33,950 bases of DNA, from positions 1 to 33,950 of the forward strand of contig DYEP01000170.1 in assembly GCA_020725675.1 (NCBI GenBank), written 5' to 3'. The position numbers were made by a program, and so were the translations under genes. Below the pieces are notes generated by a model. The model was not told the DNA's origin. It was given only the letters and a program-made list of their open reading frames with translations, and did no database searches. This document shows, piece by piece, positions 1 through 33,950 of this stretch; within the stretch, counting starts at the first letter, position 1; each line of letters starts with the position of its first letter. This DNA comes from Symbiobacterium sp. GTDB lineage: Bacteria > Bacillota > Sulfobacillia > DUSP01 > DYEP01.

Positions 1-2
1 AG

Positions 3-803
3 ACGCTGGGCTACGAGGTGGGCAGGCAGGTGATGGAGCGCTACGGCAGGCAGCCCGACGCAGTGCTCATCACCCACGCGGGAGGCGGTAACGTCACCGG
101 CACTGCCAGGGGGCTTTTAAAAGCGGGCTGCGATCGCACCAAGGTGGTGGGCGTTTCCGTGGACCTTTCGGGGCTTCATATGGCCTCTGACAGAGACTTT
201 AACAGAAAATCTTTCACTACGGGCCATACTGGCTTCGGTGTGCCATTTGCGACCTGGCCCGACAGGGCGGACGTGCCGAGAAACGCCGCCAGGCCCTTAA
301 GATATCTGGACCGGTATGTCACAGTTACCCAGGGTGAAGTGTTCTACGTTACAGAGCTGCTCGCCCAGCTCGAGGGACTTGAGCGGGGGCCCGCAGGCAA
401 CACGTCGCTGGCTGCTGCGTTGTCCATCGCTGCGGAGATGGACGAGGACCAGATCCTGGTGGTACAGGAAACGGAGTATACCGGGGCAGGAAAGCACCCG
501 ACTGCGCAGCTTACGTTCGCGCGGCAGAACGGCATCACAGTACGGAGAGGCGACCCGGCCCAAAGCATACCGGGAGAACTAATCGTAATACCAGAGAGGC
601 CGCACCAGGTGAAGGCAAAGGACCTCGATCTCAGCGCGCTTGCCCGCTCATATATCAAAAATGCGCTGGAACGGTCGGGCGTCACTCAACCCGATGAATT
701 TGAAATCCAGTTTCTCGCAGCAGAGGTAAAAAGAGATCCCGAGTTCGTAAGAGGCGTGATAGACGAGATAACAGGAGGAACCAAAAGTGATTCAACGACC
801 TGA
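3..803 (+). CDS. ortB: 2-amino-4-oxopentanoate thiolase, beta subunit (C-terminal part)
   Basis: The reading frame enters from the left edge, so only about the last 266 residues are present and the true start lies outside. OrtB is the PLP-dependent large subunit of the thiolase that cleaves 2-amino-4-oxopentanoate with CoA to acetyl-CoA and alanine, the last step of oxidative ornithine fermentation. The visible part has a glycine-rich phosphate-cup loop (HAGGGNVTG) and ends in a typical helical tail. The assignment rests on overall resemblance to the threonine-synthase-like OrtB family and on the directly following oraS-oraE genes, which is the known clostridial order. Its stop overlaps the oraS start by 17 nt, so translation is probably coupled. 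ortA and ord would be expected upstream of the window. Confidence 0.88.
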   Translation, partial: TLGYEVGRQVMERYGRQPDAVLITHAGGGNVTGTARGLLKAGCDRTKVVGVSVDLSGLHMASDRDFNRKSFTTGHTGFGVPFATWPDRADVPRNAARPLRYLDRYVTVTQGEVFYVTELLAQLEGLERGPAGNTSLAAALSIAAEMDEDQILVVQETEYTGAGKHPTAQLTFARQNGITVRRGDPAQSIPGELIVIPERPHQVKAKDLDLSALARSYIKNALERSGVTQPDEFEIQFLAAEVKRDPEFVRGVIDEITGGTKSDSTT

Positions 804-1185
804 CGATTTTGCGAAGCGGCGGGCTCTTCTTGCGGGTCTTACGGAAGAACAGCTTAAGGAGCGGTTCTGGTCCGCCGCCTTTAGCGTGGTGGCTCCATTA
901 GTCGAACTCGCACGGCAACATACCTCTCCTTCAATTGAGCGCTCGGTACTTCTACGGATGGGCTTTTCCAGTATTGAGGCAAAGACCATAGTAGAGCTGT
1001 GCGCGGAGAGAGGGTTGCTTGGCAAGGGGGCAGGCCATGTGGTGCTGAAATATGCGGAGGCCCGAGGGCTGTCCATAAAAGCAGCAGGAGAGGAACTATG
1101 TTCGAAAAAGGGATGGAATGTAGTGCAGGATCTGTTCAAGAAAGGGGGCGGCGTGCTTGACACTGGACCCAAGAAAGAAGATTGA
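787..1185 (+). CDS. oraS: D-ornithine 4,5-aminomutase, small subunit
   Basis: The protein has 132 residues, close to the roughly 120 usual for OraS. OraS is the small partner of the adenosylcobalamin- and PLP-dependent enzyme that converts D-ornithine to 2,4-diaminopentanoate. It is an all-helical accessory subunit with no cofactor motif of its own. The conserved look includes the early RPDDF segment, a central helical block and the KGGG tail. The GTG start at 787 has a good AGGAGG site 8-13 nt upstream. The 3' end overlaps oraE by 29 nt, so the two subunits are almost certainly made together. Position between ortB and oraE makes the call secure. Confidence 0.9.
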   Translation: MIQRPDDFAKRRALLAGLTEEQLKERFWSAAFSVVAPLVELARQHTSPSIERSVLLRMGFSSIEAKTIVELCAERGLLGKGAGHVVLKYAEARGLSIKAAGEELCSKKGWNVVQDLFKKGGGVLDTGPKKED

Positions 1186-3358
1186 CATCGAGGAAGTGCT
1201 GACAGATCTCGAGCACTACAGGCCAAGACGGAAAGGCTGGCGCTGGAGAGAGGCTGACGGGCGCAAGGAAGGCGCCTTCGAGTACAGGCAAGCGTCAAAA
1301 AGGTTGAAGAACAGCGTTCCATTACCCGCTGCCAGGCATTTTGGGGGGATCGATCCTCAACCCGATTGCGTGATCACCACGGAGATTGCTTCCGGAAGGT
1401 TCGAAGATGATATAAGGCGGATGCGCATGGCTGCGTGGCACGGGGCAGACCATATCATGGTGATCCGGACAGCGGGCCAGAGCCACTACGATGGTTTGAT
1501 CGAAGGCACGCCGGAGGGAGTGGGCGGGGTGCCCATCTCCAGAAAGCAGCTTCGAGCAACCCGGAAGGCGCTGGACATGATAGAGGACGAGGTAGGCAGG
1601 CCCATCAACTTCCACTCGTACGTAAGCGGGGTGGCCGGGCCCGAGATAGCAGTATTGTTTGCCGAGGAAGGAGTAAACGGAGCCCACCAGGATCCACAGT
1701 ATAACGTGTTGTACAGGAATGTGAATATGTACCGTTCCTTTGTGGATGCGGCCGTAGCCAAGGCGATCATGGCGTCAGCAGGCATGCTACAGATCGACGG
1801 TGCCCACAACGCCAATGCCACTGCCCGGGAAGCCTTTAAGGTGATGCCCGAACTCATGGTACAACACGCAATAAACTGCGCTTTTTCTGAGTCGGTGGGC
1901 ATGCCAAAGGACAGCATTTGCCTGAGCACCGTTCCGCCCACTGCTCCTCCGGCCCCTGCGTTGTGGCTGGATCTCCCGTACGCCGTGGCGCTCAGGAAAA
2001 TGTTTGAAGGGTACCGTTTCAGAGCCCAGGAGAACACAAGATACATAGAATCCGATGCTCGTGAAGCGACTGTCACCCACGTGCTTAACTTGCTTGTATC
2101 GCGGCTCACTTCCGCCCATATCCAGAGTACGATCACTCCTGACGAGGGCAGAAATGTTCCGTGGCATTACAATAACGTGGCTGCGATACAGACAGCCAAA
2201 CAAGCCCTGGTAGGGATGGATGGCCTATCAGAATTGGTGAAGCTTGCCGAAGAGGGACCCCTCGGCGAAAAGGTGCGTGAGCTCATGGAACGCGCGGTGC
2301 TGTTCATGGAGGAGATAAGGGACTCTGGAGGCTATTTTGAGGCCGTTTCCCGAGGGTTCTTTGTGGACTCGGGCTTTTACCCAGAGAGAAATGGTGATGG
2401 CATCGTACGAGATCCGAAGGGGGGAGTGGGGCACGGCACCATCGTGCCGCGCGATGCAGACTACCTTGCTCCTGTGTGCCACCACTTTGGGTACAATGCG
2501 CTGCCTGACGGCACCGGGCGCCCGTGCGATCTGATCGGGGGTTGTACGCTGTGTGACCCGTCCAAGATCGTTTACATCGACGAATTGGATGAACAGGACA
2601 ACGTCAGGACGCGGCTTGAGCCTTTCCGGGAGCACAGGCAAAGAGGGCTCATAAGACCAGAAGTACAGTGGTATGGCGACGGCATGATATCGATGACGAT
2701 GTTTCTGCCCGTATCTGAAAACTTGGCGGAGTATGCGGCTGTCGCCATAGCGGAGAGACTTGGCTTACTAGATCCCGAGGTGATACATAAGGCGGTAATG
2801 CACCCCGCTGAAGGTACGCTGATTGAACTCAAGGCCATGGTGCCATTTGATATAGATCCCGAGAGCATCAAAATACCGGAGAAGCCCAAGACGCTTTCGG
2901 AAGAGGAAATCAGGCAGGCCGTCTCAAGACGCCCGCTTCATGCTGTCGCTGCGACCGTGGGTGAAGACGAGCACTCGGTCGGCATGCGGGAGATTATTGA
3001 TATAAAGCACGGAGGGCTCGAAAAGTTCGGCATTCGGGTGAGTTATCTAGGTACGTCGGTTCCGGTGGAAAAGCTGGTAGATGCGGCCATTGAAACGGAT
3101 GCAGATGCCATACTGATAAGTACCATTATCACTCATGCGGACATCCACAGGAAAAACATGAAGAGACTACACGAGCTCTGCGTGGAAAAGGGCATCCGGG
3201 ATAGGCTCTTGCTGGTCTCAGGTGGCACACAGGTCACTGATGATATAGCCCGGGAGTGTGGCATGGATGCTGGGTTCGGAAGGGGTACAAAAGGCATCGA
3301 TGTGGCGAGTTTCCTGGTGAGAGAGAGGGAAGCTAGATCCGCCAACCGGGGAGTGTGA
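1157..3358 (+). CDS. oraE: D-ornithine 4,5-aminomutase, large catalytic subunit
   Basis: This 733-residue protein is near the family's usual 740-750. It carries a TIM-barrel region followed by a C-terminal Rossmann-like cobalamin domain. The base-off/His-on motif DxHxxG is visible as D604-E-H606-S-V-G609. A lysine lies exactly 11 residues after the histidine (K617), the same spacing as between the cobalamin histidine and the PLP lysine in lysine 5,6-aminomutase and clostridial OraE, so K617 is the likely Schiff-base residue. The enzyme moves the terminal amino group of D-ornithine by a radical mechanism. The start is TTG at 1157, preceded by a G-rich Shine-Dalgarno region. It overlaps oraS and ends 3 nt before orX. 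Confidence 0.95.
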   Translation: MTLDPRKKIDIEEVLTDLEHYRPRRKGWRWREADGRKEGAFEYRQASKRLKNSVPLPAARHFGGIDPQPDCVITTEIASGRFEDDIRRMRMAAWHGADHIMVIRTAGQSHYDGLIEGTPEGVGGVPISRKQLRATRKALDMIEDEVGRPINFHSYVSGVAGPEIAVLFAEEGVNGAHQDPQYNVLYRNVNMYRSFVDAAVAKAIMASAGMLQIDGAHNANATAREAFKVMPELMVQHAINCAFSESVGMPKDSICLSTVPPTAPPAPALWLDLPYAVALRKMFEGYRFRAQENTRYIESDAREATVTHVLNLLVSRLTSAHIQSTITPDEGRNVPWHYNNVAAIQTAKQALVGMDGLSELVKLAEEGPLGEKVRELMERAVLFMEEIRDSGGYFEAVSRGFFVDSGFYPERNGDGIVRDPKGGVGHGTIVPRDADYLAPVCHHFGYNALPDGTGRPCDLIGGCTLCDPSKIVYIDELDEQDNVRTRLEPFREHRQRGLIRPEVQWYGDGMISMTMFLPVSENLAEYAAVAIAERLGLLDPEVIHKAVMHPAEGTLIELKAMVPFDIDPESIKIPEKPKTLSEEEIRQAVSRRPLHAVAATVGEDEHSVGMREIIDIKHGGLEKFGIRVSYLGTSVPVEKLVDAAIETDADAILISTIITHADIHRKNMKRLHELCVEKGIRDRLLLVSGGTQVTDDIARECGMDAGFGRGTKGIDVASFLVREREARSANRGV

Positions 3359-3361
3359 CCC

Positions 3362-4804
3362 ATGCATTTTGACCTTCTTGTTGCTGAAATAGGCAGCACA
3401 ACCACAACGGTATCAGCGTTCCGCGGTATATACGGACAGCAGCCGGAGTTTGGTGGTCAAGGTATGGCTCCCACCACAGTGCTGCAAGGTGACGTGACTC
3501 AAGGGCTCATGGCCGCGTTGGAGCACCTCCGTGGACAGCTGGGCGAGGACATTACGTATGACAGTATGTTCGCGTCATCTAGCGCGGCAGGCGGGTTAAA
3601 GATGACAGTTCACGGTCTGGTCTATGATATGACTGTGAAGGCAGCGCGCGAAGCGGCGCTGGGAGCCGGGGCGGTGCTCAGGTACGTTACTTCGGGGATT
3701 ATGGACGAGGACGACCTCTCCCGGATCCTTGAGATAAGGCCCAACATCATCCTGCTGGCCGGCGGAGTGGACTATGGCGAGAAAACCACTGTCATCGCCA
3801 ACGCAAGAAGCTTAAGTCAGCTTGATATAGACGCGCCAGTGATATACGCTGGAAATGTGGCCGCAGGCGAGACTGTCAGATCAATCCTTGAGTCTGCCGG
3901 CAAGAAGGTGGTGTGCGTCGAAAACGTCTACCCAAGGATCGATGATCTCAATATCGAACCGACCAGACGCGCCATCCAGAAAGTGTTCGAAGAGCACATT
4001 GTAGTCGCACCGGGTATGGAACGGATCAGGGCGATGGTCGACGGCAGGATCATACCTACTCCTGGAGCGGTGATGAACGCAGCGCTCCTCTTGTATGAGC
4101 AGATGGGTGACCTTATGGTAGTCGATGTGGGTGGGGCCACGACGGATGTGCATTCCGTAACATCCGGGTCAGAGGAGATTTCAGAGTTACTTACATCTCC
4201 CGAGCCCCTCGCAAAAAGAACTGTGGAAGGAGATCTGGGCATATTCGTCAATGCACCCAACGTGGTTTCGCTCATAGGGGAGGATACATTAAGGGCTGAG
4301 CTAGGAGTGGATCCGGCGGTTCTCATTAAGAGGCGCAGCGTGATACCGGCGGATGAGACTGAGCGCCGCTTTGTGGAGAGGCTTGCTGAAGAGGCCGTAA
4401 CCGTTGCTGTCTCGCGGCATGCGGGCAAGATGAAGTACCTTTACGGCCCCACAGGGCGTGTCACTGTGGCAGAGGGTAAGGATTTGACCAAGGTCCGGTG
4501 GATCATAGGCACCGGCGGCGCGTTAACCCGGTTGCCGGGGGCAAAGAGGATACTCGAAGGCATTCCCTCTGACAGAAGGGGTAAGGAACTGTACCCCAAG
4601 GACGCTCGTGTGCTGGTGGACAGTGATTACATCATGGCAGCAGCAGGCACGTTGGGACTTCGATTTCCTGATGCTGCGACCAAACTAATGCTCAGCAGTC
4701 TTGGATGGGGGGCGACCGGAAATGAAGAATCCCCGCATAGAGATTTACACAGAACGCATCACGCAAAATGCAAGGGTAGTGGTGGACCTGTGCTCGAGGT
4801 ATAA
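3362..4804 (+). CDS. MutL/GlmL-type ATPase of the ornithine cluster (OrX-like)
   Basis: This 480-residue protein belongs to the glutamate-mutase MutL/GlmL family, with an actin/ASKHA-like ATPase fold. The N-terminal phosphate loop is seen at residues 7-20 (VAEIGSTTTTVSAF) and a second nucleotide loop in the middle (VVDVGGATTDVHSV). Family members sit next to B12-dependent aminomutases and are thought to reactivate or chaperone the mutase; that role is inferred here from position after oraE. The gene has a GGGGAG ribosome site and an ATG start. Its final 32 or so residues read through the start of orr in another frame, giving an 83-nt overlap after a run of six G at 4707-4712. The family would normally end near 4720, so this tail may reflect a one-base deletion (see findings). 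Confidence 0.85.
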   Translation: MHFDLLVAEIGSTTTTVSAFRGIYGQQPEFGGQGMAPTTVLQGDVTQGLMAALEHLRGQLGEDITYDSMFASSSAAGGLKMTVHGLVYDMTVKAAREAALGAGAVLRYVTSGIMDEDDLSRILEIRPNIILLAGGVDYGEKTTVIANARSLSQLDIDAPVIYAGNVAAGETVRSILESAGKKVVCVENVYPRIDDLNIEPTRRAIQKVFEEHIVVAPGMERIRAMVDGRIIPTPGAVMNAALLLYEQMGDLMVVDVGGATTDVHSVTSGSEEISELLTSPEPLAKRTVEGDLGIFVNAPNVVSLIGEDTLRAELGVDPAVLIKRRSVIPADETERRFVERLAEEAVTVAVSRHAGKMKYLYGPTGRVTVAEGKDLTKVRWIIGTGGALTRLPGAKRILEGIPSDRRGKELYPKDARVLVDSDYIMAAAGTLGLRFPDAATKLMLSSLGWGATGNEESPHRDLHRTHHAKCKGSGGPVLEV

Positions 4805-5789
4805 TGTGGCGGTGACTGGCGTAACGAAGGGTGCCTGCGCCCACCCGGACGTGGCCTGGGCAATGCTCGACGGAGGAGTGGCCGGGCTGGCTGATTCCCG
4901 TGTGGCGAACCTGGCCCGCCTTCGAAAGGCAGGAATCAGAGCGGAGATGATGTTGCTGCGCATTCCCATGCCCAGCGAAACCAAAAGCGTGGTGGATGTG
5001 GCGGATGTCAGCCTCAACTCTGAAATCTCTACTATTAGGAGTCTTGGGGAAGCGGCAATGAAAAAGGGCGTTATCCACAAGGTGATCCTTATGGTAGATA
5101 CGGGAGACCTAAGGGAAGGTGTGTGGCCGGATGACGTCGTCCGCATGTGTGCCGAGATCCGGAAGATCCCAGGTATTACGCTGGAAGGGATCGGCACCAA
5201 TCTGGGATGCTATGGAGGAGTGATCCCGACAGAAACTAACCTGGGACAGCTGGTCCAGCTGAAGACACAGGTGGAAGAGGCGACGGGCAGGAGGCTGAAG
5301 CTGGTTTCGGCCGGGACCTCAGCTACATTCAACTTGCTTCAAGAGGGAAAACTCCCGGAAGGTGTCAACCACTTCAGGGTAGGGGAGGCCATACTGCTTG
5401 GGACAGAAGCTGTAGGAGGCAAGGTGCTTCCGGGCGCCACCACGGACAGTTTTCGACTCGTGGCAGAAGTGGTAGAAGTGAAGACCAAACCGTCCTTACC
5501 CATCGGAGAGGTGGGCTGGGATGCTTTCAGGACGGTACCCAGGTTTACGGACAGGGGCATAAGAAAACGGGCAGTTCTGGCCATAGGGAGGCAGGACATC
5601 AGGCCAGAGGCCATGGAGCCGCTGCTTGCTGGTTGCGAGATACTGGGCGCGTCTTCTGACCATCTGATCGTGGATGTGACAGACTCCCCGACGGAAGTCC
5701 GGGTTGGAGATGAAGTGCCCTTCCGAATTGGGTACGGCGCGTTGCTCCAGGCCATGACCTCGGAGTATGTTGAGAAAGTGGTATTATGA
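4722..5789 (+). CDS. orr: Ornithine racemase (alanine-racemase-like fold type III PLP enzyme)
   Basis: This 355-residue protein has an alanine-racemase N-terminal barrel, with the PLP lysine as K36 in the segment VTGVTKGACAHP. It resembles the clostridial ornithine racemase that interconverts L- and D-ornithine, supplying the D-isomer needed by OraSE. Later landmarks are IGTNLGCYGG and the phosphate-binding SAGTSAT segment. I chose the ATG at 4722 because the protein then begins MKNPRIEIYT, as in relatives; a TTG at 4701 in the same frame is a less likely alternative. The next gene starts 12 nt downstream. Substrate specificity is inferred from the neighbouring ornithine aminomutase genes. 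Confidence 0.88.
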   Translation: MKNPRIEIYTERITQNARVVVDLCSRYNVAVTGVTKGACAHPDVAWAMLDGGVAGLADSRVANLARLRKAGIRAEMMLLRIPMPSETKSVVDVADVSLNSEISTIRSLGEAAMKKGVIHKVILMVDTGDLREGVWPDDVVRMCAEIRKIPGITLEGIGTNLGCYGGVIPTETNLGQLVQLKTQVEEATGRRLKLVSAGTSATFNLLQEGKLPEGVNHFRVGEAILLGTEAVGGKVLPGATTDSFRLVAEVVEVKTKPSLPIGEVGWDAFRTVPRFTDRGIRKRAVLAIGRQDIRPEAMEPLLAGCEILGASSDHLIVDVTDSPTEVRVGDEVPFRIGYGALLQAMTSEYVEKVVL

Positions 5790-5801
5790 GGTGGTGAAGA
5801 A

Positions 5802-7115
5802 ATGAGGGGCGTCGTGTTTGCTGGCCTTTGCCCTCACCCCCCGATTATGATACCGGAAATCGGGGGTGCGGAGGTAAAGAAGGTATCAAAGACCGTGGCA
5901 GCCATGGAGCACTTGGCCCAGTCGGTTCTTCGGCTGGCACCTGATGTCATACTCATGGTTTCGCCCCACGCCAGGATCGGAATGAATGAGATGACCTTAC
6001 TGGACGCTTCCTCAGTTAGCGGAGATCTGGCTCGCTTCGGACGACCGGATATAAGAGTAGAACGTGCTGTTTGCAGAGATACTCTTGACATTGTGGAGGA
6101 AGCGGCTAAAAGAGCGGGAATAGGAGTCGCCAGGGCGCCTCAAGGTGAGGGTGCGCTTGATCACGGGTTCCTCGTCCCCCTCTATTTCCTCGATAGGGCC
6201 GGGATAAGTGCGCCTTTGGTATGTTTTTCGATGTCACTTCTGCCCCAAGAACATCAGGTGCGCTTCGGGAGGCTATTAGGGGAGGCATTGGACAGCCTGG
6301 ATACCTGTTCTGCGTTTCTTGCATCAGGCGACCTCTCTCACCGGCTCACGAAGCATGCGCCGGCAGGGTACAGCCCCAAAGGACGTGAGTTTGACGAGTA
6401 CGTCGTTGGCGCGCTGGAGCGGATGGATCTCGATTCGCTGCTTGACATTGATCCGGGGCTCGTCGAGGCGGCTGGAGAGTGCGGGTTGAGACCTTTATCC
6501 ATGCTGGCGGGATTGTGTGCAGCAACGGGGCTGAGTCTTGACCGCCTGAGCTACGAGGGCCCGTTCGGCGTGGGGTACGCAGTAGCTTCTTTCCAAAAGG
6601 CCGACCCACTTGTCGCTCTGGCAAAAAGATCGCTTGAAACCTACATCAGGGATGGCCGTCGGGTGGCATTGCCAAAGACCGGGCTCCCTGACACAAAAGC
6701 AGGGGTGTTTGTATCGCTCAAAGTGGGGGGCGAGCTGCGTGGTTGCATCGGTACGTTTGCGCCTACGCGTCCTAGCATTGCAGAGGAGATCAGGGAGATG
6801 GCCATCGCTGCAGGGACGCAGGACCCGAGGTTTCCCCCTGTCAACGAGGATGAGCTGGAGACACTGTCATATTCTGTAGACGTGATTTCGCCTCCGGAAG
6901 CCGTCGATGACGAGACTGCCCTGGACCCCAAAGTGTATGGGGTGATCGTAGAAAAAGGGCAAAGACGGGGACTTCTGCTGCCGGACCTTGAAGGAGTGAA
7001 TACGGTCGCTGAACAGCTTTTCATCGCCAAGCGCAAAGCAGGGATTAACCCATCTGATCATGATGTGCGGCTTTACAGGTTTAGGGTGGAGCGGCATAGG
7101 GAGGGAGCGCGATAA
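5802..7115 (+). CDS. MEMO1-AMMECR1 fusion (AmmeMemoRadiSam proteins B and A in one chain)
   Basis: The 437-residue protein joins two domains usually found as separate AmmeMemoRadiSam genes. Residues 1-265 resemble the MEMO1 / class III extradiol dioxygenase (LigB) fold, with candidate metal ligands H12 (CPHPP), H56 (SPHAR), H121 (LDHGF) and the D177-L-S-H180 motif. Residues 268-437 are an AMMECR1 domain with its hallmark LRGCIGT at 312-318. The biochemical function of both families is unsettled. The radical SAM partner follows at once, its apparent start overlapping this stop. A GAGGTGGTGAAGAA leader precedes the ATG. Placement between orr and argF, in the same tight run, suggests co-expression with ornithine metabolism, which is inference only. 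Confidence 0.9.
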   Translation: MRGVVFAGLCPHPPIMIPEIGGAEVKKVSKTVAAMEHLAQSVLRLAPDVILMVSPHARIGMNEMTLLDASSVSGDLARFGRPDIRVERAVCRDTLDIVEEAAKRAGIGVARAPQGEGALDHGFLVPLYFLDRAGISAPLVCFSMSLLPQEHQVRFGRLLGEALDSLDTCSAFLASGDLSHRLTKHAPAGYSPKGREFDEYVVGALERMDLDSLLDIDPGLVEAAGECGLRPLSMLAGLCAATGLSLDRLSYEGPFGVGYAVASFQKADPLVALAKRSLETYIRDGRRVALPKTGLPDTKAGVFVSLKVGGELRGCIGTFAPTRPSIAEEIREMAIAAGTQDPRFPPVNEDELETLSYSVDVISPPEAVDDETALDPKVYGVIVEKGQRRGLLLPDLEGVNTVAEQLFIAKRKAGINPSDHDVRLYRFRVERHREGAR

Positions 7116-8116
7116 AGGAGGCACTTTACTGGGAAAAGCGCAAAGAGGGCGTGCAGTGCAACCTCTGTCCTCAGGGCTGCTTCATAAAACCGGGCCGGAC
7201 GGGGGTCTGCCGCGTCAGGAAGAACATTGACCAGACACTTTATGCCACAAATTACGGACAGGTTTCTTCTTTGGCTGTCGACCCGATTGAGAAGAAACCC
7301 CTGTACCACTTTTACCCTGGAACCACTATTCTGTCTGCAGGGACCGTTGGGTGTAACCTGTCCTGCGGGTTTTGCCAAAACTGGCAAATTTCACAGGCCG
7401 AGGCAGACACGCGCTACATTTCTCCATCTGCCATGGCAGAGCTGGCACTGGAGCAGAAGAGAAAGAATGCGCGCATGATAGGTATCGCATATACCTACTC
7501 GGAGCCGCTCATGTGGTACGAGTGGGTGCTGGACGCCTCAAGGGAGGCAAAGGAGCGGGGGCTTTTCAATGTTCTGGTAACCAACGGCTACATCAGACCT
7601 GGACCCCTTTCCGATCTGGCACAGGAGATCGATGCGGCCAACGTTGACCTCAAGGCATTCAGCGATGAATTCTATCGGCGAACGTGCGGTGGGCGGCTCG
7701 GACCGGTTATGGACACTATAGGACTATTAGTTGAGAAAGGAGTGCATGTGGAAGTCACTACTCTGCTCATCGCCGGAGAGAACGACGAAGAGGAGGAGAT
7801 CGCGGGAATCGCCAGGTGGCTGTCTGAGCTTGATCCGGCCATCCCGTACCACATATCAAGGTATTTCCCCAATTATAAGTACACCAAGGCTCCGACGCCC
7901 ACCGAGACGTTGCTCAAGGCGTACGATATCGCCAGGGAGCACCTTTCTTACGTCTACCTTGGGAACATTGGGGGAGGACAGTGGTCGGATACACTCTGCC
8001 CGCGTTGCAACCACACGGTGGTAGCCCGTTATCCTGTTCTCTCTATCCGTCTGGAAAAGGGCAAGTGCCCTGACTGCGGAGAACACATTCCGATTAAACA
8101 CCGATTGGAGGAATGA
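7112..8116 (+). CDS. AmmeMemoRadiSam system radical SAM enzyme
   Basis: The radical SAM cluster motif CNLSCGFC (CxxxCxxC) is present, preceded by a cysteine-rich N-terminus (CNLCPQGC) and followed by a C-terminal zinc-ribbon-like segment (CPRC ... CPDC). This is the third component of the AmmeMemoRadiSam set, distantly related to pyruvate formate-lyase-activating enzymes; its substrate is unknown. An automatic start would be GTG at 7151, but family members begin with a stretch like MKEALYYEK. Exactly that stretch (KEALYWEK) is encoded in frame just upstream, after an ATA codon at 7112 that lies 7 nt behind a GGAGG and overlaps the preceding TAA. I therefore place the start at ATA 7112, with GTG 7151 as the fallback. 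The end overlaps the argF region by ATGA. Confidence 0.9.
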   Translation: MKEALYWEKRKEGVQCNLCPQGCFIKPGRTGVCRVRKNIDQTLYATNYGQVSSLAVDPIEKKPLYHFYPGTTILSAGTVGCNLSCGFCQNWQISQAEADTRYISPSAMAELALEQKRKNARMIGIAYTYSEPLMWYEWVLDASREAKERGLFNVLVTNGYIRPGPLSDLAQEIDAANVDLKAFSDEFYRRTCGGRLGPVMDTIGLLVEKGVHVEVTTLLIAGENDEEEEIAGIARWLSELDPAIPYHISRYFPNYKYTKAPTPTETLLKAYDIAREHLSYVYLGNIGGGQWSDTLCPRCNHTVVARYPVLSIRLEKGKCPDCGEHIPIKHRLEE

Positions 8117-8121
8117 TGCAC

Positions 8122-9054
8122 ATGGCTGTAAACATGAAAGGCAAGGACCTGGTATCAGTACATGACCTGACAACAGAGGAAGTCTACCAGATCTTAAGGA
8201 CTGCTGAGTACGTAAAAATGATGAACAAGACCGGCTCGAGGTTTCAGCCGCTTTCTGGCAAGACCCTCGGCATGATCTTCACCAAGCCTTCCACCAGGAC
8301 ACGGATATCCTTTGAGGTGGCGATATATGAACTGGGCGGGTATGGCTTGTTCCTGAGCGCCAACGAGCTTCAGCTGCGGCGCGGTGAGACCATCGCCGAT
8401 ACCGCACGTGTGCTGTCAAGATACATACACGGGATCATGATCCGCACCTTTGATCACAAAGACGTGGTTGAGCTCGCGCACTACGCTACCATCCCCGTGA
8501 TCAACGGGCTGACGGACCTGCTCCACCCGTGCCAGGCACTGGCTGATATCTTTACCATCTATGAGAAAAAAGGTCGGCTCGATGGCATTAAACTCGCCTA
8601 CATCGGTGACGGCAATAACGTTGCCCATTCTCTGATGTACGCAGGGGCGAAGGTGGGCATGAAGGTCACAGTGGTCACGCCTGAGGGCTATGAACCCAAC
8701 CCCGAAGTGGTGAATACTGCCCGGGAAGATGCCGCAGCTACCGGAGCGGAGATCATACTAACGAATGATCCAAAAGAGGGAGTCCGCGATGCGGACGTAG
8801 TCTACACGGATGTGTGGACCAGCATGGGCCAGGAAAAGGAGCATGATGAGCGGGTTGCCGCGCTCACGCCCTACCAGGTGAACCCGTCACTCCTTGCGCA
8901 CGCGAAGCAGGACGTCATTTTCATGCACTGCCTGCCCGCCCACAGGGGTGAAGAAGTCGTGGATGAAGTGATTGATAGCCCGCGTTCTGTCGTGTGGGAC
9001 GAGGCGGAGAACCGGTTGCATGTACAAAAGGCCATTCTTGCGTTGGTCATGTAG
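8122..9054 (+). CDS. argF: Ornithine carbamoyltransferase
   Basis: This 310-residue protein has all the transcarbamylase landmarks: the carbamoyl-phosphate site STRTR, the HPCQALAD segment and the ornithine-loop cysteine motif HCLPAHRGEE. It converts L-ornithine and carbamoyl phosphate to citrulline, or the reverse in catabolism. Three in-frame ATGs lie at 8113, 8116 and 8122. The GGAGG at 8107-8111 is best spaced for 8122, but 8116 is possible. It lies in the run that begins with ornithine fermentation genes, whereas argG and argH are 23 kb away with their own promoter. It could serve biosynthesis or act as a catabolic outlet; the sequence alone does not decide. Confidence 0.96.
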   Translation: MAVNMKGKDLVSVHDLTTEEVYQILRTAEYVKMMNKTGSRFQPLSGKTLGMIFTKPSTRTRISFEVAIYELGGYGLFLSANELQLRRGETIADTARVLSRYIHGIMIRTFDHKDVVELAHYATIPVINGLTDLLHPCQALADIFTIYEKKGRLDGIKLAYIGDGNNVAHSLMYAGAKVGMKVTVVTPEGYEPNPEVVNTAREDAAATGAEIILTNDPKEGVRDADVVYTDVWTSMGQEKEHDERVAALTPYQVNPSLLAHAKQDVIFMHCLPAHRGEEVVDEVIDSPRSVVWDEAENRLHVQKAILALVM

Positions 9055-9089
9055 GCAGATACTCCAGTAAACAAGGGAGAGGAAGCGCT

Positions 9090-10403
9090 GTGAAGAGAAC
9101 CAAGGTAATCATTATGGGAGCGGCCGGCAGGGACTTCCACAACTTCAACACGTACTTCAGGAGAAGTGAAAACTACGAGGTAGTGTGTTTTACGGCCACA
9201 CAGATCCCGGATATCGAGGGGAGGGTGTATCCGGCTGAGCTTGCGGGGGACCTATATCCAAATGGGATACCCATTTACCCAGAAGAAGAACTGACGAGTT
9301 TGATTGAGAAGTATGGCGTGGACCAGGTGGTATTTGCTTACAGCGACGTACCCCATGAATATGTCATGCACAAGGCCTCGCAGGTGCACGCAGCTGGCGC
9401 CGACTTCAGGCTGCTTGGACCCAAGTCTACCATGTTGAAATCTTCAAAACCTGTAGTAGCTGTGTGCGCCGTACGTACAGGCGCAGGCAAGTCGCAGACT
9501 ACAAGGAAGGTCTGCGAGGTCCTCCGGAACATGGGGAAGAAAGTGGTCGCTGTACGGCACCCCATGCCTTACGGGGATCTGAGAAAACAGGTGTGCCAAC
9601 GGTTTGCCACGTATGCTGACCTGGATTTCCATCAGTGCACCATTGAAGAGCGGGAAGAATATGAGCCCCACATCGACATGGGCACGGTAGTATACGCTGG
9701 GGTCGATTACGAAGTCATCCTGAGAGAGGCTGAAAAAGAAGCGGACGTGGTTGTGTGGGACGGCGGAAACAACGACTTCTCCTTCTATGTGGCCGACATC
9801 TACATCGTTGTTGCTGACCCTCACCGGCCGGGACATGAGCTACGTTACCATCCGGGAGAGACCAACGCCCGCCTTGCAGACGTGGTAATTATGAACAAGA
9901 TGGAGACAGCGACCCCTGAGGGAATATCTCAAGTGAGACGCAACGTGGAGGCGGTAAACCCCGATGTGATCTGGATCGACGCGGTATCTCCGCTTACGGT
10001 TGACGATCCGAATGCCGTCAGAGGAAAACGTGTACTCGTTATCGAAGACGGGCCCACCCTCACCCACGGCGAGATGACGTACGGAGCGGGCATTGTGGCG
10101 GCACGGAAATTCGGCGCTGCCCAGATCATTGACCCAAGGCCGTACGCTGTAGGAAGCATTCGCGACACGTATGCGAAGTATACCCATATCGGTACGCTGC
10201 TGCCTGCCATGGGCTATGGAGAGCGGCAGGTCAGAGAACTGGAGCAGACCATCAATGCGGCCGATTGCGACTTAGTGATAGCAGCTACGCCTATTGACCT
10301 CCGTAGAATCATGAAGATCAACAAACCCGCTGTCCGGGTCCGCTACTCCTTGCAGGAGATCGGGCGTCCCACACTCGCGGACGTGCTCGAGAAACTGAGA
10401 TAA
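9090..10403 (+). CDS. Predicted P-loop GTPase, COG2403 / cyclic 2,3-diphosphoglycerate synthetase-like (copy 1)
   Basis: The protein has 437 residues from the GTG at 9090, which has a GGGAGAGGAAG site in front. An N-terminal Rossmann-like segment (VIIMGAAGRDFHNFN) is followed by a Walker A loop TGAGKS at residues 130-135 and a VVWDGGNND segment. Such proteins are catalogued as predicted GTPases or as relatives of archaeal cyclic 2,3-diphosphoglycerate synthetase; no bacterial function is established that I can name. It lies 35 nt after argF and is the last gene before a strong hairpin, so it belongs to the ornithine transcript. A paralogue sits at 12303-13706, with near-identical blocks such as TIEEREEYEPHID and DGPTLTHGEM. 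Confidence 0.75.
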   Translation: MKRTKVIIMGAAGRDFHNFNTYFRRSENYEVVCFTATQIPDIEGRVYPAELAGDLYPNGIPIYPEEELTSLIEKYGVDQVVFAYSDVPHEYVMHKASQVHAAGADFRLLGPKSTMLKSSKPVVAVCAVRTGAGKSQTTRKVCEVLRNMGKKVVAVRHPMPYGDLRKQVCQRFATYADLDFHQCTIEEREEYEPHIDMGTVVYAGVDYEVILREAEKEADVVVWDGGNNDFSFYVADIYIVVADPHRPGHELRYHPGETNARLADVVIMNKMETATPEGISQVRRNVEAVNPDVIWIDAVSPLTVDDPNAVRGKRVLVIEDGPTLTHGEMTYGAGIVAARKFGAAQIIDPRPYAVGSIRDTYAKYTHIGTLLPAMGYGERQVRELEQTINAADCDLVIAATPIDLRRIMKINKPAVRVRYSLQEIGRPTLADVLEKLR

Positions 10404-10427
10404 ACAGTACCCACAACAAGACACAAG

Positions 10428-10460
10428 CAGGGGGGCCAGGAAGAGCCCCCCTGGTTTCAT
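10428..10460 (+). terminator. Rho-independent-type terminator after the ornithine gene run
   Basis: A 9-bp perfect stem (CAGGGGGGC at 10428-10436 and GCCCCCCTG at 10445-10453) has an 8-nt loop and is followed by GTTTCATT. The T-tract is weak but the stem is very GC-rich. It lies 24 nt after the stop of the first COG2403 gene and marks the likely end of the transcript that begins upstream of ortB. Confidence 0.8.
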
Positions 10461-10632
10461 TGCGCAATACCGGAAGATCCTGCTGTCCGGTTGGACAGTC
10501 AGTCAGGCACCCGACAGTGGGCGAGATCTCCAAGCGGATGACGAGTTGGAATTGCGACGGGCTTGCTTTTGAATAGAAGATCCATCTCTTCTCCATCTTA
10601 TTAGGAGGGATAGGTGGAGAGGGGTACACAAC

Positions 10633-12264
10633 TTGACGCTCAGCCAGTGGATCTATTTTGGTGCTTGCGCAGTTTATATAGGGTTTTTTCTTCTGTTTTT
10701 ACGGTTCTTTTATTGGAAGTACTATTCAACCAAACACTACTGGTCACGCCGTCCTCCGCTATCAGATGAACTTGGAGCTGACGCACCGTTCTTTTCTTTA
10801 ATCGTTCCTGCGAGAGAGGAGGCGGACGTGATCGCCCGGACCATCCGGCACCTGGCTGCGCTGGACTATCCAAATGAACGCTATGAGATTATTGTCGCCT
10901 CAGATGAAAAGGAACAGCGGAACGCAGACAGGATCCGGATACACGCTGTACAAGAGTGCGAGTCCGCCCTCATTACAGGCGACATGCAAGCGGCCGGGCT
11001 GAGCGTGTATGCACGTCAGATGCTCAGCCGTCTTCTCACACAGGAGGCTGAATCTCATGGGCTGCATACCCGTGACGACAAGAAAGGGACTGCTCTGTTT
11101 GCTGGGCTCGGGTACGGCGAAACCAGAAGGATAATCAACTACTGCCTCATTGATTTCAGTCTTCGAGACAGACTGATGTTGCTTGCCAGGACGCTCCGTC
11201 CGACGACCCAGGAAGTAGTGGAAAAGACCCTGTCTACACCGGGCAGTGACACGCCCAGGGTGGTACATATATCGGTGCCGTGCGACTTCGATGGACTCTA
11301 CCCCGGCCAGTGCGTGGGTGAAGATGTCCAGTCCACAAAAGGTCGGGCCTTAAACCGGGCGTTATCCGCTCTCAGCCCGCACACTGAAATGGTAGGGTTC
11401 TTCGATGCCGAAAGCAGACCCGATCCGGCAGTCTTGAGGTATGTGGCATACCGACTGAGGTCGGCAAGCCCGCCTTACATCCTCCAGGGTCCCGTTTTTC
11501 AGGTCAGGAACTACTTCTCCATCAACCCGCTGTGCCGTATCGCAGCGCTTTATCAGGCGGTGTCTCATGACTGGTACCTTCCCTACCTGTTTCGGACGCT
11601 TCCTTTTGTGGGTGGGACCAACCTGTTCATCTCCCGCAACTTGCTCGTTGCCTCTGGCGGATTTGATAAATGCATCCTTACCGAAGACCTCGAGTACGGG
11701 GTCAGAGCATACTTAATCTGGGATGCATGGCCCGAGTATCTACCGTACCCGTCCAGCGAACAGACTCCGCCCACTATAACGGCATTCTTCAGGCAACGGA
11801 TGCGATGGGGTACGGGGCACCTGCAGGTAATGAAAAAGGTATCTGGGATGACAGACGTAGATTCATGGAAGCGAAAAGTTCTCTTAAGAAGGCTCCTTTT
11901 GAAAGGGCAGGCAGAATGGATCATGTACCAAATAGCCACGCTGGTGCCTCCTACCATGATTGTGCTCTGGCATCTGGGCTTGGTTGATCCTTCAGCAGCG
12001 CCAGTCACACTCCGTTACATGCTGCACGCCATCACGTTAACCTACTTTGGTTTCACTTTTTACATCTTTAAAAGATATTCCAGTTATATCGATAAGCATA
12101 CGGCGCCCAGGACTGCGTTGGGATGGTGCATGGCATACCTTGGTCTGCTACTGCTTCCTCTTGCCGCATTTCTCTTTCCATTTCCTTATACTGCTGCGCT
12201 CTTACGTTATTCGCTGACTGAGCGCCCCATGTGCTGGACAAAGACGCCGCGGACTAGGGAATGA
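10633..12264 (+). CDS. Membrane-bound family 2 glycosyltransferase with a large insertion
   Basis: This 543-residue protein has an N-terminal membrane helix (about 8-28), a GT2 catalytic domain and three or so C-terminal helices (about 427-450, 462-480 and 497-520), an architecture like processive synthases. GT2 landmarks are FFSLIVPAREE at 53-63, the DxD-like D258-A-E, the T350-E-D352 acid and QRMRW at 388-392. Between the first nucleotide-binding aspartate (D91) and the TKGRALNRAL segment (235-244) lie roughly 110 extra, mostly helical residues not usual for the family. The start is TTG at 10633 after a purine-rich leader. Its stop overlaps an alternative ATG of the next gene. Donor and acceptor sugars cannot be inferred; the flanking COG2403 pair hints at a shared pathway. 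Confidence 0.85.
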   Translation: MTLSQWIYFGACAVYIGFFLLFLRFFYWKYYSTKHYWSRRPPLSDELGADAPFFSLIVPAREEADVIARTIRHLAALDYPNERYEIIVASDEKEQRNADRIRIHAVQECESALITGDMQAAGLSVYARQMLSRLLTQEAESHGLHTRDDKKGTALFAGLGYGETRRIINYCLIDFSLRDRLMLLARTLRPTTQEVVEKTLSTPGSDTPRVVHISVPCDFDGLYPGQCVGEDVQSTKGRALNRALSALSPHTEMVGFFDAESRPDPAVLRYVAYRLRSASPPYILQGPVFQVRNYFSINPLCRIAALYQAVSHDWYLPYLFRTLPFVGGTNLFISRNLLVASGGFDKCILTEDLEYGVRAYLIWDAWPEYLPYPSSEQTPPTITAFFRQRMRWGTGHLQVMKKVSGMTDVDSWKRKVLLRRLLLKGQAEWIMYQIATLVPPTMIVLWHLGLVDPSAAPVTLRYMLHAITLTYFGFTFYIFKRYSSYIDKHTAPRTALGWCMAYLGLLLLPLAAFLFPFPYTAALLRYSLTERPMCWTKTPRTRE

Positions 12265-12302
12265 ACATTTCAGGCACAATATTGCCAGGGAGGGATGTTC
12301 CA

Positions 12303-13706
12303 TTGCCAAAAAGGATTGTCATAATGGGAGCCGCAGGCAGGGATTTCCACAATTTTAATGTCTATTTCAGGCATAACCCGGAGTATCAGGTAGTGGCGTT
12401 CACCGCTACGCAGATCCCCGACATCTCGGGACGATTGTACCCGCCAGAACTCGCCGGTCCCAACTACCCTGAGGGAATCCCAATATATCCTGAGGAAGAA
12501 CTCGAAGCGCTCATTAGGAACGCCAGGATCGACCAGGTGGTATTCGCTTACAGTGACGTGTCGCACCAGTACGTGATGCACAAGGCGTCAGTAGCGCTAT
12601 CATGCGGCGCTGATTTTGTTCTGATGGGTCCTCGGGCCACGATGCTGGAATCAACCAAACCGGTGGTGGCTGTCGTGGCCGTGAGGACAGGTGTGGGGAA
12701 GAGCCAAACTACGAGACGGGTCTCTGACATCATCAGGAGTCTTGGGCTCTCTCTGTGTGTGGTAAGGCATCCTATGCCTTACGGCGATCTAACCCAGCAG
12801 ACCGTACAGCGTTTTGCAGCATATGAAGATCTGGACAAACACAGGTGTACAATAGAAGAGAGGGAGGAATACGAACCGCACATAGACCGTGGGAATGTGG
12901 TATACGCGGGTGTGGACTACGAGCGCATCCTGAGGGAGGCCGAGAGGGAGGCGGACGTAATCCTGTGGGACGGAGGCAACAATGACATGCCCTTTTACAA
13001 GCCGGACATCAATATCGTCCTGGTTGATCCCCACAGGCCTGGTCATGAACTCATGTACCACCCGGGTGAAACCAACTTGCGCGCTGCGGATTGTGTGGTA
13101 ATAAACAAGGTAGATACCGCAGACGGGGACGACGTGGAGAAGGTGAGAGATAGTGTACATGAGATAAACCCGAGAGCGGTGGTGATCGAGGCCGCCTCGC
13201 CTATCTTTGTAGAGGATCCTGCCCAGGTCAGGGGCAAGAGGGTGCTGGTGGTTGAGGACGGACCGACCCTCACTCATGGTGAGATGAGCTATGGTGCGGG
13301 GATAATTGCAGCCAGGAAGTTCGGCGCGGCGGAGATCATCGATCCCAGGGAGGCCGCGACGCCCGGGATCAGGGCCGTGTACGACAAGTACCCACACATA
13401 GGCCCATTGCTGCCGGCGATGGGTTATGGACAGAGCCAGATCGCAGAACTGAAAGAAACCATAAACGCAGTGGACTGTGATACAGTGATCATCGCTACCC
13501 CTATAGACTTAAGGAGGGTGGCAGCCTTTGTGCATCCGGCGGTACGTGTGAGATACGAGCTGCAGGAGATAGGCAAACCCGATCTTGTTGACGTGATTTC
13601 ACCGATTTTGTCCAGGTACGCCAGGCACAAGCAGGAATTTGTAACCGTATCGCCCAATTACCTACTGAATCGACCCGCCGCGGAATATGGAGTATCAGGG
13701 ACATAG
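12303..13706 (+). CDS. Predicted P-loop GTPase, COG2403 / cyclic 2,3-diphosphoglycerate synthetase-like (copy 2)
   Basis: The 467-residue paralogue of the 9090-10403 product is highly similar along its length, with a C-terminal extension of about 30 residues. Walker A is TGVGKS at 129-134, and the N-terminal IVIMGAAGRDFHNFN block is shared. I chose TTG 12303, which follows GGGAGGG at 12288-12294 with good spacing and gives an N-terminus aligned with copy 1. An ATG at 12261 in frame overlaps the stop of the glycosyltransferase and would add 14 residues. The gene is followed after 28 nt by a cation transporter. Having two diverged copies argues for two related substrates or a heteromer, which is inference. 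Confidence 0.75.
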   Translation: MPKRIVIMGAAGRDFHNFNVYFRHNPEYQVVAFTATQIPDISGRLYPPELAGPNYPEGIPIYPEEELEALIRNARIDQVVFAYSDVSHQYVMHKASVALSCGADFVLMGPRATMLESTKPVVAVVAVRTGVGKSQTTRRVSDIIRSLGLSLCVVRHPMPYGDLTQQTVQRFAAYEDLDKHRCTIEEREEYEPHIDRGNVVYAGVDYERILREAEREADVILWDGGNNDMPFYKPDINIVLVDPHRPGHELMYHPGETNLRAADCVVINKVDTADGDDVEKVRDSVHEINPRAVVIEAASPIFVEDPAQVRGKRVLVVEDGPTLTHGEMSYGAGIIAARKFGAAEIIDPREAATPGIRAVYDKYPHIGPLLPAMGYGQSQIAELKETINAVDCDTVIIATPIDLRRVAAFVHPAVRVRYELQEIGKPDLVDVISPILSRYARHKQEFVTVSPNYLLNRPAAEYGVSGT

Positions 13707-13734
13707 ATATTTGGGTCGACCGGGAGGGTATCGA

Positions 13735-14007
13735 TTGGACCTGAAAACAGCACTGGGAACCTTTGCATTGATCTTCTTTGCGGAGCTCGGGGATAAGACA
13801 CAGCTTACCACCATGATGCTGGCAGCGCAGAGCAAGGCCCCTGCTGCGGTGTTCATAGGCGCTGCAGGGGCTCTTGTGCTCACTTCTTTGCTGGGAGTAG
13901 TATTTGGAGAGACAGTCACACGCCTAATTCCAGTCACATACGTAAGGACCGGTGCGGGCATCGCCTTTATTGTGTTGGGGGCCCTTCTTATCTCAGGTAA
14001 GCTTTGA
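13735..14007 (+). CDS. UPF0016/GDT1 (TMEM165-like) membrane protein, single-repeat form
   Basis: The protein is about 90 residues with three predicted membrane helices and the family signature ELGDKT in the first helix. UPF0016/GDT1 proteins are Mn2+/Ca2+ transporters, either as two fused repeats or as half-size proteins that pair; this is the half-size form, with no second half visible next to it. The start is TTG at 13735, six nucleotides after GGGAGGG at 13722-13728. It converges with the zinc-ribbon gene on the other strand and their ends overlap by 15 nt. Manganese supply could serve the metal-dependent enzymes upstream, but that link is only positional. Confidence 0.82.
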   Translation: MDLKTALGTFALIFFAELGDKTQLTTMMLAAQSKAPAAVFIGAAGALVLTSLLGVVFGETVTRLIPVTYVRTGAGIAFIVLGALLISGKL

Positions 14008-14952
14008 CGGTTTGCCGCAGTTTGGACAGTATTTCCTCACGACAGGTACCAGCGCCCGGCAATCAGGACAGGCGGCCTGAAGCAGAAACCCGCAAGACGG
14101 GCAGTACAATTCACCCTTTACGCCGAATCCACACGCCGGGCACTGCCCTTTCCGGAAGCGCTGATTACGTACCCGCTCAGGATTGGTCACATAGCGCTTC
14201 AGGGCGACCAGTGCAGCACCTGTTGCGACTGTACCTGCAACACTGACAGCGATCTGGGCAACGTCTCTCACGAGGTGCCATGCGTATTGACCAGACATAA
14301 CGATTGCCTGAACAGTAGAAAAGCCCAGGAAGGCAGTGCCCAGTACCAAATGTCTCGATCTCTTTGCCCTGAGCACCTGCCATATCCAATAGGAAAGTCC
14401 AAAGACAGGAAATACGTATGCGAACCTGACCAGAAACAGTTTCAGTTCATATACGTTCATCGCCCTCGAGTACGATGCATTGATCTCATCATGAGCGCGG
14501 TTGTAGGCATCCTGGAGCGCCGAGAACTCCTGAGCAAACCGGGACCTGAGAGAAGTGGCGGCATCCAATTCTACCATTGCAGATTCCATGGCCCGCCGTG
14601 ACTCCTCATACATCTTTTCTTTGGACGTATCAGCAACGCCTTTCTCAAGGCTCACGCGGTATTCCTCACGTCTGAATTCGTATTCTACTCTTGTGCGCTC
14701 AAATGCCTCCCTTCTTTCTTGCAGGAGAGAGTCGGCGTATGAAAGCTTCCGCTGGGCTTCGATGAAACGTTCTGACAACTCGGCAAGCCCGGCGCGTTGC
14801 TCCAACTGGTAGTAATCCGGGCGAGGCACGAAGCGGGTGATGCGGTTCATAATCCAAAAACCGCCCATGAGCATGAATACGACCATGCCCAGAGCCAGGA
14901 TCTTCTCGGCGCGGGAGTATTCAATCAGCTGGCTCTCATCTTCAGAATGCAT
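13993..14952 (-). CDS. Membrane protein with coiled coil and C-terminal double zinc ribbon, function unknown
   Basis: This 319-residue protein is not recognised as a named family. In order it shows a membrane helix (about residues 19-37), a long charged coiled coil (about 45-165), two or three membrane helices (about 170-250), then cysteine pairs of two zinc ribbons (CPACG, CPSCG, CPDC and CPNCG). The layout suggests a membrane-anchored protein with a cytosolic Zn-ribbon tail and a looped or extracellular coiled coil. I chose the ATG at 14952, because GAGGAGGG directly abuts the earlier ATG at 14958 but is well spaced for this one. It is transcribed alone on the minus strand, away from the cupin gene. 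Confidence 0.7.
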   Translation of the reverse strand: MHSEDESQLIEYSRAEKILALGMVVFMLMGGFWIMNRITRFVPRPDYYQLEQRAGLAELSERFIEAQRKLSYADSLLQERREAFERTRVEYEFRREEYRVSLEKGVADTSKEKMYEESRRAMESAMVELDAATSLRSRFAQEFSALQDAYNRAHDEINASYSRAMNVYELKLFLVRFAYVFPVFGLSYWIWQVLRAKRSRHLVLGTAFLGFSTVQAIVMSGQYAWHLVRDVAQIAVSVAGTVATGAALVALKRYVTNPERVRNQRFRKGQCPACGFGVKGELYCPSCGFLLQAACPDCRALVPVVRKYCPNCGKPSKLT

Positions 14953-15045
14953 CAACATCCCTCCTCATCAAGGATCACTTCGACGGGGAAGCTTCTTTAC
15001 CTTGAGCTGCCGCCTGGAGAATATTCACTCAAACCACGTTGAATG

Positions 15046-15075
15046 ACAACACAAAAGAGGGGCGATGCCCCTCTT
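15046..15075 (-). terminator. Terminator of the rubrerythrin-cupin unit
   Basis: A 9-bp perfect stem with a 3-nt loop (arms at 15055-15063 and 15067-15075) lies 15 nt beyond the cupin stop. On the minus strand it is followed by a T-rich TTGTGTTGT. It probably ends the minus-strand transcript that includes rubrerythrin and the cupin. Confidence 0.75.
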
Positions 15076-15090
15076 GTGAGGAATTGCTAT

Positions 15091-15438
15091 TTATCTTGCC
15101 ACACTGGAGACCGGAAGCCGGGTCACTTGCGATGCGACCAGCGGTGTTTCTCCTGTATTTATCAGCTGGTGCCATACGCCTCGCGGGGCCAGAACAATGC
15201 TGCCCGGACCCACATCGAATGCCTCTTCTGTACCGTCATCCAGGAAGAACCGTCCGTTTCCATGGAGTACGATAAACACCTGGTCGCTTTCCGGATGCTG
15301 GTGGTAGGCAAGCACCTGTCCTGGGGAGAAGTAGTACGTGTCCAAACCGATCTGGTCTGTTTTTATGTTTGCAACCTTATTTACCCCGGTGTCCTGCAAA
15401 AAAAGCCTGGTCAGAACGTTTACATGCTGCCACTCCAT
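15091..15438 (-). CDS. Small single-domain cupin protein
   Basis: This 115-residue protein is one cupin barrel. Motif 1 is visible as YHQHPESDQVFIVLHGNG, with the two metal histidines and later glutamine/aspartate positions, and motif 2 as PRGVWHQLINTG. Such proteins bind a divalent metal and may be enzymes or small-molecule sensors; no substrate can be assigned. The start ATG has GGGAGG 8 nt upstream. It follows the rubrerythrin gene after 33 nt and is followed by a terminator, so it is likely co-transcribed with rbr under the same oxidative-stress control. Confidence 0.85.
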   Translation of the reverse strand: MEWQHVNVLTRLFLQDTGVNKVANIKTDQIGLDTYYFSPGQVLAYHQHPESDQVFIVLHGNGRFFLDDGTEEAFDVGPGSIVLAPRGVWHQLINTGETPLVASQVTRLPVSSVAR

Positions 15439-15471
15439 CTTATATACCTCCCTGATATTAGCTTTACATAT

Positions 15472-15960
15472 TCAAGACTTCAAGAGGCTGTCGAATGTCC
15501 GTGCATGTTGTCTTTCCTGCCGGCCCACGAACTCAAAATACGTAGCGATCTCTTCAAAGCCTTCGCTCCTGGCGATTTTTGCGAATTCAGGGTACATGCT
15601 CTCGTTTTCATAACTTTCTCCGTCAAATGCCGCCTTCAGGTTCTCCTCAGTGCTACCAAGACCTCCGAGCCAGGCGAACAGTGACAATGCGTGGGCGGTC
15701 TCATCGCTTGCAGATTTGGCGAATGCGCTTGCAGCTCCTTGTTGGCCGGCGATCTCCGCGAGCATGGTAAAGGCGGTATACTTTCGATTTGCCGAAGACT
15801 CTCCGGCAAACGCCTTCCACAGGTTCTGTTCCGTGGCAGTACCTTTCAGATTGGCAGGCGGGACAAAGGGGGAGAACTTCCTGGCGCCACATACAGGACA
15901 GGATTCGGGAGCACTGGATCCAATGGCCACATGGTAGCATACATTACACTTCCACAACAT
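15472..15960 (-). CDS. Reverse rubrerythrin (N-terminal rubredoxin-like domain)
   Basis: The protein is 162 residues from the ATG at 15960, which has a GGAGGA site. The rubredoxin-like iron site comes first (C5, C8, C21, C24) and the ferritin-like di-iron four-helix domain follows (GESSANRKY, SASDETAHAL, FVGRQERQHARTF). That order is reversed relative to classical rubrerythrin and is known from clostridia, where such proteins reduce peroxide and protect from oxygen. An upstream in-frame ATG at 16047 would add an unlikely N-terminus. It sits immediately downstream of a PerR-like gene on the same strand and behind a palindrome shared with that gene, pointing to peroxide-regulated expression. 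Confidence 0.92.
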   Translation of the reverse strand: MLWKCNVCYHVAIGSSAPESCPVCGARKFSPFVPPANLKGTATEQNLWKAFAGESSANRKYTAFTMLAEIAGQQGAASAFAKSASDETAHALSLFAWLGGLGSTEENLKAAFDGESYENESMYPEFAKIARSEGFEEIATYFEFVGRQERQHARTFDSLLKS

Positions 15961-15991
15961 CGACACATCCTCCTTATAATTAATTACTTGA

Positions 15992-16006
15992 TAGTAAATA
16001 TTACTG
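15992..16006 (-). promoter_or_regulatory. PerR/Fur-like operator upstream of rubrerythrin
   Basis: The 15-bp element TAGTAAATATTACTG contains the palindrome AGTAA-N3-TTACT and lies about 32 nt before the rbr start. The same element, differing mainly in the 3-nt spacer, occurs upstream of the PerR-like gene at 16471-16485. Its TAA..ATTA core resembles the Bacillus PerR box. It would overlap the likely -10 region on the minus strand. Confidence 0.6.
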
Positions 16007-16034
16007 TATTGCGGCAAAAAGAAAGGGTTCGGCA

Positions 16035-16451
16035 TCAATGGCGGCACTCCGGGCAGATACCATAGATGTTAAGCTCGATCTTGGACATCTCATACCCCGT
16101 CTTCGCTCTGAGGTTCTGTGCCACCTCTGTAAGGTCCACCCCAGCCTTGTGAAGATCCCTGACGCGGCCGCAGCGCTCACAGCAAAGGTGGATGTGGGGG
16201 CTTGTGTCCGCATCGTAATGCGCTGCTTTCTCACCTACGTGGAGCCGTTGAACTAGTCCCGCCCGTTCCAGTATTCCGAGCGTAGTATAGACGGTGTTGA
16301 AGCTTATGGCGGGAAACTCCTCTTTGACCTTTTCCCAGATCGCCTCAGCAGTGGGATGGGCCCGTGTCTCACAAAGCATACGGTAAATCGCCATACGCTG
16401 GGGAGTAACCTTAAGTCCCTTTTCTCTTAGTGTCTCCGCCACATTTGCCAT
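16035..16451 (-). CDS. perR: Fur-family regulator, PerR-like peroxide sensor
   Basis: This 138-residue Fur-family protein has an N-terminal winged helix (LKVTPQRMAIYRML; SFNTVYTTLGILERAGLV) and a C-terminal metal-binding dimerisation domain. Structural zinc cysteines are in CCERCG and CPEC. The regulatory metal region PHIHLCCERCG with following acidic residues resembles PerR. I prefer PerR to Fur or Zur because the gene adjoins rubrerythrin and both carry the same palindrome. The start has only a weak Shine-Dalgarno sequence. The element at 16471-16485 sits 20 nt upstream of the start, consistent with autoregulation. Exact metal and signal remain inferred. Confidence 0.8.
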   Translation of the reverse strand: MANVAETLREKGLKVTPQRMAIYRMLCETRAHPTAEAIWEKVKEEFPAISFNTVYTTLGILERAGLVQRLHVGEKAAHYDADTSPHIHLCCERCGRVRDLHKAGVDLTEVAQNLRAKTGYEMSKIELNIYGICPECRH

Positions 16452-16470
16452 TCAGTAGCCACTCGCTATA

Positions 16471-16485
16471 CAGTAATCATTACTA
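16471..16485 (-). promoter_or_regulatory. PerR/Fur-like operator upstream of the PerR-like gene
   Basis: CAGTAATCATTACTA has the palindrome AGTAA-N3-TTACT. Read on the minus strand it is TAGTAATGATTACTG, matching the rbr-upstream element (TAGTAAATATTACTG) at 13 of 15 positions. It lies 20-34 nt ahead of the start codon, a position suited to autorepression. Confidence 0.6.
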
Positions 16486-16527
16486 TCTGATTAGCATTAT
16501 TACACAACACCGCTCACGTGTCAAGCG

Positions 16528-16932
16528 CTATCCGTGTATAAGATGAGGCAGACATCTGACACACACCCACAAACTGTCCCCTGCGCGTTTCACTGGGATG
16601 AGAATTCTCTCATCTTCCGTATTGCCGCAATGAAAACACTTCTGGGGTATATAGGTCTTTGGCCGGTGTTTTGTATGTTCATGGACGGCTTCTTCAGAAA
16701 ATGCAGGTGCTTCTCGCTCTTCAATGGAGAGAGCTCCTTCCGGGCACACGCCGATACAGAAACCGGCACCGTCGCACAGTTCTTCCCGTACCACCTTCGC
16801 CTTTCCATCTACAATCTGAATGGCACCTTCAGCGCAAGGGCTCACGCAAAGCCCGCAACCCGTGCAGCGATCCTCATCGATCTTTACTATCTTCCGAAAC
16901 GCCAAGGACAACACCTGGCCTTTGGCTTTCAC
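16528..16932 (-). CDS. 4Fe-4S ferredoxin-like protein with C-terminal cysteine pairs
   Basis: The protein is about 134 residues. The first cluster motif is CTGCGLCVSPC, and the second is the variant CDGAGFCIGVCP, seen in a group of small anaerobe ferredoxins. A tail with KCFHCG and CVRC could bind zinc or iron. It probably carries electrons, perhaps to the neighbouring rubrerythrin. The start is uncertain. GTG 16932 lacks a ribosome site, and TTG 16905 gives a ferredoxin-like LAFRKIVKIDEDRC beginning. A well-formed ATG at 16972 behind AGGAG would fit only if one G of the following G-run were removed (see findings). The gene is flanked by the PerR-like and Rrf2 regulators on the same strand. 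Confidence 0.82.
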   Translation of the reverse strand: MKAKGQVLSLAFRKIVKIDEDRCTGCGLCVSPCAEGAIQIVDGKAKVVREELCDGAGFCIGVCPEGALSIEEREAPAFSEEAVHEHTKHRPKTYIPQKCFHCGNTEDERILIPVKRAGDSLWVCVRCLPHLIHG

Positions 16933-17101
16933 CCGGTCTGGAACGTCAGACCTTGTGATGCCTTCTCCCCATTGCCAGGTTTTCTCTCCTTTCTGAATCG
17001 TATTTGCCCGGTCCTGGAGACACAGGCATAAACAGGGAGATCTTATCCGGACGAGGCTAGAGAGGACCGAAAGTCTCGCAGCCTCTCAAGCGTCGCGCTC
17101 T

Positions 17102-17509
17102 TTAAGCCTTTCTAATCAAGTCTGCCAGTTTTAGCGCAGCCAATGCACTGGTGATACTCTCCTGCAGAGGCCGCCACGCATCCTTCAGAGCGCACACTTC
17201 TGCTCGCTCGCACTCCTGTTCTTGATCATAACACTGATTTATGGCTGGCCGCCCCTGCATCACTTCTACGATGTCCAAGATGCTGATATCCTCGGGCTCC
17301 TTCGCAAGTAGATAGCCCCCCTGGGCGCCCCTTTGAGAAAATACGATGCCCGCTTCGGCAAATTTCCTGAAGATCTTCTGCAGGAAATTCAGCGGAATCC
17401 CTTCAGCCTCCGCAAGATAGGACACCGGAACTGGCTTTCCTGGAGGCGCCTGTGCCAGCCTGACCAGGCTGCGCAGCGCATAATCTGTATTCCGCCTGAT
17501 GATTTCCAT
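17102..17509 (-). CDS. Rrf2-family regulator with three conserved cysteines
   Basis: This protein of about 136 residues has the Rrf2 winged-helix start (NTDYALRSLVRLA) and recognition segment (NFLQKIFRKFAEAGIVFSQRGAQGGYLLA). The three cysteines are spaced C-x6-C-x5-C (QCYDQEQECERAEVC), as in Fe-S-sensing members such as IscR, so it probably senses iron-sulfur status or redox. The ATG at 17509 is preceded by AAAGGTG and a GTG at 17512 is an alternative. A well-formed promoter lies 20-50 nt upstream. No isc or suf genes are in the window; the adjacent ferredoxin and rubrerythrin are plausible targets. Confidence 0.88.
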   Translation of the reverse strand: MEIIRRNTDYALRSLVRLAQAPPGKPVPVSYLAEAEGIPLNFLQKIFRKFAEAGIVFSQRGAQGGYLLAKEPEDISILDIVEVMQGRPAINQCYDQEQECERAEVCALKDAWRPLQESITSALAALKLADLIRKA

Positions 17510-17529
17510 CACACATCACCTTTATCACA

Positions 17530-17558
17530 ATCTTAGTCCAATTTAAATCCCCAGTCAA
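17530..17558 (-). promoter_or_regulatory. Sigma-A-type promoter of the Rrf2 gene
   Basis: On the minus strand, TTGACT (17558-17553) and TAAGAT (17535-17530) are separated by exactly 17 nt. The start codon follows after about 20 nt. The AT-rich spacer (ATTTAAATTGGAC) could hold an autoregulatory Rrf2 site. Confidence 0.65.
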
Positions 17559-17630
17559 GTTTATACGTTTCAGTCTGTACCGCTGTTAGATTCCCTGGCA
17601 TTACTAGGACGGCCAACGCGGAATTCATAG

Positions 17631-17663
17631 AGAAAAACAAAAAACTCAGGGCTATCCCTGAGT
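17631..17663 (-). terminator. Strong terminator after tRNA-Arg
   Basis: An 8-bp perfect stem (arms 17656-17663 and 17644-17651) with a 4-nt loop is followed on the minus strand by TTTTTGTTTTTCT. It lies 17 nt beyond the tRNA 3' end. Confidence 0.92.
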
Positions 17664-17680
17664 GGTCCAATCTTGTTGTC

Positions 17681-17757
17681 TGGTGCGCCCGGAGGGAATC
17701 GAACCCCCGCTAACCAAGCTCCGGAGGCTTGTGCTCTATCCGCTGAGCTACGGGCGC
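17681..17757 (-). tRNA. tRNA-Arg (anticodon CCG)
   Basis: A complete cloverleaf is read on the minus strand. The acceptor stem GCGCCCG pairs with CGGGCGC, and the D-arm is GCTCAGCGGATAGAGC. The anticodon stem is CAAGC/GCTTG with loop CTCCGGA (anticodon CCG, codon CGG), and the T-arm contains GGTTCGATTCC. The discriminator A and CCA end are encoded. It lies 36 nt after the HAD gene on the same strand and may share its transcript. Confidence 0.97.
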
Positions 17758-17793
17758 ACTGGCCACTATTATCTTACCACAGTGGGCCAAACT

Positions 17794-18555
17794 CTACAAG
17801 GCAGCTTTGTCTGCAGTGATCTCCGCCACTGATTGAAGGACCACATCGGCACACTTTCCTAGCGATTCCTTGGTACCGGTGCCACTTAAGACCCCAACTG
17901 CAAGTCCGATATTCGCATTTCTCCCAAATTGCATATCCGATGGTGAATCCCCTACCATCACAGCGCTCTTTCTGGAAATGTCAAAATAGCGAAGCAAATA
18001 CTCTATCATCTCAGGATTGGGCTTGCCTGCTGATACCATATCGCTTGTGACAATCGCATCGAACAAGTCCGAAAAACCCGCGATCTCAAGTGTGTCCAAT
18101 GTACGTCTCCGAGAATCGGTAGTGGCTACGGCGCATTTGATTCCCGCAGCTTTTAGTGACTTGACACACTCGACGGCGCCTTTGACCGCATGGGTCAAAG
18201 ATGGCAGATCCAGCTCACTTTCCGCCCGAGCGTAAGCTTGTGCCGCGATATGCCTGCACGTGTCGAATCCTCCTACTCCAAGCTGGTACAATACCGTCGC
18301 GGTGACTACCTGCTCATCTTTAGATGAGGCTACAGCGAACGGTCCGTCCGGAAGGATCCTGCCGACCTTCACTCCGAGCGTTCTGTAGAGAAGATCCAGA
18401 TCTCTGTCTGTTAAACCTGCCAATTCTTTGATTGCGGACACACGGCGAGAGTATAATTCTTTCCAAAGCGGATACGGATCAAGCAAGGTACCATCTTTGT
18501 CAAAAATAACGAGCCCACAGTCAAAAGAAACGCTGCCAAAGTTCACTAACGACAA
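17794..18555 (-). CDS. HAD-superfamily phosphatase, phosphoglycolate phosphatase-like
   Basis: This 253-residue protein has all four HAD motifs: DKDGTLLD with nucleophile D19 and acid D21, the Thr motif CAVATTDS, the lysine in KPNPEMIEYLL, and the acidic pair in MVGDSPSDMQFG. A helical cap of the phosphoglycolate-phosphatase type lies between motifs I and II. It hydrolyses a small phosphomonoester, but the substrate cannot be told. The TTG start at 18555 is supported by a full-length GGAGGTGAT Shine-Dalgarno sequence 7 nt upstream. An extended -10 promoter sits so close that the leader would be only about 12 nt. tRNA-Arg follows on the same strand. Confidence 0.88.
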   Translation of the reverse strand: MSLVNFGSVSFDCGLVIFDKDGTLLDPYPLWKELYSRRVSAIKELAGLTDRDLDLLYRTLGVKVGRILPDGPFAVASSKDEQVVTATVLYQLGVGGFDTCRHIAAQAYARAESELDLPSLTHAVKGAVECVKSLKAAGIKCAVATTDSRRRTLDTLEIAGFSDLFDAIVTSDMVSAGKPNPEMIEYLLRYFDISRKSAVMVGDSPSDMQFGRNANIGLAVGVLSGTGTKESLGKCADVVLQSVAEITADKAAL

Positions 18556-18573
18556 CGGATCACCTCCATGCAG

Positions 18574-18582
18574 ATTATATCA
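18574..18582 (-). promoter_or_regulatory. Extended -10 promoter of the HAD phosphatase gene
   Basis: On the minus strand TGATATAAT (18582-18574) is a perfect TATAAT with the TGn extension. No good -35 is visible. Transcription would start near 18567, right at the first base of the Shine-Dalgarno sequence. Confidence 0.55.
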
Positions 18583-18691
18583 CACATCAAGGCGGAGGTT
18601 TTTTGGGGGTTTTGGAGAATAAACAAGAGGTCTGGTTGCACAAGTTGACAGCCCCGGTGATGTGTACCGGGTTTGGAGGGAGCGGGCGGCT

Positions 18692-19132
18692 TTGGATACT
18701 GATGTGATGCAGGATTTGAAGGCTGCAAAGGAAGCACTGGACAGATACGCATGTTCCCTCGCCCTCGTCCGGGGCGGGCAGGTGCTGTATACCTCCACGG
18801 GTAAAGGGATCGTGCCGCTACTCAATCTAATCGGGGAGCCAAGAGACCTCAAGGGCGCGACGCTTTCTGACCAAGTTGTAGGTCTGGCTGTGGCCGCCAT
18901 TGCACGCGAGCATGGGATCCTTGCGTTATTTGGCAAGGTAATGAGCGTGCCCGCTAAGGCGTATCTTGAGCGCGAAGGTGTGACGTATGATTATGGGACC
19001 CTTGTCGAAGCAATAAAGACGGCTGACGGTGCGGCGCCCTGTCCCATAGAACAGATCGCTATCGAAACCCCTGATGTTCCCGCGATGATCCGCAGGATTC
19101 AGGAATTCCTGCACAGGATGGTGAGGAAATGA
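18692..19132 (+). CDS. DUF1893 family protein
   Basis: The protein is 146 residues from TTG 18692. It matches the DUF1893 pattern: a short helix, then CSLALVRGGQVLYTSTGKGIVPLL, a LSDQVVGLAVAA helix, and the cysteine-proline motif CPIEQIAIE near the end. The family has a deaminase-like or related alpha/beta fold, but no activity is established. The start is uncertain: TTG 18692 is 12 nt behind GGAGG, while ATG 18707 gives a typical N-terminus but lacks a ribosome site, and GTG 18662 is the longest option. The stop overlaps the start of the M20 gene by 4 nt, so the two are probably made together. Confidence 0.75.
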   Translation: MDTDVMQDLKAAKEALDRYACSLALVRGGQVLYTSTGKGIVPLLNLIGEPRDLKGATLSDQVVGLAVAAIAREHGILALFGKVMSVPAKAYLEREGVTYDYGTLVEAIKTADGAAPCPIEQIAIETPDVPAMIRRIQEFLHRMVRK

Positions 19133-20346
19133 AAGCCTTGAGTGTGGAGGAAGCGCGTCTTCACGAACTTTCAAAGATCACGTCCGAAGGACCGGGAGTT
19201 ACCAGATTCCCGTTTACGCCTGAGGATACCAGAGCAAAGTGCATGGTACGCAAGTGGATGGAAGAAGATGGTCTTGAACCGTACGAGGATGCCATCGGTA
19301 ACTTATTCGGCCGCGCCACCGGTGATAGGCCCGGCACCATACTGACGGGCTCGCATCTTGATACGGTCAGGAACGGGGGAGCATATGATGGCGCCCTGGG
19401 CGTTGTATCGGCCATATCTGCTGTTTCATCGTTACTTCGCAGAAACTGCGGTGTGAGACGAACCGTCGAAGCGTGTGCCACAGTAGGAGAAGAAGGCTCG
19501 AGGTTTTCTTACGGTTACCTGGGCAGCCTGGCGCTCACCGGGTACGTAGATCTGAATGCCACAGACCGCAGCGGAATGACGCTTGCCCAGGCGCTCACGC
19601 AAACGGGCATGGATCCGGCACTTGTGCATACAGCCCGGCGCAGCGACATTGCAGCATTTGTGGAGCTGCACATTGAGCAGGGACCGGTGCTTGAAGCAAA
19701 CGGCCTGGCGATCGGGCTGGTCAACCGGGTCACCGGCCTTTGGGGTGCTTCTGTTCGTTTCACAGGCAGAGCGGACCACGCCGGCACCACACCGATGGAT
19801 TCCAGGCTCGATCCGCTCGTTGCTGCTTCTTTACTAATTTCCCGCCTGCCAGCGCTTACTGTAGCCGTATCCCACCAGGCGAGAGCGACAGTGGGGATGA
19901 TAAGTGTCGCTCCAGGTTCAAGCAATGTGGTCCCGAGTGAATGCCAGTTTTCGCTGGATATACGGGCGCTTTACGATGCCGACCTCATAAAACTGTCCAG
20001 GGTCATTGAGGCAGAGATACGGCGCATAAGCCAGGAGACGGGCTGCGCCAGCACGGTGAAGTGGCTCTACAAGGAATCGCCTGTGGCTATGGACGACCGG
20101 TTGCTCAAACTTGCTGCAGAGTTAGCGGACCGCATGCAGCTGCCGTACCGAGTCATGGAGAGCGGCGCGGGTCACGATGCCCAGATCATATCAAGGCTGG
20201 CACCGTCGCTTATCGTGTTTATCCCCTGTGTCTCCGGACGTAGCCACTGCCCAGACGAAGCAGTGAAGCCGGAGGATATCCGGCAGGGGACAGATTATCT
20301 CACGGAGTTCATAAGAAGAATAAGCTGCGACGACCAGCTCTGCTAA
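19129..20346 (+). CDS. M20-family amidohydrolase, hydantoinase/carbamoylase (AllC/HyuC) type
   Basis: This 405-residue protein has the di-metal motifs of the M20 amidase group: GSHLDTV (H76, D78), GGAYDGALG (D87), EEGSRF (E121, E122), ELHIEQGP (H181) and the dimerisation-domain GRADHAGTTPM (H217). A late SGAGHDA motif provides a further histidine. Relatives hydrolyse N-carbamoyl-amino acids, allantoate or ureidoglycolate. Carbamoyl amino acids would be close to the ornithine/citrulline theme of the window, but the substrate cannot be fixed from sequence. The ATG overlaps the DUF1893 stop. The lid domain is present and the length is normal, so it looks intact. Confidence 0.88.
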   Translation: MKALSVEEARLHELSKITSEGPGVTRFPFTPEDTRAKCMVRKWMEEDGLEPYEDAIGNLFGRATGDRPGTILTGSHLDTVRNGGAYDGALGVVSAISAVSSLLRRNCGVRRTVEACATVGEEGSRFSYGYLGSLALTGYVDLNATDRSGMTLAQALTQTGMDPALVHTARRSDIAAFVELHIEQGPVLEANGLAIGLVNRVTGLWGASVRFTGRADHAGTTPMDSRLDPLVAASLLISRLPALTVAVSHQARATVGMISVAPGSSNVVPSECQFSLDIRALYDADLIKLSRVIEAEIRRISQETGCASTVKWLYKESPVAMDDRLLKLAAELADRMQLPYRVMESGAGHDAQIISRLAPSLIVFIPCVSGRSHCPDEAVKPEDIRQGTDYLTEFIRRISCDDQLC

Positions 20347-20387
20347 TGCGCGATTCATGAACGCGGTAACCCCGGGGAGGAGTTAGT

Positions 20388-20912
20388 GTGGCGACGCTCT
20401 TTGGTTATCTGTTCATCTTCTTTGCCAGAGTCATCGATGTGACTTTTGCCACGTTAAGATTGCTTATGATTGTTAGGGGCAAGAAGTTCGAGGCTGCAGT
20501 CTTAGGTTTTTTCGAGGTGATGATCTACATCCTTGCCCTAAGCAGAGTTGTGGGAGCATTGAACAATCCTATCAACCTGATAGTCTACGCGGCCGGGTTC
20601 GCCACGGGCTCTATCGTCGGCAGCTGGGTTGAAGAGCGGCTCGCTCTTGGCTACCTCACGGTTGAGGCGATACCCAGCGGTGGGCATGCGGAAATCCTTT
20701 CCGAAGACCTTCGCGACCGCGGTTTCGGAGTCACGGTGATAAACGGTGAGGGTCGCGAAGGCATTCGCAAGATCCTCTTCATCACTGTGCCCAGGCGCAA
20801 CCTCCCCGAAGTGTTAAAGATCATGCAAAACAGCGACCCGGCTGCCTTTATCACGGTGCTTGACACCCGCCGCACCCGCGGCGGCGTATTCCCCTACCGC
20901 AAGGGCAAGTGA
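20388..20912 (+). CDS. UPF0316 (DUF2179/DUF5698) membrane protein
   Basis: The protein is 174 residues from the GTG at 20388, behind GGGGAGGAG. Three membrane helices occupy the first 90 residues, with the family-typical FARVIDVTFATLRLLMIVRGKK start. A soluble C-terminal DUF2179 domain follows, with alternating strands (TVEAIPSGG; VTVINGEGREG; KILFITVPRRNLPEV). Function is unknown. The DUF2179 part is shared with YitT-type proteins and may bind a small ligand. Its 3' end overlaps the convergent M28 peptidase gene by 19 nt, and a GC-rich hairpin at 20867-20884 lies within its last codons. Confidence 0.85.
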   Translation: MATLFGYLFIFFARVIDVTFATLRLLMIVRGKKFEAAVLGFFEVMIYILALSRVVGALNNPINLIVYAAGFATGSIVGSWVEERLALGYLTVEAIPSGGHAEILSEDLRDRGFGVTVINGEGREGIRKILFITVPRRNLPEVLKIMQNSDPAAFITVLDTRRTRGGVFPYRKGK

Positions 20913-22045
20913 GCATCCAGGCGCGAGATCAACTTATATACGAATTCAGAGGCCCGGGCGAGGTTGCTCGGGTCTACGTTCTCCCACGTGTCAGTAGGCC
21001 AGTGCCAGTTGGGCAGGATGCCTTCGTCATCAAAGGCCATCACGCAAAGAGCGGGATAGCCCCTCGCCATGGCAGCCAGGGAGTCCGTGGTAAGCGCGCG
21101 GTACTCCATGGGCCCGATCTTCAGATCCGGGTTTTCAGACGCCACCACCTCGGCATGTGAAAGTAGCTCAGGAGACGAGCGGTAGGTATGGAGCATCCCT
21201 TCCGCAGTGATGTATTTCAGGTTACCTGTACCCAGGTTGTCTAGGTTGATTACCTGGGCACCTTTGATCGAGGTTTTGTATGCGTCCAAGAATCGAATCA
21301 TACCCACGGTTCCGGCCTCTTCCGCGCCTGTGGCGACCAAATATACTTCGACATGTCGAGGAGGCTCCGCTGACAGTCTGTCCGCTACGTCCAGCAGAAC
21401 AGCTACTCCTGAAGCATTATCGTTGGCGCCCGGAGTCACCTTCCCGAAGAACTCACGGTGTACAAAGAGAAGTATTGCGAACGCGATGTATATCACGGTG
21501 GGAGCTGCCAGGTAAGCGATGCCTGGCCTCCCGAATAGTGCGGACGAAATAGCCACAGCCGAGTTAACTGCCAGGCTTACTGACATGAGTATATAGGATG
21601 TCCTTAAGCCTTTTACCATTTTGGGGTGAAAAGATAACCCAGATCTAGAACTGTCGTAGTGGGCTGATATGATTATCGTACCAAGTCTTTCACGTGCTGC
21701 GGGAATTACGCCGATCACGTTCCTGCTGGGAAACTTGGGTACAAGGCGGGCAAACACCTCATGCGTGTTCGACTCGGCATAAAAGCTCAGTATAGATACC
21801 ACTCCAAGGAACATTGCGAGATACCTGGCGGAGTAGAGCGCGGCTATCGGAGCGATGAGATTTGCTGCATAGATGCAGGCAAAGACCCAGGAGAATGTGT
21901 GTTGGGCCCAAAAAGGTTGAAAGGTTACGTCGATGCCCGACTGTTTCATTCTAGAGGCCACGTACTCGGCTGCGCGGGCCTCCTCCGCACTGGCCGATCG
22001 CCGGGGAAAAGACAGATGCTTGACCGTTTCAAGTAGTTTATCCAC
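20894..22045 (-). CDS. Membrane-anchored M28-family zinc peptidase
   Basis: This 383-residue protein interrupts an M28 aminopeptidase fold with membrane helices (about residues 50-85 and two more about 150-195). Metal ligands are visible as SAHYDSS, GANDNASGVA, TGAEEAG, the LDNLGTG aspartate and the late NWHWPTDTWENVD histidine. The catalytic centre therefore looks complete. Such enzymes release N-terminal amino acids, or act on other amides; location is the cell membrane. The start is GTG at 22045 with a weak AGGG site. It lies 173 nt after bshB1 on the same strand. The C-terminus overlaps the convergent UPF0316 gene. Confidence 0.85.
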   Translation of the reverse strand: MDKLLETVKHLSFPRRSASAEEARAAEYVASRMKQSGIDVTFQPFWAQHTFSWVFACIYAANLIAPIAALYSARYLAMFLGVVSILSFYAESNTHEVFARLVPKFPSRNVIGVIPAARERLGTIIISAHYDSSRSGLSFHPKMVKGLRTSYILMSVSLAVNSAVAISSALFGRPGIAYLAAPTVIYIAFAILLFVHREFFGKVTPGANDNASGVAVLLDVADRLSAEPPRHVEVYLVATGAEEAGTVGMIRFLDAYKTSIKGAQVINLDNLGTGNLKYITAEGMLHTYRSSPELLSHAEVVASENPDLKIGPMEYRALTTDSLAAMARGYPALCVMAFDDEGILPNWHWPTDTWENVDPSNLARASEFVYKLISRLDAHLPLR

Positions 22046-22052
22046 GGCATAC

Positions 22053-22090
22053 CCTGGTCACGAATGCGAAACCGGCCTCCCCTGACCAGG
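22053..22090. repeat. 8-bp inverted repeat in the gap between bshB1 and the M28 peptidase gene
   Basis: CCTGGTCA (22053-22060) and TGACCAGG (22083-22090) form perfect arms around 22 nt, just upstream of the peptidase start. There is no T-tract, so a terminator is unlikely; an operator or leader hairpin is possible. Nothing else stands out in the 22046-22218 gap. Confidence 0.35.
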
Positions 22091-22218
22091 CCTTCCGCTC
22101 CTTTTCCATCAGACTCGCCCACGTCCTTGCAGTGGGCCAATGGCAGGGAGACCATGCCAGCTGATTCTAGACCGAAAACAACAATTCCTTTCACCAGGCC
22201 GAATGAAAGAACGGATAA

Positions 22219-22914
22219 TCAGAGGAACATGCCACTCAGCAGGTCACCTAAGCCCAAGGGCCCGGGAGCAACGATGGGTTCTCCGTACCTTGTCCCTATT
22301 AGCGAACCGTAATACCTGTCACGGCTTTCGACGAAATAGAGGAAGCCCGGGTCGTTCACCTCTGTCCTGTGGCCATGGTGTTCAACTTGAGAACGGTGGG
22401 CACAGATGCTTTCCAGCTTTTTAGTGTAGTACTCGGACGTATCCACAATGAACGTGGGAGTTACAAGACCCCGCAGTAGGTAATAAAAGAGCTTGCTTGG
22501 TCTGTAAGTGGGCTGCCCGGTGTCTCTTTTGATAAGGCCAGACTCAAAACAGGCCTCCTGTACAAGGGCACTGCAATCGATGTGGTCCGGGTGTCTGTCT
22601 ATATAGTACGGAGCTACGACTACCCGCGGCCGGAACTCGCGTATCACGCTAACCACCTTAGCCAGGTGTTCATGGATACCCTTAAGACCCCTGTCCGGGA
22701 GCCCTAGATTCACACGGTAGTGGGCACCGAGGATGCGCCGTGCGTTCTCTGATTCGGCAAGGCGCTCATCCGGGGTGCCATTGGATCCCATTTCACCGGC
22801 TGTCAGGTCCACCATGCATACGCTATGCCCTAGTGCGACCTGGCGGGCCAACGTGCCGCCCGCTCCGATTTCGATGTCGTCAGGATGTGCGCCGAAGAAC
22901 ATGATATCAACCAT
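22219..22914 (-). CDS. bshB1: PIG-L/BshB1-type N-acetylglucosaminyl-malate deacetylase
   Basis: This 231-residue LmbE-type zinc deacetylase carries the AHPDD motif (GAHPDDIEIGAGG) near the N-terminus and the distal RHPDH zinc histidine. BshB1 removes the acetyl group from N-acetylglucosaminyl-malate, the second step of bacillithiol synthesis. The pairing with a typical bshA, here divergent rather than in the same operon, makes this reading more likely than a generic LmbE protein. I chose the ATG at 22914, with AGGAG 8 nt upstream, over the longer upstream frame. bshC is not in the window. Confidence 0.9.
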   Translation of the reverse strand: MVDIMFFGAHPDDIEIGAGGTLARQVALGHSVCMVDLTAGEMGSNGTPDERLAESENARRILGAHYRVNLGLPDRGLKGIHEHLAKVVSVIREFRPRVVVAPYYIDRHPDHIDCSALVQEACFESGLIKRDTGQPTYRPSKLFYYLLRGLVTPTFIVDTSEYYTKKLESICAHRSQVEHHGHRTEVNDPGFLYFVESRDRYYGSLIGTRYGEPIVAPGPLGLGDLLSGMFL

Positions 22915-22987
22915 TTTGTGCACTCCTTTTCTGTCTTGAAGGGTTTTTCGGCTTCTCATGGAATACCGCAAATTGGAGGGTGGAATC

Positions 22988-24100
22988 GTGAGAATCGGTA
23001 TTGTCTGCTATCCAACCACTGGGGGGAGCGGGGTCGTCGCTGCTGAACTGGGCAAAGGCCTTGCCCGAATGGGGCATGAAGTGCACTTTATCGCATACGC
23101 GATGCCGTTTAGGCTACAGCAGTCCACTGACAGCGTTCATTTCCACAAAGTGAACGTCCCCAGGTATCCCCTTTTCAGGTTTCCCCCATATGATTCTGCG
23201 CTTGCGAGCATTGCAGCAGAAATCGCTGAATGCTACGGACTTCAGATCCTACACGTGCATTACGCGGTTCCCCACGCTATAAGTGCGTATCTCACAAAGC
23301 AGATGGTGGGCCCAGCGCTTCGTACCGTGACAACCCTGCACGGCACAGACATTACCCTCACCGGCGTAAACCCGTCGTTATGCCGCATTGTCTCATTCAG
23401 CATTAACATGAGCGACGCGGTTACCGCCGTATCCTGGTACCTGGTTCGCGCCATGAACGAGCGATTTTCGCTCGGACGCGAGGTATCCATGATACACAAC
23501 TTCATTGACACAGGTTACTACAAACGCCAACGGAAACCCTTCCTGATGCCATGCCTTGCGCCAAACGGGGAAAAACTCGTGGTACATATGTCAAACTTCA
23601 GGCCCGTGAAGAGGACTCCGCTTGTTGTGGAGATCTTCAGCAGAGTCCGAAAGCACCTGCCCGCAAAACTGGTCATGGTGGGGTCAGGGCCGGACTTACG
23701 TAAAGCTGAGGCCGCAGCCGAACGCTTCGGGGTGCATGACGATGTGCTGTTTGTGGGTACTCAGAACAATATCGTTCCGCTGCTTTCCGTTGCGGACCTG
23801 TTCCTTCTTCCTTCAGATGAGGAGAGTTTCGGCCTCTCAGCGCTTGAGGCGATGTCGTGCGAAGTGCCTGTCGTCGCTTCCAGGGTTGGAGGATTACCTG
23901 AAGTGGTGACGCATGGAGTAACGGGATACTTGCCAGAAAAAGATGACCTTGACGGCATGGTAACAGCGTGCCTTGAGATCCTGTGCGACTCAGAACGGGG
24001 CCGCGCCATGGGTTATGCGGGGAGGCAAAGCGCGATCCGGCGATTCGATGCCTCCATCTTGCTTCCGAAATACGAACAGCTGTACAGAGAATTGCTCTAG
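22988..24100 (+). CDS. bshA: BshA-type glycosyltransferase (N-acetylglucosaminyl L-malate synthase)
   Basis: This 370-residue GT4 enzyme begins VRIGIVCYPTTGGSGVV, the hallmark BshA N-terminus, and has the GT4 E-x7-E region (EESFGLSALEAM). It transfers GlcNAc from UDP-GlcNAc to L-malate, opening bacillithiol synthesis in the cytosol. The GTG start at 22988 has GGAGGG upstream. The 73-nt gap to the divergent bshB1 must hold both promoters; TTGAAG at 22938 with TGGAAT 17 nt on is a weak candidate for this gene. The stop codon overlaps the convergent amidohydrolase stop (shared CTAG), inside an inverted repeat. Confidence 0.93.
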   Translation: MRIGIVCYPTTGGSGVVAAELGKGLARMGHEVHFIAYAMPFRLQQSTDSVHFHKVNVPRYPLFRFPPYDSALASIAAEIAECYGLQILHVHYAVPHAISAYLTKQMVGPALRTVTTLHGTDITLTGVNPSLCRIVSFSINMSDAVTAVSWYLVRAMNERFSLGREVSMIHNFIDTGYYKRQRKPFLMPCLAPNGEKLVVHMSNFRPVKRTPLVVEIFSRVRKHLPAKLVMVGSGPDLRKAEAAAERFGVHDDVLFVGTQNNIVPLLSVADLFLLPSDEESFGLSALEAMSCEVPVVASRVGGLPEVVTHGVTGYLPEKDDLDGMVTACLEILCDSERGRAMGYAGRQSAIRRFDASILLPKYEQLYRELL

Positions 24101-24108
24101 CTGTTCGT
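24072..24108. terminator. Bidirectional hairpin spanning the overlapping stops of bshA and the amidohydrolase gene
   Basis: Perfect 10-bp arms ACGAACAGCT (24072-24081) and AGCTGTTCGT (24099-24108) enclose a 17-nt loop that itself contains AGAG/CTCT. Both stop codons lie inside the structure. The T-rich tracts after it are poor, so termination is plausible but not proven. Confidence 0.5.
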
Positions 24109-25014
24109 CCTTTGAAGTAGTCGCAGAGCGTTGTCCCGAAAGATCTTCTTTATGTCATCTTCCCGGATCCCCAGCCACCTGCATGCCCTGAGTTGATCCT
24201 CAAGATACCGGCGGGTGAAGCCACGTGGAAACCAGCTTGAATCCGTGCCGAATATGATCCGGTCCGGCCCTATAGTCTCATAAAACTTTCGAAAGAGGTC
24301 TTCGAGCGTCAGAGGATAGGGCATCCACCTCATCCACTGGTTGGAGCCTGACGTATCCACGTAAATATTCGGACAGCTCCAGCAGAGGTGAAGCAGTTCC
24401 TGCGGGTAACCACAGCCAAAATGAGGTATGACGAACGGTATATCTGGGTACTTGTGTGCGACTGGCGCGAGAGTCAGCGGGCTCATCCTCGGGTGGTAGA
24501 CTACTCCTCCTGCCTTTCCCAGAAGGCCAAAGTGAATCAGCACGGGGATGCCCGCCCGTTCAATGTACTGCCAGATCGGGTCGAGAGAAGGGTCTTCAAA
24601 TGGTACGTGAAGCCTTGGGCCATGCATCTTAAAGCCGCATAGCCCCAGTTCTTCTACTGCCCGGCGGAGCTCCTGGAGAGCCCCGGGTGAACAAATGTGA
24701 TGATGGGCAAATCCTCGAAAATGTTGGGGGTACTGCCTTACGGCGTCAGCCAGGGTGTCATTGCCACCTCCGGTTACGAACACCACACACTCAAGGTCAT
24801 TGTCCGTTACTTGCTGTGCCCATCTTGTTACCACAGACTGTATCTCTTCCGGCGTTTCGGCGAAAGGTTCAGCCTCCGGGAAACACCATTCCCGAGCCAT
24901 GGCCAAAGAGCGCTCCTGGCCGTATTTCCGAATGGTCGGGTGGGACTTTGCAGGCCAGCTGCCTACAGGTAGGTGAGCGTGAAAGTCGACAATTTTGAAG
25001 CCTGCACAATCCAA
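24097..25014 (-). CDS. TIM-barrel metal-dependent amidohydrolase (amidohydrolase_2 / ACMSD-like)
   Basis: This protein of about 305 residues begins with the metal motif VDFHAH (H12, H14). Later metal ligands are the histidines of IPVLIHFG and FVIPHFG and the aspartate of IIFGTDSSW. The family includes decarboxylases and hydrolases of aromatic or lactone substrates; no substrate can be chosen here. I selected TTG 25014, just behind GGGGTGAGG, because the longer frame would run 71 nt into the upstream G5-3D gene. The two genes are then 16 nt apart on the same strand. The stop overlaps that of bshA on the other strand. Confidence 0.83.
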   Translation of the reverse strand: MDCAGFKIVDFHAHLPVGSWPAKSHPTIRKYGQERSLAMAREWCFPEAEPFAETPEEIQSVVTRWAQQVTDNDLECVVFVTGGGNDTLADAVRQYPQHFRGFAHHHICSPGALQELRRAVEELGLCGFKMHGPRLHVPFEDPSLDPIWQYIERAGIPVLIHFGLLGKAGGVVYHPRMSPLTLAPVAHKYPDIPFVIPHFGCGYPQELLHLCWSCPNIYVDTSGSNQWMRWMPYPLTLEDLFRKFYETIGPDRIIFGTDSSWFPRGFTRRYLEDQLRACRWLGIREDDIKKIFRDNALRLLQRTNS

Positions 25015-25030
25015 TGAGGCCTCACCCCGG

Positions 25031-25777
25031 TCAGTCCAGAATGTATATGCGGACTCGCTTCCTCCCCCAAGCGAGCGCCTCTTCATGGGTGTCGTAGGCA
25101 ACGTCGATGCGCAACCCCTTTATCGCGGATCCTACGTCGCCCGCAACCGCGTAGCCGTACCCTTCGACGTAAACGCGGCTGCCAAGCCGGATAACGCGCG
25201 GGTCTACTGCTATAATGCCGCGGGTTACCTTAAGTCCCGTTGCAGTGACTCCATCGGCCCACTTACCGTTGCATTTCTCGCAAGGGCAATAGGCAGTGGC
25301 CGTCACGTCCAGGGCCCTTGTATAGCGGAATGTGGCCCCGTCCCGGGAGAGGCTTCCCGCGGGATGTGCGATGCCTACTGCTACCACCTCCGCCTTGGGG
25401 GGGACGAGTACCTGCCTTCCAACGACGCTTGCGCTCACAAATTGGCCGTCCAATATTTTCACGCTGTACGTAATCTCCTCGACGCCTGGCTGCCCCGGTT
25501 CGACCACTTTCTTTTTACCCCGCTCAAGCCACGGGTCGTCCCTGTACTTGGTATCAAACTCCAGGGCGACGAGCCGTGACACCTGGTGCAGTTCTTTGAC
25601 GGGGGAGATGGACGGCTCTTGAGTAAGAAAGGGGAGCGTCTCTCGCTCTGTGTGCGGTTCGGCAGCCTCGGTATGGCTTGTCCCGGTTTGCCCCAAAAGG
25701 AAAGTGGCAGCGACCGTCGACGCACACACGACGGCAACTACCAGCAGCAATAGGTTTCTTATCGATTGCTTTTTCAT
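25031..25777 (-). CDS. Secreted or anchored G5-3D domain protein, probable cell-wall lytic enzyme
   Basis: The protein is 248 residues from the ATG at 25777, which has GGAGG 8 nt upstream. It shows an N-terminal membrane anchor or signal (about 7-29), a G5 domain (VALEFDTKYRDDPWLERGKKK onward) and a C-terminal 3D domain. The 3D domain carries the aspartates of AVDPRVI, AGDVGSAIKG and RIDVAYDTH that give the family its name, in an MltA/RpfB-like barrel. It resembles YabE-type proteins of endospore-forming Firmicutes, which act on peptidoglycan outside the cell. This supports a Gram-positive-type wall. It is likely co-transcribed with the amidohydrolase downstream. Confidence 0.88.
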   Translation of the reverse strand: MKKQSIRNLLLLVVAVVCASTVAATFLLGQTGTSHTEAAEPHTERETLPFLTQEPSISPVKELHQVSRLVALEFDTKYRDDPWLERGKKKVVEPGQPGVEEITYSVKILDGQFVSASVVGRQVLVPPKAEVVAVGIAHPAGSLSRDGATFRYTRALDVTATAYCPCEKCNGKWADGVTATGLKVTRGIIAVDPRVIRLGSRVYVEGYGYAVAGDVGSAIKGLRIDVAYDTHEEALAWGRKRVRIYILD

Positions 25778-25864
25778 ACCACGGTCCTCCGATAAGGAGC
25801 GGCCTGACAGCACAAGTATAGCAGGAGCAGGGAAAGAATGTCAACATAACCGGCCATTTCGGGC

Positions 25865-26305
25865 TTATCCCTTATGTAGCAAGATACACGCTCCCGCTGC
25901 AAGAAACACCACTCCGAAGATTTTCCACCACGCAAAAGGTATGCGCTCAAGGCCAAACAGGCCGAAGTTATCGATAATCGCCGCTGTGAGTACTTGCCCG
26001 ACAATTATTGAAGCTGTGGCAGGTGCAGCGCCGGCTCTAGTTATGCTCGCAGCCACCCCGTACACGATGGGGACCCCGAGCAGCCCTCCGAGCAGGATAT
26101 ACCACGGCGCCTTCGGTATCCGCAAGAGATCGCCGTTTCCAAGCCTGCCTGCAAAAAGCAGTACCGTGACCGTCGCCGTGCCTATCCAGTGTACCACAAA
26201 CGTTGTCTCGAGCAAGCCGATGATCTTGGAAAGAGCACCGTTTAATCCACCCTGGAGCGCCATGAGAATGCCTGCTGCTGCGGCCAATCCAAGTGCCAGG
26301 AGCAA
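25865..26305 (-). CDS. YdcZ-type (DUF606) DMT-family membrane protein
   Basis: This 146-residue protein has five hydrophobic helices and the family pattern: an opening helix with ALQGGLNGAL, PWYILLGGLLGVPIVYG in the middle, and SIIVGQVLTAAIIDNFGLFG near the end. DUF606/YdcZ proteins are half-size members of the drug/metabolite transporter group that presumably dimerise; substrates are unknown. The TTG start at 26305 lies 8 nt behind AGGAGG, and the longer upstream frame lacks a ribosome site. It is divergent from the protease-desulfurase fusion gene. Confidence 0.85.
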   Translation of the reverse strand: MLLALGLAAAAGILMALQGGLNGALSKIIGLLETTFVVHWIGTATVTVLLFAGRLGNGDLLRIPKAPWYILLGGLLGVPIVYGVAASITRAGAAPATASIIVGQVLTAAIIDNFGLFGLERIPFAWWKIFGVVFLAAGACILLHKG

Positions 26306-26475
26306 CGATTCCACCTCCTGAAATACTGTTAAATTATGCGCAACAGCGGGGAAACCTATTCCTCCAGCACTATGCATGATGCTCCTGCCCCCACGTTCAT
26401 TCCTGATAGAAGGTATGAAGGTTGAAGAAGCGAAGTATGGAATGAGTAGTGCCAGTAAAGAAAGAGGTGTGGGCG

Positions 26476-27462
26476 TTGATAAAGCCTCCGCTGGTCCTGA
26501 TGTTCTCTGTAGATGTTTCAGGAAAGATGCGCCGATCGCTCGTTAATTGTCTGGCTCACAGCTTTTGTGTTAAGACCCGGCAGGTGGACCTAGCGGTGTT
26601 TGCTGGACATGACGTAATACGGGGAACCCAACTGCTTGAGGAACTATGCTTCATGTTGGGCCCGTCAGCAATGGAATCTGATGGGCCAAAATACCTTCTG
26701 ATTACCCGCCGTCATCTTGTTGACAGCTGCGAAAATAGGCTGTACGGCCTGTCTGAACTGGGAGGTAACGTTGGGGTTGTGAGTGTCGCAGGGCTTGATT
26801 TCAGGGAGGCCTGCGCTGAGTGTTGGCATGAAGTAGGGCACCTGTGGGGGCTTGATCACTGCCCAGATCCTATCTGCGCCATGGCCTTTTCTTCCGGTAA
26901 AGCTGGACTGTCACAAAAAGCCGGACGCCTCTGCAGAGCGTGCATGAATGAGCTGAAGTTCTTCATGGAGCCGGAGGGCGCAGTTGGAGTGAGCAGATGT
27001 CTGCTTGGAGACAATTGCAGATTTGACGGGAAGAACTGCAAGGATCAGGATGTACTGAAGTATATAGAAGGGAAGAGTGTGGTAGGCATCTGTCCGGAGG
27101 AAATGGGGGGACTGAGCACTCCGAGGGAACGCTCGGAAATTGTTTCGGAGCATCCGGTACGGGTGGAGACTACAACAGGAAAAGACGTGACGGAAGCATT
27201 CAACCAAGGGGCGCTAGCTGCGCTTGACACGCTTATTAGCGCGGGCATAAGACGCTGCATTCTGAAGGAGGGCAGCCCGTCCTGCGGCAGCAGATTGATA
27301 CATTCAGGGAAATTTGACGGAAGACGTATACCAGGCAGAGGACTGACCACAAGGTTGCTGGACGAACGTGGGATTGCAGTTGTGAGCGAAGAGGCGGTTC
27401 GGAGGAGGGGTTACCTTGGCATCGAACAGACAAAGAATAAGCGACCTGAAGATCGGGGATAA
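26476..27462 (+). CDS. Archaemetzincin-like protease fused to a DUF523/TudS-type desulfurase domain
   Basis: The single frame of about 328 residues holds two unrelated domains. Residues 1-165 resemble archaemetzincin: the zinc motif is H118-E-x2-H122-x5-H128 followed by C129 and C134, then CRAC (C153, C156), the extended zinc signature of that family. Residues 171-310 are a DUF523/TudS-like domain with C175 and C181 (CLLGDNCRFDG), CPEEMGGLSTPR and C270 (EGSPSCGS), the three cysteines expected to hold a [4Fe-4S] cluster in thiouracil desulfurases. No stop or frameshift separates them. TTG 26476 follows GAGGTG well; GTG 26449 is the longest start. The 3' end overlaps the exonuclease gene by 47 nt. 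The joint role is unknown. Confidence 0.82.
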   Translation: MIKPPLVLMFSVDVSGKMRRSLVNCLAHSFCVKTRQVDLAVFAGHDVIRGTQLLEELCFMLGPSAMESDGPKYLLITRRHLVDSCENRLYGLSELGGNVGVVSVAGLDFREACAECWHEVGHLWGLDHCPDPICAMAFSSGKAGLSQKAGRLCRACMNELKFFMEPEGAVGVSRCLLGDNCRFDGKNCKDQDVLKYIEGKSVVGICPEEMGGLSTPRERSEIVSEHPVRVETTTGKDVTEAFNQGALAALDTLISAGIRRCILKEGSPSCGSRLIHSGKFDGRRIPGRGLTTRLLDERGIAVVSEEAVRRRGYLGIEQTKNKRPEDRG

Positions 27463-28411
27463 GGTGCGTTCGACTTTCGCTGTAAGCCATATCAATCTTG
27501 CCCCCTACAATACATCAAGTCGTGCGGGAGAGTATTATCTCAGATTAGTGCTAATGGATGCTTCGGGGTCCGTGGAGGCGAGGCTATGGGATGGTGCCCA
27601 GGAGGCCTACAGGCAGCTGTCTGTAGATGACTATGTGTATGTCGAGGGGCAGGTTGTAGGGTTTCGGGGACTGCAGCTGAACATCTCTTCGTTCAGAAAG
27701 CAGGCACCGGAGGAAGTGGATCTGGCGGAGTTTCAACCGTGCTCGTCAGTGCCTGCGGACGCACTCCTTCACGACTTTCTGACTTGCGCAAAGTCCGTGG
27801 AGGACCCTCACCTGGCTGCGCTGCTTGGGGCATTCGCCAATGACGATTCGTTCATAAACCTTCTCCTCCGGGCACCGGGCGGAAGACTTGTACACCACGC
27901 GTACTCGGGCGGCTTGCTTGAGCATACACTCGAAGTGGTGGGCATTGCACGTACTCTCAGCCGGCTATATCCATCTATCGCTGACCCTGACCTTTTGTTG
28001 ACCTGCGCCCTTCTTCACGATATAGGGAAGGTGAAAGAGTATAACGTGTTTTCACCATCCTTTAACCTGACAGACGCTGGTCGGCTGCTCGGCCACATTG
28101 TACTGGGGCACAGCATGGTATTGGAAAAGATTGAGAGGATAGCCGGTTTTCCGCCCGTTCTGAAAATCGAAGTAGAGCACGCAATCCTAACCCACCATGG
28201 TCAGAGGGAGTGGGGTTCCCCGGAAGTGCCCAAGACCGCCACCGCCTTTTTAGTGTTTCACGCGGACCTCGTCAGTGCTCGCTGCAACCAGTTCTCTGCT
28301 CTGATTTCGGGGCATTCGTCAGACAGCCCGTGGACCCAATACGATAAATACCTGGAAAGGCATATCTTCATTCCCTCGCTGGTAAGAGGGTCTGAAAATT
28401 GGGGGGATTGA
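27416..28411 (+). CDS. YhaM-like 3'-5' exoribonuclease (OB fold plus HD domain)
   Basis: This 331-residue protein has an N-terminal OB-fold nucleic-acid-binding domain (about 1-100) and a C-terminal HD domain. Metal ligands are in LLEHTLEV and CALLHDIGK, with ILTHHG and FHADLVSARC further on. This layout is that of YhaM, an Mn2+-dependent 3'-5' exonuclease acting on RNA and single-stranded DNA. The TTG start at 27416 is well placed behind AGGAGGGG, inside the 3' end of the preceding fusion gene, so the two are translationally coupled. It is 165 nt from the next gene, with a promoter-like region between. Confidence 0.88.
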   Translation: MASNRQRISDLKIGDKVRSTFAVSHINLAPYNTSSRAGEYYLRLVLMDASGSVEARLWDGAQEAYRQLSVDDYVYVEGQVVGFRGLQLNISSFRKQAPEEVDLAEFQPCSSVPADALLHDFLTCAKSVEDPHLAALLGAFANDDSFINLLLRAPGGRLVHHAYSGGLLEHTLEVVGIARTLSRLYPSIADPDLLLTCALLHDIGKVKEYNVFSPSFNLTDAGRLLGHIVLGHSMVLEKIERIAGFPPVLKIEVEHAILTHHGQREWGSPEVPKTATAFLVFHADLVSARCNQFSALISGHSSDSPWTQYDKYLERHIFIPSLVRGSENWGD

Positions 28412-28423
28412 CGGGTTCAGGAA

Positions 28424-28459
28424 TTGAAGGAATCAAACGGTTACGTATAGAATCTATAC
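28424..28459 (+). promoter_or_regulatory. Candidate promoter and palindromic operator of the peptide ABC operon
   Basis: TTGAAG (28424-28429), a 16-nt spacer and TATAGA (28446-28451) form a plausible promoter. The perfect palindrome GTATAG-AAT-CTATAC (28445-28459) covers the -10 box, where a repressor would block transcription. The remaining leader to 28575 has a long A-rich stretch but no clear structure. Confidence 0.45.
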
Positions 28460-28575
28460 AATTACGTTGGGCTTGGGCCGGTATGCTCTCCGGTTGTTTG
28501 CGGCGACCGGAAAAAACAGCCGACAAAGGAAGCCGGTCAATACGCCCGAAAAACAAACAAGGGGGTAAAGACTGA

Positions 28576-30210
28576 ATGATTAGCCGCAAATGGCTCCTTC
28601 CAGTGGTACTGATGGTCACCCTGGCGATGCTCCTGAGCGCCTGCGGGCAAAAACCTGCGACGCCACCTGCGCCGGAAAAGCCGGCGGACGTTGCGGAAGA
28701 GAAGAAACCGTCGGGAATAGTCAGGGTGGGCTCCATCGGTGACGCCCAGAACCTGATTCCCATCCTCGTGACCGATTCGGCCTCTCAAGACATAGTCTAC
28801 TGGCTGTTTTCGTATCTTCTGAGGACGGATAGCAGGACACTGGAACCCACTCCGGAAATTGCCGAAAAATGGGATATCTCTTCCGATAACCTAGTTTACA
28901 CCTTCTATCTGAACAAAAATGCCAAGTGGTCTGATGGTAAACCCATCACCGCAAAAGACGTGGCGTTTACCATCGAAGCAGTTTGCCATCCTGAATCTCC
29001 AAGCGACTGGTTCTCTGACTTCTCCCGCATCAAGGGAGCGAGGGCCTTTAAGGATGGCAAGGCGGACAAGATCGAAGGTATAAAGATTATTGACGATCAT
29101 ACCATTGAAATCACACTTGAGGAGGTCTACGCTCCGTTCATACTAAGCATGGCATTTGCACCTATGCCTGCTCACGTGTATGAAGGCGCGTCCATCAAAG
29201 ACCTGAAGACCCACCCGCAGAACTCCAAGCCCACAGTGACAAGCGGACCGTTTGTACTTGAGGAGTGGGCGAGGGACCAGTACATTATGGTCAAGGCAAA
29301 CCCCAACTTCTGGGGAGAAGGACCGGGTCTTGAGCGCATCATCTATCGGATCATCCCTGATCAGACTGCAGAGGTCATCGAGCTTCGTACAGGGGGCCTT
29401 GACCTGATTCCCACTGCTGTGAAGATTGAAGAAGTGCCTGAGCTGCAAAAGAGCCCGTTACTCGAGGTCGTTACCAACAAGCGGCTTGTATATGACTATA
29501 TCGGTTTCAATATGAAGAAGGAAGGTCCGCTCAAGGACAAGAGAGTTCGTCAGGCGCTGACCATGGTATTCGATCCGACGCCCCTTGTCCGTGACGTGCT
29601 GAAGGGCTACGGCGTTGTGGTTAACGGGCCACTTCCTCCGCTCTCCTGGGCGTTTGACCCAGACCTAAAGAGGCTACAGGGAACCGTTGAAGAAGCCAAG
29701 GCGCTGCTTGCCCAGGCCGGATATCCGAACGGCTTCAAGATGACCCTCTACACCAACGAGGGGAACGAAGTACGCGAGAACGCAGGTCTGCTCTTTAAAG
29801 AGGCTGTGGCGAAACTTGGCGTCGAGGTGGAGTTCCAGCCAATGGAGTGGGGAGCGTTCCTCCAAGTACTGATGGCGCCGGAGCCTACCTACGATGCTAT
29901 GGTGCTCGGTGTTGGAACAGGCGTAGACCCCGACCTGGAGTATTCCTGGCACAGCAAGAGTGCAGGCAACAGGTACGGTTACTCCAACCCCGAGGTTGAC
30001 GCGCTAATTGAAGAAGGTCTGCGTGTGACGGACTTGGCCAAGCGTAAAGAGATCTATCAAAAAGCACAAAGAATTCTTGTGGATGATGCACCGTTCATCT
30101 TCCTGTATGTACGCGAGGCGTTGCACGCAAAGAACAAGAACTTCCAGGGATTTGACCCGCATCCCAGCACACCAATGTACAGGGTTGACAGGTGGTACAG
30201 AGTGGACTGA
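28576..30210 (+). CDS. Peptide/nickel-type ABC transporter substrate-binding lipoprotein (SBP family 5)
   Basis: This 544-residue protein has a lipoprotein signal: a KW-rich start, a hydrophobic core and the lipobox LLSAC, with the cysteine near residue 23. The mature part matches family-5 binding proteins (ITAKDVAFTIEA; GPFVLEEWARD; NPNFWGEGPGLERI; LKDKRVRQALTMVFDP). These proteins catch oligopeptides, nickel complexes or related solutes outside the membrane; the ligand is not deducible. The ATG has a GGGGGT site. It is followed by a strong hairpin and then the two permeases, an order that often gives excess binding protein. Confidence 0.93.
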   Translation: MISRKWLLPVVLMVTLAMLLSACGQKPATPPAPEKPADVAEEKKPSGIVRVGSIGDAQNLIPILVTDSASQDIVYWLFSYLLRTDSRTLEPTPEIAEKWDISSDNLVYTFYLNKNAKWSDGKPITAKDVAFTIEAVCHPESPSDWFSDFSRIKGARAFKDGKADKIEGIKIIDDHTIEITLEEVYAPFILSMAFAPMPAHVYEGASIKDLKTHPQNSKPTVTSGPFVLEEWARDQYIMVKANPNFWGEGPGLERIIYRIIPDQTAEVIELRTGGLDLIPTAVKIEEVPELQKSPLLEVVTNKRLVYDYIGFNMKKEGPLKDKRVRQALTMVFDPTPLVRDVLKGYGVVVNGPLPPLSWAFDPDLKRLQGTVEEAKALLAQAGYPNGFKMTLYTNEGNEVRENAGLLFKEAVAKLGVEVEFQPMEWGAFLQVLMAPEPTYDAMVLGVGTGVDPDLEYSWHSKSAGNRYGYSNPEVDALIEEGLRVTDLAKRKEIYQKAQRILVDDAPFIFLYVREALHAKNKNFQGFDPHPSTPMYRVDRWYRVD

Positions 30211-30223
30211 GCGGAAGCTCATT

Positions 30224-30270
30224 TGGGTTTGTGTGGCTCATCCGGGGCCACACAAACCCATTTTGCTGTT
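30224..30270 (+). terminator. Strong intercistronic hairpin between binding protein and permeases
   Basis: A 14-bp perfect stem (arms 30224-30237 and 30247-30260) with a 9-nt loop is followed by TTTTGCTGTTT. It lies 14 nt after the lipoprotein stop and probably causes partial termination, lowering permease expression relative to the binding protein, or protects the upstream mRNA 3' end. Confidence 0.85.
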
Positions 30271-30311
30271 TGGCCAGCCATGGCAAATAATGGCAAAGGG
30301 AGTGGCGGCTT

Positions 30312-31265
30312 TTGAGGAAGTATCTTGTGCGTCGTGTGCTGCAGGCTGTACCCATCTTGTTAGGCATTACGCTAATTTCCTTCTTCATCATTCACCTCGC
30401 GCCGGGCGATCCTCTGGCCATGGATATTGAAGGTACAAAGATCAGCCCGGAAGCCATACAAATACGTCGGGAGCAGATGAACCTCGACAAGCCTATTCCC
30501 GTACAGTATTGGATCTGGATCAAAGGCTTACTAAGAGGTGACTTTGGTTGGTCATTTCAGGACGGCCGTCCGATTGTTGAACATCTGAAGGAGCGCATAC
30601 CTATCACCCTGCTCATTATGGGCATTCCCATGTTTATAGCGGTCCTGGTGTCCATACCGCTGGGAATCGTCTCTGCCACGCGGCAGTATTCTCTAGCGGA
30701 CCAGTGTGCTACGGTGTTTGCATTCCTCGGCATATCTATTCCAAACTTCTGGTTTGGCATCGTTTTGATGATGATCTTTTCATTGTGGCTCGGATGGCTG
30801 CCCGCGACCGGGCTTAAGACCATCGGGGCGCCCTTTTCCATTGCCGATCGTGCCAAGTACCTGGTCATGCCTACAATAGTGCTGGCTACAGGCCAGATGG
30901 CGAGTCTGGTCCGGTATGTCAGGTCCAGCATGCTCGAAGTCATTAGGCAGGACTACGTCAGGACAGCGCGGGCCAAGGGCGTGTCTGAACGGCTCGTCAT
31001 ATACAAGCACGCGCTCAAGAATGCCATGATTCCAGTTGTGACCATCCTTGCTCTGATGATGCCGGGACTCCTGGGCGGTGCGTTGATGACAGAAAACGTA
31101 TTTGCACTCCCGGGGATGGGTAGATGGACTGTCCGGGCGGTGTTTTATCGTGACTATCCCGCCGTCATGGCCTCGCTCACTGTAAGCTCTGTCATGATTG
31201 TTGCGTTCAACCTGATTGCAGATATTCTCTACGGATTTCTCGACCCCAGGATAAAGTATGACTGA
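30312..31265 (+). CDS. Peptide-type ABC transporter permease, DppB/OppB-like
   Basis: This 317-residue protein has six membrane helices. It starts RKYLVRRVLQAVPILLGITLISFFIIHLAPGDP, typical of DppB-type permeases. The cytoplasmic EAA coupling loop is visible as DYVRTARAKGVSERLVIYKHALKNAMIPVV. The C-terminus is the usual LDPRIKY. It partners the permease at 31296 and the lipoprotein upstream. The start is TTG at 30312 behind AAGGGAG. No nucleotide-binding subunit follows. Confidence 0.92.
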   Translation: MRKYLVRRVLQAVPILLGITLISFFIIHLAPGDPLAMDIEGTKISPEAIQIRREQMNLDKPIPVQYWIWIKGLLRGDFGWSFQDGRPIVEHLKERIPITLLIMGIPMFIAVLVSIPLGIVSATRQYSLADQCATVFAFLGISIPNFWFGIVLMMIFSLWLGWLPATGLKTIGAPFSIADRAKYLVMPTIVLATGQMASLVRYVRSSMLEVIRQDYVRTARAKGVSERLVIYKHALKNAMIPVVTILALMMPGLLGGALMTENVFALPGMGRWTVRAVFYRDYPAVMASLTVSSVMIVAFNLIADILYGFLDPRIKYD

Positions 31266-31295
31266 CAAGTCCCGCCGGGAAGGAGTGAGTTCTTG

Positions 31296-32192
31296 ATGGA
31301 GAGACAAAAGTCGGCCTCAACAAACGTGGGGTATGAGCAGACCGTAGAGATAGAGTCCTTCTTAAAGATCGTTTTACGAAGGTTCAAGAAAAACAGGCTT
31401 GCGATGCTAGGAGCCTTTGTGGTCGTTTTTCTTTACCTGGTGGCAGTATTTGCGCCCTTTATTGCCACACACGACCCGAACGCGACGAATACCATTATGA
31501 GGCTGAAACCTCCAAGCAGGGACAACTACTTTGGCACAGACAGGCTTGGGCGAGACATTTTCAGCAGGGTGGTGTATGGCTCACGCATTTCTCTATCAGT
31601 GGGGCTTGTTGCTGTGGGCATTGCAGTTACCATCGGCACGCTCATAGGGTCGGTTTCCGGCTACTACGGCGGTACTGTGGACAACGTGCTCATGCGGTTT
31701 ACTGACATTATGATGTCCATTCCCACGCTCTTTCTTGTCATCACCATAGTTGCGATGTTCGGTGGCAACATCTGGTACACCATGCTGGCCATAGGCCTTA
31801 CGGGCTGGACGGGTGTGGCTCGCCTCGTTCGCGGGTCCTTTCTCTCACTGAAGGAGCAGGAGTTTGCGGAGGCGTGCAGGGCGATCGGTGCCAGTGACTT
31901 CCGCATCATGTTCAGGCACCTTCTACCCAACGCCATGGCGCCCATCATCGTAGCGGCTACCCTGGGTGTAGCCAGCGCTATCCTGACTGAGACTTCTCTC
32001 AGCTACCTCGGTCTTGGAGTGCAGCCTCCCACACCCACATGGGGGAACATTTTGCGCGAAGGTTATCAGTATATCAAGTACGCATGGTGGTACGGCACAT
32101 TCCCGGGTGTTGCCATTTTCATCACTATGATGGCTTTTAACATGCTGGGCGACGGACTGAGAGACGCGCTTGACCCAAGATTGAAAGAATAA
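31296..32192 (+). CDS. Peptide-type ABC transporter permease, DppC/OppC-like
   Basis: This 298-residue protein matches DppC: a charged N-terminus, a first membrane helix, then HDPNATN and FGTDRLGRDIFSRVVYGSR. The EAA loop is EFAEACRAIGASDFRIMFRHLLPNAMAPI, and it ends LGDGLRDALDPRLKE. It forms the membrane channel with the DppB-like protein. ATG 31296 and TTG 31293 are adjacent alternatives behind AAGGAG. The gene is followed by a terminator and then argG, so the two ATPase subunits must come from elsewhere. Confidence 0.92.
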   Translation: MERQKSASTNVGYEQTVEIESFLKIVLRRFKKNRLAMLGAFVVVFLYLVAVFAPFIATHDPNATNTIMRLKPPSRDNYFGTDRLGRDIFSRVVYGSRISLSVGLVAVGIAVTIGTLIGSVSGYYGGTVDNVLMRFTDIMMSIPTLFLVITIVAMFGGNIWYTMLAIGLTGWTGVARLVRGSFLSLKEQEFAEACRAIGASDFRIMFRHLLPNAMAPIIVAATLGVASAILTETSLSYLGLGVQPPTPTWGNILREGYQYIKYAWWYGTFPGVAIFITMMAFNMLGDGLRDALDPRLKE

Positions 32193-32221
32193 TTACACAG
32201 AAGCTGGCGAAGTAGTACTTG

Positions 32222-32254
32222 ACGGCCCGAAACCAATGGGCCGTTCTACTTTTT
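32222..32254 (+). terminator. Terminator of the ABC transporter operon
   Basis: A 7-bp perfect stem (ACGGCCC 32222-32228, GGGCCGT 32238-32244) with a 9-nt loop is followed by TCTACTTTTT. It lies 29 nt after the permease stop. Confidence 0.85.
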
Positions 32255-32282
32255 GCGACCTTTCCGCTGGCCGCACATTTTA

Positions 32283-32300
32283 CTTGCATATTGATACATA
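32283..32300 (-). promoter_or_regulatory. ArgR/AhrC-like ARG box over the argG promoter
   Basis: Read on the minus strand, TATGTATCAATATGCAAG matches the Bacillus-type ARG box consensus CATGAATAAAAATKCAAK at 14 of 18 positions by eye. It covers the -35 hexamer and most of the spacer, as expected for arginine-responsive repression. Confidence 0.55.
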
Positions 32301-32312
32301 CAAGCTTATAAT
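32284..32312 (+). promoter_or_regulatory. Sigma-A-type promoter of argGH
   Basis: TTGCAT (32284-32289) and a perfect TATAAT (32307-32312) are separated by 17 nt. Transcription should begin near 32319, about 36 nt before the argG ATG. Confidence 0.8.
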
Positions 32313-32354
32313 ATGTACTATCACTCATCCAACACAAAAAGAGGAGGCCGCATC

Positions 32355-33587
32355 ATGGGTAAGGTCGTCTTAGCGTATTCGGGAGGACTTGATACGTCTG
32401 TCTGTATCAAGTGGCTCGAGGATAAGTATGGGATGGAAGTCATCGCGCTCACTGCAGATGTCGGTGAGGGCAAAGACCTTGAGCTGATCAGGCAGAAAGC
32501 GCTGCAGGTGGGGGCTACCAGGTGCCACGTGGTAGACGCCAAGGCCGAGCTGGCGAAGAACTATATAGCTCCCAGCCTAAAGGCCAACGCGCTATACCAA
32601 AATGTGTATCCGCTTGCTTCAGCTCTGTCAAGGCCTCTGATCTCCAGGCTCCTCGTCCAGGTGGCTGAAATGGAAGGCGCCTCCGCTGTTGCGCACGGGT
32701 GCACAGGCAAGGGCAACGACCAGGTGCGATTCGACGTTTCGGTATCAGCGCTCAACCCAAGGCTGAAGGTGATCGCTCCCGTGCGGGAATGGCCCATGTC
32801 CAGGGAGGAAGAAATAGAGTATGCTCGCGAAAAGGGAATTCCCGTACCGGTTGGGAAGAAGAATCCGTACAGCATTGACGAGAACTTATGGGGACGGAGT
32901 ATAGAGTGCGGAGTCCTTGAGGACCCGTGGACTGAGCCCCCGTCCGAAGTATACAAGTGGACTGTGGACGTGGATAAGGCACCGGATACTCCAGAGTATA
33001 TCGAGATCGGATTTGAGAAAGGGCTACCCGTCAGCTTGAACGGCGAGCCTTACGACCTTGTAGACCTTATCTCGGAGCTGCAGGCGATTGGCGGAGCGCA
33101 CGGCGTAGGACGCATTGATCACATTGAAGACCGCCTGGTTGGGATAAAGTCCAGGGAAGTATATGAGGCTCCGGCTGCCACCATTCTCATTAATGCGCAT
33201 AAACAGCTGGAGAATTTCACACTGCCCAGAGAAGTACTTCAGTTCAAGCCCGCGGTGGAGCAGAAATTCTCAGAACTCGTTTACTTCGGCCTGTGGTATT
33301 CCCCGTTGAAACAGGCCATTGACGCGTTCATCGACTCCACACAGCAGGTCGTGACTGGTACTATCCGAGTGAAGCTATTCAAGGGTACGTGCACGGTGGT
33401 GGGCCGCAAGTCGCCTTATGCGATGTATAACCTGTCGCTAGCTACTTACGACAAGCACGATGTGTTTGATCATAAAGCTGCCAAAGGGTTCATTGACCTG
33501 TGGGGGCTTCCTACGAAGGTATTCGCTTCGATACATGACAATAAGGGGAAAATGAGCAACGAAATGCAGATCGCGGGAGGTAAGTAG
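32355..33587 (+). CDS. argG: Argininosuccinate synthase
   Basis: This 410-residue protein, the usual length, begins [16 protein letters not shown] with the ATP-pyrophosphatase SGGLDTS loop. Further family marks are [31 protein letters not shown] and the C-terminal [16 protein letters not shown]. It joins citrulline and aspartate with ATP to form argininosuccinate in arginine synthesis. The ATG has GAGGAGG 7 nt upstream. Its own promoter and ARG-like box separate it from the transporter operon. argH starts 2 nt after its stop, so the two are co-transcribed. Confidence 0.98.
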
Positions 33588-33589
33588 AG

Positions 33590-33950
33590 TTGTCCAAGCT
33601 GTGGGGTGGACGCTTTTCTCAAGACGGTGGTCAGAGAGCGGAGGAGTTCACCTCCTCCCTTTCTTTTGACAAGAGGCTCTCAAGGCAGGACATCCAGGGG
33701 AGCGAAGCCCACGCAAGGATGCTTGCTCGGCAGGGCATCATATCAGAAGAAGAGTGCGCACTCATACTGGGTGGATTAAGACAATGTCTCAAAGAGATCG
33801 AGCGCGGAGAATTCCCTTTCAGGCAGGAATTTGAGGATATACACCTGAACATCGAGCAACGACTTACGGAGCTCATAGGACCTGCAGGGAGAAAGCTTCA
33901 CACAGGCAGGAGCAGAAACGACAAGGTGGCGCTGGCCATGCACCTTTATA
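33590..33950 (+). CDS. argH: Argininosuccinate lyase (N-terminal part, cut by window end)
   Basis: About 120 residues are present before the right edge. The N-terminus SKLWGGRFSQ is diagnostic for ArgH, and the segment HTGRSRNDKVA carries the conserved SRND substrate-binding residues. The enzyme splits argininosuccinate to arginine and fumarate. The start is TTG at 33590, 9 nt behind GGGAGG inside the end of argG. A GC-rich hairpin with a pyrimidine tract lies within codons 17-23 (see findings). Confidence 0.95.
   Translation, partial: MSKLWGGRFSQDGGQRAEEFTSSLSFDKRLSRQDIQGSEAHARMLARQGIISEEECALILGGLRQCLKEIERGEFPFRQEFEDIHLNIEQRLTELIGPAGRKLHTGRSRNDKVALAMHLY

Follow-up and report, generated by a model that had tools for sequence, protein, structure and literature searches.

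In Bacillus subtilis PerR, residues H37, D85, H91, H93, and D104 are the ligands of the regulatory metal, cysteines 96, 99, 136, and 139 form a structural Zn site, and the protein is autoregulated. In C. acetobutylicum, a clostridial PerR occurs together with a reverse rubrerythrin. The box consensus of B. subtilis PerR is quoted in PMC545781 (Rodionov et al. 2004) as TTATAATNATTATAA. Table 7 of that paper lists a predicted site of another kind, AtCAGTAATtGTTACTGgT, at -36 of the perR-rbr-rdl operon of Desulfovibrio vulgaris, and sites were predicted before rbr2 in Desulfovibrio as well. According to the paper, sites fitting the B. subtilis consensus were absent upstream of such genes in delta-proteobacteria, and the PerR regulons described there are mainly local and variable.

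Here, we describe a locus with two boxes of this kind in a window of 33,950 nucleotides (the whole stretch of DNA that was analyzed) from a Symbiobacterium sp. The window is contig C149 of a genome of 2,563,426 bases in 253 contigs, which is 99.17% complete. A gene for a PerR-like regulator is followed on the same strand by genes for a rubrerythrin and a small cupin protein, and a palindrome precedes each of the first two genes (Table 1). We consider it very likely that these palindromes are the operators of the PerR orthologue encoded between them, through which it would repress perR, rbr, and the cupin gene. From the sequence and positions of the box pair, the ligand residues, the neighboring genes, and the conservation in relatives, we infer binding, repression, and a response to metal and peroxide. 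The reduced, metal-loaded dimer would occupy both the box immediately behind the perR -10 hexamer and the one within the rbr promoter, and would repress all three genes by hindering RNA polymerase at either box. Peroxide would oxidize the histidines of the metal site and so release the protein from the boxes, upon which the peroxide-reducing rubrerythrin would be switched on, with perR itself being autoregulated.

Table 1. Genes and predicted regulatory elements of the perR-rbr locus, in positions of the window.
Feature	Position	Strand	Basis or remark
Rrf2-family gene	17512-17102	-	On the directly upstream side of perR, with the ferredoxin gene
Ferredoxin gene	16932-16528	-	Upstream neighbor of perR
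Predicted perR promoter, sigma-70-type TTGACA-17-AATAAT, TG before second hexamer	16496-16524	-	Consensus match only
Predicted PerR-type 7-1-7 operator of perR	16471-16485	- (reads TAGTAATGATTACTG)	Sequence, genome scan, relatives
PerR-like Fur-family regulator, 138 aa	16035-16451 (ATG at 16451)	-	Pfam FUR, PDB match, ligand residues
Predicted PerR-type operator of rbr	15992-16006	- (reads TAGTAAATATTACTG on +, CAGTAATATTTACTA in gene direction)	Sequence, genome pattern scan
Rubrerythrin, 162 aa	15472-15960 (ATG at 15960)	-	Pfam RUBY_RBDX (residues 3-28), Rubrerythrin (residues 46-159)
Cupin-domain protein, 115 aa	15091-15438	-	Pfam Cupin_2; 33 nt downstream of rbr
Terminator-like hairpin past the cupin gene	15050-15078	-	Consensus match only

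At the level of box and operon, the locus resembles that of Desulfovibrio, which is a different taxon: both have boxes of the same type (7-1-7, with AGTAAT-type half-sites) close upstream of perR or rbr. For the D. vulgaris operon, however, a single site is listed in Table 7, whereas perR and rbr each have one here. With B. subtilis PerR, the regulator shares the metal-ligand residues, the 7-1-7 architecture of the box, and, as we predict, autoregulation, but the half-sites differ at positions 2 and 3 (TAGTAAT here, TTATAAT there), the recognition helix reads SFNTVYTTL rather than SVATVYNNL, and the predicted regulon is smaller than that of B. subtilis. The likeness to clostridial PerR lies in the anaerobe-type target, a rubrerythrin with an N-terminal rubredoxin domain, and in the best-matching protein model (NF052545); the regulator, however, falls under the cut-off of that model.

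The perR box lies immediately 3' of a strong promoter match, which agrees with the consensus at 11 of 12 positions and was the best of 5 sites found by a promoter scan of 2.8 kb. If transcription starts 7 nt past the -10 hexamer, the box would span about +5 to +19 of the transcript. The rbr box lies within the 74-nt gap between perR and rbr and overlaps a weak promoter-like TTGCCG-18-TATCAA, which was seen by reading the sequence and was absent from the sites of the promoter scan. AAGGAGG (15969-15975) precedes the rbr start codon. The encoded rubrerythrin has its rubredoxin-like domain at the N-terminus, the reverse order; in the second rubrerythrin of the genome (C1:8401-8748), this domain is C-terminal, and no box is found near that gene. 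The cupin gene is probably co-transcribed with rbr, and the hairpin behind it is the probable end of the transcription unit. The gene order perR-rbr-cupin is kept in 2 other loci (L029/L150, which look alike, and L107), and the small cupin protein may join the peroxide response, since its gene follows rbr in all of these. The ferredoxin and Rrf2-family genes were not detected by tblastn in the loci of 74 relatives, which covered 1.5 to 3 kb of flank and less at contig ends.

In the notation of the Fur family, both elements are 7-1-7 boxes, TAGTAATNATTACTA. They are identical at 13 of 15 positions, the mismatches being two of the three central bases, and lie at -20 to -34 (perR) and -32 to -46 (rbr) of the start codons; the initial annotation of the window thus gave their sequences and coordinates correctly and rightly placed both just upstream of the starts. 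Read in gene direction, they are oppositely oriented, which carries little weight because the box is near-palindromic. Paired as a 7-1-7 palindrome, the half-sites match at 6 of 7 positions in the perR box and at 5 of 7 in the less symmetric rbr box. The exact pattern TAGTAANNNTTACTG occurs twice in the genome, both times at this locus, while 0.17 occurrences (from base composition) or 0.08 (from a first-order Markov model with the statistics of the window) would be expected genome-wide by chance. The perR box is also the sole exact AGTAATNATTACT of the genome, and the rbr box is one mismatch off it. When 2 mismatches were allowed, TAGTAANNNTTACTG gave 41 and 46 sites genome-wide against 82 and 75 for the reversed control; as this is below the control, only the near-perfect pair is informative.

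The protein encoded between the boxes belongs to the Fur family (Pfam FUR, 105.8 bits against a cut-off of 23.1, 2e-30), and its best PDB match is B. subtilis PerR (2fe3, 2e-31). In the alignment, it carries H, D, H, H, and D at PerR positions 37, 85, 91, 93, and 104, and cysteines at positions 96, 99, 136, and 139. Among NCBIfam models, the PerR model NF052545 matched best, with 154.3 bits against a cut-off of 180 bits; by this cut-off, the protein would not be a named PerR, which, for an equivalog model, appears compatible with a PerR in the wide sense. The genome holds 3 Fur paralogs, one before feoB (C169), one before znuA (C88), and that of the window before rubrerythrin, as one would expect of a Fur, a Zur, and a PerR, respectively. 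As the other two adjoin feoB and znuA, the regulator of the window is the PerR candidate. The adjacent rbr links it to peroxide defense and sets it apart from the Fur and Zur paralogs. Ligand residues, neighbors, and the nearest solved structure all bear out its earlier description as PerR-like.

In the tree, the regulator belongs to a clade with 99% SH-aLRT support, which comprises six rows once thinned. All 7 relatives of 55-63% identity (L029, L030, L031, L151, L154, L155, and L156) have a box of 11 to 13 of 14 matching positions at -30 to -41 of perR, with a TTGAC-type -35 ahead of it as judged by eye. Three loci (L150, L152, and L153) were left out of this set because they appear to repeat L029, L030, and L031 from a second collection; L030, L031, and L151 are near kin, of which thinning at 85% keeps one. 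The partial perR of another relative, outside the seven (L047, 68% over 66 aa), is preceded by a box of 11 of 14. More broadly, the 120 nt ahead of perR were scored in 73 loci that were not thinned for relatedness (74 were fetched, one with too little upstream DNA): 37 loci had a box matching at 11 or more of the 14 positions and 19 had one matching at 12 or more, compared to 1.1 and 0.1, respectively, expected from dinucleotide shuffles. As a control, the upstream regions of the other ORFs in these loci, where 150 aa or longer, reached these scores in 4 of 285 and 0 of 285 cases. In the remaining 36 of the 73, nothing upstream of perR scored 11 of 14 or better. In L112, L117, L119, and L121, the box lies between the -35 and the -10 instead (by eye). 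Two relatives (L030 and L031) have a pirin-like gene, recognized by eye from its translation, behind perR in place of rubrerythrin. One locus (L109) contains both half-site types, as its perR (at 1483) has a Fur-like box, AGATAATCATTATCA, and its rubrerythrin-like gene has TAGTAATCATTATCT.

Within the flank of 1.5 to 3 kb, a rubrerythrin-like gene was found behind perR in 24 of 74 relatives, and in only 2 of these (L105 and L109) is it preceded by another box with 11 or more matches of 14; the two-box layout of the window is therefore uncommon. The closest relative, L029, has no second box before rbr, and in none of 5 further relatives with rbr behind perR (one of which, L150, looks like L029) does a site before rbr score 11 of 14 or better. 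It could thus be proposed that only the perR operator is functional and that rbr is read through from the perR promoter, with a box that is degenerate or there by chance. The 22 of 24 relatives that lack the second box fit this proposal, as do the short gap between perR and rbr on one strand and the limited symmetry of the rbr box. However, this box differs from the perR box at only 2 of 15 positions, the two are the sole exact matches in the 2.56 Mb, and in L105 and L109 the rubrerythrin-like gene likewise has a box of its own. We regard a functional operator at perR alone, with read-through into rbr, as unlikely.

Less probable still is that a different member of the Fur family in this genome, Zur or Fur, acts through the boxes. 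Their core, GTAATNATTAC, is that of the Gram-positive Zur box, and the consensus TAAATCGTAATNATTACGATTTA, as PMC545781 gives it for Zur, has its inner 11 positions in common with the perR box; two further Fur paralogs are encoded in the genome, as noted above. Yet the boxes of the window lack the bases at the outer ends of the Zur box, the genome scan, with up to 2 mismatches allowed, found nothing box-like near either the znuA locus (C88) or the feoB locus (C169), and in relatives, the box goes with perR-like genes. That the boxes are AT-rich promoter DNA without regulatory meaning is highly improbable: while the motif with 2 mismatches does not exceed its reversed control in the genome, an exact pair in a single locus stands against the 0.08 to 0.17 occurrences expected genome-wide, and relatives have kept the box ahead of perR.

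In the Fur-DNA structures presented in PMC4506495, Tyr56 and Arg57 of the recognition helix read bases; aligned on the TVY motif, they fall at 60 and 61 in the numbering of B. subtilis PerR, by which the regulator of the window has Asn57 and Thr61. Position 57 was compared in 104 proteins, thinned at 85% to 84; a box passed the three thresholds used in 53, 35, and 17 of these. At the loosest threshold, a G at half-site position 3 accompanied Asn or Asp at 57 in 19 of 33 cases, compared to 2 of 20 otherwise (Fisher p 0.0006), and p was 0.004 and 0.035 at the two stricter ones. On a quick tree of 52 labeled rows, built with the trait column left in, the association with Asn or Asp at 57 amounted to only 2 independent pairs over supported branches and 5 over all branches, without significance. 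In addition, L109 and L172 carry Asn57 and yet have Fur-like boxes before perR. As a specificity residue, Asn57 was thus lost after correction for relatedness and remains a lead only. Rather doubtfully, PerRs with Asn or Asp57 (SFNTVY, SPNTVY, and SFDTVY) might constitute a widespread group in anaerobes that reads xAGTAAT, with G at half-site position 3; if this tentative idea were true, they would form a second PerR specificity class beside the TTATAAT class of Bacillus.

With up to 2 mismatches, AGTAATNATTACT had 37 sites in the genome, 2 of them those of the window, and 60 in the reversed control. Behind the other 35, no peroxide-defense gene was recognized by eye from the translations; a Pfam scan was made for the neighbors of the C49 site only. 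Among 33 of these sites, 27 are inside an ORF, in a few cases close to a start that is uncertain, and 6 fall in gaps between ORFs; the remaining 2, on C190 and C251, are both inside ORFs. The best site outside the locus, C49:20758-20772 (L079, site at 1501), is a one-mismatch TAGTAATTATAACTG flanked on one side by an ArsR-family gene with DsrE-like genes behind it and on the other by a HARE-HTH gene; it is a weak lead, but the best candidate for a third target that the genome offers. Seven genomes of relatives showed no enrichment, with 38 sites of the motif at 1 mismatch and 41 in the reversed control. Five of the 38 are perR boxes, and 15 of the other 33 were read in context; the second exact site of G170 is within a coding frame. 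A contrary result comes from 2 of these genomes, both of one genus (L180, G338:C21:8525-8537; L186, G285:C8:99362-99374), where a one-mismatch near-box closely precedes an RnfD-like gene (by eye), in the gap between it and a divergent oxidoreductase-like gene; there may be a further PerR target here. In the genome of the window, the predicted regulon consists of perR and rbr-cupin only. The small regulon proposed initially is thereby supported in a very small form, while the enrichment upstream of other redox genes, suggested along with it as a check, was negative outside the locus; this limits the regulon and leaves the two local sites unaffected.

The same box type was found upstream of PerR-like genes in other groups, among them MAGs of Syntrophobacterales, Desulfobacca, and Omnitrophota. 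Of the original reading as a lineage-specific PerR operator, the predicted operator is well supported by sequence, given a PerR-like regulator, a perR box abutting a promoter match, and a box conserved in relatives. "Lineage-specific" is too strong, as the type was predicted for Desulfovibrio in 2004 (PMC545781) and is present in other groups. A search for the exact core strings of the box, light on subscription journals, returned no bacterial paper beyond that one. Since the motif type is in print there, the boxes described here are a new member in another lineage, and the locus adds a local and largely expected case to a motif type previously predicted in other anaerobes. For a poorly sampled lineage, an order covered here by 3 genomes including that of the window, it provides a concrete candidate operator and a minimal regulon of the oxidative-stress repressor. 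It also adds to the evidence that PerR-like boxes outside Bacillus often have AGTAAT half-sites, because of which scans with the Bacillus consensus would miss them.

Follow-up and report, generated by a model that had tools for sequence, protein, structure and literature searches.

In this work, we have combined sequence, synteny and structure comparisons to analyse a gene of Symbiobacterium sp. in which an archaemetzincin zinc-peptidase domain and a TudS (DUF523) desulfidase domain are joined in one chain; the whole 33,950-nucleotide stretch of contig DYEP01000170.1 that carries it is called here the window. Judged from its sequence, this is a genuine domain combination in one bacterial gene, so far a single case. 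We consider it probable that the product is a TudS-type thio-nucleotide desulfidase that gained, in this lineage, an intact N-terminal zinc-peptidase domain within an RNA-turnover locus. The fusion would be an addition to the TudS family, with an unexplained protease half, placed in an old RNA-turnover setting. An archaemetzincin fused to an enzyme of known chemistry, and lying beside an RNA-degrading enzyme, offers a concrete place to seek the role of these proteins, and the fusion extends the short list of TudS-joined domains, of which DUF1722 is the sole characterised partner.

The fusion gene and its two domains

The fusion frame runs without interruption from 26476 to 27462 on the forward strand and codes for 328 residues from a TTG start at 26476, from which all residues are numbered here. 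An alternative GTG start at 26449 would give 337 residues; the ribosome-binding site AGAGGTG, located 6 bases upstream of the TTG, is better than that at the GTG. The gene is present in a single copy in its genome, and about five residues link the two domains. The sequence-only reading had named both domains, and had seen a complete archaemetzincin zinc signature and the three TudS cysteines in one frame. Both names hold, since each half exceeds its Pfam gathering score, matches a solved structure by sequence and is recovered by fold, and every one of those residues has been located and aligned to PDB 2x7m or 6z92. The worry that one half might find no match in a domain search is thereby removed.

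Archaemetzincins occur widely in archaea and have been conserved in mammals. The archaemetzincin (M54) domain of the fusion comprises residues 1–162 (26476–26961), and its match to Peptidase_M54 is far from chance level (PF07998, E = 2.7e-9, 37.7 bits, gathering cut-off 24.4), with further sequence matches to the solved archaemetzincins 2x7m (3e-10) and 3zvs (3.7e-7). The zinc signature, HEVGHLWGLDHC-x4-CAM-x16-CRAC, lies at residues 118–156 (26827–26943), which show the pattern HExxHxxGxxHCx4CxM...CxxC as H118-E119-x2-H122-x2-G125-x2-H128-C129-x4-C134-x-M136-x16-C153-x2-C156 and align with 2x7m ungapped throughout; the predicted parts are the catalytic zinc site, the Met-turn and a Cys4 structural zinc site. 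With AmzA of Archaeoglobus fulgidus and Methanopyrus kandleri the domain has in common the complete zinc signature, the Cys4 site and the fold, but it shares about 30% identity or less, belongs to a short divergent subtype of a few Bacillota genomes, and has TudS attached. It reaches 58.1 bits with the NCBIfam archaemetzincin model NF033823, below the cut-off of 145. In the archaemetzincin tree it groups with the short Bacillota forms (G402, G536, G019 and G039), apart from the canonical clade to which the G013 protein belongs, and this apparent position rests on a long branch (3.67 changes per site). Regarding activity, no proteolysis was detectable with the M. kandleri enzyme (PMC3427221), and the archaeal AMZ-tk cleaves casein (PMC4681839). 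The archaemetzincin CarG of Myxococcus is non-catalytic and acts in regulation (PMC3427221). Its family of non-proteolytic proteins, Myxo_non_zincin, is matched by the fusion only weakly (NF033824, 32.4 of 250 bits), and the catalytic Glu is replaced in CarG whereas the fusion retains E119, which sets it apart from the CarG type.

The TudS domain, a predicted [4Fe-4S] desulfidase, extends over approximately residues 168–312 (26977–27411). Its match to 2-thiour_desulf is likewise far from chance level (PF04463, E = 2.3e-40, 138.3 bits, cut-off 34.7), and it matches PDB 6z92 at 2.3e-26. In the 6z92 alignment, residues C175, C206, E208, S267, S269 and C270 (26998–27285) correspond to Cys10, Cys43, Glu45, Ser101, Ser103 and Cys104 of TudS_A, that is, to the three cluster ligands and the catalytic Glu and Ser residues, whose roles were described together with the activity on 4-thio-UMP and the [4Fe-4S] cluster (PMC10611767). 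The fusion therefore shares the whole domain, the three cluster cysteines, the Glu and the two Ser with the thiouracil and 4-thio-UMP desulfidases, and differs from them in its N-terminal archaemetzincin domain and its divergent branch (1.03 changes per site in the TudS tree). Since all the known catalytic residues are retained in both halves despite these long branches, their conservation implies selection on both active sites. Single-domain proteins make up 58.9% of TudS architectures and DUF1722 fusions another 40.1%, which leaves about 1% for all the others (PMC11417400). In RudS, a tRNA s4U desulfidase, the accessory DUF1722 domain shifts the TudS substrate from nucleotide to tRNA (PMC11417400). 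Our fusion resembles RudS in that TudS is joined to a second domain, but the partner is an N-terminal zinc-peptidase domain and the Pfam search gave no DUF1722 match, so it is not a RudS.

The structure prediction that had been proposed for the domain contact was run with AlphaFold2 on an alignment of 20 sequences, and gave a model with a mean pLDDT of 83.4 and a pTM of 0.80; the latter, covering both domains, suggests that they stand in a defined relative placement. A Foldseek search with this model retrieved TudS structures first (6z92, 1.3e-11) and then archaemetzincins (3zvs, 3.7e-10, TM 0.79 by target length), in accordance with the archaemetzincin fold.

Genomic context and origin of the fusion

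The gene downstream, at 27416–28411 on the same strand, codes for a YhaM-like 3'-5' exoribonuclease with an OB fold (PF01336, 4.5e-7) and an HD domain (PF01966, 1.8e-15). It has this architecture in common with YhaM, but scores 133.7 of 460 bits (7e-39) with the YhaM equivalog NF010007 of NCBIfam, below the cut-off. Its frame, read from TTG 27416 with GGAGG upstream, shares its first 47 bases with the end of the fusion gene. A TudS-YhaM neighbourhood exists in two related genomes as well, which strengthens the suspected link to a YhaM-like nuclease. Of about 25 relatives that have both genes, however, only 3 show this adjacency. Three genes of a DppABC-type peptide ABC transporter, named by inspection, follow on the forward strand at 28576–32192 (28576–30210, 30312–31265 and 31293–32192), and then argG (32313–33587, forward strand), identified by tblastn with identities of 70% and 58–64% to the copies of G001 and G016 and serving as the synteny anchor common to the three genomes.

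The order in the window is thus fusion-YhaM-DppABC-ArgG. In G001, a genome of the same order, a stand-alone TudS gene, YhaM and ArgG lie on one strand; in G016, YhaM and ArgG lie on one strand and TudS is divergent beside YhaM. No archaemetzincin lies beside the stand-alone TudS at these positional counterparts, and none was found in G001 or G002, the other genomes of the same order that were searched. From this synteny the fused gene occupies the slot of a stand-alone TudS, and the finding argues for a domain acquisition in a single lineage and not for a conserved fusion. The orthology of the fused TudS and the G001 TudS is drawn from position only, since the TudS tree does not group them. 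The most likely origin, as far as these comparisons indicate, is that the TudS of an old RNA-turnover locus acquired a divergent archaemetzincin domain at its N-terminus.

A second genome of the same class, G013, carries a TudS gene directly followed, on the same strand, by a canonical archaemetzincin gene, as separate genes. Descent of the fusion from such a pair was rejected, because the archaemetzincins of the two genomes fall into separate clades and TudS comes first in the pair but second in the fusion. The earlier doubt, that the halves might be separate genes elsewhere and a stop codon lost only here, was half right: the counterparts are indeed stand-alone TudS genes, but a simple lost stop codon does not explain the fusion, as G013, the sole genome with both genes adjacent, has them in the opposite order.

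Distribution of the two domains

The rarity supposed in the sequence-only reading was sustained. TudS was surveyed in 151 genomes (its own and 150 relatives) and matched in 55, its own included, and no archaemetzincin-TudS fusion was found in any of the 150 relatives. Archaemetzincin was present in 4 of the 151 genomes of the class, the window's genome included, and the phylum sample gave 4 of 398, with a single one below the family cut-off. In a wider scan seeded by an alignment of three archaemetzincins, TudS was found near the archaemetzincin neither in 80 loci from many phyla (flanks of up to 6 kb) nor in 30 further loci (flanks of about 1.5 kb), 110 loci in total. Collections of plasmids and phages yielded their best matches to the TudS half, with 0 records covering 80% of the query, and a pattern search of genome and viral contigs with the full fusion gave no relatives. 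Our literature search found no paper pairing the terms archaemetzincin and DUF523. The search for the same fusion elsewhere thus yielded none, and the one adjacent pair of separate genes in G013. This was the only such pair among the 80 and 30 loci and the few genomes of the class that carry an archaemetzincin, and a conserved archaemetzincin-TudS gene pair was discarded. By our own estimate, TudS would adjoin any one gene in about 1 of 1,250 cases when a genome has about 2,500 genes; the single case among about 115 archaemetzincin loci compares with about 0.1 expected at most, which is suggestive, not overwhelming.

Other neighbourhoods were noted in these surveys. In Hydrothermota, a canonical archaemetzincin gene overlaps a YhaM-like gene by 4 bases (L080, 3839–5358); it was the sole case, absent from 29 other loci of the phylum, and an archaemetzincin-YhaM pair as a general rule was rejected. 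In four Bathyarchaeota loci (L077, L085, L086 and L110) the archaemetzincin adjoins a beta-CASP ribonuclease-type gene. A Bacillota locus (L051, 114–1229) codes for an archaemetzincin-like protein of 371 residues in which HExxH has apparently been lost and the later cysteines remain; its gene precedes one for a DnaB-type helicase. TudS-like genes of a divergent clade occur on viral contigs of IMG/VR (L142–L149), and in phage records too. What looked like TudS read-throughs in further genomes (e.g. G026) turned out to be TudS-HTH_1 fusions; four members of the same class code for TudS with a C-terminal LysR/ModE-type HTH_1 domain (L032, 2381–3211; L038, 2050–2847; L039, 2554–3366; L037, 839–1954), and these proteins could be sulfur-sensing regulators.

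Proposed function and alternatives

We propose that the TudS half, like TudS_A, would use a [4Fe-4S] cluster to take the sulfur off 4-thio-UMP or 4-thiouracil. The thio-nucleotides would be supplied by tRNA breakdown through 3'-5' exonucleases, the coupled YhaM-like enzyme being one of this kind, and the 4-thiouridine in tRNA would be made by the ThiI of the cell. A full-length ThiI is encoded in the genome, so 4-thiouridine is probably available. In G016, a ThiI-like PP-loop protein with an NFACT-R RNA-binding domain is encoded directly after TudS (L008, 1953–2945), which points to thiolated tRNA. More tentatively, the archaemetzincin half may be a folded peptidase domain, loaded with zinc, competent in catalysis and held rigidly against TudS; it would act most likely on proteins or peptides tied to this RNA turnover, or assist in positioning the substrate. 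The case for a desulfidase with an added peptidase domain is made by the profile matches, the sequence matches to solved structures, the fold and the kept residues, together with synteny, ThiI, the ThiI-like neighbour of TudS in G016, the known TudS activity on 4-thio-UMP and the G013 pair. Against it stand the single fusion, the positional orthology, the NF033823 score below the cut-off and the long branch of the archaemetzincin half, the infrequent TudS-YhaM adjacency, the unconserved L080 pair and the M. kandleri enzyme with its lack of detectable proteolysis.

The main rival to the peptidase reading is that the archaemetzincin domain does not cut, and that by analogy with DUF1722 in RudS it would be a zinc-bound docking or specificity module steering TudS to a larger substrate, a tRNA or an RNA-bound complex. 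RudS itself shows that TudS can gain a substrate-changing accessory domain, and CarG that an archaemetzincin can be non-catalytic and regulatory; the very short linker and the pTM of the two-domain model are consistent with a fixed arrangement, and TudS is also fused to the DNA-binding HTH_1. Yet the fusion, unlike CarG with its replaced Glu, retains the catalytic Glu119 along with all three His ligands and the Met-turn, and we know of no RNA-binding function of archaemetzincins, so we hold such a role to be possible but rather unlikely. Somewhat more doubtful is a bifunctional enzyme whose peptidase and desulfidase would jointly serve one process in thiolated-RNA turnover; if true, this would give the first functional handle on bacterial archaemetzincins, with support from the second, independent pair in G013.

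We find it improbable that the two domains were joined accidentally or neutrally, an assembly artefact included, with no joint function. The fusion is a single case in a draft assembly of 253 contigs, missing from close relatives and from the archaemetzincin loci surveyed, but no stop interrupts the frame at the junction, and a chimera joined in frame precisely where the domains meet is unlikely. In addition, the sequence on either side of the junction agrees with the genome in GC content and tetranucleotide make-up (sampled stretches of the same genome were the control, and windows below 1 kb were compared by fractions only), synteny shows the downstream side to be native, and catalytic residues are retained on both sides despite the long branches.

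Most improbable is a coupled enzyme whose halves share one substrate, a sulfur-bearing peptide or modified-amino-acid compound that one of them would cut and the other desulfurate: a single chain with two intact active sites and the transporter genes downstream of yhaM would fit it, but no thioamide, RiPP or similar genes were recognised within the window, the transporter is missing from the corresponding stretches of G001 and G016 and was rejected as a core feature, and to our knowledge TudS acts only on thiouracil-type substrates. The new function on a thiolated peptide that had been supposed is hence not borne out, the context giving no pointers to sulfur-carrying peptides and indicating thiolated-RNA turnover instead.

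Finally, AmmeMemoRadiSam-type radical SAM genes recur near archaemetzincins (L084, L092, L096, L106 and L065), and the window has such a gene together with a MEMO/AMMECR1-like gene at 5802–8116, far from the fusion. One gene cluster of the window codes for two similar nucleotide-binding proteins (8994–10403 and 12261–13706), possibly cyclic 2,3-diphosphoglycerate synthetase-like.
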